Shown: positions 1 through 64,000 of the stretch, piece after piece
How positions within the stretch are numbered: the stretch's first letter is position 1
Layout: each line of letters begins with the position of its first letter
NCBI GenBank assembly: GCA_947446645.1
Contig: CANFHA010000010.1
Span: 62,001-126,000, forward strand
Direction: 5' to 3'
DNA from: Chitinophagaceae bacterium
GTDB lineage: Bacteria; Bacteroidota; Bacteroidia; Chitinophagales; Chitinophagaceae
DNA length: 64,000 nt
Notes under the pieces: generated by a model
The model's database searches: none
What the model was told of the DNA's origin: nothing
What the model saw: only the letters and a program-made list of their open reading frames with translations
Translations under genes and position numbers: made by a program

Positions 1-1
1 T

Positions 2-238
2 GTATTTGATCCTACCGGTGCAGGTGATACGTTTGCGGGTGGTTTCATTGGCTACCTTGCCCGTATCGATGATATTTCGTTCGAAGCTATGAAAGCAGCC
101 ATCATTATGGGCTCTTCTTTAGCATCTTACTGCGTTGAAAAATTCGGACCGATCAGGATGAAGGAAATTAACGCCGCTGATATACAGAACCGGGTGAATG
201 AGTTCATAAGCCTGGCTAATTTCGAAATTAGAAATTGA
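2..238 (+). CDS. PfkB-family carbohydrate kinase, C-terminal fragment (5' end outside window)
   Basis: Frame 2 reads VFDPTGAGDTFAGGFIGYLARIDDISFEAMKAAIIMGSSLASYCVEKFGP..., with the PfkB DTxGAGD signature; stop at 236-238. Confidence 0.9.
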   Translation, partial: VFDPTGAGDTFAGGFIGYLARIDDISFEAMKAAIIMGSSLASYCVEKFGPIRMKEINAADIQNRVNEFISLANFEIRN

Positions 239-250
239 TCTTAGTGAATA

Positions 251-294
251 TTTAAATTGTAGAGACGGGATGCATCCCGTCTCTACAATTTAAA
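251..294. repeat. 44-bp perfect palindrome (small palindromic repeat type)
   Basis: tttaaattgtagagacgggatgcatcccgtctctacaatttaaa is identical to its reverse complement. Confidence 0.9.
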
Positions 295-322
295 CCCCTA
301 CGTATTTTTAAACACAGTTATT

Positions 323-1204
323 ATGAAAATCACTCCCGGCGAAATTAAAACAGCGCAGCTGCACGCCTACTTACTTGGTTCTGTGGCCCCCAGGCCTATT
401 TGTTTTGCCAGCACTATAGACAGCGAAGGAAACGCCAATCTGTCGCCGTTCAGCTTTTTTAATGTATTCGGGAGTAAGCCGCCAATATGTATTTTTTCTC
501 CGGCACGCCGCGTGCGGGACAACACCATAAAGCATACACTGGAAAATGTGTATGATACCAAAGAGGTGGTTATAAACGTAGTGAACTTCAACATGGTGCA
601 GCAGATGAACCTATCGAGCTGTGAGTATCCTAAAGGCACTGATGAGTTTGTGAAATCCGGCTTTACCCCCATAAAATCAGACCTGGTAAAGCCTTTCCGG
701 GTAAAGGAATCGCCTGTGCAACTGGAGTGTAAGCTGCTGCAGGTGATAGAGACCGGCAAAGAGGGTGGGGCGGCCAACCTGATCATTTGTGAAGTAGTGT
801 GTATGCACATCGACGACAATGTGCTGGATGAACATTTGAGGATAGATCCAAATAAAATTGACCTTGTTGCCCGCATGGGTGGCGATTACTATTGCCGTGC
901 ATCCGGCAGTTCACTGTTTGAAGTACATAAGCCCAATGTAGAGCTGGGTGTAGGCGTAGATGCGCTCCCAGCGCACATTCGCCACAGCAGCATACTTACC
1001 GGCAACAATCTGGGTATGCTTGGCAACTGCACTACCATACCGGTAGTAAGCGAATTGTTGCAAGACGACCGATTAATGTCAATTCTAAAGGAATATGCGC
1101 ATGATGAGGACACGAAAACAGAGGCGCTGCATCAGTATGCAAAGGAGCTGCTTGATGGAAAGCAGGTAGACAAAGCGTGGCAGGTATTGATGGCTGGCGT
1201 GTAG
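323..1204 (+). CDS. Flavin reductase family protein (FMN-binding split barrel)
   Basis: LLGSVAPRPICFASTIDSEGNANLSPFSFFNVFGSKPP is typical of the DIM6/NTAB-like flavin reductase fold. Confidence 0.85.
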   Translation: MKITPGEIKTAQLHAYLLGSVAPRPICFASTIDSEGNANLSPFSFFNVFGSKPPICIFSPARRVRDNTIKHTLENVYDTKEVVINVVNFNMVQQMNLSSCEYPKGTDEFVKSGFTPIKSDLVKPFRVKESPVQLECKLLQVIETGKEGGAANLIICEVVCMHIDDNVLDEHLRIDPNKIDLVARMGGDYYCRASGSSLFEVHKPNVELGVGVDALPAHIRHSSILTGNNLGMLGNCTTIPVVSELLQDDRLMSILKEYAHDEDTKTEALHQYAKELLDGKQVDKAWQVLMAGV

Positions 1205-1264
1205 AATAGTTCGCTTTCGACTCATCAAGGTAGGCATACAAAAAGTAAGAGCTATTTTGATTTT

Positions 1265-1459
1265 TTATTTGCCGATCGCAAGCAATACTTCTTTAACGAT
1301 CTTTGGGTGAAGCGACTTTCCAGCATGAAACGGAATAACTATCCTGTTTTTGCCCTTCATATAAATTCGGTGGCTACCGTTTGTTCTGATATGTCCATAC
1401 TCTGCTTTGAGCAACATGCTCTCGGCTTCCTTTGCAGTCAATATAGGCAGCTTAGGCAA
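1265..1459 (-). CDS. hicA: Type II toxin HicA (mRNA interferase)
   Basis: 64 aa, with GSHRIY and VIPFHAGKSLHPKIVKEVL motifs; overlaps the upstream HicB ORF by 8 nt. Confidence 0.88.
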   Translation of the reverse strand: MPKLPILTAKEAESMLLKAEYGHIRTNGSHRIYMKGKNRIVIPFHAGKSLHPKIVKEVLLAIGK

Positions 1460-1676
1460 CCTTTACCTCCATTGTAGTTGTTAGCATTTCTTTATTCAGA
1501 GAATCTGCAATTTCTTCAGGGCTCATTGTTTCCAGGTATAAGTCAATTGCCTCTCTAATATTGGCTTTTGCTTCTTCAAAGCTATTACCTTGTGACTGAC
1601 AGCCGGGCAATTCAGGGCAATGAACATAATAGCCGTGCTCGTCTTCCATAAAAACAACATTCACCTTGTAAATCAT
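1452..1676 (-). CDS. hicB: Type II antitoxin HicB
   Basis: FMEDEHGYYVHCPELPGCQSQGNSFEEAKANIREAIDLYLE is HicB-like; directly upstream of hicA. Confidence 0.88.
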   Translation of the reverse strand: MIYKVNVVFMEDEHGYYVHCPELPGCQSQGNSFEEAKANIREAIDLYLETMSPEEIADSLNKEMLTTTMEVKVA

Positions 1677-1834
1677 AAGCTCTCTTTAATCAAAACAAAT
1701 TTACCGGTTTTTCAACAATGTAAAACAATTCCATTTGTGTTAATAACGCGTGAATTTCACTTTCGCATAATACGGAAATAATATTTTGGTAATGTATTTG
1801 CAGGTAACTTTAGTATAACTAAAATGTTACTTGT

Positions 1835-2308
1835 ATGCTTTGGAGAAGATTTAGCGGGGAACCCCTGCGCACATCCATTAAAAATGCGGTAGAAGAAACG
1901 ATCATCAGGGAAACCGAAGCTGGTTATAAGCTCAAGGTATGTATAGGCACCGATTCGCAGGTGCGTGGAACAGATACTGAGTTTGCAACCGTCATCGTTT
2001 TCCTTCGTGAGAAGCGTGGCGGCTTTATGTTCATCAGCAACGACAGGTCACAGCAGCCCTACAGCATTAAAGAACGTATGCTGGTAGAGGTGGCAAAAAG
2101 CATAGAAATTGCTTTTGAGCTTTGCGATCTGTTCAATAAATATGATGTAGATATGGAAGTGCATGCTGACATCAACACAAATCCGCAGTTCAAAAGTAAC
2201 GAAGCGCTTCGGGAGGCCATGGGCTATATATTGGGCATGGGCTATGCTTTTAAGGCTAAACCTGACGCATTTGCCAGCAGTTGCTGCGCCGATAAGATGG
2301 TGAACTAA
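1835..2308 (+). CDS. Ribonuclease H-like YkuK family protein
   Basis: CIGTDSQVRGTDTEFATVIVFLREKRGGFMF ... EVHADINTNPQFKSNEAL matches the YkuK/DUF458 pattern. Confidence 0.8.
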   Translation: MLWRRFSGEPLRTSIKNAVEETIIRETEAGYKLKVCIGTDSQVRGTDTEFATVIVFLREKRGGFMFISNDRSQQPYSIKERMLVEVAKSIEIAFELCDLFNKYDVDMEVHADINTNPQFKSNEALREAMGYILGMGYAFKAKPDAFASSCCADKMVN

Positions 2309-2503
2309 TCATCACTATTTCCATTCTTTACAGGGGCTTTATCTCCCCTGCGGGGGACTTTCTCCTAAATTTTGAGCACACTTGCTCGGCAGTTTTCCAC
2401 ATTACAGATTTACTTTTTTCGTTTTCCTCACCTTTTTGGCTATCTTTCTGTCTATTTATAAGAAAAAAGGTTAAATTTACTATCATAATTATAAAAATCT
2501 ATA

Positions 2504-5500
2504 ATGAGAGCGCGTTTTTTACTACTATGCTGCTTATACTCTGTCATTGCATATACTGCAAACTCGCAGACCGCCGAATTTATTGAAAACCAAGGTCAGT
2601 GGGGCAATTGGATAAAATATAAAGCAACCACACTGGCTGGGGAGGTATATATGGAGAATGATGGTTTCCGATATCTACTTTGTGATCCCGCAAACCGCAA
2701 AAAGATCGATTCCATCCACACCGGCCGGCTGGATACGGCACGCATGAAGTTCCATGTCTACAAAATGACGTTTGAAGGTGCAAACCTGCAACCTCAGATT
2801 GAGGGAACCAAACCGCAGAAAAACTATTACAACTATTACTACGGCAACGATCCTAAGCGCTGGAAATCAGGCATTCATCCTTACCAGTCGCTGGAGTACA
2901 ATGAGCTTTATCCCGGTATCAATATGCATGTAGCTGCTGAGGTTGGCTCTCTGATTTATGAGCTGTTTGTGCAGCCTGGCGCTGACGTCACCAAGGTGAA
3001 ATTGAATTTTGAGGGGCCAGACAAAATGTACACAAAAGATGGCGATCTGTATATCAATACTTCGGTCGGCCTGGTGAAAGAAATGAAGCCATACGTATTC
3101 CAGTATATTAATGGTAATAAAACTGAAGTAGCGTGTAACTATCATCTGAAAAATAAGCAGGTAACGTTTGACTTTCCTAACGATTATGATCACACTGCCC
3201 AGCTTATCATAGACCCTACTATCGCTTTCTGGTGCTCGTTTACGGGCTCTACAGCTGATAACTGGGGCTTTACCGCTACTTACGACAACAGTGGCAATTT
3301 TTATCTTGCAGGCCTGGTCAATGCACTGTCGGTTGCGGCCGGTGGTCTTGGTGGAGCATTCCCTGTTAGTCCCGGCGCTTACCAGAGCACATTCGGCGGT
3401 GGCCAGGGCAATACTGCTATTGAATATGCTGCTGATATCGCTATCATGAAGCTCAGCACAGATGGTACTACCCGTTTGTATGCTACCTATCTTGGCGGTG
3501 CTAATAATGAGCGCCCGCACAGCCTTATAGTAGATGCATCTAACAATCTTATCGTTGCCGGCCGCACGCACTCAGTAGATTTTCCGGTTACGGCAGGCGC
3601 CTACCAGGGCACAAACCACGGCGGCTGGGATATAATAGTAAGCAAGATGAACGCAGCAGGCACGTCGCTCCTGGCATCCACCTATGTGGGTGGCGCAGGT
3701 GAAGATGGTGTGAACTTCGATTCTACTGAAGTAGGTTATGGTCACCTTAAATGGAACTATGGTGATGATGCACGTAGCGAAGTGCAGGTGGATAATGCAG
3801 GCAATATTTATGTTACCGGCAATTCATCCTCTACCGATTTTCCTACCACGCCCGGTGCGCTTTCTACCACTTTCGGTGGTGGCTTGCAGGATGGGGTTGC
3901 ATTTAAAATGAACAGTACACTTTCGTCCATGCTCTGGAGTTCATACCTCGGAGGCACAGGCGACGATGCTGGCTACGTGCTTGCATTCAACAGCGATCAG
4001 AGTTCGTTTTATGTTGCCGGTGGTACCAACAGTACTAACTTCCCCACTACCCCGGGTTGCTGGCAAACTACGTACATGGGCGATTCTGCTGATGGTTTCA
4101 TTCTCAAATTTCAGAACAGTGCGCCCTATTCTTTGCAAAAAGGAACCTTCGTAGGCACCTCGCATTTCGACCAGGTATACGGTATACAGGTAGACCAGTC
4201 AAACGCTGTATACGTTATGGGGCAGTCCTTGGGTGGAGCTTTCCCGGTTACCGGCGGTGTCTATTCCAATCCTAATTCCAGCCAGTTCGTTATGAAGATG
4301 GATGCAAATCTTACGTCCGATCTTATTTCCACGGTCTATGGCTCCGGCGATCCGCTGCACACCAACATCTCGCCTGTGGCATTCCTGGTAGATACTTGTA
4401 ACAACGTTTATATTTCCGGCTGGGGTGGCAATATCATGGGCGGGTTTGCACCCGGCCTTGACCATAGCGGCACTACTACCGGCATGTATGTAACACCGGA
4501 TGCACACCTGGCGACTACTGATGGTTTCGACTTCTACTTTATTGTTTTCGGCCCCGGTCTCACTGCGGTGAGGTACGCCACCTTCTATGGCCGTAACGAT
4601 CCTGAAGCAAACCATGGAGAGCACGTAGATGGCGGCACCAGCAGATTCGACAAGCACGGCATTATATACCAGGCTATCTGCGCCAACTGTGGCGGTACAT
4701 CTGGCCCTCCGTTCCCAACCACCGCCGGTGTTTGGGCCCCTACCAACATGAGTCAGAATTGCAACGAAGCTGCGCTTAAAATATCTTTCAATATCGGTCC
4801 CGTAGAAGCTATTATTACCGCCGGTCCCAGTCTCACTGGCTGCGCCCCGCTTACAGTAGACTTCACTAATTCATCAAACAACGGACTTAGTTTTGTTTGG
4901 AATTTTGGCGATGGCAGCCCTACAGATACGTCCTATGCGCCCACCCACACATTCACTGCCGGTGGCACATATACGGTGACGCTCTCTGCCGCTAACTCAA
5001 GTGCCTGCTTTGTAACAAATGACACCGCTCGCCTGATAATTGTTGTAGACACCAACCGCATCGATGCAGGCTTTGATGCCGTGGTGTTGGATAGCTGCGG
5101 ACCATATACAGTTTCATTCACAAACACCTCTACGTCTCATTCTACCGGCACCCCTACCTACCAGTGGTGGTTTGGCAATGGATCGGTATATACCGGCATT
5201 AATCCTCCGGTACAGAATTATCCCGATACAGGGCTATACACCATAGTGCTGGTAATGACGGACCCCAGCGCCTGCAACTCCCCGGATTCGGTCGTTAAGC
5301 AGGTACATATTGTCGGGCTGGAGGTGTCCGCGAGCTTTGTGATGCCTGATTCGATTTGTGCCGGCACCTCGTTCACGCCTTCGGGTGGCAGCATCAATGC
5401 CACCACCACCACCTGGTATTTTGGCACCGGAGACTCTTCCACTTCAGCCGTGCCCATTATCACTTACAATACAGTAGGTACTTATACCGTCACCATGATT

Positions 5501-6079
5501 GCCTCCAATCCAGGCTCTTGTAATGGCAGTGACACTATTGTACATGTCATTAAAGTGTTACCGCTGCCCATAGCAGATTTTTCTTTTGTGCCGCTTACGC
5601 CTACTGCCAATGTGCCCACTTCGTTCACTAACCTGTCCACAAATGCCAACCGCTACACCTGGGACTTCGGAGATAACATAGCCAGCAGCGAAATGAACCC
5701 GGTTCATCAATTCACAAAAACAGGGAATTTCAAAGTATGTCTCACCGCTTTCAACAATAGTAATTGTCCGTCTGTTATCTGTAAATTAGTACCTGCAGAT
5801 GTAGAGCCAGAGCTTGGTTTGCCAACCGGGTTTTCGCCAAACGGTGACGGGGAGAATGATGTGTTGTATGTGCGTGGCGCGGCAATCACTACGCTCGATC
5901 TTAAGATATTTAACCGGTGGGGTCAGCTGGTATTCGAAACTACCAGCAAGGAAAAAGGATGGGATGGTACTTTTAACGGTCAGCCACAGCCTATTGATGC
6001 ATATGCCTTTGTGCTCACTGCGTCGTTTATAGATGGGTCGGCCAAGGTGCTTAAAGGAAACGTAACATTACTGAGATAG
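2504..6079 (+). CDS. Large secreted protein: DUF7948-like N-terminus, SBBP-type repeats, PKD domains, gliding-motility-type C-terminal domain (T9SS type B sorting)
   Basis: Signal peptide; repeated TYLGGxxxD...VTGxTxSxDFPTTPGA units; several PKD units (VWNFGDGSPTDTSYAPTHTFTAGGTYTVTL); CTD GLPTGFSPNGDGENDVLYVRG...KIFNRWGQLVFE. Confidence 0.9.
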   Translation: MRARFLLLCCLYSVIAYTANSQTAEFIENQGQWGNWIKYKATTLAGEVYMENDGFRYLLCDPANRKKIDSIHTGRLDTARMKFHVYKMTFEGANLQPQIEGTKPQKNYYNYYYGNDPKRWKSGIHPYQSLEYNELYPGINMHVAAEVGSLIYELFVQPGADVTKVKLNFEGPDKMYTKDGDLYINTSVGLVKEMKPYVFQYINGNKTEVACNYHLKNKQVTFDFPNDYDHTAQLIIDPTIAFWCSFTGSTADNWGFTATYDNSGNFYLAGLVNALSVAAGGLGGAFPVSPGAYQSTFGGGQGNTAIEYAADIAIMKLSTDGTTRLYATYLGGANNERPHSLIVDASNNLIVAGRTHSVDFPVTAGAYQGTNHGGWDIIVSKMNAAGTSLLASTYVGGAGEDGVNFDSTEVGYGHLKWNYGDDARSEVQVDNAGNIYVTGNSSSTDFPTTPGALSTTFGGGLQDGVAFKMNSTLSSMLWSSYLGGTGDDAGYVLAFNSDQSSFYVAGGTNSTNFPTTPGCWQTTYMGDSADGFILKFQNSAPYSLQKGTFVGTSHFDQVYGIQVDQSNAVYVMGQSLGGAFPVTGGVYSNPNSSQFVMKMDANLTSDLISTVYGSGDPLHTNISPVAFLVDTCNNVYISGWGGNIMGGFAPGLDHSGTTTGMYVTPDAHLATTDGFDFYFIVFGPGLTAVRYATFYGRNDPEANHGEHVDGGTSRFDKHGIIYQAICANCGGTSGPPFPTTAGVWAPTNMSQNCNEAALKISFNIGPVEAIITAGPSLTGCAPLTVDFTNSSNNGLSFVWNFGDGSPTDTSYAPTHTFTAGGTYTVTLSAANSSACFVTNDTARLIIVVDTNRIDAGFDAVVLDSCGPYTVSFTNTSTSHSTGTPTYQWWFGNGSVYTGINPPVQNYPDTGLYTIVLVMTDPSACNSPDSVVKQVHIVGLEVSASFVMPDSICAGTSFTPSGGSINATTTTWYFGTGDSSTSAVPIITYNTVGTYTVTMIASNPGSCNGSDTIVHVIKVLPLPIADFSFVPLTPTANVPTSFTNLSTNANRYTWDFGDNIASSEMNPVHQFTKTGNFKVCLTAFNNSNCPSVICKLVPADVEPELGLPTGFSPNGDGENDVLYVRGAAITTLDLKIFNRWGQLVFETTSKEKGWDGTFNGQPQPIDAYAFVLTASFIDGSAKVLKGNVTLLR

Positions 6080-6143
6080 GGTAGGTGGCTCGCAAGGCCG
6101 GAGAGATACACGTTGTTTGAGAAAAAAGATAAGAACATTACAC

Positions 6144-7175
6144 ATGAAAAAAGCGAGCTGGTCACTTATAGTTGCTTTCCTGGTATGCGGCAATATTGCT
6201 ACCGGGCAGGGCCTTCATTTCAGCCAGTATTATAATGCGCCGTTATTACTAAATGCCGCTAATACAGCCCTTCTTCCGGGCGATGATTATAGGATAGGTA
6301 TCAATTATCGCAATCAATGGTCTACTGTGCCTGTGCCATACAATACTTTCGCTGCTTTTGCCGATTGCAAGATTGGTGGCAACCGTGAAAATACTAACCA
6401 TAACAACTGGCTGGGTATAGGTCTTGCATTCTTTAATGATAAGGCAGGCAATGGCAGTTTGTCACTGCTGCAGGTGCAGGGCAATATAGCCTACCACTTA
6501 CAGCTTAGCGAGTTTACCATGATTTCCCTTGGTCTATCCGGGGCCTCCGTGCAGCGCAGTGTCAATTACGACAACCTCACCTTCGATCAGCAGTGGGATG
6601 GTGTTACCTTCAACTCGCACATTGCGAACGGTGAAAAAGTGGGAATAATAAAAACCAGCTATTACACCATCGGCGCCGGCGGTAATTTCGCCTGGTTTCC
6701 CAACGAAAACTTATACGTAAAATTAGGTGGAGGCGTTACCAATATCAACCGCCCTAACGAGAGCTTCTACAAAAGCACAAACACGCTGGAAATGCGACCT
6801 ACAGGCAACCTGGACGTGATGTTTAAGACTGGTCCGGTGCTTATTATTAATCCCTCTGTTTACTACACTACTCAGAGCGCAGCGTCTGAACTGGTGGCTG
6901 GTGCGCAATTCAGGATATTGCTCAATAGCGCCACCACTACCCATACAGAGCTGATACTTGGAGCTTATGACAGGTTGGCCGACGCAATAATAGGGGTGGC
7001 CGGCGTAAAAATTGGCGGCATACAGATCACTGCTAACTATGACTTCACCATGTCGGCTTTATCTCCCTATAATAACTCCTACGGCGCGCTGGAATTCTCT
7101 GTTATTTACCAGAATCCCTACGGCCGTAACAAGGATAAAATGTCAAAGCAGTTTACTTGTCCCCGGTTCTTTTAA
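6144..7175 (+). CDS. PorP/SprF family type IX secretion system membrane protein
   Basis: GLHFSQYYNAPLLLNAANTALLPGDDYRIGINYRNQWSTVPVPYNTF; ATG at 6144 preferred over the upstream TTG at 6117. Confidence 0.9.
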   Translation: MKKASWSLIVAFLVCGNIATGQGLHFSQYYNAPLLLNAANTALLPGDDYRIGINYRNQWSTVPVPYNTFAAFADCKIGGNRENTNHNNWLGIGLAFFNDKAGNGSLSLLQVQGNIAYHLQLSEFTMISLGLSGASVQRSVNYDNLTFDQQWDGVTFNSHIANGEKVGIIKTSYYTIGAGGNFAWFPNENLYVKLGGGVTNINRPNESFYKSTNTLEMRPTGNLDVMFKTGPVLIINPSVYYTTQSAASELVAGAQFRILLNSATTTHTELILGAYDRLADAIIGVAGVKIGGIQITANYDFTMSALSPYNNSYGALEFSVIYQNPYGRNKDKMSKQFTCPRFF

Positions 7176-7204
7176 CAAAAGATTTCATGGATTGGGAATT
7201 TAGT

Positions 7205-7223
7205 GGTACTATATTTGAGTACC
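7205..7223. promoter_or_regulatory. Candidate operator/promoter of the response regulator gene
   Basis: GGTACT-N7-AGTACC dyad enclosing a Bacteroidota -7-like box TATATTTG (7210-7217), 26 nt upstream of ATG 7249. Confidence 0.4.
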
Positions 7224-7248
7224 AATATTAAACACACATACTTCTAAT

Positions 7249-7950
7249 ATGGAAAAGGAAAAAAATAAAATACTCTTAGTTGAAGATGACACCAATTTCG
7301 GGATGGTACTGAAAAGCTACCTGGAATTGCATGATTTTGTTGTAGAACTGGCCCGTGATGGTATTCTCGGTCTTGCTGCCTTCCGCCGTGAGCGTTTTGA
7401 CATTTGCCTGCTTGATGTGATGATGCCCAATATGGACGGCTTCACCCTGGCAGAGGAAATTCGTAATGTTGATCCCGATGTGCCTTTGTTCTTCCTTTCT
7501 GCCAAAAGCATGAAGGACGACATACTGACAGGTTACAAACTGGGTGCCGACGATTATATCACAAAGCCATTTGATAGTGATGTATTGCTGTCTAAGATAA
7601 AGGCAGTACTGAAGCGTAACCAGGAACTGCACGACAAGCAGCATTCACAGATCGAATTTACTATCGGTATATATCATTTCAACAGCAAGCTTCGTACGCT
7701 GAAACATGGCAACGAATCACATACTTTATCTCCAAAAGAGAATGAGCTGCTGCTGATGCTGTGCGAATACAAAAATGACCTGCTTCCGCGCGAAACTGCA
7801 CTTAAGCGGATCTGGGGTAGTGATACCTACTTTAACGGCCGGAGCATGGACGTATATATCGCCAAGCTGCGCAAGTACCTAAAAGATGACAGCAGTGTGG
7901 AAATCGTAAATATCCACGGCAACGGCTTCAGGCTGGTATTACCTGAGTAA
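7249..7950 (+). CDS. OmpR-family response regulator (REC + winged-helix DNA-binding)
   Basis: ILLVEDDTNFGMVL...CLLDVMMPNMDGF...FLSAKS...YKLGADDYITKPF; C-terminal RxxxLKRIWG...MDVYIAKLRKYL...GNGFRLV. Confidence 0.95.
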   Translation: MEKEKNKILLVEDDTNFGMVLKSYLELHDFVVELARDGILGLAAFRRERFDICLLDVMMPNMDGFTLAEEIRNVDPDVPLFFLSAKSMKDDILTGYKLGADDYITKPFDSDVLLSKIKAVLKRNQELHDKQHSQIEFTIGIYHFNSKLRTLKHGNESHTLSPKENELLLMLCEYKNDLLPRETALKRIWGSDTYFNGRSMDVYIAKLRKYLKDDSSVEIVNIHGNGFRLVLPE

Positions 7951-7972
7951 ATTAAACAATGTAACTATACGG

Positions 7973-8001
7973 GTGTTCCGGTTTTCCGGAACACTTTTTT
8001 T
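7973..8001 (+). terminator. Rho-independent terminator after the response regulator
   Basis: GTGTTCCGG-TTTT-CCGGAACAC followed by a T-run. Confidence 0.9.
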
Positions 8002-8020
8002 TGTGCCTGTATCTCAGGCA

Positions 8021-8051
8021 TTTGAATTTGCAGTGCATTATTATATCTTTG
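8021..8051 (+). promoter_or_regulatory. Bacteroidota-type promoter of the TonB receptor gene
   Basis: TTTG (8021-8024)-N19-TATCTTTG (8044-8051), matching the TTTG/TAnnTTTG consensus; ATG 26 nt downstream. Confidence 0.7.
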
Positions 8052-8077
8052 AGCGTACTTAAATCTCGTTCTGTTTT

Positions 8078-10537
8078 ATGAATACAAAGTATATCCGTTT
8101 GTCGATATTATTTTTGTGTATTTTTTCCGTTAAAACGTTTGCTCAAACTGCGCTCACCGGCACTGTCCTAAAAAAAGCCGACGGCGGCCCTATACAGGGC
8201 GCTCTCGTTCAAATCCCTGACCTTAAGGTGTCTGCACTCACTGATTCAGAGGGCTATTATACATTCACTGATCTGCCTAAAGGCACTTACCTGGTACAGG
8301 TGAATGCGCTTGGTTTTGCCTCAGCTGCACAGACTTCAAAGGCGGAAGTTTCTGAGCCGCTTAATTTCAGGCTGGTCATATCCTATGTAGAAGAAAATGA
8401 AGTGGTAGTAACCGGGAACGCCAAAGCAACGCCTGTTGATAACACGCCACAGCCGGTAACAGAAGTATCTCATGATTACCTTATGCAGCACGCATCTGCC
8501 AATATCATTGATGCGCTGTCGCAGATACCTGGTGTATCCGGTATCACAGATGGTCAGAGTATTTCTAAGCCAGTGATCCGTGGCCTGGGTGGCAACCGCG
8601 TTGTAACCATTAACGATGGTGTACGCCAGGAAGGCCAGCAGTGGGGCGATGAGTTCGGTATTGAAGTAGATCCGTTTTCAGTAAACAGGGTAGAGATTCT
8701 GAAAGGCCCGGCTACACTCGTTTATGGCTCAGACGCTATGGCCGGAGTGATCAACTTTTTGCCGCAGAAAACAATGGTAGAAGGAGAAATAAAAGGTGAG
8801 GTAATTATGGGCTACCAGACCAACAACGGAATGATAAGTAACGCTGGCAATATTGCAGGTAATATAAAAGGGGTATCATTCAGCTCGCGTATAGACAATA
8901 CAATGGCTTATGCTTACCAGAATCCGCGCGATGGATATGTATTCAACTCTCAGTTTAGCAATTTCAACACAGACCACACTATTGGCTTGCATCGCAAATG
9001 GGGCTTTACCCAGCTACATTACAGCTACTTTGAGTTAAGGACAGGTATCGCAGAAGGTGTAAAAAATGAACAGGGGCAATTTGTAAAATCAGCCCTCGAC
9101 GAAAATGGTGATCCAATAGAAGTAGCGGCTACTAACCAGGAGCTAAGGTCTTACACTCCCTTCGTTATCAACCAGCTGGTAAAGCACAATAAGCTGGTGT
9201 GGGACAATAGCGTTTCTGTAGGTGGTGGCAACATTATTGCACGCATGGGTTGGCAGAACAATAGTCGCCAGGAAAACAATGATATCACCATGGCGAATAC
9301 ATCTAACATCTGGTATAAGCTCAACACATTCACTTACGATCTGCGCTACGTATCACCTGCAATGGGTGGTTTCAACTTTTCTACGGGAGTTAACGGTATG
9401 CAGCAGAACTCAAAGAACAAAGGCACCCTGTTGCTGATACCTGAATACGATCTTTTTGATTTTGGTGCATTCGCTATAGCGAATCAGAAGATCGGTAAAC
9501 TGAATTTGAGTGCAGGTATCCGCTACGACAACCGTAGTTTCCACGGCCACGACAACTATATTGATGAAGATGGCAACCAGTTGTCTGCTTCCGACCCTGG
9601 TGCAATTCACAGGTTCACGGCTTATTCCTCTAATTTTAACGGTATCTCCGGTAGCCTGGGCGCTGCATTCCAGGTAAATGAGAATCTTTACCTTAAGGCA
9701 AACGTGGCCCGTGGTTTCCGTGCGCCAAACGTTGCTGAGTCAGGATCAAATGGTATAAAGGATGGCACTGTAGTTTACGAAGTAGGCCAGCCAACATTGA
9801 AGCCGGAACAGAACATTGAAGTGGATTTTACCCCAGGTTTCAAGTCTCCAAACGTTACTGCCGAACTGAGCATATTCTATAACAGCATCAGCAATTTCAT
9901 CTATTCAAAACAACTGAAAGCTGCATCGGGCGACGATTCGCTGAACAGTAGTACCCCCGGCTTTGAGAATGCACCGGTATTCCTGTACTCACAGACAGAT
10001 GCTACCCTCATGGGTGGTGAGCTGAGGCTGGATATCCATCCTGTTGCCATCAGGTGGTTCGACTGGTATACGGCTTACAGCAGGGTAGATGCCAAGCTTA
10101 AAAATGTTCCTGTTGATGAGAACATCCTGGCATTCGTGCCTCCGGCTCACCTGCGCTCTGAGATTATATTGTCTACGCCTAAGATTACAAACGGCATTCG
10201 CAATGCATACTTCCGCTTTGGTGTATTCTACAGCTTTGAGCAGTCTCGTCCATACCAGATCAGCAGCACATACTATGGTTTAGATCATATAGACGGTACG
10301 CCATCTTACCTGCTCCTTAATGCCGGTATCGGTGCAGATATCATGAACCATGGCACCAGGGCTTGTTCCATATACCTGAATGTGGATAATATTGCTAACC
10401 TTGGCTACTACGATTACATGAGCCGTTACAAATATGCCGTAAACAGCATAAACGGTGTTGAGCAGAAATACATCTACAACATGGGCCGCAATGTAAGTGT
10501 AAAGGTTGTGGTGCCTATCGATTTTAAGCACAAATAA
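8078..10537 (+). CDS. TonB-dependent receptor with carboxypeptidase-like regulatory domain
   Basis: TALTGTVLKKADGGPIQGALVQIPDLKVSALTDSEGYYTFTDLPKGTY; plug VDNTPQPVTEVSHDYL...IPGVSGITDGQSISKPVIRGLGGNRVV; barrel to the end. Confidence 0.95.
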   Translation: MNTKYIRLSILFLCIFSVKTFAQTALTGTVLKKADGGPIQGALVQIPDLKVSALTDSEGYYTFTDLPKGTYLVQVNALGFASAAQTSKAEVSEPLNFRLVISYVEENEVVVTGNAKATPVDNTPQPVTEVSHDYLMQHASANIIDALSQIPGVSGITDGQSISKPVIRGLGGNRVVTINDGVRQEGQQWGDEFGIEVDPFSVNRVEILKGPATLVYGSDAMAGVINFLPQKTMVEGEIKGEVIMGYQTNNGMISNAGNIAGNIKGVSFSSRIDNTMAYAYQNPRDGYVFNSQFSNFNTDHTIGLHRKWGFTQLHYSYFELRTGIAEGVKNEQGQFVKSALDENGDPIEVAATNQELRSYTPFVINQLVKHNKLVWDNSVSVGGGNIIARMGWQNNSRQENNDITMANTSNIWYKLNTFTYDLRYVSPAMGGFNFSTGVNGMQQNSKNKGTLLLIPEYDLFDFGAFAIANQKIGKLNLSAGIRYDNRSFHGHDNYIDEDGNQLSASDPGAIHRFTAYSSNFNGISGSLGAAFQVNENLYLKANVARGFRAPNVAESGSNGIKDGTVVYEVGQPTLKPEQNIEVDFTPGFKSPNVTAELSIFYNSISNFIYSKQLKAASGDDSLNSSTPGFENAPVFLYSQTDATLMGGELRLDIHPVAIRWFDWYTAYSRVDAKLKNVPVDENILAFVPPAHLRSEIILSTPKITNGIRNAYFRFGVFYSFEQSRPYQISSTYYGLDHIDGTPSYLLLNAGIGADIMNHGTRACSIYLNVDNIANLGYYDYMSRYKYAVNSINGVEQKYIYNMGRNVSVKVVVPIDFKHK

Positions 10538-10548
10538 TTTGGTGTGCA

Positions 10549-10590
10549 CCAATAAAAAATCCGGACTTTTCAGTCCGGATTTTTTATTGG
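10549..10590. terminator. Bidirectional rho-independent terminator between convergent genes
   Basis: ccaataaaaaatccggact-tttc-agtccggattttttattgg; 19-bp arms with A-run and T-run. Confidence 0.9.
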
Positions 10591-10633
10591 CCTAAGGCCG
10601 CTATAGTTTGCGGGTTTACGGAGGGCAATCGTT

Positions 10634-11155
10634 CTACGCTATTGTTCCGTTTAGTGTCACCCGGTTGGCCAGCCAGCTCTTGCTCAGCGGCACCAGCCAT
10701 GTGCTCATAAGTTCTTTCTTGGTGGTAGCAACATTGTTGAATAACAACGTGTCGCCATCTATATAACCTTTATCTATAGCGTACTGCACTTGTGTAAACG
10801 GCAGCATCTCTGCTTTCCCTTTCAGCAGGAAGGTGATCATCATACGGTCGAAGAAGTTTACATCATACTGTCGTTCCAGGCTTTTTATTACCCGTACCGA
10901 GCTGTCCGTGCTGCACCCGCTTACTTCCACATCACTTTCATCCGCAATGACCACTATGAACTGGCGAAACAAAAGTTTAGCCCATCCCCTAACCGGCGCG
11001 CCGTGCGCCTGCCATTGCGTGTAGAACTGGTATAGCTGCTCATTTACCTCTTTTTCTTCCTTCTCTATAAAGGCACGGCTGCACTGGTATATCCACACTC
11101 TGGCGCTATCAGGAAAATCCTGCGGAATGATATCATTTAAATCTTCGATAAGCAT
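10634..11155 (-). CDS. Conserved hypothetical protein of Bacteroidota
   Basis: Full-length ORF with no antisense competitor; no domain recognised with confidence. Confidence 0.7.
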   Translation of the reverse strand: MLIEDLNDIIPQDFPDSARVWIYQCSRAFIEKEEKEVNEQLYQFYTQWQAHGAPVRGWAKLLFRQFIVVIADESDVEVSGCSTDSSVRVIKSLERQYDVNFFDRMMITFLLKGKAEMLPFTQVQYAIDKGYIDGDTLLFNNVATTKKELMSTWLVPLSKSWLANRVTLNGTIA

Positions 11156-11243
11156 ACGGCAAAGATACTGATGAAAAAGATATAGCTTATCGGCTTAGCT
11201 TATTCAGAAAACCTTATTTTTACAATCACAAATGTTAAAATAA

Positions 11244-12377
11244 TTGAGGCAAGTTTATATTACAAGACTATCAAAGTACCTGCCAAACGAACCGGTGTCG
11301 AACGATCAAATGGAAGGGGTGCTGGGACTGGTAAACGGGAAACCGTCGCGTGCGCGTGCAATAGTGCTAAGAAACAATGGTATTAAAACCCGCTATTACG
11401 CTATCGCTAATGGAAAGAAAACACACTCAAACGCTGCTTTGGCTGCAACGGCCATAAAAGCGCTGTTCGATGATTCCCTGCCCATAAGCCAGCTTCAATT
11501 GCTGGCTTCGGGTACTTCGTCGCCTGAGCAGATACTACCTTCTCACACCTCCATGGTACACCATGAGCTTAATGCAGGGAATGTAGAGATCGTTTCTCCA
11601 AGCGGATCTTGCTGCACCAGTATGCTGGCGCTCAAGTATGCTTATATGAGCGTAGCTGCAGGAATGACAGACCTAGCTGCTGTTTCAGGCTCTGAGCTTT
11701 TCTCTAACTGGATGCTGGCATCACGGTTCCAGAAAGAAGCAGACAGCTGGGACAGTATAGAAAAGAATCCGTACCTCGCATTTGAAAAAGATTTTCTGCG
11801 CTGGATGCTGAGCGATGGCGCAGCTGCTGCGCTGGTACAGGATAAGCCTAATGACAACGGAATATCGTTGAGAATTGAATGGTTGGAGGTTACATCTTAC
11901 GCCAACGAGTTGGATACTTGCATGTATGCCGGTAGTGTCAAAAACGAAGACGGCTCACTCTTGAGCTGGACCGATATGGACCCGGATAGATGGATAAAGG
12001 AAAGTGTATTTTCACTCAAGCAGGATACGCGCCTGCTTGGTGAGAACATCATAGCTAAGGGCGGTCAGTTCCTGGCATTGCTGATGAAAAAGAAAGGGCT
12101 GACGCCCGACCAGGTAGACTTCTACCTCCCGCACATGTCCAGCGAGTTCTTCAAAAAGGAAATGATGGACAGCATGCGCGAGATAGGTATGGACCTGCCG
12201 CAGGAAAAGTGGTTTTACAACCTTACCCGTGTTGGTAACGTAGGCAGCGCTTCTCCGTTCCTGATGCTGGAGGAGCTCTTCCACAGCGGTAAGTTGAAGA
12301 AGGGTGACAGGCTGCTTGTAATGGTGCCCGAGAGTGCACGGTTCACTTACGCTTATTTGAACTTGACGGTTGTATAA
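11244..12377 (+). CDS. darB: Beta-ketoacyl-ACP synthase III family, StlD/DarB-like ketosynthase (dialkylresorcinol biosynthesis)
   Basis: KAS III-like Cys (SPSGSCCTSMLALKYAYMSV), His (FYLPHMSSEFF) and Asn (GNVGSASPFLMLEELF) regions; next gene is DarA-like; probable TTG start. Confidence 0.8.
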   Translation: MRQVYITRLSKYLPNEPVSNDQMEGVLGLVNGKPSRARAIVLRNNGIKTRYYAIANGKKTHSNAALAATAIKALFDDSLPISQLQLLASGTSSPEQILPSHTSMVHHELNAGNVEIVSPSGSCCTSMLALKYAYMSVAAGMTDLAAVSGSELFSNWMLASRFQKEADSWDSIEKNPYLAFEKDFLRWMLSDGAAAALVQDKPNDNGISLRIEWLEVTSYANELDTCMYAGSVKNEDGSLLSWTDMDPDRWIKESVFSLKQDTRLLGENIIAKGGQFLALLMKKKGLTPDQVDFYLPHMSSEFFKKEMMDSMREIGMDLPQEKWFYNLTRVGNVGSASPFLMLEELFHSGKLKKGDRLLVMVPESARFTYAYLNLTVV

Positions 12378-12441
12378 GCGTTGCGCGCTTTCCTAGTCAA
12401 ACGGAATTATAAATTTAAATTAGTTTAGAAATTTACAGTGT

Positions 12442-13368
12442 ATGCGGCCAAGGATACTAGTGCTTTATTATTCCCAGACAGGGCAGTTGCGACAGATACT
12501 CGACAGCCTGGTTTCAGACATTAAAGGTAAGGCAGACATAGAGTATGCTCAGATCGAGCCAGTTACCGCATTTCCCTTCCCGTGGACGGCCCTGGAGTTT
12601 TTTGATGCTATGCCGGAAACTGTGGCGCATGTGCCCATTCCGGTAAAGCCACTTCCGGCAACGGTGATGAATGGCAAGTATGATCTCATCATCTTCGGTT
12701 ACCAGCCCTGGTTTCTGAATCCATCGCAGCCTACTACTGGTTTTCTGAATACAGAGTTTGCACAGATTTTTAAAGATACACCCGTGCTAACTGTCGTAGG
12801 GTGCCGCAACATGTGGTTGCATGCCCAGGAAAAAGTTAAAAGCTACCTGGCGAAAGTAAATGCACAGCTGGTGGGCAACATTGTGCTTACAGATACCAAC
12901 CCTAATCTCGTTTCGCTCCTTACCGTTATCCGCTGGTCGTTCAAAGGCCAGAAAGAAGCCTCTGGTATGCTCCCGGCCGCCGGTGTGCAGCAGAGAGATA
13001 TAGAGGCCACCAGTCGCTTTGGCAATATCATCTACAAACACTTAGCAGAAGATAATCTTTTCGACCTGCAGCGCGCCTTGTTATCCAGTGGTGCAGTGCA
13101 GCTAAGGCCCGGGCTGGTGATACTGGAGCAGCGCGGTATTAAAAATTTCAGGTTCTGGTCTAAGTTCATTCGGGAGAAGGGTGGCCCCGGCGACCCGGCA
13201 AGAGCGGGCAGGGTATTAATGTTTAAGAACCTGCTGCTCGTGGCTATTTTTATTTTGTCCCCCATATCTACCGCTACAGCGCTGCTGAAGCTGGCAATAA
13301 AAAGGAACTCACTGCTCAAAGACGTAGACTACTTTAAGCAGCTGGAATATCAGGAGGGGCGCCTCTAA
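12442..13368 (+). CDS. darA: Dialkylresorcinol condensing enzyme, DarA-like
   Basis: RPRILVLYYSQTGQLRQILDSLVSDI ... FPFPWTALEFFDAMPETV ... GYQPWFLNPSQPTTGFL; directly follows the DarB-like gene. Confidence 0.8.
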   Translation: MRPRILVLYYSQTGQLRQILDSLVSDIKGKADIEYAQIEPVTAFPFPWTALEFFDAMPETVAHVPIPVKPLPATVMNGKYDLIIFGYQPWFLNPSQPTTGFLNTEFAQIFKDTPVLTVVGCRNMWLHAQEKVKSYLAKVNAQLVGNIVLTDTNPNLVSLLTVIRWSFKGQKEASGMLPAAGVQQRDIEATSRFGNIIYKHLAEDNLFDLQRALLSSGAVQLRPGLVILEQRGIKNFRFWSKFIREKGGPGDPARAGRVLMFKNLLLVAIFILSPISTATALLKLAIKRNSLLKDVDYFKQLEYQEGRL

Positions 13369-13513
13369 AGATTGTGCCTCTTACTGCGGCCTTGAAAACG
13401 GTATATTGAGACCTGCGCCTTTGCGCCTTCGCGAGAAACTTTAACCGAAACTTCACGAAGAAATAATATCAACAGCTGCTAAAACTGGTTACTTTGCAGC
13501 TCACTTTTTTGTT

Positions 13514-14458
13514 ATGAACATACCTGTAGTCAACCTCGCCGACTTTACCAGCGGCGACCCGCAACTGAAACAATCATTCGTAAACCAGCTGGGCAAGGCG
13601 TATGAAGAAGTAGGCTTTGTGGCTGTCAAAAATCACGGCATTTCAGATGACCTTATTGCCTCATTATATAAAGATGTAGAGCAGTTCTTCGGGTTGCCAT
13701 TAGCAACTAAAGAAAAATATAAAAAGCCGGAACTGGCCGGCCAGCGGGGCTATACCTCGTTTGGTACCGAGCATGCCAAAGGCTACGAAGCGCCTGATCT
13801 CAAGGAGTTCTTCCAGTTTGGCCAGACGGTAGAAGATAAAGATCCCATAAAAAGTGAATATCCTGACAATGTAACTGTCGAGGAAATTCCTGCTTTTACG
13901 CCAACTATGTTGCAGGCCTACAAAGCTTTCGAAAAGTCGGGTACATCGCTGCTGCAGGCTATAGCCTTGTTTCTGGATATGGATGAGCATTATTTTGACG
14001 GGCAGGTGCACAACGGTAATTCTATTTTAAGGGCTATCTATTATCCGCCTATTACCCAGGAGCCTAAGTCGGCTATAAGGGCAGAGCAGCATGAGGATAT
14101 CAACCTCATTACGCTGCTTGTAGGTGCCTCTGCGGATGGCTTGCAGATACTCAACATGCAGGGCGACTGGGTGCCGGTAACATCGTTGCCTGAGCAGATA
14201 GTGGTGAATGTGGGCGATATGCTGCAGCGTCTTACTAACGATAGGCTGAAGTCAACAACACATCGCGTAGTAAACCCCCCGAAAGAAAAGTGGAGCACTC
14301 CGCGCTATTCCATACCTTTCTTCCTCCACCCAAAGAGCAACATGAGCCTTGCCTGCCTCGATAGCTGCATTACCGCCGCTCATCCAAAGGCCTACGAAGA
14401 CTATACTGCAGGGCAATACCTTGACGAACGCCTGCGCGAGATAGGCCTTAAAAAATAA
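13514..14458 (+). CDS. 2-oxoglutarate/Fe(II)-dependent oxygenase (isopenicillin N synthase family)
   Basis: IPVVNLADF...VGFVAVKNHGI; AEQHEDINLITLLVG (HxD), TTHRVVNPP...RYSIPFFLHP (distal H, RxS). Confidence 0.92.
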   Translation: MNIPVVNLADFTSGDPQLKQSFVNQLGKAYEEVGFVAVKNHGISDDLIASLYKDVEQFFGLPLATKEKYKKPELAGQRGYTSFGTEHAKGYEAPDLKEFFQFGQTVEDKDPIKSEYPDNVTVEEIPAFTPTMLQAYKAFEKSGTSLLQAIALFLDMDEHYFDGQVHNGNSILRAIYYPPITQEPKSAIRAEQHEDINLITLLVGASADGLQILNMQGDWVPVTSLPEQIVVNVGDMLQRLTNDRLKSTTHRVVNPPKEKWSTPRYSIPFFLHPKSNMSLACLDSCITAAHPKAYEDYTAGQYLDERLREIGLKK

Positions 14459-14459
14459 T

Positions 14460-14864
14460 ATGAGCTACCTGCCTGATATTGAAGCGCAAAAGTTGCTGGA
14501 AGAAGCAAAGAAAGTGAGTGAAAATACCTACTCGCCTTATTCACACTTCCCGGTGGGTGCCGCCGTGCTCACTGCCGATGGTACCATAGTATGCGGTACC
14601 AATGTGGAAAACGCCTCCTACGGTCTTACCATTTGTGCGGAGCGCATCGCCCTGGGGCAGGCTGTCTCTATCGGTAAAACCAACATAAAAGCCATAGCAG
14701 TTTACTGCAAAACAAACGGCTCGGCACCCTGTGGTGCCTGCCGCCAGTTCATCATAGAGTTTGGCAAAGAAGTCGTTGTCATTTTCATGAATGGCGAAGA
14801 GCTGGTGCAGCGCACCATACAGGAGTTACTACCGTATGCGTTTACTAAGGAGGCGATGGGGTAG
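14460..14864 (+). CDS. cdd: Cytidine deaminase
   Basis: YSPYSHFPVGAAVLTADGTIVCGTNVENASYGLTICAERIA ... SAPCGACRQFIIEF zinc motifs. Confidence 0.95.
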   Translation: MSYLPDIEAQKLLEEAKKVSENTYSPYSHFPVGAAVLTADGTIVCGTNVENASYGLTICAERIALGQAVSIGKTNIKAIAVYCKTNGSAPCGACRQFIIEFGKEVVVIFMNGEELVQRTIQELLPYAFTKEAMG

Positions 14865-14890
14865 TGGAAGCTAGTGCTCCTCCAGGCAGA

Positions 14891-15346
14891 CTAAGCGCGT
14901 TTAAGCCGTGCCAATTCTTTGGTAGTATTCATCACACTGGCATTTTTTAAGCGTGAATTTTTCGGGAAAGTGAGCTTATATGGTCGGTTAAATGCCTCTT
15001 GTGAAACTTTAAAATGTTCAGCCAGTTTCCTTATCACCTCTTTTGAAAGTCCCTTTCGGCAATTGAGAATATCTGAAACGTAACCCTTGCTGATATCAAG
15101 GATACCTACTAAGTCTTTCGCTTTTAGATTGTTGTCTTTTATTAGCGAATGAAGAAGCTGAACGGGTGTCAATTCTGAAAAAGTGTTATGATCGGCATCC
15201 CATTTTTCAATAAGTAAAGTAAGCAGTGCTATCTCGTCCTTGGTATTCCGATCCTCCAATCCGGAAAACACCAACTGCTCCAGTGTGTTACAGTATGCTC
15301 TGTACTGGCTTTTACCCGTAATAACTTTATATTTTAGTGTTTCCAT
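14891..15346 (-). CDS. higA: HigA-type antitoxin / XRE-family HTH regulator
   Basis: TPVQLLHSLIKDNNLKAKDLVGILDISKGYVSDILNCRKGLSKEVIRKLAEHFKVSQEAFNRPY; start at METLKYK preferred; directly downstream of a HigB-like frame. Confidence 0.8.
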   Translation of the reverse strand: METLKYKVITGKSQYRAYCNTLEQLVFSGLEDRNTKDEIALLTLLIEKWDADHNTFSELTPVQLLHSLIKDNNLKAKDLVGILDISKGYVSDILNCRKGLSKEVIRKLAEHFKVSQEAFNRPYKLTFPKNSRLKNASVMNTTKELARLKRA

Positions 15347-15356
15347 CTCTCTGTGG

Positions 15357-15689
15357 TTAATATTCACTTACATTATACTGTTCGCCGGCATGGCAAAGCT
15401 TGTCATACTCGGCATGTGTGCCTATCCAGCAAATAAAGAGATGCACTTGTTTATCTCCGAAAGCTTACTTGCCGATCATACGGTATTTGTTGCCACCAAT
15501 ATCAAATACCACCCTGTTTGAGCCGTTCCCAAGCAAATCAGCGCTTCGGAAGGTAGCTTGCACATCTGCTGGCGTTTCCCAATCTGCAAATCTCAGTTTA
15601 TTGCTCCATTCTTCAAGTGAAGCCCGGCTTTGAACATTTTGCTTTGCATAGGCAGCTATGGATTCTTTTCTTATTAAATGAACTTTCAC
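15357..15689 (-). pseudogene. higB: HigB-type toxin interrupted by an in-frame TAA (15465-15467)
   Basis: Frame reads MKVHLIRKESIAAYAKQNVQSRASLEEWSNKLRFADWETPADVQATFRSADLLGNGSNRVVFDIGGNKYRMIGK-*-AFGDKQVHLFICWIGTHAEYDKLCHAGEQYNVSEY-*; open on both sides of a single TAA. Confidence 0.85.
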
Positions 15690-16566
15690 AAAGGTAGAGA
15701 TGTTTTAGTGGTTCACAAAATGTGAACATATCGGTCGCTTTATTTCATATTGTTAGTCAAAATACAGATTACATTGCAAATATTAATCCAACCCCGGTCC
15801 GGAACGCAAATCTTGGATTTATAGGTATTTACATTCCCATCGGTACTCTGTACTAGGGGCCAAGTCAGCGCGTATGTACGTCTCTGCCAAAACAACATTC
15901 TATCCACAATTTAACAAACTAGCACAATATTTGCTGCACATTAGGTCTTAGTTTTCTCTTATTGACGTTCATTTTGCTGCAGTAAGCGATCGGAAAAGAC
16001 AGCTCAATACAAGCGGACGAAAATACCCCGCACGGGTAAAAGTGGGGCATTTTGGGTAAATTTAAAATATTTCAATAATATACCCCAAACCCTTTAGGGT
16101 AAAGGGATTCGGTAAAATAATTCGAAAAACAAATGCCCCACATAAGTTCATTTTTTATTTGAGTAAAATGGGGTATTTCACTTTCGTTAAGTGCTGTCAA
16201 TCAGTTCCCCGCCTCCCGGCAGGTTTACGGCGAAAAGGGTTCAGTAAGCCGGAAAAAATCGGAAAGAAGCTTGCTCCGGACCGTTCAAATAATCCGGCTG
16301 ATCAGCTATATATGAAGGTTCAGGCAGCATTTCCGGTTCCCGCAAAAACCGGAAATTTTACAAACCCAACGTGTTGATTATTAATAACAATGTGTGCAAT
16401 TTTCGTTTTTTTTCAGAACAGGTAATTGCACAATTTTCACCTTTGATCTACAATTAGTTATCTACTAAATATCAAGATGTGTATAAGGGTGTTATTCTTT
16501 GTCACAATTAGAACATAAACCCATATTTTGCGAGTAATTTGTACATTGGCGGTTTAAAATAAATCT

Positions 16567-17799
16567 ATGGGGCGTTTTACGGGCATCTTCGGCATTATAT
16601 TGATACTGGGTATCGCGTTTCTTGTTTCCAACAATAAAAAACGCATCAACCTCAGGCTGGTCTTCAGCGGTCTTGTGCTGCAGTTATGTATCGCGTTACT
16701 TGTGCTCAAAGTGCCTGCCGTTAACAACTTTTTCCAGCTGCTGGGCAAGGGAATGCAGAAGCTGGAAGGCTTTGCAAAAGAGGGTGCGAGCTTTGTTTAT
16801 GGCGGCATCGGTGTTTATGGCCCCGGTGGCCAGGTGGTGAATTATGGTATGGCGCCGGCTTTTGTGTTTGCATTCAATATTACTGCCACCATCATCCTCG
16901 TATGTGTGCTTGTGGCAGTGCTGTATCATTTACGCATTATGCAGTTCATTGTATCTATAGTAGCCAGGGCTATGAACTTTGTGATGCGTGTGAGTGGGGC
17001 AGAAGCGCTGAGCAATGTAGCCAGTGCATTTGTAGGCCAGGTGGAAGCACAGGTGATGATAAGAGCCTACCTGCCTACCATGACAAAGAGTGAGCTACTG
17101 GCTTCCATGAGCGGCAGCCTTGCATGTATAGCAGGAGGCATACTTATAGTATATGCCAATATGGGTGCGCGTCCCGACTACCTGATAGCCGCCAGCCTTA
17201 TGGCGGCGCCGGGTGCCTTGGTGATATCAAAAATTGTATTCCCGGAAACAGAAGAGTCTGTAACCATGGGCAAAGTAAAGCTGGATGTAAAGAGTAACTA
17301 TATCAACATGGTCGATGCCATTACGCATGGTGCCGCTGATGGCTTCAAGATAGCAATGAATGTAATAGCCATGCTCATAGGCTTTATAGCGCTTATAGCC
17401 ATGGTGAACTGGATGCTGGGCCACGTATACCACGGCCTGTCGCTGGATATGATATTTGGTAAGCTGTTCTACCCGTTTGCATGGGCTATGGGCGTGCCGC
17501 AGCAGGATATACAAAACGCTGCTACACTGCTGGGTCAGAAGCTGACGGTAAATGAATTTGTCGCATTCAAAAGCCTTACCACAAACAAGATACCTATGGT
17601 AACACCCCGGGGGCTTACGATCATCACTATAGCCATATGCGGCTTCGCAAACTTCAGCAGTGTGGGGATGCAGATAGGTGGAATAGGCGCCCTTGCTCCT
17701 GAGCGCAGGGTAGACCTCGCCAAGCTGGGTATGAAAGCGCTGCTCTGCGGCACATTGGCTTCTTATCTTTCAGCCACTATAGCTGGTATGCTCATCTAG
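16567..17799 (+). CDS. Concentrative nucleoside transporter (CNT/NupC family)
   Basis: Multi-TM protein with VGQVEAQVMIRAYLPTMTKSELLASMSGSLACIAGG, NEFVAF and ICGFANFSSVGMQIGGIG motifs. Confidence 0.92.
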   Translation: MGRFTGIFGIILILGIAFLVSNNKKRINLRLVFSGLVLQLCIALLVLKVPAVNNFFQLLGKGMQKLEGFAKEGASFVYGGIGVYGPGGQVVNYGMAPAFVFAFNITATIILVCVLVAVLYHLRIMQFIVSIVARAMNFVMRVSGAEALSNVASAFVGQVEAQVMIRAYLPTMTKSELLASMSGSLACIAGGILIVYANMGARPDYLIAASLMAAPGALVISKIVFPETEESVTMGKVKLDVKSNYINMVDAITHGAADGFKIAMNVIAMLIGFIALIAMVNWMLGHVYHGLSLDMIFGKLFYPFAWAMGVPQQDIQNAATLLGQKLTVNEFVAFKSLTTNKIPMVTPRGLTIITIAICGFANFSSVGMQIGGIGALAPERRVDLAKLGMKALLCGTLASYLSATIAGMLI

Positions 17800-17880
17800 C
17801 CTTTCTTCATGGGTATATAAGCATCTCGCTAACACTTTAGGCATTGAAATGTTAAAATGTTCGGGTAGCTAAAAAAATAT

Positions 17881-17928
17881 TTTGCTATTACGATAAGTGT
17901 CGTACATTTGGATACGAAACAAATCGTA
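17881..17928 (+). promoter_or_regulatory. blaI-like promoter with two TACGA-N6-TCGTA dyads
   Basis: TTTG (17881-17884)-N18-TACATTTG (17903-17910); dyads at 17889-17904 and 17913-17928, immediately before ATG 17930. Confidence 0.75.
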
Positions 17929-17929
17929 C

Positions 17930-18313
17930 ATGGCTAAACAGGAAACAATACGGGCTACAGAAGCGGAACTTGAAATACTAAACATACTATGGGCCGGTGG
18001 TCCCGCAACTGTAAGAGAGGTGCACGAAAAGCTGGCACTTAAAAAGGACGCTGGGTACACTACTACGCTGAAGCAAATGCAGGTGATGCTGGAAAAGGAA
18101 TTGCTAAGCAGGACGGCGGAAGGGAAAGCGCATATATATGCCGCTATACCAGACAAACAAAAAACACAGGGACAAATAGTGCAGCGCATGATAGACTCTG
18201 TCTTCAGTGGCTCTGCCATGCAGCTGGTAATGCAGGCGCTGGGCAATCATAAGCCCAGCAAGGCAGAGCTGGCTATGATAAAAGAGTACCTGGATAAGAA
18301 AACAAAAAAGTAA
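17930..18313 (+). CDS. BlaI/MecI/CopY family transcriptional regulator
   Basis: TEAELEILNILWAGGPATVREVHEKLALKKDAGYTTTLKQMQVMLEKELLSRTAEGKAHIYAA. Confidence 0.93.
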   Translation: MAKQETIRATEAELEILNILWAGGPATVREVHEKLALKKDAGYTTTLKQMQVMLEKELLSRTAEGKAHIYAAIPDKQKTQGQIVQRMIDSVFSGSAMQLVMQALGNHKPSKAELAMIKEYLDKKTKK

Positions 18314-18349
18314 TTGGAATAAATTGTTCATTCGGAAAACCATTTGAGT

Positions 18350-19759
18350 ATGCACATCTGGATTCAATCACTATCGTGGACACTGATCTATGCACTGGCG
18401 CAGGGTTTACTGGTCTATGCGTCGTTGCGGCTGATCTTTAAGTTGGCACCGGGTACGCCATCAGCCACGCGGTACTATCTGTCGTTGTCTGCCCTCGCTA
18501 TATTGCTGGCATGGTTTGCCGACACGTGGTGGAGCCAGTACCATACTACGCTGCTTAGCGCAGAGCAGCTAAAATCGTTGGCTACAGGCGATACTACCAT
18601 CATATTGCTGCCTGCTGCCGGCACTGTAGATTATGTGACCCGTTTCAGGGCCGGGATGGAATCTGTAAGGGTTATTTTTCCCTGGCTATCGGGTGCTTAT
18701 TTATTAGGTCTTGGGTTCATGGTGCTACGTTTGTTTGCAGGCATGCGGCAGCTGTTCGCACTAAAAGCTAATGGTACTACTGCGCCGGATGCGATGCTGA
18801 ATGAACTGCTGGAAAGCCTGAAGAAGAAGATGCAATGGAATGCCCCTGTGAAGCTGCTTATTTCGGCCAGGGCCAGTGTTCCAATGGTTGTAGGCTTTCT
18901 GAAACCCATAATTCTATTGCCTGTGGCTACAGCAGCGCAGCTGAGTACCGCGCAAATAGAGACAATACTGCTACACGAGCTGGCACACTTGAAGCGGTAT
19001 GACTACCTCGTTAATATTCTGCAGACAGTTGTTGAGACCATACTCTTCTTTAACCCGTTTGTGTGGCTCGTATCTGGTATCTGCAGGCGTGAAAGAGAGT
19101 ATAGTTGTGATGACATGGTACTGCAGTACACCACTGAACCAATATCTTATGCAACGGCGCTTGCCGCACTCGCATCGCCCGATTTTACTTATTCGTCGGT
19201 TGTAGTTGCTGCCACCGGAGAGCCCACCCATTTGTTTAACCGTATAAAAAGAATCATGGAAATGAAAAAGAGAACATTCAGTTACAGCAGGACCTCTGCG
19301 GCCGTCCTCATTATCGCCATTATTGCCTGCCTAGCGGCATGGTTGCCATCGTCTGTTGCCCGGCCAAAAGATGATAAACCCACGAAAGTAAAACCGGAGA
19401 AAGTAGCCGAAGCGCAGAAGGCTCCTGATGCCACTGCCTCGCAGGACGCAATGGACAGCCAGTCAGAAGAGGGCAGGCTCGTGCAGCTGCTGATCAACGA
19501 TGGTCTTGTAAACCAGATAAAAGGTTTTGTGGTTGAGAAAAAACAAAGCAGTCTTTTCATCAACGGAGAAAAACAAGCCGAGGAAGTATCGAAAAAATAC
19601 TTGTCGACCATGACGCAGGAAAACATGAGAGTACAGGTTTTCTCTTTCTCAGAAAGGTTGAACATGCACCCCGATGCCAGCTTCCTGCAAATACTTTTGC
19701 CGGTATCACTGGAGTCGCCATGTGTAGATGTGAAGTCGAAGAGGAAGCCTGGATGCTAA
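18350..19759 (+). CDS. M56 family metallopeptidase (BlaR1-like integral membrane protease)
   Basis: N-terminal TM helices; SVPMVVGFLKPIILLP...TILLHELAHLKRYDYLVNILQ (HExxH); REREYSCDDMVL. Confidence 0.93.
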   Translation: MHIWIQSLSWTLIYALAQGLLVYASLRLIFKLAPGTPSATRYYLSLSALAILLAWFADTWWSQYHTTLLSAEQLKSLATGDTTIILLPAAGTVDYVTRFRAGMESVRVIFPWLSGAYLLGLGFMVLRLFAGMRQLFALKANGTTAPDAMLNELLESLKKKMQWNAPVKLLISARASVPMVVGFLKPIILLPVATAAQLSTAQIETILLHELAHLKRYDYLVNILQTVVETILFFNPFVWLVSGICRREREYSCDDMVLQYTTEPISYATALAALASPDFTYSSVVVAATGEPTHLFNRIKRIMEMKKRTFSYSRTSAAVLIIAIIACLAAWLPSSVARPKDDKPTKVKPEKVAEAQKAPDATASQDAMDSQSEEGRLVQLLINDGLVNQIKGFVVEKKQSSLFINGEKQAEEVSKKYLSTMTQENMRVQVFSFSERLNMHPDASFLQILLPVSLESPCVDVKSKRKPGC

Positions 19760-19835
19760 ACGTTACTTACGATTATTTTTGGAGTCTGAGCGTACCCGGT
19801 GGGTGCGCTTATTCTTATTTAGAGAACAAAATTAT

Positions 19836-19869
19836 TTTGTGGTTTAAATATTAATCGTAATTTTACGAT
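19836..19869 (+). promoter_or_regulatory. arsR promoter and operator
   Basis: TTTG (19836-19839)-N18-TAATTTTA; dyad ATCGTAA-tt-TTACGAT (19854-19869) covers the -7 region just before ATG 19874. Confidence 0.7.
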
Positions 19870-19873
19870 AGAT

Positions 19874-20203
19874 ATGGGCGCGAGTAAATCGGATCTTTTT
19901 ACTAAAAAGCAAAATGAAATAGCTGCAATGGCAAAGGCGATTGCACATCCAGCCCGCATAGCAATAATACAAGAGCTGCTTAAAGCCAACGCCTGCATAT
20001 GCGGCGACCTCGTAAACGATTTGGGTCTTGCACAGGCAACCATTTCACAGCACCTTAAGGAGCTGAAGAATGCCGGGCTTATACAAGGCACGGTAGAGGG
20101 TACAAGCATATGTTATTGCATAGATCCGAAAGTATGGGAAGTGTACAGAAAACAATTTGCCGGGTTGTTTGGGCAGATGCTCCCTGCTCAAAAATGCTGC
20201 TGA
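19874..20203 (+). CDS. arsR: ArsR-family metalloregulator
   Basis: KAIAHPARIAIIQELLKANACICGDLVNDLGLAQATISQHLKELKNAGLIQGTVEGTSICYCI; CxC motif and C-terminal CC. Confidence 0.92.
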   Translation: MGASKSDLFTKKQNEIAAMAKAIAHPARIAIIQELLKANACICGDLVNDLGLAQATISQHLKELKNAGLIQGTVEGTSICYCIDPKVWEVYRKQFAGLFGQMLPAQKCC

Positions 20204-20256
20204 TATTTTTTTACCAAAATCAATCGCAATATTGCAATAAAACAAAAACATAAACG

Positions 20257-21093
20257 ATGAATACGGACCAGGAGTTAAAGGAAATGGTAAGGCAGAAATA
20301 CAGCGAAATAGCACTGCAGGACAAAGAGACCAATGCCTCGTCCTGTTGTGGCTCCGGCTGCTGTAGTACAGAGGTATACAACATAATGAGTGATGACTAC
20401 AGCAAGCTGGAAGGATACCATTCTGATGCAGACCTGGGGCTTGGTTGCGGCCTGCCCACAGAGTTTGCACAAATAAGACCTGGTGATGTGGTTATAGACC
20501 TTGGCAGCGGTGCTGGCAACGACTGCTTTGTAGCGCGGTCTCAAACGGGTGAAAGCGGTAAAGTGATTGGCATCGACTTTACTGAGGCAATGATAGCCAA
20601 AGCAAGGGCGAACGCGGAAAAGATGAACTACCATAACGTGGAGTTCCGCCTCGGGGATATCGAGAAAATGCCCGTCACTGCCGGGTCTGCGAATGTAATA
20701 GTGAGTAACTGCGTGCTGAACCTTGTGCCGGCGAAAGCTAATGTCTTCAAAGAAATGTTCAGGGTGCTGAAGGCTGGCGGTCATTTCTGTATCTCCGATG
20801 TAGTGCTCGTTGGCGAGCTTCCGGATAGTTTGAAGAAGGTAGCTGAACTTTACGCAGGCTGCGTGAGTGGCGCCATTCAGAAGCGTGAATACCTGGACCT
20901 GGTAAAGCAGGCAGGCTTTGAGTCGCTGACAGTACAAAAGGAAAAGGAGATCATCATACCTGATGATATTCTCGAAAATTACTTGACGGCAGATGAGCTT
21001 AAATCTTTCAGGGACAGTAAAACAGGTATTTACAGCATCACTGTTTTTGCACGCAAACCCGATTGTTGTACACCCGGCTCAGGCTGCTGCTAG
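20257..21093 (+). CDS. arsM: Arsenite methyltransferase ArsM
   Basis: LGCGLPTEFAQIRPGDVVIDLGSGAGNDCFVA...SNCVLNLVP...CISDVV...YAGCVSGA; Cys-rich ends (SSCCGSGCC / DCCTPGSGCC). Confidence 0.93.
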   Translation: MNTDQELKEMVRQKYSEIALQDKETNASSCCGSGCCSTEVYNIMSDDYSKLEGYHSDADLGLGCGLPTEFAQIRPGDVVIDLGSGAGNDCFVARSQTGESGKVIGIDFTEAMIAKARANAEKMNYHNVEFRLGDIEKMPVTAGSANVIVSNCVLNLVPAKANVFKEMFRVLKAGGHFCISDVVLVGELPDSLKKVAELYAGCVSGAIQKREYLDLVKQAGFESLTVQKEKEIIIPDDILENYLTADELKSFRDSKTGIYSITVFARKPDCCTPGSGCC

Positions 21094-21120
21094 TATATTG
21101 GTAACTTAAAAACAAGTTCT

Positions 21121-21261
21121 ATGGAATACCTCAAAAGACATAAACGATTTGGTATAATAATACTGGGTATTGTTGCGCTCAATATGGCCTACGGTTTCGA
21201 CGCAAGATTTACCATTATTAACCTTATGTGGATACTTATCAGCGTAGTAAAAATAGACTAA
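21121..21261 (+). CDS. 46-aa predicted membrane microprotein in the ars operon
   Basis: MEYLKRHKRFGIIILGIVALNMAYGFDARFTIINLMWILISVVKID; stop overlaps the arsC start (TAATG). Confidence 0.65.
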   Translation: MEYLKRHKRFGIIILGIVALNMAYGFDARFTIINLMWILISVVKID

Positions 21262-21674
21262 TGAAGAACGTTTTAGTGCTCTGCACAGGTAACAGCTGCC
21301 GGAGCCAGATAGCAGAAGGGTATCTGCGTCATTTTGCAGGTACCAAGGCAAACATATATAGTGCAGGCATTGAGGCCCATGGTGTGAACCCCAGGGCTGT
21401 AGCAGCCATGCGCGAAGACGGGATCGATATATCAGCACACACATCTGATCATATAGACAAGTACCGGGACATTCCGTTTGATTTTGTAATAACGGTGTGC
21501 GACAATGCCAGGGAGAATTGTCCCTATTTTCCAACCAGCGCACAAAAATTTCACGAGAATTTTCCAGACCCTGCAAAAGCAAAGGGTACTGAAGATGAAA
21601 TTATGCAACAGTTTCGTGAGGTTCGGGATATGATAAGGGCGTATTGCAGGGCGTTTGTGGCGAACAATTTGTAA
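21261..21674 (+). CDS. arsC: Arsenate reductase (LMW protein tyrosine phosphatase / thioredoxin-coupled type)
   Basis: MKNVLVLCTGNSCRSQIAEGYLRHF (CX5R) ... FDFVITVCDNARENCPYFP. Confidence 0.93.
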   Translation: MKNVLVLCTGNSCRSQIAEGYLRHFAGTKANIYSAGIEAHGVNPRAVAAMREDGIDISAHTSDHIDKYRDIPFDFVITVCDNARENCPYFPTSAQKFHENFPDPAKAKGTEDEIMQQFREVRDMIRAYCRAFVANNL

Positions 21675-21705
21675 GATATTTCTGAAGGGAAATACGTTCG
21701 GGTTG

Positions 21706-23103
21706 TTACTCCACCACGATAACCTTTTTTGCGAAATGCTCAGCACCTATCGTAAACTTGAAAAAGTACATACCTGGCGTCGAGAGCTCAAGGTCATAAC
21801 GATGAGCGCCGCTCTGCTCCATTGAAGATATGGTTTGTACATCCTGGCCGAGTACATTGGAAATGTTTATCGTTACTTGTTGGGGAGTCATTAGTTGTAG
21901 GCTTATCATAACGCTGCCGTTACATGGGTTAGGGAAAATAGTAGTGTTGTTCTCCACTATCTTATCCACGCCTGCGAGGCCACAGCCGGCTACTGGCTGC
22001 AGAGAACCGCCCAGCGAAATGAAATCCTGGTAAAAGGATTGGTAGAACATGTTGGCAATGGTGTCGCTGTGGATGATGATTGTGTTTTCATCATTTTTAG
22101 AGTTTGCCGAAAATGTCCAGTTGTGCGAACCCGTGAGCACCAGCGGGTCGGAGCAGGTGTCCGAGGGGTCCACTATCAATGTTTTGGCATGATAGACGCC
22201 TGCGCCGCTGTATACCTTAAAATGGGTGCCGAGGCCAGCAGTAAGTATATCATAAGGGGAGTAGGAGTTACTGAAATTGTCGTTTATACCAGAGGCATAA
22301 ACGCCGCTATTGTACTTCGCTACGATCAGGTTGGCTTCTGTCGACTGGGTGAAGGTATACACGCCAAAATAGAGATCAGTATTTGCTGATGATATGGCCG
22401 ACTGAATACGGCTGTCCGTTCCATCAGATGGGCTGAAATATAGTTCCACCAGGTGGCCATCTATATGAAACAGGTGGGCGCCAAGGTCTGTTTTGTCTGC
22501 GCCGAATTTCGCAGCGGCTGCATTGGGCGTGGCTGTGCTGCTTCCCCACATCATATTAAATTCTGCGGTGTAGGCCTGCGCCAGTGGCGCATCCTGCAGG
22601 AACACCATATTGTTGTAGTCGCCGTACATCATGGCGCTGTTCCAGTCGTAAGAACCGGTCCACACTATTGCATCATCTGCATTAGATGAGTTGGCATCTA
22701 TAATGATGAATTTGTTGTGCATGATGCCGAGGTTATCGGTGCGGGGAAGGGTAGGGATGGCTGGGTTGAGGCCTAGCATGCCGTTATTGGTTATCGTACT
22801 GTCATAGATCCAGCGTACTGTTATGCCATGGGCGTAAGCGCTGTCTATGGCATCTGCAATACTTGTATAGGGCCCCCTGGTCGCATCCTGTACATATTCG
22901 AACTGGGCAATATCAATAGTGTGCTTTGCCCGCTTTATGTATGCACAGATAGTATCTGCAGATGAGCTGCCTGAAATGTAGGCTGCATCAACACCAGAAG
23001 ACACTGATGTATTTACCGGGTGATTGAAATAGACTTTTATCTTATTGCCAGCCAGTGCACTAAAAGATAGCAGGAGCGTTAATAGATTGATGATTAGTTT
23101 CAT
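21706..23103 (-). CDS. Secreted phospholipase D-like protein with T9SS type A sorting domain
   Basis: Two HKD-type motifs (IMHNKFIIIDAN, VYHAKTLIVDPSD...TGSHNWT); C-terminal IFPNPCNGSVMISL...GMYFFKFTIGAEHFAKKVIVVE. Confidence 0.92.
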   Translation of the reverse strand: MKLIINLLTLLLSFSALAGNKIKVYFNHPVNTSVSSGVDAAYISGSSSADTICAYIKRAKHTIDIAQFEYVQDATRGPYTSIADAIDSAYAHGITVRWIYDSTITNNGMLGLNPAIPTLPRTDNLGIMHNKFIIIDANSSNADDAIVWTGSYDWNSAMMYGDYNNMVFLQDAPLAQAYTAEFNMMWGSSTATPNAAAAKFGADKTDLGAHLFHIDGHLVELYFSPSDGTDSRIQSAISSANTDLYFGVYTFTQSTEANLIVAKYNSGVYASGINDNFSNSYSPYDILTAGLGTHFKVYSGAGVYHAKTLIVDPSDTCSDPLVLTGSHNWTFSANSKNDENTIIIHSDTIANMFYQSFYQDFISLGGSLQPVAGCGLAGVDKIVENNTTIFPNPCNGSVMISLQLMTPQQVTINISNVLGQDVQTISSMEQSGAHRYDLELSTPGMYFFKFTIGAEHFAKKVIVVE

Positions 23104-23221
23104 TGCTGCTGTTTGACGTAATTGCTAATTTAAGGTCAATAAATTGTAAAGCAGCAAAACTATCACCAATTCTTCTTAACAGCGGATAAACACCATTACT
23201 ATTCTGTTATGTTCATAGCCC

Positions 23222-24490
23222 TTAGTATACGGTAACTGCACTTGTCTGTACCAGCTGGTCAGATGTCAGCTTTACAAAGTAATATCCCTTTTCGAGAGAC
23301 ACGGAAACCTGCTGGTCTTTAATAAGTTGACTGAACGTGCTATGGTATACCTCTTTGCCGGTAACGTTATAAACGGAAATTACAGTGTTCGTCAGGTCGT
23401 GGTCTGCGGATAAATGTGTAATTCCTGAAGAAGGGTTAGGATACAAAGTGAAGTGCGCATTGTCTGCTGCAACGGAAGATACGCTCGTAGTTGAGGTTGG
23501 GTTTTTTGAAGCAAGCCATATGGTCATATTCATGATCAGCAACTGGTGATTGCCGGATGCATCGGCAAAGTAACCATTATATAGTGTGCAGGTTGGGTTA
23601 CCTGTGCCGTCGTCAGCGGGTGAACTATCTCCCATTGCGGCTACCTTACCCGAACCGTATCTTCCATAAGCAATCATTACGTTGCTATTGCCAGGTGTTG
23701 TTCCAGTCTTGAATATTACCCCTTTTACAGATGGGTTTTTTACCGGATCCAGGGTCATTGTAGTTCCACCAGCCCACTGCGCCTTAATAACATTGCCCAT
23801 TGGTCCGTGAATGATCGAGTCGGTGGCTGATGCGGAAACATTAGTTGTTGTTTGTGAAAAGTCAACGGTGTCGAACACAATCCCGAATGGGTTTGAAGTA
23901 ATTGTATTGTTTTTTAAAAGGTCGTTCCAGATATGAGGGGAGTCCCAACCATCACCATTGCGATCGCTGACATTATGATCAGCTATCATAAATAGACTAC
24001 CGCCGTTGTGTACAAAGTTTATTATTGCAGTCTTCTCGGCTGCAGTAAATACGAGGTTTGGCTCGTCTATAACATAGACATCGTAATGGCTGAGATCCTG
24101 GGCATTGCTGGTATTGCCGTAGGTGATCTGGCCATTCCATGGCAAAGTCTCTACTACGTAACCTTTCTTCGCACAGTCCACAGCCCATGCAGAAAGTGCT
24201 CCGCTCCAGTAGTTTTCTGAAGTACTGCTGGTAATGCCGCTCTGTGCAGGGGTAGGAACTTGTTGAGGATTGCTTTGGTGGCCAGATGAAGTAAGGTAGG
24301 GCCCGCCCGATCCGACACCTAGCGTAGTCGCATCATAGTCAATTACCCAATCTGCGTTACCAGCCATTTCGCCCTTGGTGGCATCAAACAGAATATGAAC
24401 TTGGGCACCCGCAGATGATACGAGGGCTGATAAAAATATAGTTGATAAAAAAGATCGTGTATACTTCTTGAAATTTGTATAGATATGCAT
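23222..24490 (-). CDS. Secreted T9SS type A protein with a GATase/DUF4350-like domain, function unknown
   Basis: Signal peptide; DVYVIDEPNLVFTAAEKTAIINFVHNGGSLFMIADHN...; C-terminal FTLYPNPSSGITHLSA...GYYFVKLTSDQ. Confidence 0.8.
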   Translation of the reverse strand: MHIYTNFKKYTRSFLSTIFLSALVSSAGAQVHILFDATKGEMAGNADWVIDYDATTLGVGSGGPYLTSSGHQSNPQQVPTPAQSGITSSTSENYWSGALSAWAVDCAKKGYVVETLPWNGQITYGNTSNAQDLSHYDVYVIDEPNLVFTAAEKTAIINFVHNGGSLFMIADHNVSDRNGDGWDSPHIWNDLLKNNTITSNPFGIVFDTVDFSQTTTNVSASATDSIIHGPMGNVIKAQWAGGTTMTLDPVKNPSVKGVIFKTGTTPGNSNVMIAYGRYGSGKVAAMGDSSPADDGTGNPTCTLYNGYFADASGNHQLLIMNMTIWLASKNPTSTTSVSSVAADNAHFTLYPNPSSGITHLSADHDLTNTVISVYNVTGKEVYHSTFSQLIKDQQVSVSLEKGYYFVKLTSDQLVQTSAVTVY

Positions 24491-24590
24491 TATGCCGCTT
24501 TTTGTAAAATAAGCGGCAAATTTAAGCACTTTTTACTAATTACTCTCTCCTGTGGATTATATTTTTGTTGTTATTGTTAATTGCTGATTG

Positions 24591-25310
24591 CTATTTCTTT
24601 AACCACTTTACCAGGTCGGTTAGTACATCTTTGCTAATTGAATGCCCCATTTCAGGATAAGAATGGAATTCAGGGTTTAGACCAAGCGTTTTAGTATAGT
24701 CGCACGCCGCTTTGCCGCTGGTATAGCTAATACGTTCGTCATTGCTGCCGTGTGATACGAATACCTTCAGTTTTCTTAGCGATTCACCATGTTTTACCAA
24801 TGGTTTTAGTGAGGGGTAAATGGTGCCGCTAAGCACAGCTATGCCGCGCAGCAAAGATGGATGAGTAAGCCCCACCTGGTAACTCATAATACCTCCCTGG
24901 CTAAATCCGGAGAGAAATACGTGCTTAGGGTCTGCGCTGTAATTTGTGGTTACCTGGCTTATGAACTCTTCTATCAGCTTGCGGCTGTTGGCAAGTTCAG
25001 CGGGTTTACCATCATGTACGCCGTTTATGTTCGTCATTTCATACCACTGGTAGCCGCCACCCGATAGTTCATAGGGTGCACGCGCAGACACGATAATGAA
25101 ATTTTTAGGCATAAAATTACGCAGCTCAAATAAGTCTTTTTCATCGCTGCCATAGCCATGCAGTAGTATGAGGATGGGCGGGTGTGCTGATTTTTCGGCA
25201 GGCAACTGAACGAGGTACTTAAGCGCAAGACCATCCTGCAAACCAGTTTGGGCAGATGCTTTTGTACCAACGAAGATTAGTGACAATAAAATAAAAGCCA
25301 GTTTATTCAT
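24591..25310 (-). CDS. Secreted alpha/beta hydrolase (carboxylesterase/phospholipase family)
   Basis: PPILILLHGYGSDEKDLFELRNFMP...HVFLSGFSQGGIMSYQVGLTHPSLL...VFVSHGSNDERI...YPEMGHSIS; start at MNKLAFILL. Confidence 0.9.
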   Translation of the reverse strand: MNKLAFILLSLIFVGTKASAQTGLQDGLALKYLVQLPAEKSAHPPILILLHGYGSDEKDLFELRNFMPKNFIIVSARAPYELSGGGYQWYEMTNINGVHDGKPAELANSRKLIEEFISQVTTNYSADPKHVFLSGFSQGGIMSYQVGLTHPSLLRGIAVLSGTIYPSLKPLVKHGESLRKLKVFVSHGSNDERISYTSGKAACDYTKTLGLNPEFHSYPEMGHSISKDVLTDLVKWLKK

Positions 25311-25351
25311 ATGTTTTGTCTTTCGTTTAGAAGAACGATAAAAGCATTTAT

Positions 25352-26233
25352 TTATTTCACCTGCGGTCTTTTGTATTTCCATCGCCTGTGAGACCATAAC
25401 CATATTTCGGGTTGGGCAATGATGTCTTTTTCAAGCATTCTGGTATGCAGCTCTGATATTTCTCCCTCTGCGGTTGCAGCGGGATTGTCAGTAAGGGTGG
25501 TGGCGTACATCTTATAGTAGCCTCTCTTTTTCCGTACTATTTTACAATACACAATAGGCAGGTTCAGTTTTTTTGAAATCTGCTCTGTTCCTTTGAATAC
25601 AGGTGTATCCTGGTTAAGGAACATCGTCCAGTAAGCTGTCTCAGGCATTGGGGTTTGGTCTGAAATGAAAACAGTAGCCGTGGTCTCGTGCTGACTGGCT
25701 ACTATGCCGCGGAAAGCAGTTTTCATGGGCAGCATACGGGTGCCAAACCGTGAACGCAGGCGGATCATTAGCCCATCGAAATATTTATTTGCAAGCGGAT
25801 GATACAGAACAACAAGCTGTTGCCTGCACAGCAGAGAGAACGGATGCCCTGCCCATTCCCAATTGCCGAGATGGCCCATAACCATGATAACACTTTTACC
25901 CTCGTCGGCATATTTTGAGAATAGCGCAAGACTTTCGGCATCGAATGAGCAATGCCTGATCATACTTTTTTTACTGATTGTCGCTATCTTAAGTACTTCA
26001 AAAATCAGATCGCAGAGGTAGTGGTAGAATTTTTTACAGATCAGATCAATTTCCGCATCTGTCTTTTTGGGAAACGACTTTCTAAGGTTTTCCAGGACTA
26101 CCTTTTTACGATAACCAAAGCAGTGATAAAGTAAAAAATAGACACAGTCAGAAAGTAAATACAATACCGGGAACGGTAGCAGCGAAATAAAGTAAATGAA
26201 AGGAAGCGCAATAAAGTATGCTACGGCGGCCAA
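25352..26233 (-). CDS. Lysophospholipid acyltransferase family protein (LpxL/HtrB-like)
   Basis: VIMVMGHLGNWEW...FISDQTPMPETAYW...WLWSHRRWKYKRP. Confidence 0.93.
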   Translation of the reverse strand: MAAVAYFIALPFIYFISLLPFPVLYLLSDCVYFLLYHCFGYRKKVVLENLRKSFPKKTDAEIDLICKKFYHYLCDLIFEVLKIATISKKSMIRHCSFDAESLALFSKYADEGKSVIMVMGHLGNWEWAGHPFSLLCRQQLVVLYHPLANKYFDGLMIRLRSRFGTRMLPMKTAFRGIVASQHETTATVFISDQTPMPETAYWTMFLNQDTPVFKGTEQISKKLNLPIVYCKIVRKKRGYYKMYATTLTDNPAATAEGEISELHTRMLEKDIIAQPEIWLWSHRRWKYKRPQVK

Positions 26234-26286
26234 TAGAAATTATTTGTCCAAAAATATATAATTTATGGCAAAGATCTGGCCGCAAA

Positions 26287-27282
26287 CTAAAGGCCGAATG
26301 CTACCTGCACGCCACCCCAAACATGGTAATTGCCGGAAGAAAACTCGCTGCTAAGCAAACTTTGAAAATATTCGAGATAAAACCTCCGGTAAACAACTAC
26401 GAAGCCAAACCGGTTTTGAAAGACAAATGGAGTGACATCCTTTGCACTTATGGTATATGGGCTGGTTTTGTTGAAGACACCACCTTGCAGTGTGGCATCG
26501 TAGGCCACCGCATTTATCTCGGCGTGCTCATAAGCATATATGCGCAGATTTTTTTTAGACGCTAAGATTGTATCGAACGGGGAGTCGAAATACCCAAACA
26601 TGAAGGTAGTGCCAATGTTTATTTTGTCGCTAAGTGTGCCTGCTCGTGCCATGGCGTCAGCATCTATGGAAAGAAATCGGCTGACTGCGATTAGTTGTTT
26701 CTCGTAGTTTACCTGGTAATTAACAATGGCATCGTTATGTATTTGGTTCGGCCACCCGTGTGGTGCCATATCATTTAGCCATCGGTGTATGCCTGTCTGC
26801 ATTTCGCCCCCACCGGCTGCGGGCCCCATAATGCCGGTACTTAAAGCCGTTGAGAATCGCTGCTTATGCTTGGGGTCAATTGCAGTTTGAAAGGTTTTCA
26901 GGAACAGGCACGCGGCAAACGGCCGGTCGCCATAAAGGATTTGTGGCACAGTATAATCTGATGGGGTATAGCCATCATGTTCAAAGGCAATACCGTATTT
27001 TATATAGCTATAGTGCGGATGGACCAACAGTTTACTAACCGGGAATCGTTTGATCCAGGGAGCAACCAGTTCAAGATGTATGCCTTGTGTATAGTATTTG
27101 TCAGTAGCAGAGAAGAAGTCATTTTCATAGTTGAGCCGGAAATATCGTTCGCTGTTTATGTTTTTATAAGGCCGGAAATTGTCTATTGCCTGTGCCAGTA
27201 TACTGAATGGCATCAACATTAGTAGAATGAGTGAAAAGGCGTTTCTGATCTGCATATAACTATAGTGATATACGAAACGCAT
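26287..27282 (-). CDS. Lipid A deacylase LpxR family outer-membrane protein
   Basis: NYENDFFSATDKYYTQGIHLELVAPW...LYGDRPFAACLFL...GIMGPAAGGGEMQTGIHRWLN. Confidence 0.92.
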   Translation of the reverse strand: MRFVYHYSYMQIRNAFSLILLMLMPFSILAQAIDNFRPYKNINSERYFRLNYENDFFSATDKYYTQGIHLELVAPWIKRFPVSKLLVHPHYSYIKYGIAFEHDGYTPSDYTVPQILYGDRPFAACLFLKTFQTAIDPKHKQRFSTALSTGIMGPAAGGGEMQTGIHRWLNDMAPHGWPNQIHNDAIVNYQVNYEKQLIAVSRFLSIDADAMARAGTLSDKINIGTTFMFGYFDSPFDTILASKKNLRIYAYEHAEINAVAYDATLQGGVFNKTSPYTISAKDVTPFVFQNRFGFVVVYRRFYLEYFQSLLSSEFSSGNYHVWGGVQVAFGL

Positions 27283-27381
27283 GCCTTGAAAGATTTAGCC
27301 GTTTGGTAGGTCTGAATATTATTAATGAAGACACTAGGATATTCATCTTTGTTTGTGCATATTTGTGTACAATACTTTTTT

Positions 27382-28233
27382 ATGGCTTCTTACCTCATTG
27401 CAGACAGCGGATCGACAAAAACTGACTGGTGCCTTTTGAAAAAAGGTAAGAAACCGATGCGGTTCAGTACCCAGGGTATTAATCCTTATTTGCAAAGCAA
27501 GGAGGCGATAACGGAAATGCTGAAAAATGAATTGCCGTGGGACAATAGCAAGTACAAAGCAGATCGTTTTTCCTACTTCGGCGCAGGAGCTGCCAATCCG
27601 GAAAAGCAGGAGTTCCTGGAAAAAATATTAAAGGGCCATTTTGGTATAAAGGATACCGAAGTAGCGGGAGATATGGTTGCTGCTGCCAGGGCGCTATGCG
27701 GCGAAGAAAAGGGCATAGTGTGCATACTAGGCACAGGTAGTGCCAGTTGCTACTACAATGGCAAAAAAGTAAAAGATCTGCGTCCTTCACTAGGGTACAT
27801 AGCAGGTGATGAAGGCGGAGGGAATTATATGGGCAAGCGCATACTGCAATACTATGCCTATGGCACGTTTGACAGCGAGCTAAAGGTAGGTTTTGAAATG
27901 CGCTTTGGCAATGACATCAAGCAGATCATCAACACGCTGTATCATCAGCCTAATCCGAATCGATACCTTGCCTCGTTCGTTACGTTGCTAAAAGAGAATC
28001 GGGGCCACTATATGGTGGAGAATATCATAGAGGACTGTCTCAATGATTTTTTTCATACCAGCATACTCAAGCACCGTAATAGCTGGAATCTGCCCCTCTA
28101 TTTCTCGGGATCAGTTGCTTTTGAGTTCCGCGATGTCTTAGAAAATCTCTGCAGCCAGTACGAGCTGGAAATTGGCGATGTGATAAAAAGCCCTATGGAT
28201 GGACTCATCAAGTATTACAAGGCCCTTCTCTAG
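27382..28233 (+). CDS. BadF/BadG-type ATPase / N-acetylglucosamine kinase-like
   Basis: YLIADSGSTKTDWCLL...GIVCILGTGSASCYYNGKKV...GYIAGDEGGGNYMGKRIL; start at MASYLIADSG. Confidence 0.9.
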   Translation: MASYLIADSGSTKTDWCLLKKGKKPMRFSTQGINPYLQSKEAITEMLKNELPWDNSKYKADRFSYFGAGAANPEKQEFLEKILKGHFGIKDTEVAGDMVAAARALCGEEKGIVCILGTGSASCYYNGKKVKDLRPSLGYIAGDEGGGNYMGKRILQYYAYGTFDSELKVGFEMRFGNDIKQIINTLYHQPNPNRYLASFVTLLKENRGHYMVENIIEDCLNDFFHTSILKHRNSWNLPLYFSGSVAFEFRDVLENLCSQYELEIGDVIKSPMDGLIKYYKALL

Positions 28234-28246
28234 GCTTTATCTGCAT

Positions 28247-30754
28247 CTATCCCTCATTTACATATACGCGTTTCACCCGTTGAGATATGCTTGTCATGAT
28301 CTCGTAGGATATGGTACCGGCCCATGCGGCCAACTGTGAAACGGTAAGGTCTTTACCAAAGATAATTGCATCATCTCCTTCTTTCGCTTCCGGTATGTCT
28401 GTTACGTCCACCATACACATATCCATACAAATGGATCCGGTAGTTTTTGCCTGCTTATCGTGTATCAGCACGTGCGACTTTCCATTTCCCAATGATCGCG
28501 GATACCCATCTGCATAGCCAATGCAAATGGTGGCAATGCGCATATCGCGCGGTGCGATCGTGTGGTGTCCATACCCAATATTATCCCCTGCTGTTACGTA
28601 GTGGATCTGGGCAATGCTTGTTTTCAATGTGCTTATCTGCCGTAGCCTGTTTTGCAATAAGTGGCTGCCATCTACACCATACAGTCCCAGTCCCAGGCGT
28701 ACCATGTCGTATTGTAGGTTGCGGTGACGCAATATGCCAGCTGAGTTACACAGATGGCGCATTGGTTTATTGTTCAATACAGCCATCAGTTTGTTGCTCA
28801 TGCTGTTAAAGAGCAGGCCTTGTTGTTTTGTGAATTCGTCCTGGGCCGGATCGTCGCTGGCGGCGAGATGGCTAAAGATACTGGCTACTTCTATTGCATT
28901 GCTCTCAGGTAGCCGTACTGTTAGTGCGTCAATATCTTCGGGTGTGAATCCCAGCCGGTGCATGCCTGTGTCAAGTTTGATGTGCACAGGGTACTTATTT
29001 ACCTGTAGTGTCTGGGCTATATTTAGAAACGCAGTAAGCGAGCGGAAGTTGAACAATTCCGGTTCCAGTTTCCAGGCTATCATCCGGTCAAATGATGTGG
29101 CGTCCGGGCTCATCACCATTATTGGCAGTTTTATTCCTGCTTTGCGCAGGGCTATTCCTTCATCCGTATAGGCTACGGTCAGGTAATCCACGCCTGCATA
29201 CTGCAATAAATTCGCTATTTCGTAACTGCCGCTACCGTATGCGAAAGCCTTTACCATGGCCATGGTTTTCACGCCCGGCTCCAGTTCGCCTCTGAACACA
29301 TTCAGATTGTGAGTGAGCGCAGACAAGTCTATTGACATTACGGTCTGGTGTACCTGCTGCTCCAGCAGCAGTCCTATTTTTTCAAAGGCAAATACCCGTG
29401 CACCTTTAAGCAGTATAGCTTCTTTGTCGAACGTCAGCAGGTGAAAGTTCTTTAGCAGATCTTCGGTGGACTTAAAGAAAATACTGCGTATTCTTTTATG
29501 TTTTCTGAAAGATGCCTTGTTTTTATATAATGCCGGTCCGATACCTATAAACCGTTGTATATTCTTGCGGCTGATCAAGGCGGCAACTTCGTCGTACAAG
29601 TCCAGGTCCCGCTTACCTATCTGCAGTATGTCGGACATGATAACGGTATGGTGCGTATGCTGCTTTTGCTGATCGAGATAGTTGAGCGCCAGCTGCAAAG
29701 AAGTGAGGTCTGAGTTATAGGCGTCATTTATAATCGTACAATCATTAATTCCGTGCTTCAGTTCCAAACGCATAGAGACCTGCTGCAGCTGTGCCATTTG
29801 TGACCTCGTCTCTTCTTCATCCACTCCAAGCAATAATGCTACACACCAGCAATGAATTGCATTTTCCACCGAAGCATCGTCAGAGAAGGGTATGGATATG
29901 TTGATCGTGTTTCCCTTATGTATGCCGGTAATAGTGGTTTTAGCACCTATCTTATCAATCTTTGTTATTCTCAGGTCAGCATCGTGTTTTTGTGACCACG
30001 TGAATAACTGTAACGGTTCCTCAGTTCTTCCACCCTTTACCTGGTGTATATACTGCACTATACATTGGTTCAGCTCGGCATGATCGTGGCAATAAATGAG
30101 GTGTTTTGCGTGGCGGAATAATATCAGCTTCTCGTTGATCTTTTGTCGTGAATTCATAAAGCCCTCACTATGGGCCTCGCCTATGTTAGTGAATACGCCT
30201 ATAATGGGCTGAATGATGCGTTCCAGGTTTTCCATTTCCCCGGGCTGGGAAATGCCTGCTTCAAAAATGGCCAGCTGCTGCTCGTTGTTCATGAGCCAGA
30301 CGGATAGCGGTACACCCACCTGGGAGTTGTAGCTCTTAGGGCTTCTTAAAGCGTTGTATCTGTTGCCTAATAGCTGGTAAAGCCATTCCTTTACCACTGT
30401 TTTGCCATTGCTGCCTGTGATACCGATAACAGGAATATCAAATTGTTTACGATGTGCTGCTGCAATCTTTTGCAGTGCAACTACCGTGTCTTTTACCTGG
30501 ATGATATTTGCGCCGGGTAGTAGGCTTTCGTCAATTGACTGAGATATGAGGAAATTACGAACCCCCTTCTGCCACGCATCCTGCAGGTAGTTGTGGCCGT
30601 CGCGCAGTGCTGTTTTAATGGGAATAAACAAGGTACATCCGCCGGTTTCAATACTACGACTGTCTATTGATAATTCTGTTACTTCAGCCTCGGCCAGTAT
30701 TTTTACAAGCCATACTCCATTGCACCATTTCCGAAGTTGTTCAATATTGTTCAT
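28247..30754 (-). CDS. murF-alr: Bifunctional UDP-N-acetylmuramoyl-tripeptide:D-Ala-D-Ala ligase / alanine racemase fusion
   Basis: MurF half (IGITGSNGKTVVKEWLYQLL...) followed by an Alr half (VHQTVMSIDLSALTHNLNVFRGELEPGVKTMAMVKAFAYGSG...); start at MNNIEQLRKW. Confidence 0.95.
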   Translation of the reverse strand: MNNIEQLRKWCNGVWLVKILAEAEVTELSIDSRSIETGGCTLFIPIKTALRDGHNYLQDAWQKGVRNFLISQSIDESLLPGANIIQVKDTVVALQKIAAAHRKQFDIPVIGITGSNGKTVVKEWLYQLLGNRYNALRSPKSYNSQVGVPLSVWLMNNEQQLAIFEAGISQPGEMENLERIIQPIIGVFTNIGEAHSEGFMNSRQKINEKLILFRHAKHLIYCHDHAELNQCIVQYIHQVKGGRTEEPLQLFTWSQKHDADLRITKIDKIGAKTTITGIHKGNTINISIPFSDDASVENAIHCWCVALLLGVDEEETRSQMAQLQQVSMRLELKHGINDCTIINDAYNSDLTSLQLALNYLDQQKQHTHHTVIMSDILQIGKRDLDLYDEVAALISRKNIQRFIGIGPALYKNKASFRKHKRIRSIFFKSTEDLLKNFHLLTFDKEAILLKGARVFAFEKIGLLLEQQVHQTVMSIDLSALTHNLNVFRGELEPGVKTMAMVKAFAYGSGSYEIANLLQYAGVDYLTVAYTDEGIALRKAGIKLPIMVMSPDATSFDRMIAWKLEPELFNFRSLTAFLNIAQTLQVNKYPVHIKLDTGMHRLGFTPEDIDALTVRLPESNAIEVASIFSHLAASDDPAQDEFTKQQGLLFNSMSNKLMAVLNNKPMRHLCNSAGILRHRNLQYDMVRLGLGLYGVDGSHLLQNRLRQISTLKTSIAQIHYVTAGDNIGYGHHTIAPRDMRIATICIGYADGYPRSLGNGKSHVLIHDKQAKTTGSICMDMCMVDVTDIPEAKEGDDAIIFGKDLTVSQLAAWAGTISYEIMTSISQRVKRVYVNEG

Positions 30755-30877
30755 AGCGGGTAGCAAATATAGATAAAGTATGTAATTGTGGATTTTCAAA
30801 TCACCAGGTTTATAAATATCGTATAGCGAAGTGATAGCGCAAGCGGTTATCTGTCTATCTTTCCTTAGATTTGCCGC

Positions 30878-31459
30878 ATGCATATCGGGTTGTATTTTGG
30901 CAGCTTTAATCCTGTTCATACCGGCCATCTAATAGTGGCAAATCATGTGGTGGCGCATACTGAAGTGGATAAAATATGGTTTGTCGTTTCGCCTCACAAT
31001 CCACTGAAAGATTCCCACTCGCTGCTAAATGAATATGACAGACTGCACCTGGTGAACCTCGCTATAGAAGATAATCCGAAGTTCAGGGCAAGCAATGTGG
31101 AATTTAATCTACCCAAACCTTCCTATACAATAGATACCCTTACCTACCTCACAGAAAAGTTTCCACTCGAAAAATTTTCGGTAGTAATGGGGGCGGATAG
31201 TTTTCAAAATATACACCGCTGGAAAAATTACGAGCAGCTTGTAGCCCGGTATTCATTTATTGTGTACAACAGGCCAGGCTTTGAGATTACTGAGACATAC
31301 GGTGCAGATATAACTGTACTTGACGCTCCCTTGCTGCATTTGTCATCTACCTTCATACGCAAGCAGATAAAGGAGAAAAGATCGATAAAGTATATAGTGC
31401 CCGATGCGGTAGAGAAGTATATAGATGCAAACAGGTACTACGTGGAGCTAAAAAAGTAG
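30878..31459 (+). CDS. nadD: Nicotinate-nucleotide adenylyltransferase
   Basis: HIGLYFGSFNPVHTGHLIVANHV...SSTFIRKQIKEKRSIKYIVPDAVEKYI. Confidence 0.95.
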   Translation: MHIGLYFGSFNPVHTGHLIVANHVVAHTEVDKIWFVVSPHNPLKDSHSLLNEYDRLHLVNLAIEDNPKFRASNVEFNLPKPSYTIDTLTYLTEKFPLEKFSVVMGADSFQNIHRWKNYEQLVARYSFIVYNRPGFEITETYGADITVLDAPLLHLSSTFIRKQIKEKRSIKYIVPDAVEKYIDANRYYVELKK

Positions 31460-31587
31460 GAATCAAATTGTTAAATCCGGTAGAAATCGGCGGAGGAATG
31501 ATTCCGGTCACAGCTTCTTATATGGGGATGTGCTACCTTTGGTATGATATTTATGAGTTAATTTGTAAACTCTAAAAATTAGAAATT

Positions 31588-31782
31588 ATGGCAAAGATTG
31601 GCAACACTATCGCAACATTATTAATTGGCGCAGCTGCCGGAGTAGCAGTTGGTTATTTACTAGCTACAGACAAGGAAACCCGCCAGGAAGACCTTGATAA
31701 GCTAAAGAAGGGCCTGGACAACCTGAAGGGGAAATTTGCTAAAAAGGCACAGGATATGGAGGAAGAAATTTATCATTCTTAA
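31588..31782 (+). CDS. YtxH domain-containing small protein
   Basis: IATLLIGAAAGVAVGYLLATDKETRQEDLDKLKKGLDNLKGKF. Confidence 0.85.
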   Translation: MAKIGNTIATLLIGAAAGVAVGYLLATDKETRQEDLDKLKKGLDNLKGKFAKKAQDMEEEIYHS

Positions 31783-31808
31783 TCTATAAGCCTAAACCGT
31801 CTTCTAGC

Positions 31809-32144
31809 ATGTTCAGCGACTTAAAGGAAAAGATAACACGTTACCTTGACGTTCATATTAAATTGATTAAACTCAATTTTATTGAGCGCAGTGCTAACGT
31901 GTTTAGTTATTTTTTGTTTGCCCTCATTTGTCTTTTCTTTTGTTTTTGCATGTTCCTGTTTATCGGGTTCGGATTAACCGAGGCCTTTATCAGGGCTGGA
32001 TTATCAAAGATGGCTTCGTTCTTCGTAGTTATAGGTATTTACTTCCTTATGCTAATCATAATCGTAGCACTTCGTAAGTATATTACCCGTTTTTTTGCGA
32101 GCGGCTTTATCCGCGTGCTTACGGAGGATGGAAAGGACGACTAA
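31809..32144 (+). CDS. Phage-holin-family (Holin_X-like) membrane protein
   Basis: Two strong TM segments after ITRYLDVHIKLIKLNFIERSANVFSYFLFALICLF; follows the YtxH protein. Confidence 0.75.
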   Translation: MFSDLKEKITRYLDVHIKLIKLNFIERSANVFSYFLFALICLFFCFCMFLFIGFGLTEAFIRAGLSKMASFFVVIGIYFLMLIIIVALRKYITRFFASGFIRVLTEDGKDD

Positions 32145-32198
32145 CAGAAACAACCTCTGTATACATAAGATTCATCCGATCAGCATATCCGTATTAAA

Positions 32199-32630
32199 AT
32201 GGCTTTTTATCCCAAGAAATTACGCAGTATAGAAGACCTGGAGCGCGAAAAGAAGCTGCTGCTCAAGGAAAGCAAGCGCATGGACGAAGAGGATGTTCTA
32301 TCACTGGAAGGGATTTTCAAAAGCAGTAAAAAGGAAAGTAGTGATGGTGGTGGTATTGGCTCCCTTTTGAACTATTTACCTATATCTAACCCCATTGTGG
32401 GTATGCTGGTGAAGCTGGTACAGAAGCGCCTGTCAAAAAAAAACAAAAATCCTGAACGGGTTTATACATCGAAAGGAGTAGAACAAAAAAAGGGAAGAAG
32501 CCTGCTTAAGGCCGTTGCTTTTGAATTAATAGGCAGTTATCTCAAATGGAAAGCTATTGAACTCTCTTATAAAGGGATAGCCCATCTGATCAGGAAACGT
32601 AGAGAAAAGAAGGCAGCTGAACTTTATTAG
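32199..32630 (+). CDS. Hypothetical protein, third gene of the YtxH/holin-like cluster
   Basis: Co-directional, short spacing; charged protein with no recognised domain. Confidence 0.7.
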   Translation: MAFYPKKLRSIEDLEREKKLLLKESKRMDEEDVLSLEGIFKSSKKESSDGGGIGSLLNYLPISNPIVGMLVKLVQKRLSKKNKNPERVYTSKGVEQKKGRSLLKAVAFELIGSYLKWKAIELSYKGIAHLIRKRREKKAAELY

Positions 32631-32635
32631 CTTCT

Positions 32636-33469
32636 TTATTCAGTATGCGTTTCGTGCAGTGCCAATACTGGTATGCGGCTGTGATGTGCTATTGCCCTGC
32701 TCTGGCTCTTATGAAACAGGCCTTCGAAAAATGAGTGCTTGCGCGGTATAAGTATCAGCCAGTCTATTGTATTTTCCTCAACAAATTTCTCCAGCTCTGC
32801 CTCGATATTTTTAATTTCGTACACTACGTGAAAATGAGGATTTGCAGGTGCCAATAGCCTCACTGCGTCTTCGTCTATCCTGGTTTCGTTATCGCGATTA
32901 TGTACATCTTGCTGCATCGTTAATACATGGAGATCAGCACCTAATTCTGTGGCAATGTCGGCTAGCTGCGACATTGCGGTAGAATTGCCCACATGCTTAT
33001 TATCAAAGGCAAGACATATCTTTTTAACCGGATGATACGTGAGTCCGGGCGGAATAGCAAGCACAGGATATTTCAGGTGCTTAAAAGCGGATATTACATT
33101 ACTATCTATCCATGTAGACTGCTCGCCCGCTGTACTATTGCCTAGCACTACAAGCCACGGCTCTTCATTATCTTCCGCGTACTCTTCAAGGGCATCAATA
33201 ATGTTGCCATCTATTACAAGTCCGTGAACGTCAAGAGTAGGGTAGAGCTGTTTATAACTTGCTACCATTTCCTCTATTCTGTCCTCAGCGTCGTTCTGTG
33301 AACCGTTGATCAGAGAGGACGGCATAGGCACGTCGGTAAAAATTACCGGAAGCACAAACGAATGAATGATCACTAGTCGTGCATCTTCTGCCACGGCCAG
33401 CTGGCATGCGTAGTTGGTGGCATTCTGGGCTACTTCAGAAAAGTCGGTTGCAGTAATGATAAGCGGCAT
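32636..33469 (-). CDS. Universal stress protein (tandem Usp-like)
   Basis: IITATDFSEVAQNATNYACQLAVAEDARLVIIHSF...; C-terminal IDWLILIPRKHSFFEGLFHKSQSRAIAHHSRIPVLAL. Confidence 0.92.
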   Translation of the reverse strand: MPLIITATDFSEVAQNATNYACQLAVAEDARLVIIHSFVLPVIFTDVPMPSSLINGSQNDAEDRIEEMVASYKQLYPTLDVHGLVIDGNIIDALEEYAEDNEEPWLVVLGNSTAGEQSTWIDSNVISAFKHLKYPVLAIPPGLTYHPVKKICLAFDNKHVGNSTAMSQLADIATELGADLHVLTMQQDVHNRDNETRIDEDAVRLLAPANPHFHVVYEIKNIEAELEKFVEENTIDWLILIPRKHSFFEGLFHKSQSRAIAHHSRIPVLALHETHTE

Positions 33470-33582
33470 GGTAATAGTTGATTAATTAATCGATCATTTG
33501 AGGCCGTAATGGCTATCGTAAAGTTAATCGAAAAATGAATGCCGTGGTAAGAGAAAATGGGGTAAGGGTACCGGCGGGTGTC

Positions 33583-34323
33583 TTAGCTTTTACCGGCGAT
33601 CATCTTAAATACCTTTTTGAACACACAGCCTGCCGTGCTGAGCAGGATGTTGATATCCAAACCGATGCTCTTGTTCTTCATGTAGTAGATATCCCACTGT
33701 ATGCGTTTACGTAGCTCACGCTCCACACTTATCTCGCCTATATAGTCTTTTATCTGTGCCATGCCAGTCATTCCGGGTTTTACTTCAAGGCGCAGATTAT
33801 AGTAGGGGATACACTCAGAATAATACCGAGTATGGAAAAGCATGTGCGGGCGAGGACCGATAACGCTCATGTCGCCAATAATAACATTGAAGAACTGTGG
33901 TGTTTCATCAAGGTGCGTGATCCTGAGGAACTTGCCTATTGCCGTAATACGTTTGTCGTTAATGGAAACCTGCTTTATATCGGCTTCGTCATTAACGTAC
34001 ATAGTTCTGAACTTAAAGCAGTTAAAGTCGACCCCCATGTAGCCGGTTCTTTTTTGTACAAAGAAAACAGGGCCTTTAGATGTGAGCTTAATGAGTAATG
34101 CGATTATTGGTGTTAGCCACGACATTACGAGTAATACGAACAAACCTGAAAGAATTACATCCATAGCACGCTTTACTGCATAGTAATATGTTGCAGGTTC
34201 ATGCTCTAGGTTTTGCTGGTCCATTTCATAAAACATATAGCGTATGCTCGCTATGTCGGACTGGGGTATTACCTGCACTGGTGGTCTTTCAAAAACAATA
34301 TCTAACGTGTCCGTTTGTTTCAT
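33583..34323 (-). CDS. Sugar transferase (bacterial undecaprenyl-phosphate glycosyl-1-phosphate transferase family)
   Basis: KRAMDVILSGLFVLLVMSWLTPIIALLIKLTSKGPVFFVQKRTGYMGVDFNCFKFRTM...DETPQFFNVIIGDMSVIGPRPH...VKPGMTGMAQI. Confidence 0.95.
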   Translation of the reverse strand: MKQTDTLDIVFERPPVQVIPQSDIASIRYMFYEMDQQNLEHEPATYYYAVKRAMDVILSGLFVLLVMSWLTPIIALLIKLTSKGPVFFVQKRTGYMGVDFNCFKFRTMYVNDEADIKQVSINDKRITAIGKFLRITHLDETPQFFNVIIGDMSVIGPRPHMLFHTRYYSECIPYYNLRLEVKPGMTGMAQIKDYIGEISVERELRKRIQWDIYYMKNKSIGLDINILLSTAGCVFKKVFKMIAGKS

Positions 34324-34885
34324 TTTGTACTACTGGCTGGCAAAAATCGTGCTAATTTTCTAAAAAAGAGAATAATATGACCCGATAATTGTTAAAGATT
34401 TTAAATAATTATCTGCACAAGGGGGCTTGTGAGCAGTTAGATTGGTTTTATGGTGAGCGGTTTAATGAGCTGTAAAACCTCCCGCAATGTTGCAGTTTCC
34501 GGTGGTCATAAGTGCGCTAAGTTTAAGTGCCTTGAAGGATCATAGGTTGCTAGATGGGTAAATTGCGGGTTTACAAAAAAAACGTCCTTTTTGCTGGGTT
34601 GGAGTTATTGTATTGTCTATCAGTCTGTTATGAAATAATCAATTGCGGGAAATTGCGGGATTTTTTCCGGTTTTTGCGGTGGCTTTTGACCACGCGCACC
34701 GTCAGGCTTTGCTGCGAAGAGATGAGTGAAACATAGAGGATAGGTTGTATTACTAAAATACTTAAAGAGTAAAATTAGCCTCAAATTTAGACAATAATAC
34801 CGGAAATTCCAAATTTATTGGAATATTAATTTAATTTTTGGCCGAGCGTTTTCACGAATGCGAATTTTGCTCTCAGATAGGGGTT

Positions 34886-36148
34886 TTATTTGAACCCCTC
34901 GCCCCTATGCTTTTCAATGCAATAAACTCCCGATTTGCAAGCTTCAATCGCTATTTGTTTGGCGTGAGCTTGCCCTTCAGGCGATGGAGGGTAGCTATAT
35001 TCATTATTTTTCATGCTGTAATAAAAGGATTCGAAACCACTGATACCAGGCTGGTAATTAAAATAATAAACAAATAGCATAAATATTGCTGAAAAATAAA
35101 GGAAGGGTTTTACACTGATCTTTATAAATGCAAAAACAAAAATGACAGAAAGCATGATGTGGGAGTATATCAGATACCTGCTTGAATAAGCATTTCCTAA
35201 GGGGAGTTTCCCTCTGAATATTGCCATAATACCTAATGACATGAGCATAAATCCCAGAATGCAGACCAACGGTATAGTGGCAGGGTTTCTCCACTGTTTC
35301 CTGAAAACATATAAGAGCACAAATAAAACACCACAGATAGCAATGCCCGCAAAGAAGCTTGTATCATGCCTGAAGTTAGCACCCAGAGCCGTAAAGAAGT
35401 AAGGCAAAAATTTTGAAGCATCAAGTGTGAAAAAAATGGAGTTTGGATTAGCAAAGTTGAAGTGATAGAAATAAAGGGGTGTAAATATCAGGAACAGGGC
35501 AATGCTGGTTATATATTTTTTAGGAGCGTTCTGTAAAATGGTGCAGAGCATAATGAACAATGCACCTACCATGCCATTGCCACCTGAATAAATAAGCATG
35601 ACCTGTAGCATACCGGCAGGTATGATCAACTTGTTATTTTTATGGGTGTAGCAAAACATCGTAAGCAGGAAGAGCATGACGATACCATAATTGAAAATAC
35701 CGGCACAAACAAAGTCGGCGTTTTCGAAATTGTTGAGGTCGAATAGTCCCAGGCTGAGTATAAGCGTAGCGATAAGCCACGAGTCGGGAAGCGCTTTTTT
35801 AATAAAGTAGACAAGTACGCCAAAGGCCGTGAAAAGCAGCAACATATCGAAGAGAATAATGTGCCGGAAATTGATATTGCCAAATATCAGGAAGTGGAAA
35901 AGTAGAAGAAGCTTAGGAAACAGTGCTCTATGCTCGCCTTGCTGCTGAAACATAAATGCAATCCTGTCTGAAAATGAAGCCTTATTATAATTGCTAAAAA
36001 TGTTAAGAATTGAATCATAGTCATCTTCCCGAGGCAGGTTTAGAGCAAAATGGTAAACTGTTTTGACATGCAGGAATATAGGAACGCATATTAGGCCAAT
36101 AAGCAAAAAATCGAGATATTTTTTTTTATTAGAAAATGCCATGGCCAT
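34886..36148 (-). CDS. Polytopic membrane protein, possible GT-C-type glycosyltransferase
   Basis: About 10 or more hydrophobic segments; acidic LPREDDYDS in the first predicted loop; sits inside a glycan cluster. Confidence 0.7.
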   Translation of the reverse strand: MAMAFSNKKKYLDFLLIGLICVPIFLHVKTVYHFALNLPREDDYDSILNIFSNYNKASFSDRIAFMFQQQGEHRALFPKLLLLFHFLIFGNINFRHIILFDMLLLFTAFGVLVYFIKKALPDSWLIATLILSLGLFDLNNFENADFVCAGIFNYGIVMLFLLTMFCYTHKNNKLIIPAGMLQVMLIYSGGNGMVGALFIMLCTILQNAPKKYITSIALFLIFTPLYFYHFNFANPNSIFFTLDASKFLPYFFTALGANFRHDTSFFAGIAICGVLFVLLYVFRKQWRNPATIPLVCILGFMLMSLGIMAIFRGKLPLGNAYSSRYLIYSHIMLSVIFVFAFIKISVKPFLYFSAIFMLFVYYFNYQPGISGFESFYYSMKNNEYSYPPSPEGQAHAKQIAIEACKSGVYCIEKHRGEGFK

Positions 36149-36172
36149 AGTGCTGTTATGTAAACCGTTATG

Positions 36173-38026
36173 TTATGAACTCGTTTTAATCTGGAAGTCC
36201 GTACAATGAATGCTTAAGTTAGGATTGTAAAAAGGGTCATTGTCTATCCATTTTTGCCATTTACTTCCAAAAATGGCAAAGTCTTTCTCATGCTGCGCCC
36301 ATGCAATTTTACTTTGAAATGGATGGCCCCTTGTTGCTGATTCATGATGGTACACCTCTACAGTTGGGACATAAACATTGAAGTAGCCATGTGCCAGGAA
36401 TTGCAGACAAAGATCTACATCGTTATATTCCACTTCCAGTTTTTCATCCATGCCGCCCACTTCATTATAAATGCTTTTGCGGCACATAAGGCATGCACCT
36501 GTTACCGCAGCATAGTTATTTAGCGAGCGGATATAGTTAAAGTAACCTCTGTCGTTACGCCCCATATTTACAAATACATGACCAGCGGCGCCGCCAAGGC
36601 CAAGCACTACACCAGCATGTTGTATTGTATTGTCAGGGTATAGAAGTTTTACACCGACAGCCCCGGTTTTTTTACGCTGCGCGTAAGATACCATTTGTGT
36701 CATCCAGTCCCCGTGTATCACTTCTATATCGTTATTACACAATAGCAGGAATTCGCCATTGCTTTCCGCAGCGCCGAGGTTCATTAACCTGGCGAAGTTG
36801 AAAGGGAAATTAGCCTCGACGCAGCGAAACTTGCCGGGATATTTATTTTCATACCCCTTCATCAGCTCGAAAAACTCACTTGAAGTACTGTTGTTATTGA
36901 GCACTATTATTTCGTAATCCGGGTAAGTGGTTTTCTGTAATATGGAGTCAATACATGTTTTTAAGAGCGCGACCTGATCCTTTGTTGGGATAATGACACT
37001 TACTTTTCCGAAAGACTTTATTTTGTATTCAATTTGATAGCCGCCCAGTGTTTCCGGGATGTGGTGAATGGTAGCGGGCGTTCCTCTTCTTATCATCGCA
37101 TCATTGAGCGCCCTTTCTGCTGCGTCATAGGCATATGGTTTGGCATCAGTATTTTCGGCAACGGATAGACTATGAATTCGCCAATGGTAAAGCACCTTGG
37201 GTATATGTCCCACATGGTTAGTAAGCTCTGTAACCCGTAGCAGCAGATCATGGTCCTGGCTGCCTTCATACCCTTCCCGGAAACCTTTTACCTGCGCCAT
37301 TAAGCCCTTGCTGACTACAATTACGTGCCCCATATAGTTGCGCGACAATAAGTTGTCTGGTGCCCAATCGGGTTTAAAATGCGGATATGAAAATTCGCCT
37401 TTATCATCTACCTTATCCTCGTCTGAGTAGATCACCTGGTCTGCGGGATGGGCATTAATATGCTTTACAAACTCAAAAAGACAATTGGGTGTAAGCAGGT
37501 CATCATGATCCATGAAGAGCATATAGTCACCTGTAGCCAGTGATAATGCGGAATTAGAGTTTGCGGATATATGCCCGTTTGTTTCACGGAAAATCACCTT
37601 GATGCGACTATCTTTTTTACTAAAAGTGTCCAGCACCTTTTTTACTCTTGGATCCGGTGAAAGATCATCGGAAAGACACAGCTCCCAGTTCGTATAAGAT
37701 TGATCAATTACCGACTGAATAGCATCTGTCAGGTATTCTGTAGGAGGGTTGTATACCGGTACAATTATACTTATTTTCGGTTTGCTTGCCAGCGTTGGAT
37801 AAACCTTGTCAAACTCCGTTTTAAGTACTGTGGCGTCGAGCTTTGCATTGATCCATTCATCATATCCCGCGCTATATTCTCTCCAAAACCCTTTTTTTAT
37901 AAGTATTTTTTTGATTATTTTTTTTACAAGATTGAAACCGGGTTTGGTGAGCACAAACGACGCAAATTTCATCACAGTCTTCAACTTGCCTTCGCCGGAG
38001 GATAGTTTAGCAAAATTTCTCTTCAT
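36173..38026 (-). CDS. Glycosyltransferase family 2 protein, two GT2-like modules
   Basis: KISIIVPVYNPPTEYLTDAIQSVIDQSYTNWELCLSDDLS...; second module KVSVIIPTKDQVALLKTCIDSILQKTTYPDYEIIVLNNNS. Confidence 0.93.
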   Translation of the reverse strand: MKRNFAKLSSGEGKLKTVMKFASFVLTKPGFNLVKKIIKKILIKKGFWREYSAGYDEWINAKLDATVLKTEFDKVYPTLASKPKISIIVPVYNPPTEYLTDAIQSVIDQSYTNWELCLSDDLSPDPRVKKVLDTFSKKDSRIKVIFRETNGHISANSNSALSLATGDYMLFMDHDDLLTPNCLFEFVKHINAHPADQVIYSDEDKVDDKGEFSYPHFKPDWAPDNLLSRNYMGHVIVVSKGLMAQVKGFREGYEGSQDHDLLLRVTELTNHVGHIPKVLYHWRIHSLSVAENTDAKPYAYDAAERALNDAMIRRGTPATIHHIPETLGGYQIEYKIKSFGKVSVIIPTKDQVALLKTCIDSILQKTTYPDYEIIVLNNNSTSSEFFELMKGYENKYPGKFRCVEANFPFNFARLMNLGAAESNGEFLLLCNNDIEVIHGDWMTQMVSYAQRKKTGAVGVKLLYPDNTIQHAGVVLGLGGAAGHVFVNMGRNDRGYFNYIRSLNNYAAVTGACLMCRKSIYNEVGGMDEKLEVEYNDVDLCLQFLAHGYFNVYVPTVEVYHHESATRGHPFQSKIAWAQHEKDFAIFGSKWQKWIDNDPFYNPNLSIHCTDFQIKTSS

Positions 38027-38070
38027 TAGCTAGAGATTATAAATCACCACATGTTTAGGGTGGAGCGAAA

Positions 38071-38811
38071 TTAGAATAAAAGCGTGTAGTTGTCGCAAAT
38101 TTCTTTGGCTGTGCCACGGTGCGTGATTTGACCGTTTTCGAGGAGAATAGCGGTATCGCAAATTTTGAGTACTCCATCGGGGAAATGGGATACGAAAAGT
38201 ATGGTGGTGCCCTGCGCTTTTATCTGGTGTATCTTATCCATGCACTTGGCCTGAAACCCTTGGTCGCCCACGGAAAGCACTTCATCTATAATAAGTATAT
38301 CCGCTTGTTTGGCCAGTGATATAGAAAATGCGAGCCGGGCCACCATGCCAGATGAATAACGTTTTACCGGCATGCGAAGTACGTCTTCACTTAGCTCTGA
38401 AAATTCTTTTATTTCCTCTCCTGCATTGGTGTTTTTTCGGGAAGTGCCATATAGGGATAAAAGGAGAGAAATATTCTCATATCCGCTGAGTTCCAGTTCA
38501 AGCCCCGCACCAATGGCAAGGATAGGAGCAAAGCTGCCGTTCACTTTTATGATACCGTCTTGCGGTTTTATCAGGCCAGCAATGGTGCGTAGCAGTGTGC
38601 TTTTACCAGAGCCGTTACGACCCAGGATGCCCATGCTTTCTCCCCGTTTTACTTCGAATGAGATGTCTTTAAGAATGGTTTTGCTGCTAAATGGCTTTTT
38701 GCGCTTTGTGATCAGGTCTTTGATTGAGTTAATACCCATATTGTTCTGCCAGAAACTGACTGAAACTTTATCAAACGATATGAGGGTATCTGCGTTCATT
38801 CCTGAAATCAA
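38071..38811 (-). CDS. Polysaccharide ABC exporter, ATP-binding protein (Wzt-like)
   Basis: GILGRNGSGKSTLLRTIAGLI (Walker A), RYSSGMVARLAFSISL, ADILIIDEVLSVGD; 4-nt overlap with the permease gene. Confidence 0.93.
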   Translation of the reverse strand: MISGMNADTLISFDKVSVSFWQNNMGINSIKDLITKRKKPFSSKTILKDISFEVKRGESMGILGRNGSGKSTLLRTIAGLIKPQDGIIKVNGSFAPILAIGAGLELELSGYENISLLLSLYGTSRKNTNAGEEIKEFSELSEDVLRMPVKRYSSGMVARLAFSISLAKQADILIIDEVLSVGDQGFQAKCMDKIHQIKAQGTTILFVSHFPDGVLKICDTAILLENGQITHRGTAKEICDNYTLLF

Positions 38812-39557
38812 ATGGTGGAAATAAATTGATTTTTTAATCTGCTAAATACAAATGCACCAATGCCATACATGACGAATGCAATTATAGCGCAGTAAGCCCA
38901 CAGCCGGTTAGATGGAGCTATCGGGTCATTAAAAATACCACGCCCAAGCTTAATGAAATAGTAGATAGGATTGCACTTAATAATAAACATGTTGCGGCCT
39001 TGCAACAGGCTTTCGGGGTACGCTATAGGCGTAATGTAGAATAGTGCGGGTTGTACGGTTCCCCAGATAATACTAATATCCCTGAAAAACACATTAAGTG
39101 AAGACAAAAGGAGTATGACCCCCAGTGAAAAAATGCTGAATAGGATAGTGCAGGGGACAATGAGCAGCAGCCGCAGGCTATAGCTGATGCCAAACCAATA
39201 CATAACTACCAGGAAGACCACCAGGGTAAGGAAAAAGTTGAAAAGCTCGCCCACCAGTTCGGAGATAGGGAAGGATACGGGGGGGATATTCAGCGACTTT
39301 ATAAGGCCCGCTGAGCCTACAATGGTGCCTATGGCCTGGTTAGTAACATTAGAAAAAAAGAACCAAAAAATAAGACCTGAAGTAGCGTAAAGGATGTAAT
39401 TGTTTACCGATGGAAACTGTGCTGCGAAAATGACTATAAAAATGAGCAGGTAAAGCAACGGTTTGAAAAATCCCCAGAAAAAGCCAACGAGCGAATTTTT
39501 GTACCTTAATATTACGTTTCGTTTGCTTAATGCATATATGCGCGTGATATTTTGCAC
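38808..39557 (-). CDS. Polysaccharide ABC exporter permease (Wzm-like)
   Basis: LRYKNSLVGFFWGFFKPLLYLLIFIVIFA...; ABC-2 type topology. Confidence 0.92.
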   Translation of the reverse strand: MQNITRIYALSKRNVILRYKNSLVGFFWGFFKPLLYLLIFIVIFAAQFPSVNNYILYATSGLIFWFFFSNVTNQAIGTIVGSAGLIKSLNIPPVSFPISELVGELFNFFLTLVVFLVVMYWFGISYSLRLLLIVPCTILFSIFSLGVILLLSSLNVFFRDISIIWGTVQPALFYITPIAYPESLLQGRNMFIIKCNPIYYFIKLGRGIFNDPIAPSNRLWAYCAIIAFVMYGIGAFVFSRLKNQFISTI

Positions 39558-39613
39558 GTTGTGGATTTTGTTGATACTTTGCAGCAGTTAGAACGATTGA
39601 TTGCCGCAGCAAA

Positions 39614-40666
39614 ATGAAAATATATGTAAACGCACGTTTCCTTACACAGCCCGTTTCGGGGGTACAAAGGTATGGAATTGAATGCAGCAGACAAATAAAA
39701 AAGTTGCGGCCGGATACCGTCTTCCTGGCACCTAAAAATGTGCTGCACAAAGACATAGCTGAAGAACTGGGCGCTAAAGTGATAGGGTTTAATACAGGGC
39801 ATCTGTGGGAGCAGGTTGATTTGCCGCTTTTTTTGGCGGGCAAAAAATATCCTCCCTTATTTAACCCGGCAAACACAGGACCTATGCTTTATAGCAATAA
39901 TTATGTGACGCTGCATGATCTTGCTTTTTACCACCACCCGGAATGGAACTCTAAAGCCTTTTCCGCATGGTATAATATACTTATCCCCGGGTTAGCCATT
40001 AATTGCCGTCATCTTTTTACGGTAAGCAACACGGTGCGGGAGGAAATTGTTTCCTGTTATAAAATACCAAAGGCCAAAATAACAGTGACCTTTAATGGCC
40101 TGGCCGAACAAATGAAGGTTGCCGCCAAAGGGGTGGCGGCAAAGAAAAAGGTAATATTAGCGGTAGGGACATTTAACAAGAGAAAGAATCATCAGAACCT
40201 TTTAAAGGCTTTTCTTTTAAGTAAGGTCAGTTCTGAATATCAATTGGTGATTGTAGGAGACAGGAACAAGGTGTTTAGCGAGAGTAGCCTGAATGAAGAT
40301 GATCTTAAAAAAGGAAATATAAAGATATGCGAGCACCTGGGCGGGGATGAACTGATTCAGATGTATGCGCAGGCGGACATAGTTGTGTCGCTGTCGCTTT
40401 ATGAGGGCTTTGGTGTACCGGTGCTGGAGGGGCTTTACTTTGGGTGCAAGGTCCTCTGCTCAGATATAAACGTGTACCGGGAACTCTATGAAGGGTATGT
40501 TGATTTTTGTGATCCGCTGGATATTGATAGTATTGCAACGTCGCTGGAGCGATTAGTGCATGAAGAACCTATAGCTGCGGCGGCAATGCATACTTTGATG
40601 GAGAAATATAATTACGGCACTTCTGCCAGAACAATTGTAGAGGCCATAGAGGCTACAAAAAAATAG
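39614..40666 (+). CDS. Glycosyltransferase family 4 protein
   Basis: YVNARFLTQPVSGVQRYGIECSRQI...ILAVGTFNKRKNHQNLLKAF...VSLSLYEGFGVPVLEGLYFGCKVLCSDI. Confidence 0.94.
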   Translation: MKIYVNARFLTQPVSGVQRYGIECSRQIKKLRPDTVFLAPKNVLHKDIAEELGAKVIGFNTGHLWEQVDLPLFLAGKKYPPLFNPANTGPMLYSNNYVTLHDLAFYHHPEWNSKAFSAWYNILIPGLAINCRHLFTVSNTVREEIVSCYKIPKAKITVTFNGLAEQMKVAAKGVAAKKKVILAVGTFNKRKNHQNLLKAFLLSKVSSEYQLVIVGDRNKVFSESSLNEDDLKKGNIKICEHLGGDELIQMYAQADIVVSLSLYEGFGVPVLEGLYFGCKVLCSDINVYRELYEGYVDFCDPLDIDSIATSLERLVHEEPIAAAAMHTLMEKYNYGTSARTIVEAIEATKK

Positions 40667-40725
40667 AGACAAGCCGTTGCTCATCTCTACTATTTGTACT
40701 GTAAATTCTAATTTATTAATTGCAA

Positions 40726-41220
40726 CTATTTGGCTGCAGAAAGCTCTTTTATTTTAGCAAAAATTTCGGCTTCACCACCTTCTTCGTAGCCCGTATGTGT
40801 AAAGGCTATTTTGCCATTCTTGTCGATGATAACAGTGTATGGTACATTCTGAAAGCTAAGTGAGCGCTTGAGATCAGAATTGGGATCAATATAAAAAGGG
40901 AAATCCCAGCCTTGAGAAATAGCGTAGGTACGCACAAGTCCTTCAGAGCGGGATTCATCTATAGATACAGTCATATAATTGAAGTCAGCCTCTTTTTTCC
41001 ACTCAGGTAGTTTTAGCCTAAGGTTTTTTATTTCCTTTTTGCAGGGTACACACCATGTAGCCCAAAAGCTGATCAGGGTTACTTTGCCCTTTTCAACTGT
41101 TTGACCAAAGGCTATTTTTTTGCCTGAACTCACATCTTTAATTTCAGTGGAGGGCAAGCCTTGCGCATTTAGGGATACAGTGGCCAGCAGGCAGGCAATT
41201 GCGAACGCAATTTTTTTCAT
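40726..41220 (-). CDS. TlpA-like periplasmic thioredoxin-family protein
   Basis: Signal peptide; VTLISFWATWCVPCKKEIKNL (CxxC); NVPYTVIIDKNGKI. Confidence 0.93.
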   Translation of the reverse strand: MKKIAFAIACLLATVSLNAQGLPSTEIKDVSSGKKIAFGQTVEKGKVTLISFWATWCVPCKKEIKNLRLKLPEWKKEADFNYMTVSIDESRSEGLVRTYAISQGWDFPFYIDPNSDLKRSLSFQNVPYTVIIDKNGKIAFTHTGYEEGGEAEIFAKIKELSAAK

Positions 41221-41313
41221 AAGTACTTGTTTTTAACAATAATAAGCGAAAACTTTGCCGGAATTGAATAAAGAGGCTAATTTCGGAAAAACTTTAACAA
41301 TATACACATCTGA

Positions 41314-42966
41314 ATGAAAAAAGCGGCGGTTTTATTTTTCATAATGATCACGGCAGTGAATTTATTTGGACAGGGCACTTTTTCGGGAGACCTGATGATG
41401 AACATGAACTTTTTTCAGCGAGATACTAGTATAAAAGCATCAGGAAACCCGCTTTACGACAATGCACTTAGTGGAAGCGAGGGGTGGCTGAATCTTAGGT
41501 ATAATATAAGCGGGTTTACATTTTTTGTGCGAGCCGACGCATTTAACAATTCAAACCTTAAGAATCCGATAGCACCCAGCACAGATTTTGGGATAGGGGC
41601 ATGGGGGGTAACAAAAGAATTGGGCGATCTGACTATTTCTATAGGTTCTATTTATGACCAGGTAGGCAGCGGTATACTTTTTCGTTCGTATGAAGACAGG
41701 GGCTTGTTGATAGACAATGCACTCATGGGGATAGAGCTTAAGTATAAGCTAACCAAAAACATCATGATAAAGGGATTTACGGGCCAGCAGAAGAACAACA
41801 CCCGGGTAAACAATGTACGTTATGGTCCGGTGATCAAAGGTTTTAACGCAGAAGGCGATTTTGGTGCCGGTAAGTTGCATGTCATTCCCGGTGTAGGGGT
41901 TCTTAATCGCACGCTTGACGATGCATCGATGGCTGCTATACAAGGAACAATCAATGCCCAGGATACGAATCACAGGTTTTACCCCAAATACAATATGTAT
42001 GCCTTCACGGTATACAATACCCTTATCTACAAAAATTTCTCCTGGTACGTAGAAGGCGCTTTTAAGACGCATGAGGCAGTGAGTGAGCCGGGCTATTATG
42101 CCACAAATGCCAACTATACTGACTCAAGTAAAAGTGCAATACTCTTTGACCGGCCGGGAAATGTGGAATATACATCGATCAACTACGGCAAGAAGGGCAT
42201 TGCATTAAGTCTTACCGGTAAGCGCACGCAGGATTTTGTTATGCGCACTTCTCCCAATGAAAATTTATTGAACGGTATGCTCAACTGGCAGCCTGTTGTA
42301 GCTGTGTTGCGCCCTGAGCGACTGATGGCCCGCTATACACCGGCATCGCAGGATATTTCTGAATTGGCCGGAACGGCAAACATGGTATTGTCACCTAACG
42401 ATCTTACCAATTTCAATTTTTCTTATACGCACATTAATACGCTTGACGGACGTAAATTGTACAGGGAGGCGTATGCCGAAGGCAATTACCAGGGACTGAA
42501 GTCCTGGATATTGCAGGGTGGTGTGCAATACATGGAGTATAACATACAGGCTTACCGGTCTGAAGGGGGTACGAGACCCATGTTGTTTTCTATAACTCCA
42601 TTTGTGGACATAACCTACCGTGTTACCGAAAAGAAGTCGTTAAGGGCTGAAGTGCAGTACATGGCTTCGAAAGATGACTGGGGATCATGGTTGTTTGCTT
42701 TATTGGAATATGATATAGCACCAAAATGGTCATTTACCGTATCTGACATGGTTAACGTGGTGCCAAACAATGATCTCCTGTCTAACAAGAATTATAAAAA
42801 TCCACCTAATAATTACTATAATATTTTTGTAGCCTATACCAAAGGCCCGCACAGGTTTACATTGGCTTATGTGAAACAAGTGGATGGCATTAACTGCTCA
42901 GGCGGCGTATGCCGTTATGAGCCGGCTTTCAGCGGCGTGAAAGCAACCCTCACATCAAGCTTTTAA
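41314..42966 (+). CDS. DUF6029-like outer-membrane-type protein
   Basis: Signal peptide; beta-rich sequence ending in ...YEPAFSGVKATLTSSF. Confidence 0.7.
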   Translation: MKKAAVLFFIMITAVNLFGQGTFSGDLMMNMNFFQRDTSIKASGNPLYDNALSGSEGWLNLRYNISGFTFFVRADAFNNSNLKNPIAPSTDFGIGAWGVTKELGDLTISIGSIYDQVGSGILFRSYEDRGLLIDNALMGIELKYKLTKNIMIKGFTGQQKNNTRVNNVRYGPVIKGFNAEGDFGAGKLHVIPGVGVLNRTLDDASMAAIQGTINAQDTNHRFYPKYNMYAFTVYNTLIYKNFSWYVEGAFKTHEAVSEPGYYATNANYTDSSKSAILFDRPGNVEYTSINYGKKGIALSLTGKRTQDFVMRTSPNENLLNGMLNWQPVVAVLRPERLMARYTPASQDISELAGTANMVLSPNDLTNFNFSYTHINTLDGRKLYREAYAEGNYQGLKSWILQGGVQYMEYNIQAYRSEGGTRPMLFSITPFVDITYRVTEKKSLRAEVQYMASKDDWGSWLFALLEYDIAPKWSFTVSDMVNVVPNNDLLSNKNYKNPPNNYYNIFVAYTKGPHRFTLAYVKQVDGINCSGGVCRYEPAFSGVKATLTSSF

Positions 42967-43058
42967 GTATTACGTTTTTTACGTAGTGGGAGGGTGAGTT
43001 AGAAGGGGATTGCCATGTGAATGATATAGCAGATATTAGTCAACTTATTTGGTTCAAC

Positions 43059-45488
43059 ATGGTTCGTTTTTTCTCCCGCCGCCACATCATATACCTATTG
43101 CTGTTGCCCGTCGTCTTGTTAGCGGGTATCGACGTGCATGCGCAGGTGCAAAAGAAGGTACTTGGCGTCCGCCAGATAAGCGAGAAAATAACGCTGGACG
43201 GTAAGCTTAATGAGGCGGCATGGCAAAAAGCAGAAAAGGCTACGGGGTTCACACAGCACGACCCATATCCCGGGCTACCAGCTACTGAGAGGTCTGAGGT
43301 AAGCATACTGTACGACAACGATGCAGTATATGTTGGAGCCATGCTTTACGACGAACATCCCGATAGTATTCTGAAGCAGCTGTCTCCGCGGGATGTGTGG
43401 GATAACAATAATGATGCTTTTGGTGTGTTTTTTGATACCTATTCAGACCACCAAAACGGTTTTTTCTTTATCCTGACCGCGGCCGGGGTGCAGGCAGACG
43501 CCAAACAAAAATTTGACAACAGTGATCTGTCGTGGAACGCAGCATGGTTTTCAAAAGTAGCCATAACTGAAAAGGGCTGGTGTGTGGAGATGCGGATACC
43601 ATACTCTGCTATACGCTTTTCCAAAAATGATATACAGGAGTGGGGCGTAAATTTTGCGCGTATTATTAGGAGGCGCAGAGAGCAATCGTTCTGGAATGCT
43701 GTAGAGCCTACCCAGTCAAATTTCGTGAACCAGGCTGGTGTGCTCAGGGGTATTCATGATATAGAATCTCCGGTACGATTGCAGTTGCTTCCATACCTTT
43801 CCGGTTATGCTGAGAATTATGGTGGTGTAAATGCTCATACAGTAGATGGTGGTCTTGATATTAAGTACGGTATAAACGACGGATTCACGCTGGACGTGAC
43901 TTTGGTGCCGGACTTTGGCCAGACATTGTACGATAATCGTGTGCTGAATCTCTCTCCTGTAGAGGTGCGTTATGATGAAAGGCGATACTTTTTCACAGAA
44001 GGCTTTGATCTGTTCAATAAGAACGATCTTTTTTATTCGCGAAGAGTGGGCGGACGACCGGTTAATTTCGATGTAGCCATTGGACCGCATGATTCAATTA
44101 TTTCTGAATCGCAGACTACAAAACTCTATAATGCGACAAAGATATCAGGCAGAACAAAAGGAAACCTGGGCATAGGTGTGTTTAATGCGGTATCGGCACC
44201 TGTATCGGCAATCATCAGGGACCTTTCAAACGGGATTGACAGAAAAGTGCAAACGGCCCCGCTTACCAATTACAACGAGATCGTGCTGGATCAGGCATTT
44301 AAGAATAGCTCTTACATCAGTCTTGTTAATACTAATGTAACGCGAAACGATACTACCCACAATGCTGACGTAACTGCCGTCCTTTACAGGCTGGCAAATA
44401 AGTCCAACAGGTACGCCGTTGAAGGGTCTGCTGATGTGAGCCAGCTGTTTTACACCCGTAATACTGATTTTGGATACAGGTATTACCTGGGCGCAGGAAA
44501 AGTGAGCGGTAACTATACCTGGCAGATAAACACGAGATCGGTCAGCGACCATTTTAACCCTAATGATATGGGCTACCTGGACAGGAACAATACTGTCTAC
44601 TACAACGTGGATCAATACTATAATATTTATAAGCCATTTTGGGTGATAAACAGCATGAACAACCATGTGAATGTTTATTACAACCGCATTTTCAATCCTG
44701 CAGTTTTTCAGAGCTTTGGTTTTGACGGTTCTCACTATGCCACACTAAAAAATTATTTGACCCTCGGGCTATCTTGGGCCGAGCAGCCTATGACATATTA
44801 CGACTACTTAGAACCGCGATCGCCAGGCAGGTATTACAAATACCCGACTACCGGAATGGCGGGCGGATTTTTTTCGTCAGACTACAGGAAGAAATTTGCG
44901 CTTGATGGCGAGAGCAATTACCGCTGGTTTGGTGCTGCAGGCCGTAATACTTTGTTCTGGTCTTTGACTCCGCGCTACCGGTTTAGTGACAAGTTATCAA
45001 TGGTATACAGCTTTGCCTACACCCGGCAGCAAAATGACGTGGGTTTTGTAGATAAAGTTGCAGACTCTATTTATTTCGGTATCCGCAACATTGCTACTAT
45101 TACCAATACGCTCAGCGCTTCCTATATTTTCAGCAATGTGATGTCGCTATCGCTCAATGAGCGCCACTACTGGTCGCAAGCCGACTATTCGTATTATCGC
45201 TTACTCAGTTCAGAAGGAACACTATTAAACACGCCGTACAACACCAGTCATGATATCAACTACAATTCCTTCAATGTTTACCTGAGCTTTGTATGGCAGT
45301 TCCGGCCGGGCAGCGAGATGAGTGTTGTGTACCAGAATAGTATTTACACCAGTAACGCCAATATAATTAACGACTACGCACGTGACGTGAACAATATGTT
45401 CCAGTCGCCACAAAGTAATAGCCTGTCAGTAAAGGTGATATACTACCTTGATTATCTTGATCTGAGAAAAGCGTTGAGAAGGGCCTAA
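43059..45488 (+). CDS. DUF5916 / family 9 carbohydrate-binding-like outer membrane protein
   Basis: ISEKITLDGKLNEAAWQKAEKATGFTQHDPYPGLPATERSEVSILYDNDAVYVGAMLYDEHPDSI...; start at MVRFFSRRH. Confidence 0.88.
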   Translation: MVRFFSRRHIIYLLLLPVVLLAGIDVHAQVQKKVLGVRQISEKITLDGKLNEAAWQKAEKATGFTQHDPYPGLPATERSEVSILYDNDAVYVGAMLYDEHPDSILKQLSPRDVWDNNNDAFGVFFDTYSDHQNGFFFILTAAGVQADAKQKFDNSDLSWNAAWFSKVAITEKGWCVEMRIPYSAIRFSKNDIQEWGVNFARIIRRRREQSFWNAVEPTQSNFVNQAGVLRGIHDIESPVRLQLLPYLSGYAENYGGVNAHTVDGGLDIKYGINDGFTLDVTLVPDFGQTLYDNRVLNLSPVEVRYDERRYFFTEGFDLFNKNDLFYSRRVGGRPVNFDVAIGPHDSIISESQTTKLYNATKISGRTKGNLGIGVFNAVSAPVSAIIRDLSNGIDRKVQTAPLTNYNEIVLDQAFKNSSYISLVNTNVTRNDTTHNADVTAVLYRLANKSNRYAVEGSADVSQLFYTRNTDFGYRYYLGAGKVSGNYTWQINTRSVSDHFNPNDMGYLDRNNTVYYNVDQYYNIYKPFWVINSMNNHVNVYYNRIFNPAVFQSFGFDGSHYATLKNYLTLGLSWAEQPMTYYDYLEPRSPGRYYKYPTTGMAGGFFSSDYRKKFALDGESNYRWFGAAGRNTLFWSLTPRYRFSDKLSMVYSFAYTRQQNDVGFVDKVADSIYFGIRNIATITNTLSASYIFSNVMSLSLNERHYWSQADYSYYRLLSSEGTLLNTPYNTSHDINYNSFNVYLSFVWQFRPGSEMSVVYQNSIYTSNANIINDYARDVNNMFQSPQSNSLSVKVIYYLDYLDLRKALRRA

Positions 45489-45587
45489 TCCCCGGTTGTT
45501 CGCAGTAGTCAGCATTTGCGTGTTTATGAATATTTCAGCCTTTTCTTGCCGTGCTATTTATCCGGCAGTGACTACCTTTGATGATAT

Positions 45588-47186
45588 ATGCTAAAGACGG
45601 ATTTTCTAATAATTGGTTCCGGTATTGCCGGCCTCACATTTGCAGTGAAGACCGCGCGCAAGTTTCCGGAAAAAAGCATAACCATACTTACCAAGGCCAA
45701 TGCCGACGAAACAAATACCAAGTACGCACAGGGAGGTATAGCTGTGGTGAATGACCTGGAGCGTGATAGTTTTAAGAAGCATATACGGGACACACTGATA
45801 GCCGGAGATGGCCTGTGTAATGAGCACATAGTAGATGCGGTAGTGACAGAAGGACCGGAGCGCGTGAATGAGATAATAGAGTGGGGGGCAAACTTTGATA
45901 AGGACAAAGGGGGCGAATATATGCGTGGCAAAGAAGGTGGCCACAGCGAATACAGGATACTGCATTATAAAGACATTACCGGCTCTGAAATAGAACGTGC
46001 ACTGCTGGAAGAGGTGAAGAGGCATCCTAACATACAGATATACAACCATTGGTTTGTGGTAGACATTATAACGCAGCACAACCTGGGATATTTGGTGACA
46101 AAGGCTACGCCGGATATTACGTGCTACGGGGTATACGCGCTGAACCTCAGGACCAATAATATTGAAAAGATACTGGCCCGCTGCACAACTATGGCATCGG
46201 GTGGTGCAGGGCAGGTGTACCGTACTACCACTAATCCGCGTATAGCTACCGGCGATGGTATTGCAATGGCATACAGGGCCAAAGGGCGCATAGAGAATAT
46301 GGAGTTCATACAGTTCCATCCCACAGCTTTGTACGAGGCCGGTGTAAGCCCGTCGTTTCTTATTACTGAGGCTGTAAGAGGCGACGGCGGGATATTGCGG
46401 AATAAAGAGGGTGTGGCCTTTATGCCGGAGTACGACCCTCGTGCTGACCTGGCCCCACGCGATGTTGTAGCCAGGGCTATTGATAGCGAAATGAAGCGAA
46501 CGGGAACGGAGCACGTATATCTGGACTGCCGTGCTATGGACAAAGAAAAATTCACAGCGCACTTCCCTAATATTTATGCGCGTTGCAAGAGCATAGGCAT
46601 AGATGTGTTTGAGCAAATGATTCCGGTAGCGCCGGCGGCGCATTACTGCTGTGGTGGCATAAAAACGGATGAGGTGGGGAGATCCTCTATCATCAATTTG
46701 TATGCGTGTGGAGAGTGCTCCAGCACAGGCCTGCATGGAGCTAATCGCCTGGCTTCAAACTCGCTGTTGGAAGCACTGGTGTTTGCACACAGGTGCGCGG
46801 AAGATATGGCCGCCAGGATAGATGATATTGAATTCAAAGATGAAGTGCCCGACTGGAATGCTTCAGGCACAAGTGATCCTAAGGAAATGATCCTGATCAC
46901 GCAAAGCCTGAAAGAACTTCAGCAAATAATGAGCGACTATGTGGGCATCGTACGTAACGATGTGCGACTGCACCGTGCTATGAGCCGCATAGACCTGATA
47001 CATAATGAAACAGAAGATCTGTATAAGTCAACAACGCTATCACCGCAGCTCTGTGAATTGCGGAATCTTATAACTGTAGGGTATTTAATTGTAAAGGGCG
47101 CACAATTTCGTAAGGAGAGCAGGGGGCTGCATTTTAATACTGACTATCCGTTCAAGAGTAACTTATTGCAACAGGTGGTGTTGTAG
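45588..47186 (+). CDS. nadB: L-aspartate oxidase
   Basis: DFLIIGSGIAGLTFAVKTA...KYAQGGIAVV...ATGDGIAMAYRAKGRIENMEFIQFHPTAL...GLHGANRLASNSLLEALVF. Confidence 0.95.
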   Translation: MLKTDFLIIGSGIAGLTFAVKTARKFPEKSITILTKANADETNTKYAQGGIAVVNDLERDSFKKHIRDTLIAGDGLCNEHIVDAVVTEGPERVNEIIEWGANFDKDKGGEYMRGKEGGHSEYRILHYKDITGSEIERALLEEVKRHPNIQIYNHWFVVDIITQHNLGYLVTKATPDITCYGVYALNLRTNNIEKILARCTTMASGGAGQVYRTTTNPRIATGDGIAMAYRAKGRIENMEFIQFHPTALYEAGVSPSFLITEAVRGDGGILRNKEGVAFMPEYDPRADLAPRDVVARAIDSEMKRTGTEHVYLDCRAMDKEKFTAHFPNIYARCKSIGIDVFEQMIPVAPAAHYCCGGIKTDEVGRSSIINLYACGECSSTGLHGANRLASNSLLEALVFAHRCAEDMAARIDDIEFKDEVPDWNASGTSDPKEMILITQSLKELQQIMSDYVGIVRNDVRLHRAMSRIDLIHNETEDLYKSTTLSPQLCELRNLITVGYLIVKGAQFRKESRGLHFNTDYPFKSNLLQQVVL

Positions 47187-47220
47187 AAGGATCGAGGACT
47201 GAGCCCGAGTAAAATGCTGG

Positions 47221-50200
47221 CTATTTCTTTAGCTCTACAGTTTCGTCAGCTACTTTTATTACCTCCTTTATGGCATTGTCCAGGTCGTTTACTGCCCGGG
47301 TCATTTGGGGTATTATGTCGTTTGTAAATTCTTCATGATCCAGGAACTCGCTGATGTTTATGGCACCCATTATGCGGGCCAGGGGTTCGCGCATGTAGTG
47401 GGCATTATACTGTATCAGTTCTACTAGTTTCTTGTTGGCATTAGCCAGTTCTGCCGTGCGCTCCGCAATAGTCTGTTCCTGCTCCTCTACCAGTTTCACT
47501 ACTTTGGCTTTTTCTTCCACCACCTGCGCAGTACGTTCGATCACCACTTTTTCCAGTGTTTCCTTTTCCCTTCTCAGCGAAGCAGTGCGCCAGCGGAATA
47601 TAGCAATAGCAGCATATACCAGGGCTAATAGGTACAGGCAATAAGCCCACCAGGTGCGGTATGTAGGTGGTGATACGGTAAAAGTGTAGGGAATCGGCTC
47701 ACTCCATACGCCGTCCGGGCTTTGGGCTTTCAGCTTAAAGGTGTAAGTGCCTTCGCGAATGTTGCCAAATGCTGCCGATGTTTTGTCCGTCACGGTTTCC
47801 CAGTCCTTGTCGTAGCCTTCAAGTATGTATTGATACCTCACCATGTATGGCCTGGCCAGCTCATTGGCTCCGAATTCAAAACTGATCTTATTATGCTTGT
47901 ACGGAAGGACCAGGTGCAACGGTATAGAGTAAAAACGTGTAACGCTATCAAACCTGACCCTGGCAAATTTCCGCACCATCGAATCCCGCCTTTCCGGGCT
48001 TAGGACATTACCAAACGTACGCACCTCTTCGTTAACTAAAGTCAACGAGTCTTTTCTTGCAGCCTTGCCTTTCAAATCGCTCCAGCATACCGGCTCTCCG
48101 TCTATCTTCACTGCGTCCAGGAATATGTGAGGCGTACCATTGTTTTTACGAATGCCGCTGTAGTCAAACCGTACAAGCTTGTCTCCGCTGCCAGCCCACA
48201 CAATGCCCTTGCTGTCTATATACATCGCGTTTGAATTCACATCCTTTACCGGATAGCCGTTTTTGAAATGGTACCTTTCAAATACAGGCTCGTAATTTTC
48301 GGTGAGATCATTGTTGCGGTGTATGTTATCAGCCGGGAAAAGTTTCGCCTCCGCTGCCAGGCCATCGCCCGTCACTTTCTTGTTGCCGGTAAACACAGTG
48401 AACCCATCATTTGTGCCAAACCAGATATTTTTATTGCGGTCTTCTTTTATATTGTAAACTCCGTTGCTTCCCAGGCCATTTGCAGAATTGAAAGTCGCGA
48501 ATTTCTTTCCGTCAAACCAGCTGGCCCCGCCTCCATCTGTGCCTATCCATATATTGCCGCTTTTGTCCTGCCACAGACTCCATACAAAATCACTTCCAAG
48601 GCCATTTGCTTTGGTGTAATTTCTGAAGATGACCTTGCCCTTTGCTCTTGATGCTGCAGCATCGTAGCAGAATACACCACCTCCGCTTGTCCCCATCCAA
48701 ACGTTTCCACTTTTGTCAGCAAGCAGCGTATTCACATGGCCGTTTGTAAGGCCTTGCGGGCTGGAGTAGTTTGTAAACGACTTGCCATCGAAACAGGTGA
48801 CACCGGCACCGTAGGTGCCAAACCATAACTTTCCTTCAATATCCTCAGCGATGCTTGAGAAAGAGGATGCCGGAAGGCCATGCGCCTTGGTGTATGTGGT
48901 AATGCACGCTCCGTTTTTACCTGTTTGTTCTGAGTAGTGGCTGACACCTACGCCTCCTGTGGCAAACCAAATGTCGCCAGTCCGGTCTGCTAATATGCCA
49001 TTTATCACATTTTTACCAAGTCCTTGTGCTGTTGTGTACGTGGTGAAACGCGCCGGGCCGCCGTCTGCCGGAAAAGCCTCGTAGCGGCTTACGCCTGTGC
49101 CATCAGTAGCAAACCACAGGTCGCCGCCTTTGTCCTCTACAATACCTATCACCGAGTTAGCCGCAAGGCCCTGATCGCTGGAATAAGTGGTGAACGCCTT
49201 GCCGTCGTATCGGCAGGGACCGCTGCCAGATGTGCCAAACCAGATACTTCCGTTGTTGTCTTCGCATATACTGAGTATATCATTGCTGGCCAATCCTTCT
49301 GTTACCGTGTAATTTGTAAATGGCCGCGCCCCGGCGCCCGTATCTTTTTGCGGGTCTTAGCAACTCGCACCACTTTTTTCTGTACCGAACCATACCTTTC
49401 CGGAACGTTCACAGAGCAGGCAAAGTATTTCGTTGTCTGTGAGGCCCTGTTCTCGTGTATATGTTGTAAAGGTCTTGCCCCCTGTTCGCAGCCACTCAAG
49501 CGGATCATAGCGGCTTACGCCACCATCTTTAGTTCCAAACCAGATATTTCCCGCTTTATCCTCTGCTATGCACCGAACGTAATTCTGGGCCAGGCCCTGG
49601 GCCGTAGTATAATTAGTGAATACGCTACTTCCCTGGCCTTTTCTTTGTCTCGGGTCAAACTTGCTTACGCCATCGTTTGTTCCAATCCAGAGATTGCCGG
49701 TTTTATCCTCCGCTATTGCAGACACAGTATCATTAGCAAGCCCCTGGGTAGTTCTGTAGTTGGTGAACGGATTTGAGCCAGGCCCTGTATCCAGGCGAGG
49801 ATCATATACGCTAACGCCGTTCCCTGCTGTCGCGAACCAGATCCTGCCGTTTTTTTCCGTTATTACGCAGTTTATTGAGTTGTTGCCCAGCGCGACTCCA
49901 TCAGCTATCGTGGTAAACCTTTTTCCGTCATACCGGCTTACACCTCCGCTTGTAGTGGCAAACCACATGTTGCCGGCCCTGTCTTCCGTTATGCTCACTA
50001 CCTCGCTATGTACCAACCCTTGCGCTGTAGTATAAGTAGTAAACGTTTTGCCATCGTAGCGACATACACCACCACCATAAGTACCAAACCAAAGGCTACC
50101 CGCATTGTCTTTTTTAATACAACTGACAGATGAATACAGCCCGTCCTGCGGCGTATAGTTCGTCATTGGCGCATAAAATCCCGCAGTTTTATGCTGAGGA

Positions 50201-50393
50201 GGGTTGCGCTGAATGGATACAATATTGGGAGGAGGGCAATTTTCCAGCAGGGTGACCTGCGGCGGTTTCAGTGTGTCTGGCCGCTGAGAGGTAATTTCAT
50301 CAGCAGGTTTTCCGTCTTTTTTTCTGTGTCCTCACGGTGGTTGCATGAGATATACAGCACGGTGAGGAGTAAAAAGACGGTCGTTTTTTTCAT
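47221..50393 (-). pseudogene. Two-component regulator propeller lipoprotein (about 14 propeller repeats + Y_Y_Y + TM + HisKA-like helix), disrupted by a frameshift (50317-50323) and a nonsense codon (49357-49359)
   Basis: ORFs 49357-50166 and 47221-49293 lie in the same frame, separated by one TAA plus 21 codons. Upstream frame MKKTTVFLLLTVLYISCNHREDTEKK... joins after an A7 tract if one A is added. C-terminal Y_Y_Y, TM and DHp-like LIQYNAHYMREPLARIMG. Confidence 0.85.
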
Positions 50394-50428
50394 AGGGGTA
50401 ATGAAAAAATTATCATGCCGTGAGTAAA

Positions 50429-51808
50429 TTACTCCTTTTCCTTAGGCTCGTTTATCGTAAACTTCACTCTTTGTATGCGCATTTTCTCTATCGCCAGCAC
50501 GGTAAATTCATACTCTTCCCAGCGAATAACTTCATTTACTGCAGCAAATTTGCCTGATATTTCCAGTATCAGTCCGGCTAACGAATCGCTTTCACCTCGC
50601 ACATTGTCAAATGTGTCTGGCGGCATGCTTATTACCCGGCATACGTCGTTTATAAGCATTTTACCTTCAAATATAAAGTTGCGGTCGTCTATCTTTTTAT
50701 AATTGAGGTCTTCCTCGTCAAATTCATCTTTAATGTCACCAATGATCTCCTCCATGATATCCTCAAGGGTAATGATACCCGATGTGCCACCAAACTCATC
50801 CACCACAATGGCAAAGTGCATGCGCTTCTGCTGAAACTCTTTCAGCAGGTCTTCAATTAGTTTTCCTTCATGTACAAAATAGGCCGGGCGAATGATCTTG
50901 TGCCAGTCGAAGCTGTCGGTATCAATATAGGGTAAGAAATCCTTTGTGTAAAGGATACCAGCTACCTTGTCCAGGCTCTCCTTATATACCGGCAGTCTTG
51001 AGTAGCCGGCTTCCAGGCAGTAGTTACGGACCTCTGAAAAGGTCATATCGAAGTCGATGGCACTTACATCCAGCCGGGTGCGCATTACCTGCCGGGCAGT
51101 GATATTGCCAAATTTCAGAATCCCTTTGAAGATATTTACCTCCTCCCGGGTGGCAGTATGGCCTACGGTAAGCTCAATAGCGTGCTCAAAATCTTCGCTG
51201 CTTATGTTCGATGATTTGGTTCCTATCTTACCTTCTATAAAGCTGGTAGAGTTAACAAGCAGGCGGCTGATGGGAGCAAACACGCCTAACAGCACGCGAA
51301 GGAACGGAGCCGAGAACAGTGCCATACGCAGATTGTTCTGGCTTGCGTATACCTTGGGCAGCACCTCTCCAAAAAGTACCAGCAGAAAGGTTACAAAAAC
51401 AACTTGTATCAGGAAGGCGAAAATCGAATTGGTCTGCTGCGAAAAAGCTGTGCTGATAACAACCTGGTGGTGCCCGTCGTGCGGCAGTATAGAGCTGACG
51501 AACAGGTTGATGGTAATAACTATGGCAATATTTATAAAGTTATTGGCAACAAGTATAGTGGCAAGCAGCATCTTGGGCTGCTCCAGCAATTGAGATGCCA
51601 TACGCGCGCTTTGCTTCTCCTTTGTCTTCAGAAAATAGATATCCTTAGCAGCAAGGGAGAAGTACGCTGTTTCAGCACCTGCTATTACAGCCGACATCAG
51701 CAGCAGTAGTAATATGGCAATAGTAAGTATTGTGGCGTTCGACGCATCAATAGATGATGCCTGAAGAATTAACGATGTAAGATTCGTATCGCCCTCTGTA
51801 CTTTCCAA
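50429..51808 (-). CDS. gldE: Gliding motility-associated protein GldE (CNNM + CBS + CorC_HlyC)
   Basis: DUF21-type TM domain; FGNITARQVMRTRLDVSAID...MHFAIVVDEFGGTSGIITLEDIMEEIIGDI. Confidence 0.92.
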   Translation of the reverse strand: MESTEGDTNLTSLILQASSIDASNATILTIAILLLLLMSAVIAGAETAYFSLAAKDIYFLKTKEKQSARMASQLLEQPKMLLATILVANNFINIAIVITINLFVSSILPHDGHHQVVISTAFSQQTNSIFAFLIQVVFVTFLLVLFGEVLPKVYASQNNLRMALFSAPFLRVLLGVFAPISRLLVNSTSFIEGKIGTKSSNISSEDFEHAIELTVGHTATREEVNIFKGILKFGNITARQVMRTRLDVSAIDFDMTFSEVRNYCLEAGYSRLPVYKESLDKVAGILYTKDFLPYIDTDSFDWHKIIRPAYFVHEGKLIEDLLKEFQQKRMHFAIVVDEFGGTSGIITLEDIMEEIIGDIKDEFDEEDLNYKKIDDRNFIFEGKMLINDVCRVISMPPDTFDNVRGESDSLAGLILEISGKFAAVNEVIRWEEYEFTVLAIEKMRIQRVKFTINEPKEKE

Positions 51809-51899
51809 GTTGTATTATAGTTTGGTGACGGATTCAAAATTAACGAAGCAAGAGATATAAAACTACATCTCCGTTTGTTAACAGAAAAAAAGTATACAA

Positions 51900-52352
51900 T
51901 TAAAATGGAAGGTCATCCTTAGATAAGCTGCCCGGCACTGTATTGCTGTCAAAGTTAATATCTGGGAAACTATTAGTTTCCGGCGAGGGAGATTCCACCG
52001 ATGAATGGTCGGAGTTTTCCTTGCGCTTATCAAGCATTACCAGGTTGTCACCAATAATTTCGGTACTGAAACGGCGATTTTTGTCCTTATCCTCCCAGTT
52101 TCGGGTCCTTATCCTGCCTTCTATGAATACGAGGCTCCCCTTATGGAGATATTTTTGAGCCAGTTCGGCCAGCCCGCGCCACAATACTACAGTGTGCCAT
52201 TCGGTTTGGGAAACCAGTTGGCCATTTTTATCTTTATATGTTTCGGTAGTGGCCAGCGGGAATTTTGCAACTGCTATATTTCCTTCCAGGTATTGCAGGT
52301 CCGGTTCCTTGCCAAGATTTCCTATCAGTACAACTCGATTGACGCCTCTCAT
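51900..52352 (-). CDS. ssb: Single-stranded DNA-binding protein
   Basis: VNRVVLIGNLGKEPDLQYLEGN...QTEWHTVVLWRGLAELAQKYLHKGSLVFIEGRI; acidic tail ending DDLPF. Confidence 0.96.
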   Translation of the reverse strand: MRGVNRVVLIGNLGKEPDLQYLEGNIAVAKFPLATTETYKDKNGQLVSQTEWHTVVLWRGLAELAQKYLHKGSLVFIEGRIRTRNWEDKDKNRRFSTEIIGDNLVMLDKRKENSDHSSVESPSPETNSFPDINFDSNTVPGSLSKDDLPF

Positions 52353-52399
52353 AGTATAGTCTCAATTTTCAAATGATAAAAATCATAACCTAAACAATA

Positions 52400-53476
52400 C
52401 TAAAAGTATAAATTATTTTGTAAAAAAGAAACTAGTGTCTTGGGAAATGCTGTTTTTTTTAAGTCGCTAGCACTCAGCCACATACCATTTAGCCCTTTTA
52501 TGTTTATTTTTTTTGATATATCTATAACAAAAAAACGTGTATTAATGAGCTGATGGGTCAATCGCTGCACGGAATGCCCGGCATCGACAACCACTGGCTG
52601 CGCTATATTCAATTCTTTGAATTTTTCATTCTTCAATAATTCAAGGGTATCTATTTGGTCTTCGGTCTCTATAAGAAATGGTTCATGCAGGTTTTCCCAA
52701 ATATCGTTTCCCGTGCGTTTGTGTATCCATATCTTGCCATTGCATTTTAGTAACAGGTAGTTAAAATGCCTTGTGCGTACAGATTGCTTTTTGCTCCGGA
52801 CAGGCAGTAGTTCTATCAGTCCCTCACGATATGCGGTGCATTCCTTCTGCAGCGGACATTCGCCGCAGAGCGGGTTGCGTGGCGTACACACTGTAGCGCC
52901 AAGGTCCATAATAGCCTGGTTGTAAGCAGCGCTGTTTTTTACGTCCAGTAGCTCTTGCGCGAGTGTGGAAAATATTTTTTTTCCTTCGGTGGTGTCAAAA
53001 GGTGTTTCAATTCCAAAATACCTTGAAAGTACCCGGTACACATTCCCGTCTACCACGGCGTGGGGTAGTGCAAAAGCAAAAGACGCAATGGCGGCTGCGG
53101 TATAGGGTCCAATACCCTTTAGCTGTAATAGCTGGTCGTAGGTGGATGGGAACTGGCCTTTAAGTTCATTGGCAATATACCGTGCAGATGCCAGCATATT
53201 TTTACAACGGTTGTAGTATCCCAGGCCCTGCCACAGGCGAAAGGCGTCTTCATCCCTGGCGTCTGCCATAGCTTCTACTGTCGGGTAGGCTTGTGTAAAG
53301 CTCAGGTAGTAGGGTAGTCCCTGTTGCGCGCGGGTCTGCTGGAGTATGATTTCTGACAGCCAGATTTTATAGGGATCCGTTTCGCTTTTCCAGGGCAGGC
53401 TGCGCTGATTTTCAGTAGCATGCCATTCGGTAAGCTGCGAAGTGAAGTGCTTTTTTGCTTTGGGGTTATTTTCCAT
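52400..53476 (-). CDS. mutY: A/G-specific adenine glycosylase
   Basis: LPWKSETDPYKIWLSEIILQQTR...LKGIGPYTAAAIASFAF...MDLGATVCTPRNPLCGECPLQKEC (Fe-S). Confidence 0.95.
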   Translation of the reverse strand: MENNPKAKKHFTSQLTEWHATENQRSLPWKSETDPYKIWLSEIILQQTRAQQGLPYYLSFTQAYPTVEAMADARDEDAFRLWQGLGYYNRCKNMLASARYIANELKGQFPSTYDQLLQLKGIGPYTAAAIASFAFALPHAVVDGNVYRVLSRYFGIETPFDTTEGKKIFSTLAQELLDVKNSAAYNQAIMDLGATVCTPRNPLCGECPLQKECTAYREGLIELLPVRSKKQSVRTRHFNYLLLKCNGKIWIHKRTGNDIWENLHEPFLIETEDQIDTLELLKNEKFKELNIAQPVVVDAGHSVQRLTHQLINTRFFVIDISKKINIKGLNGMWLSASDLKKTAFPKTLVSFLQNNLYF

Positions 53477-53517
53477 TAGGTGGTTTGCAAATTAAGAAAT
53501 CCGGTCTTATGAGGCGC

Positions 53518-54348
53518 TCAGAACAACGACATCTGCACCGGTTTAGTAACCTGAAAAGCCGAAACGGGCTCTACGCAGTCAAGATCTGTGAGCTCGTATA
53601 CCGGTGTTTCCTTATAGCGGGAAGCAACAACTACATCGGTATCCTCAGCATGTTCGGCAAATAGTTCCAGTGCCAGGTGGGGCGAGTTATTATCTTTCGA
53701 AAGATGAGATAACCAGATCATACTTACGAATGGTGAACGATGCTGTATGAACAGGTCGAGCGCCTGCTTGTTAGACAAATGCCCATTATTGCCGCTTATG
53801 CGCCTTTTAAGGTGTAGCGGGTAGCGGCCACTCTCCAGCATATCATCGTCATAATTCGCCTCAAGGAAAATGGCATGGCATTGTTTGAAATTTTGGACCA
53901 CGTGTTCGCAAGGGCTGCCAATATCAGTGAATACGCCCACGTTAAGCCCGTTATAACTGATTACGAAGCTATGCGGGTCTATGGCATCATGCAACTTTGG
54001 AAAAGCCAGTACAGATAAAGAACCTATGATTACCGGCTTGTACGCGGTGAATTGTTTAACCAGATGCACACCAACATTGAGACGGCTGTGCTGAAAAGTT
54101 AATGGCGTTATATATAGTGGCAGCTGGTATTTGCGCGTCAGGGCCTCAGCCCCGCAAATATGGTCGCCATGCTCATGAGAAATAAAAACGGCTTTCACCC
54201 TGTCCATCTCCAGGCCCAGTCGCTTCATTCTTTTTTCAGTCTCGCGGCAGGAAATGCCGGCATCAACAAGCACAGCTTCTGTGTCATTACCTATGTAATA
54301 ACAGTTGCCGTTGCTACCGGAATTCAAAGATGCTATGAACAGGGACAT
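53518..54348 (-). CDS. MBL-fold metallo-hydrolase (YycJ-like)
   Basis: SGSNGNCYYIGNDTEAVLVDAGISCRETEKRM...VFISHEHGDHICG. Confidence 0.93.
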   Translation of the reverse strand: MSLFIASLNSGSNGNCYYIGNDTEAVLVDAGISCRETEKRMKRLGLEMDRVKAVFISHEHGDHICGAEALTRKYQLPLYITPLTFQHSRLNVGVHLVKQFTAYKPVIIGSLSVLAFPKLHDAIDPHSFVISYNGLNVGVFTDIGSPCEHVVQNFKQCHAIFLEANYDDDMLESGRYPLHLKRRISGNNGHLSNKQALDLFIQHRSPFVSMIWLSHLSKDNNSPHLALELFAEHAEDTDVVVASRYKETPVYELTDLDCVEPVSAFQVTKPVQMSLF

Positions 54349-54472
54349 TTAGGCAAAAATACCCGATAAGCAGCAATAACCGGAACATGGGACTGTCAAA
54401 AAAGGGTTTTAATTTTTCCTCAGAAAATCCGCGTTATCTGCTACTTTTGCTCACAATTTCAGTTTAACAGAG

Positions 54473-55315
54473 ATGGATAACAAGAACCTGGCAGAAATGG
54501 CCACGCAGGTGCGCCGCGATATAGTAAGAATGGTACATAAAGTACAGAGTGGCCATCCTGGCGGCTCACTAGGGTGCACCGACTTCCTTACTGCACTGTA
54601 TTTTAAGATCATGGATCGCAAGCCAGGCTTCGATATGGATGGTGCTGGCGAGGATATTTTCTTTTTATCCAATGGTCATATATCTCCGGTTTTTTACAGC
54701 GTTCTGGCGCGTTCGGGCTACTTCGCCGTAAGCGAGCTGGCTACGTTTCGTCATATTAACTCCCGGTTGCAGGGGCATCCCGCTACGCACGAGCATTTGC
54801 CCGGTGTGCGCATTGCCAGTGGATCGCTGGGGCAGGGTATGAGTGTGGCCTGCGGTGCAGCACTGGCCAAGAAGATGAACAAAGACAGCCATATTGTATA
54901 CTCGCTGCATGGAGATGGCGAGTTGCAGGAAGGCCAGAACTGGGAGGCAATTATGTTCGCTGCACATCATAAAATTGATAATCTCATCTCAAGTATTGAT
55001 GTAAACGGACAGCAGATAGACGGACCAACATCCCTTGTTATGAACCTCGGCTCACTTAGAGAAAAATTTGAGGCGTTTGGATGGCAGGTAATGGACATGG
55101 ATGGCAACAACATGGACGATTTGCTGCGTGTAATGGCTGACGCCAAGGCTGCTACAGGTAAGGGTAAACCTATCTGTATACTTATGCGCACCATTATGGG
55201 CAAAGGCGTAAGTTTCATGGAGGGTACTCATGAATGGCACGGAATAGCGCCAAGCGACAAACAGCTGGCGGATGCACTGAACATGTTGCCGGAAACGCCC
55301 TATGGCGATTACTAA
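54473..55315 (+). CDS. Transketolase, N-terminal (TPP-binding) subunit
   Basis: VQSGHPGGSLGCTDFLTALYF...GSLGQGMSVACGAALAKK...HGDGELQEGQNWEA...TIMGKGVSFMEG; ends at 280 aa. Confidence 0.93.
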   Translation: MDNKNLAEMATQVRRDIVRMVHKVQSGHPGGSLGCTDFLTALYFKIMDRKPGFDMDGAGEDIFFLSNGHISPVFYSVLARSGYFAVSELATFRHINSRLQGHPATHEHLPGVRIASGSLGQGMSVACGAALAKKMNKDSHIVYSLHGDGELQEGQNWEAIMFAAHHKIDNLISSIDVNGQQIDGPTSLVMNLGSLREKFEAFGWQVMDMDGNNMDDLLRVMADAKAATGKGKPICILMRTIMGKGVSFMEGTHEWHGIAPSDKQLADALNMLPETPYGDY

Positions 55316-55375
55316 TACGCTTTGTATTCCATTTATTGGTAAATTTGCTATACAGGCATGCTTTTTGCTGTTCTG

Positions 55376-55819
55376 ATGGATACATCCATGAGGGATATTT
55401 TAACCATATTAATCGCCCTATTTATTCTATCTGCAGTTTTGGGTGTGGTCTCCTGCACTAAAAAGGAGCAGCCTGATACCATTTTTACCAGGGTCGCAGG
55501 CAGGTGGAAAAAAGTGCAGTTTGCCACAGACGATAATAATAATGGCGTAATAGATCAGCAGGAAATACGCACCCAGCCGGTCAATTTTATTGATGTTTTA
55601 TCGCTCAATTCCGATACAACAGGGTACCAGGCTGTGAACTATGATAATTTCACCGACACAGCAGCTTTCAAATGGTTTGTTGCCGGTGACTCTTTATTCA
55701 TCAGTTATAAGGCAAATCTTTCGCTTCGGTATTACATCGAGCGTGTAAACTCTATAAATCTTACAATTGTTACCAGCACTTCTACGGGCCTCGCATGGTA
55801 CAACTATGTAAATTATTAG
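55376..55819 (+). CDS. Putative lipoprotein, function unknown
   Basis: Hydrophobic N-terminus ending in a lipobox-like SAVLGVVSC; small globular remainder. Confidence 0.65.
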   Translation: MDTSMRDILTILIALFILSAVLGVVSCTKKEQPDTIFTRVAGRWKKVQFATDDNNNGVIDQQEIRTQPVNFIDVLSLNSDTTGYQAVNYDNFTDTAAFKWFVAGDSLFISYKANLSLRYYIERVNSINLTIVTSTSTGLAWYNYVNY

Positions 55820-55873
55820 TTCGCAGTTTACAATTTCCTTTGCCCGTTCAGTTAACGTCTCTCAACCTCAATA

Positions 55874-56977
55874 TTATTCCTCAAAAAGGCGCAATTGCCA
55901 GGAGTCTTTTTTATTCAATTTTACAGGCTCGTGAAAATTAGAAACTGAGATACCTAGCAAGCGTGTCTTTTTGCCTTCCGGATCAGTGGTGAGCAACAAT
56001 TCCTTTGCCAGCGCAGCTATTGTTTCTGCATCGCCTACAGGTTGCTCCAGTGATCTGCTACGGGTTATCTGCCTGAAATCATTGTACTTAATCTTAACAG
56101 TTACTGTCCTTCCTTTTAATTGATATTTTTCAAGCCGCGCGCATACCAGTTTCGCTATCTTATCCAGTTCTGCGTTCATCTCGGAGGTCTGCGTCAGATC
56201 ATAGGCAAAAGTGTCCTCTGCAGCCACCGACTTGGTTTCCCTGTCGGGCTGTACCTCGCGGTCATCTATGCCCCTTACAATTTTGTAATAAAAGCTACCG
56301 GCTTTCCCAAAACACTTCGTCAGCTCATCTTCAGTCATCTTCTTAAGATCAGCGCCGGTGTGGAGGCCCATATTTTTCATTTTATCGGCTGTCACTCTTC
56401 CTACACCATAGAATTTTTCTACCGGCAATTTCTCCATAAACTCTTCGATGTGCGATGGCCCGATAAAAGCTAAGCCATCCGGCTTATTGAGATCGGAGGC
56501 TATTTTAGCTACAAATTTGTTTATCGATACTCCGGCGGATGCAGTGAGGTTCAGCTCGTCTTTAATGGCCTGTTTTGTAAGTTTTGCAATAGCTATCGCT
56601 GAGCCAATTCCCTGCTTGTCCTCCGTTACGTCCAGGTAGGCTTCGTCCAGCGACAATGGTTCAATGATGTCTGTATGACGGTGAAAAATCTCGCGTATAT
56701 GATTAGATACCTCCTTGTAGGCGGCAAACCTGGGATACACAAATATTAGATCCGGGCAAAGTGCCAGGGCCCTTTTTGATGGCATTGCAGACCTTATCCC
56801 GAATTTTCGTGCCTCGTAGCTGGCCGCAGCCACCACGCCGCCGCGGCCTTCAGGCGAGCCGCCCACTACCAGTGCCTTACCCCTGTATTCCGGGTTGTCG
56901 CGCTGCTCTACAGATGCATAAAATGCATCCATATCCACGTGAATGATCTTTCGCTGCTTGTCCGGCATTGGACGCAA
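55874..56977 (-). CDS. dinB: DNA polymerase IV
   Basis: RKIIHVDMDAFYASVEQRDNPEYRGKALVVGG...SLDEAYLDVTEDK...GVGRVTADKMKNMGLHTGADL. Confidence 0.96.
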   Translation of the reverse strand: MRPMPDKQRKIIHVDMDAFYASVEQRDNPEYRGKALVVGGSPEGRGGVVAAASYEARKFGIRSAMPSKRALALCPDLIFVYPRFAAYKEVSNHIREIFHRHTDIIEPLSLDEAYLDVTEDKQGIGSAIAIAKLTKQAIKDELNLTASAGVSINKFVAKIASDLNKPDGLAFIGPSHIEEFMEKLPVEKFYGVGRVTADKMKNMGLHTGADLKKMTEDELTKCFGKAGSFYYKIVRGIDDREVQPDRETKSVAAEDTFAYDLTQTSEMNAELDKIAKLVCARLEKYQLKGRTVTVKIKYNDFRQITRSRSLEQPVGDAETIAALAKELLLTTDPEGKKTRLLGISVSNFHEPVKLNKKDSWQLRLFEE

Positions 56978-56982
56978 AGTTA

Positions 56983-57633
56983 CTAGGGTACATGCGTTCT
57001 GAGCATTTCCATAAAATCGGTGCGGCTGATCATGCGGGCGCCAAGGCTCTCAAGATGGGCCGTGTATACCTGGCAATCAATAAGCACTATTCCCCGCGCT
57101 TTCAACTCCTGCACCCACATTATAAAGGCAAACTTACTGGCATTGTCAGCTTTGCTGAACATGCTTTCCCCGAAAAATACATTGCCAAGCAAAATACCAT
57201 ATAGCCCACCAACCAAGATGCCATTTTCCCACGTTTCAGCACTATGGGCATACCCTAGTCGGTGAAGTGCGGTATATGCATCTATAATGTCATTGCCGAT
57301 CCAAGTGCCATCCATTCCTTTCCTTTTCGCCCCGGCACAGTTTGCTATAACTTCCTCAAAAGCCTCATTTACCGTGAACTCGAAAGAGCCTTTTTTAATG
57401 GTGCGCTGCATGCTTTTGCTTACCTTAAGCTCGCCCGGAAACAGCACAAATCTTGGATCAGGAGACCACCAGAGTGGTATCTCATCTTCATTATACCATG
57501 GAAAAATGCCGCTGCGATAGGCGAGCAGGAGCCTTTCGGGGTTCAGGTCACCACCGGCTGCCAGCAACCCATCGGGCATAGCATATTCCACCGGGGGAAA
57601 CCAAATCAACTCATCAAGTAAGCACAAATCCAC
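56983..57633 (-). CDS. aat: Leucyl/phenylalanyl-tRNA--protein transferase
   Basis: FPPVEYAMPDGLLAAGGDLNPERLLLAYRSGIFPWYNEDEIPLWWSPDPRFVLFP. Confidence 0.96.
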   Translation of the reverse strand: MDLCLLDELIWFPPVEYAMPDGLLAAGGDLNPERLLLAYRSGIFPWYNEDEIPLWWSPDPRFVLFPGELKVSKSMQRTIKKGSFEFTVNEAFEEVIANCAGAKRKGMDGTWIGNDIIDAYTALHRLGYAHSAETWENGILVGGLYGILLGNVFFGESMFSKADNASKFAFIMWVQELKARGIVLIDCQVYTAHLESLGARMISRTDFMEMLRTHVP

Positions 57634-57942
57634 ATTCTAAGGTAGATATCTGGGTCTCGTTATCCAAATCCCGCGAGTTTAGCTAATTGGCGTTTATTCA
57701 CCCCTTTGTTTGGTGGTTTCGTCCTTTTTTACCCGTTCTATAAAATATTCAGCTCCATTTTTTTATATCTTGGGCATCCTAAATCAATAAAAAGCGAAGC
57801 TAAAATAACTACAAGTTGACGCATTTAGTAAAATTGCGTATGCTCAAAAATCACCCTTTAATTAACTTTAGCATGGTTTTTGATTATACTTTTATTAACA
57901 CCGATTGAGTTATTTTTGTTAGATAATTATCAAGTAATTTAT

Positions 57943-60216
57943 ATGTTGAAGTTCATGAAGAATAAGATCCTGATACCGCTGGTTGTTGTGGGTATTCTCG
58001 CGGCTTTCTTTTCGTTTAAGTATAGCCGCGGTGGTGGACAAACATCGGAGGAGAAGAGGAAGATGGTAATAGAGGTGGTAATGAAGGTGATCAATGGCGG
58101 GCACTATTCACCAAAGCCCCTTGACGATACGTTTTCAACGCGGGTATACCACAAGATGCTCCATAATTTTGATTTTGATAAACTGTATTTCACGCAGGCT
58201 GACCACGCTAAACTGGCACAGTACGAGTTTAAGATTGACGATCAGCTTAAAAGCAATTCGATTGAGTTTTTCGATACGCTTGATGCCATCTACATCAGGA
58301 GGGCGGCAGCGGCTGAGAAGTATTATCCCGAGATTCTGGGTATAGCCTTCAACTTCGAAGATCATGAGGTACTACAGCTGAATCCTGAAAAGGAACAATA
58401 TGCCGCTGATGAGGCTGGGTTGAAGAACAGGTGGCGTCAATATCTTAAGTACAGAACACTGATCAAGTATGTAGATCTTAAAGACGAACAAGCTAAACTC
58501 AAGTCAAAGATCGACACGGGGCATTATGTGAAAATGACAGTTCCAAAGGAAAACGGTGGAGTGGTTTATGTAAACAAGGATAAGGCAGATACCATTAAAA
58601 CTCAGATCAAGACCGATGCGGAGCTTGAGGTTCAGGCCCGCGCTGATATCAAAAAGAGCTACGATCGCTACTTTACCCGTGTACACAAGTGGAAGGATGA
58701 TGACCGGTTTACGCTTTATGTAGACGCTATCACGGAAACTGAAGATCCGCATACGCAGTACTTCCCGCCAGATGATAAGAAAGATTTCGATGTATCTATG
58801 AGCGGCAGCTTTGTAGGGATAGGCGCAAAATTGAGCCCTGAAAATGATAAAGTGACAGTGTCATCTATCATTGTGGGCAGCCCCTCATGGAAACAAGGCG
58901 AGCTGAAGGCCGGCGATGAAATAACCAAAGTGGCGCAAGGCGAAGGTAAACCAGTGGATATAGCCGGTTATGAACTGAATGACGTAATAAAACTTATTCG
59001 CGGGCCTAAGGGCAGCGAGGTGCGCCTAACTGTGAAGCGGACTGACGGCTCTACCAAAGTGATACCAATCATGCGAGGTGTTATTGAAATCGAAGAGACA
59101 TTTGCAAAGTCGGCTATCATAAAGAGTAAAGAAGGGCCGGTTGGTTATATTTCATTGCCTGAATTCTATGCCGACTTTAACCACACCAGCGGCCGCACTT
59201 GCTCTGCCGACGTGGCAATTGAAGTTAAGAAACTGAAAGAGGCTGGTGTTACAGGTATCATACTTGATCTGCGCAACAATGGTGGTGGATCACTCGGTGA
59301 CGTGGTGGACATGGCTGGTTTGTTTGTGGGCCGTGGGCCCGTGGTGCAGGTAAAAAACAACAACTCTTCACCTTCAGTTTTAAGATCACAGCCAAGCGAT
59401 AGTGCGCTCTATTCAGGCCCGCTGGCGATAATGGTGAATGAAAACAGTGCATCTGCGTCTGAGATACTTGCAGCGGCTATGCAGGACTATAAGCGTGCGG
59501 TAATCGTAGGTGCAATGACTTATGGGAAGGGTACCGTGCAGAAAATGGTAGACCTCGACGGCATGGTAGACCCGATGACCCGCCTGCAAATGGCCAACGA
59601 CACTTCCGGCGCGCAGGGCTCTTCAATGGGTTCTTTGAAACTGACAATGGAGAAGTTCTACCGTGTGAACGGTGGTTCTACTCAGCTCAAGGGCGTTACT
59701 CCAGACATTACTATCCCAGATATTTATGACGGTTATGACGATGAGGAGCTTGGTGAGCGTCATAATAAGTCAGCGCTTGCCTGGGACGAGATTCCTGCTG
59801 CAAACTACAAGTCAACAAATAGTGTAGGCAATGTACGGCAGTTAGCTACGCTCAGTGAAAGCCGTATTGTGAGCAATCCTACTTTCAAGCTGATCCAGGA
59901 GAATTCTGAGATCATGAAGAAGAAAAAGGATGATAACAGGGTGTCACTGAACGAAGTGGAATTCAGGAAGGAGCAGGAAGAATTGAATGCAACTTCTAAA
60001 AAACTGGAAGAGATACAGAAAAAAGCAATAGTTCTGGAAATGGCAAACGCACCTGCTGATTTGAAAAGAATTAATGCAGATAGCAGCGCAATCACCAAGA
60101 ATAGAGACTGGCTGAAATTCCTTAGCAAAGACATTTATATTTCTGAAACAGTGAACATTATCAATGATCTGCCCAAAGGGACCATGAAGGTGAGCCTGGG
60201 AACAGGAATGAGATAA
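57943..60216 (+). CDS. Carboxy-terminal processing peptidase (S41/Prc family)
   Basis: PDZ (GSFVGIGAKLS...) and S41 core (GVTGIILDLRNNGGGSLGDVVDMAGLF...ENSASASEILAAAMQDYKRAVIVGAMTYGKGTVQ). Confidence 0.95.
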   Translation: MLKFMKNKILIPLVVVGILAAFFSFKYSRGGGQTSEEKRKMVIEVVMKVINGGHYSPKPLDDTFSTRVYHKMLHNFDFDKLYFTQADHAKLAQYEFKIDDQLKSNSIEFFDTLDAIYIRRAAAAEKYYPEILGIAFNFEDHEVLQLNPEKEQYAADEAGLKNRWRQYLKYRTLIKYVDLKDEQAKLKSKIDTGHYVKMTVPKENGGVVYVNKDKADTIKTQIKTDAELEVQARADIKKSYDRYFTRVHKWKDDDRFTLYVDAITETEDPHTQYFPPDDKKDFDVSMSGSFVGIGAKLSPENDKVTVSSIIVGSPSWKQGELKAGDEITKVAQGEGKPVDIAGYELNDVIKLIRGPKGSEVRLTVKRTDGSTKVIPIMRGVIEIEETFAKSAIIKSKEGPVGYISLPEFYADFNHTSGRTCSADVAIEVKKLKEAGVTGIILDLRNNGGGSLGDVVDMAGLFVGRGPVVQVKNNNSSPSVLRSQPSDSALYSGPLAIMVNENSASASEILAAAMQDYKRAVIVGAMTYGKGTVQKMVDLDGMVDPMTRLQMANDTSGAQGSSMGSLKLTMEKFYRVNGGSTQLKGVTPDITIPDIYDGYDDEELGERHNKSALAWDEIPAANYKSTNSVGNVRQLATLSESRIVSNPTFKLIQENSEIMKKKKDDNRVSLNEVEFRKEQEELNATSKKLEEIQKKAIVLEMANAPADLKRINADSSAITKNRDWLKFLSKDIYISETVNIINDLPKGTMKVSLGTGMR

Positions 60217-60237
60217 TAAGTAGTTCTTTGTCAGAGC

Positions 60238-60272
60238 AAAAAAAAGAGACTCATTGGAGTCTCTTTTTTTTG
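60238..60272. terminator. Bidirectional rho-independent terminator
   Basis: aaaaaagagactc-attg-gagtctctttttt between convergent genes. Confidence 0.88.
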
Positions 60273-60276
60273 TGCG

Positions 60277-61416
60277 CTAACTGGTTCCTATTGGTGTTCC
60301 CAATGTTGCATTGGCCGTTGTGATTTCAAATATTTTCATGTTTACATCTCTTTTCAGGGTCACAAGAGAAGCATCATCTGGCAAAGGGTGGGGTAGCTGA
60401 TAGGAGATCGCCAACTGGAAAGTTTCTTTGTCAAAAGTTTCAATGTTTACTTCCACGGGTTCTTCGATATGGGGCACAGTTCGCACTGCGTCTTTTATCA
60501 TTTCTATTAACTTGGCCAGCGCTTCATGATTCAGGCCATATTTTATGTTTGCGAAAACTTTTACCCGGCGGCTGCTGCACGCTGAGAGGTTCACCAAATT
60601 CTGGCTTACCAGGTTTTGGTTAGGGATAATATAGGCAGATCCGTCCGCATTGCGCAGCCTTGTGCTCCGAAATCCTATTCGCTCGACTGTACCTTCCGTG
60701 TCTCCTAGCTTTATAATATCGCCGGTTTGAAAAGGCTTATCGGAGAGTATGGTAAAAGCAGCAAAAAAGTTTTCTACAGTTTCTTTGCCGGCCAGCGCTA
60801 TCGCTACTCCGCCTATTCCTAGTCCGGTAATGAGCGCAGGCACATTTACATGAAAAATACTGCCCATTATCCAGAATGCGCTGAGTGTCCAGAGCCCCAG
60901 TTTGGTCATTTCCTTTATCAGCGGGAACAGTTGGATACGGGAGTAATTTTTCTCTACCCTGGCCTTGTCCATTCTCAGGTAGTAGATAAAATCTACAAAA
61001 CTGGTGATCACCTTTGTAAAGAAAAGGATGAAAAGCAGGTAGAAGACATGATCCACTATGTCGCCGAGCCGTATGTTTATCTTCCCGTTACTGCCCATTG
61101 AGTGCCGGATGGCTATGCGGTCAAGCAGTGAATCCAATTGGTTGACAGCTACAAAATATAGAATGGTCTGAAGCAGCCTTTCTATCGGCTTAAACAGCAT
61201 TTCCCGTATGGTGCCCTTATGCTCTTTATAGTTGATCCGTGCCGAAAGACTGCTGCTGATACGTGTTAGTAATGCAGCCACCGGCCCTTTCAGCAGCATG
61301 GTTGCCGCCACAATGCCTATACACCATATATAGTTAGTCACTTTCTCTCCCATGTACACACGGTTGAAAAAGGAAAGGTCTACTTCTAATAGTAAGCTAC
61401 TCATCCTTATTTCCAT
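60277..61416 (-). CDS. Mechanosensitive ion channel family protein (MscS-like)
   Basis: VPALITGLGIGGVAIALAGKETVENFFAAFTILSDKPFQTGDIIKLGDTEGTVERIGFRSTRLRNADGSAYIIPNQNLV. Confidence 0.95.
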   Translation of the reverse strand: MEIRMSSLLLEVDLSFFNRVYMGEKVTNYIWCIGIVAATMLLKGPVAALLTRISSSLSARINYKEHKGTIREMLFKPIERLLQTILYFVAVNQLDSLLDRIAIRHSMGSNGKINIRLGDIVDHVFYLLFILFFTKVITSFVDFIYYLRMDKARVEKNYSRIQLFPLIKEMTKLGLWTLSAFWIMGSIFHVNVPALITGLGIGGVAIALAGKETVENFFAAFTILSDKPFQTGDIIKLGDTEGTVERIGFRSTRLRNADGSAYIIPNQNLVSQNLVNLSACSSRRVKVFANIKYGLNHEALAKLIEMIKDAVRTVPHIEEPVEVNIETFDKETFQLAISYQLPHPLPDDASLVTLKRDVNMKIFEITTANATLGTPIGTS

Positions 61417-62235
61417 TTATACTGACACGTTAAATTCTCTAAGGGCTTCATTCAGGCTGGTCTTCAGGTCTGTAGATGGCTTGCGTGTGCCTATGATCAG
61501 CGCACAGCTTACCTGGTAGTCGCCGGCAGGGAATCGTTTTGTATAGCTTCCCGGTATCACTACACTGCGGGCCGGAATACGACCCTGGTATTCCACCGGT
61601 ATTGAGTTGCTGACGTCAATGATCTTGGTGGATTGTGTAAGCACTACATTCGCACCAAGCACGGCTTCTTTTTCCACTACTACACCTTCCACCACTATAC
61701 ACCTTGAACCTATAAAGCAGCCGTCTTCAATGATCACCGGAGATGCCTGAAGTGGTTCCAGCACACCACCTATGCCCACACCGCCGCTCAGGTGCACACC
61801 CTTGCCTATTTGCGCGCAAGATCCCACAGTGGCCCAGGTATCTACCATAGTGCCTTCATCCACGTAAGCGCCAATGTTTACGTAAGATGGCATCAGTATC
61901 ACATTCCTCGCTATGAACGCACCGTAGCGGGCCACAGCATGAGGCACTGCCCGCACACCCAGCGATGCGTAATCTTTTTTGAGTAGCATCTTGTCGTGAA
62001 ACTCAAAAGGTTCTACGTGCCATGTTTGCATTGGCTGTATGCCAAAATAAAGCAGTATTGCCTTTTTTATCCATTCCTGCACCTGCCATCCTTTATCTGT
62101 TGGTGTCGCTACGCGGAGCCTGCCTTTATCTACCTCTTCTATTACCGCCCTTATTGTCTCGCTGTAGGCCGGATCTTTTAGCAATTCCCGGTTTGCATAG
62201 GCGGCCTCTATTTGTTCTTGCCATTGTTGGTTCAT
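61417..62235 (-). CDS. dapD: 2,3,4,5-tetrahydropyridine-2,6-dicarboxylate N-succinyltransferase
   Basis: Left-handed beta-helix: MLKKDYASLGVRAVPHAVARYGAFIARNVILMPSYVNIGAYVDEGTMVDTWATVGSCAQIGKGVHLSGGVGIGGVLEP. Confidence 0.96.
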   Translation of the reverse strand: MNQQWQEQIEAAYANRELLKDPAYSETIRAVIEEVDKGRLRVATPTDKGWQVQEWIKKAILLYFGIQPMQTWHVEPFEFHDKMLLKKDYASLGVRAVPHAVARYGAFIARNVILMPSYVNIGAYVDEGTMVDTWATVGSCAQIGKGVHLSGGVGIGGVLEPLQASPVIIEDGCFIGSRCIVVEGVVVEKEAVLGANVVLTQSTKIIDVSNSIPVEYQGRIPARSVVIPGSYTKRFPAGDYQVSCALIIGTRKPSTDLKTSLNEALREFNVSV

Positions 62236-62464
62236 GTCGTAAAAATAGGAAATCGACGTGGCATATGATTGCTGCCGGGCTATTATGTAATTTTCGGTGC
62301 TCTATGCAGGCCTGTGAAATCAGCACCGGATAAGTGTATGCTTCCGTTCAATAGCCACTTATAACCCTGACTTGTATGCGTACTGATGAGCAACTTGAAC
62401 GCAACTGGCCGTTAGCATTAGAAAAACCGGGCTTTTTTCCTTTTATTCGCAGATAATTTGCGCT

Positions 62465-63034
62465 TTGGAAAACCGGAAAATAATAGTAATCACGGCACCC
62501 TCGGGTTCAGGAAAGACAACGTTGGTGAAACGTTTGCTGGCTGCATGTCCGCATCTTGCATTTTCTATTTCGGCATGTACCCGTAAGCCACGAGCCGGAG
62601 AGGTGCACGCAAGGGATTATTATTTTTATGAGGAAGCGGAATTTAAGCAGCTTATAGAAGAAGATGCATTTGTAGAATGGGAAATGGTATATACTGGCAA
62701 GTATTATGGAACACTCAGGTCTGAGATGGAACGTATCTGGAACGAAGGTAAATGCCCGCTGGTGGATATAGACGTGCAGGGCGCACTAGCCATAAGAGAT
62801 AAATTTCCTGCTGAAGCACTTACCATATTTATTGAGGCACCCTCCATTGAAGTACTGCGTGAGCGCCTGAAGTTAAGAGGTACCGAAACTGACCATAGCC
62901 TGGAAGAACGGGTTAACAAGGCCGTTGTCGAGCTTTCCTTTGCCCCTCAGTTCGATCGCATCATTATAAACGAAGACCTGGAAAAAGCTACTGCTGAATT
63001 AACCCATGTTGTAGAGAAATTTACAGGCTGTTAA
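62465..63034 (+). CDS. gmk: Guanylate kinase
   Basis: IIVITAPSGSGKTTLVKRLL...SISACTRKPRAGEVHARDYYF...LVDIDVQGALAIRDKF. Confidence 0.96.
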   Translation: MENRKIIVITAPSGSGKTTLVKRLLAACPHLAFSISACTRKPRAGEVHARDYYFYEEAEFKQLIEEDAFVEWEMVYTGKYYGTLRSEMERIWNEGKCPLVDIDVQGALAIRDKFPAEALTIFIEAPSIEVLRERLKLRGTETDHSLEERVNKAVVELSFAPQFDRIIINEDLEKATAELTHVVEKFTGC

Positions 63035-63102
63035 TTTTCATCATGCAATAGTGGTATCTTTCAACACCATAAATAATTATTTTTGGGTATTATCTTGTAG
63101 TC

Positions 63103-64000
63103 ATGGCTAAAAAACAAAAAGTACAACCAGCGCCACAAACCACGGTTGAAAAACAAGTTCCGCAGTCGGGTCCGGTAGTAGCAAAGCCTAAACCCTGGTC
63201 GCTGAATGATTTTAAATTCCAGGCCACCTTCCTGGCCGTTCTGTGCGTTGTTATTTATTTCAATAGTTTCTTTAATGAGTTTGCGCACGACGACGGTATC
63301 GTGATCGTAAAGAACGAATACGTGCTGGAAGGATTTAACGGTCTCAAAGATATCTTTACAAAAGATGCCTACGACAGCTACTATAAACAACTGAACACTA
63401 CGAATCAGCTGGGTGGCGGCAGGTATCGTCCGCTATCCATTGCTACCTTCGCGGTTGAGCAGCAGTTCTTAGGAGCAGTGCCCTTGGACCGCATAGACAG
63501 CGTTCTAAAGCAAAGTATTTCCTACGGCGTTTCTGGTCCTCAGCAGTCCAGGCTGATAACGGCCATGCATGTGCGGCACGTTATTAATGTGCTTATCTAT
63601 GCCCTCTCTGTAGTCGTGCTCCTGTATTTCCTCCGGTACGTTGTGTTCAAAGACAACCCGCTCATGGCATTTATTGCTGCCATTCTTTTTGCAGTACACC
63701 CTATGCATACCGAGGTAGTGGCTAACGTAAAGAGCCGCGATGAAATTATGTCGCTCTTGTTTATGTGCCTCACGTTCATTTTTGCATTCAAATACGAGGA
63801 CAATAAGAAAAATGTATGGCTGCTTATGGCTGCGCTGGGCAGTTTTCTGCTGGCCTTCCTGTCAAAAGAATACGCCATCACTATTGTAGCACTATTGCCG
63901 CTGGCGCTTATCGCATTCAGGCAGTATTCTATTCCCAGGAGCATTACCGCTATTCTGCCATACCTCATTATAGTGACAGTATACCTGGGATTGAGGTTAA
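63103..64000 (+). CDS. TMTC/PMT-like membrane glycosyltransferase, probably with TPRs beyond the window (3' truncated)
   Basis: MAKKQKVQPAPQ...FLAVLCVVIYFNSFFNEFAHDDGIVIVKNEYV...GRYRPLSIATFAVEQQF...HPMHTEVVANVKSRDEIMSLLFMCLTF; open to the window end. Confidence 0.8.
   Translation, partial: MAKKQKVQPAPQTTVEKQVPQSGPVVAKPKPWSLNDFKFQATFLAVLCVVIYFNSFFNEFAHDDGIVIVKNEYVLEGFNGLKDIFTKDAYDSYYKQLNTTNQLGGGRYRPLSIATFAVEQQFLGAVPLDRIDSVLKQSISYGVSGPQQSRLITAMHVRHVINVLIYALSVVVLLYFLRYVVFKDNPLMAFIAAILFAVHPMHTEVVANVKSRDEIMSLLFMCLTFIFAFKYEDNKKNVWLLMAALGSFLLAFLSKEYAITIVALLPLALIAFRQYSIPRSITAILPYLIIVTVYLGLRL

Follow-up and report, generated by a model that had tools for sequence, protein, structure and literature searches.

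The window, a 64,000-nt stretch of DNA from a freshwater Bacteroidota bacterium, carries on its minus strand a large sensor gene that is interrupted by an in-frame TAA and, nearer the 5' end, by a net 1-nt deletion. In our view the locus is probably a pseudogene, derived by recent inactivation of a gene for an extracytoplasmic propeller sensor. Both lesions are present in this assembly, and the orthologues at the same locus are intact at the stop site. The TAA lies at minus-strand positions 49359-49357 and is in frame with the ORFs at 50166-49357 and 49293-47221. The upstream open frame (49357..50331, minus strand; ORF called from the ATG at 50166) runs for 324 codons from 50331 to the stop and would encode the first five Reg_prop blades together with most of blade 6. 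The downstream open frame (47221..49356, minus strand) has 711 codons (49356-47224) followed by a TAG, and would encode the remainder of blade 6, blades 7-13, a Y_Y_Y domain, a transmembrane (TM) helix, a coiled coil and a HisKA-like tail. The initial annotation had described the TAA as splitting one protein into two same-frame ORFs, and the frame is indeed open on both sides. It had also listed 21 codons between the TAA and the TTG start called for the second ORF (DPQKDTGAGARPFTNYTVTEG); the count is exact, but the 22nd letter given (L) is the TTG itself. The first ATG is found only 221 codons after the TAA, which is the longest post-stop ATG-free distance among the same-frame splits detected when 1.26 Mb of the genome was sampled; the split is thus more than a chance arrangement of ORFs. 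Placement of the stop in blade 6 was confirmed by the WFGT motif just before it (the sixth of 13), the TAA falling where the blade motif GVSxYDP ends.

Close orthologues are present in only three of the 34 other genomes of the genus (L041 in G005, L042 in G015 and L043 in G001), which marks the sensor as an accessory gene. They share 70-73% (up to 76%) identity with the window protein over nearly the full length and contain no stop; where the window gene has TAA, they read TAC, TAC and TAT. Across 16 relatives the alignment shows Tyr at this position (Y395 of L042) in at least 90%, in agreement with the earlier claim of a conserved aromatic position. In the L042 structure model, where pLDDT is moderate and which served for placement only, Tyr395 ends a propeller strand (391-395). 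A stop on an aromatic position is by itself unremarkable, since 88 of the 357 single-base routes to a stop in the sensor gene (about a quarter) pass through Tyr codons. L041 and L042 have the same gene order as the window (mutY, ssb, CBS-domain membrane protein, sensor and convergent nadB), and L043 matches it on the nadB side; because the gene order is shared, these genes occupy the same locus and are positional orthologues. The synteny anchors in the window are the upstream neighbour at 50429..51808 (minus strand), which we take to be a CNNM/CBS-type, GldE-like membrane protein, and the downstream convergent neighbour at 45588..47186 (plus strand), presumably an L-aspartate oxidase (NadB-like). 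As the positional orthologues are uninterrupted, the stop does not mark a gene boundary. The alignment to intact relatives, which had been proposed as a check, thus agrees with the earlier reading of one sensor gene split in two, and the TTG start, lying within a blade, is an artefact of ORF calling. We concluded that the comparison supports one ancestral sensor gene split by a TAA at a Tyr codon.

The domain content was examined in the read-through protein (1,011 residues counted from 50256). Thirteen Reg_prop stretches (E = 3.8e-70) are followed by a predicted Y_Y_Y domain (PF07495; 47674..47844, minus strand; residues 805-861; E = 2.5e-13) and a probable single TM helix (47590..47661, minus strand; YRTWWAYCLYLLALVYAAIAIFRW), which corresponds to a long helix after Y_Y_Y in the L042 model. 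The C-terminal part (47224..47589, minus strand) is a predicted coiled coil with a HisKA-like tail, in which a conserved His is encoded at 47398-47400 (YNAHYMREPLARIMG); this C-terminal end of the protein is conserved in the orthologues. The tail matches HisKA at E = 0.0086 with 16.6 bits, below the cut-off of 26.9, and the domain search found no HATPase_c in the window protein or in the intact orthologues. With tandem Reg_prop repeats followed by Y_Y_Y, the window gene is, as far as its predicted domains tell, a broken member of the Reg_prop/Y_Y_Y sensor family. A histidine kinase would combine HisKA with HATPase_c, a pair found neither in the window protein nor in the orthologues; judged by domain content the protein is a propeller sensor and not a histidine kinase. 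The earlier name of two-component regulator calls for caution, since the tail is sub-threshold for HisKA and has no ATPase domain. The HisKA-like tail may serve as a module for phosphorylation or dimerisation on which another kinase acts. A tail of this kind (YNAHxxREPLxRVMG with the conserved His, protein-terminal and ATPase-free, Pfam score below the cut-off) recurs across otherwise different proteins of the same genome, in the window at 47224-47649 (minus strand) and also in L124:1142-2383 (plus strand; G000:C22).

A second lesion, missed in the initial annotation, is found at the 5' end of the gene. A lipoprotein-type signal peptide starting at 50393 sits one frame off the propeller, and this orphaned 5' piece (50268..50393, minus strand) consists of the predicted signal peptide MKKTTVFLLLTVLYISC and a linker, 41 aa in total, ending at an out-of-frame TGA. 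MKKTTVFLLLTVLYISC can be aligned to the N-terminal sequences of L042 (MSKNIVFLFLTVLFISC) and L041 (MKKNIVFLLLVTLLISC), both 5'-complete, in which the signal peptide of the exported ectodomain is in frame; in the window it is not. From the ATG to the conserved Pro-Pro codons there are 128 nt in the window vs 129 nt in L041 and L042, so the interval 50265..50393 (minus strand) bears a net 1-nt deletion relative to both complete orthologues. Only these two inform the 5' lesion, because L043 is cut by a contig end and the 150 nt at its start are unrelated sequence from that end; the lesion was judged against L041 and L042 alone. The A7 run at 50317-50323 has no counterpart in the aligned linker region of the orthologues and is a plausible but unproven deletion site, the linker being too variable for placement. 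Upstream of 50166 the propeller frame offers no ATG, GTG or TTG start.

Next, we estimated selection on the gene with a four-taxon codon model. For the whole gene, omega was 0.047 on the window branch and 0.075 on the other branches, and for the part after the stop it was 0.058 on the window branch; these values come from a long branch with synonymous sites near saturation, and the pre-stop part (234 codons) hit the bounds and was left out. Omega = 1 was strongly rejected both overall (lnL -9701 vs -9607) and after the stop (-7008 vs -6951). The sensor has been under purifying selection up to recent times. Because selection acted for nearly all of the window branch, the lesions are either recent or not real; on a branch of this length (omega 0.047-0.058) a recent loss would leave no trace of relaxed selection.

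We also looked for other broken genes in a sample of the same genome (1.264 Mb of 4.71 Mb, in stretches), scanning for long coding frames with one stop and accepting cases by reading each candidate; stop counts come from this coding-frame scan and not from the Viterbi runs, which never cross stops. Seven isolated in-frame stops were judged convincing (∼5.5 per Mb). Besides the TAA of the window sensor, these are a TGA in a short Reg_prop protein (C15:68361), a TAG in a topoisomerase IB (L146, G000:C15:48843, minus strand), a TGA and a TAG in two TPR proteins with class III adenylate/guanylate cyclase domains (L141, G000:C2:274359; L275, G000:C7:131592), and TAA stops in two secreted proteins with sorting domains (C2:117174 and C1:30965). 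The TAG of topoisomerase IB directly precedes the conserved CRKYYVHP motif, at a position that is Lys or Arg in four relatives. Judged by family, all seven stops are in accessory genes. The short Reg_prop gene (L121:1964-3178, minus strand; G000:C15:68361) is the second of its family with such a stop, its TGA lying between 272 and 131 codons. Several other same-frame candidates turned out to be ordinary neighbours, e.g., the kinase/response-regulator pair at C1:210696. The Viterbi runs over the first 464 kb gave one clear frameshift, in an RND-type transporter gene (L132, G000:C2:91925, plus strand). Among roughly twenty closest relatives elsewhere in the genus, broken giant propeller sensors were found in L125 (G004:C12; TGA), L213 (G015:C1; TGA in the cyclase domain) and L245 (G005:C523; frameshift), a count that is a lead only and is uncontrolled for gene length and assembly quality. 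The L125 and L213 sensors are fused to a class III cyclase. The stop-flagged matches at G010:C25 and G016:C174 were gene ends with no lesion, and G010:C31 is a short form that is not clearly broken. Class III cyclase domains are very numerous in the genus (>100 among the matches listed, with many copies per genome).

The best explanation of these results is recent pseudogenisation, since neither the TAA nor the 1-nt deletion is found in orthologues at the same locus. The breakage of related giant sensors elsewhere in the genus fits this reading as well. In sister species the intact protein (∼1,060-1,075 aa) consists of a lipoprotein-type signal peptide, at least 13 blades, Y_Y_Y, a probable single TM helix and, on the cytoplasmic side, a coiled coil and the HisKA-like tail. 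In the window, loss of 1 nt from the 5' linker would have separated the signal peptide from the propeller and a base substitution would have converted the blade-6 Tyr codon to TAA; the inactivation was probably tolerated because the sensor is dispensable. With a propeller that lacks export, an incomplete blade 6 and a remainder without a good start, a functional sensor is presumably not made. The absence of any sign of relaxed selection on the window branch speaks against a pseudogene, and the lesions must for this reason be very young or not real. The other possibility to be weighed is that both lesions are errors of the assembly consensus and the organism itself carries an unbroken gene. Low coverage or quality generates spurious internal stops (Cooley and Wright, PMC11017572), and low-quality assemblies show the pattern seen here, in which isolated stops outnumber the frameshifts found (PMC11017572). 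Strong purifying selection up to the present, a density of isolated stops that is not a low figure, and a 5' lesion that may fall in the A7 run all fit such errors. Random errors, however, would not choose accessory genes in seven of seven cases when so much of the sequence is taken up by core genes, and at such a density one would not usually expect two of them in a single 3.1-kb gene. The rarity of frameshifts (about one clear case in 464 kb) further indicates that this is not an unpolished long-read assembly, and the assembly is a good one, with 98.4% completeness and 32 contigs. We therefore regard assembly error as rather unlikely; the presence of a second lesion, and the fact that such lesions are confined to accessory genes, speak for a real inactivation of recent date, and the lesions are probably real in the cell.

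Readings in which the interrupted gene still works fare worse. Readthrough or bypass of the stop, with the full sensor made at a low, regulated level, would account for coding constraint that is as strong after the stop as in the orthologues, and readthrough has been proposed for in-frame stops with dN/dS < 1 in bacteria (PMC7918605). That argument relied on stops shared between species, whereas the TAA is common to no orthologue. Recoding would be recognised by a stop conserved across species or by a suppressor tRNA; the former is missing here, and none of the 37 tRNAs has a stop-reading anticodon. Nor would readthrough mend the separate 5' frameshift or restore export, and the A7 run has no counterpart in the orthologues; we consider this reading highly improbable. 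It is harder still to credit a gene split into two separately translated functional proteins: two long ORFs are present, but the downstream part starts only at a TTG within the blade, with no ATG for 221 codons, no orthologue is split at the stop site, and both parts are without a signal peptide, so that the downstream propeller part could not be exported. Very unlikely, too, is a scheme in which isolated stops or 1-nt slips repeatedly and reversibly silence the large propeller sensors and cyclases of the genus, the window gene having been caught "off" under selection; if this were true, it would amount to a population-level polymorphism of environmental sensing. The locus gives the impression of routine loss of a sensor that the cell can do without, or else of an error in the assembly, and not of a new biological mechanism.

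For annotation, the two ORFs are better recorded as one disrupted sensor gene than as two proteins, and counts of functional sensors in this genome should leave it out. The isolated lesions in sensors and cyclases of the genus might offer a modest test case for the rate of environmental-sensor gain and loss in free-living Bacteroidota, or for assembly-error screening.

Compared with known systems, the window protein is most like L041, L042 and L043, with the same domain order at the same locus; the difference is that the orthologues are uninterrupted at the blade-6 Tyr and the window gene is interrupted there. The lesions follow the pattern of bacterial pseudogenes formed by single nonsense or frameshift lesions, real or spurious (PMC11017572), i.e., an accessory gene that is intact but for an isolated stop and a 1-nt indel, and no difference from that pattern was found. 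The propeller ectodomain is homologous to those of the Bacteroides hybrid two-component sensors (PDB 4a2l/4a2m, 3v9f, 3ott/3va6; E = 3.5e-55 for 4a2l). Those depositions are named sensor histidine kinases or kinase/response-regulator hybrids, whereas the window tail has no ATPase or receiver domain. The sensor family is thus already known, with ectodomain homologues solved (4a2l, 3v9f, 3ott), and the finding is an ordinary one.
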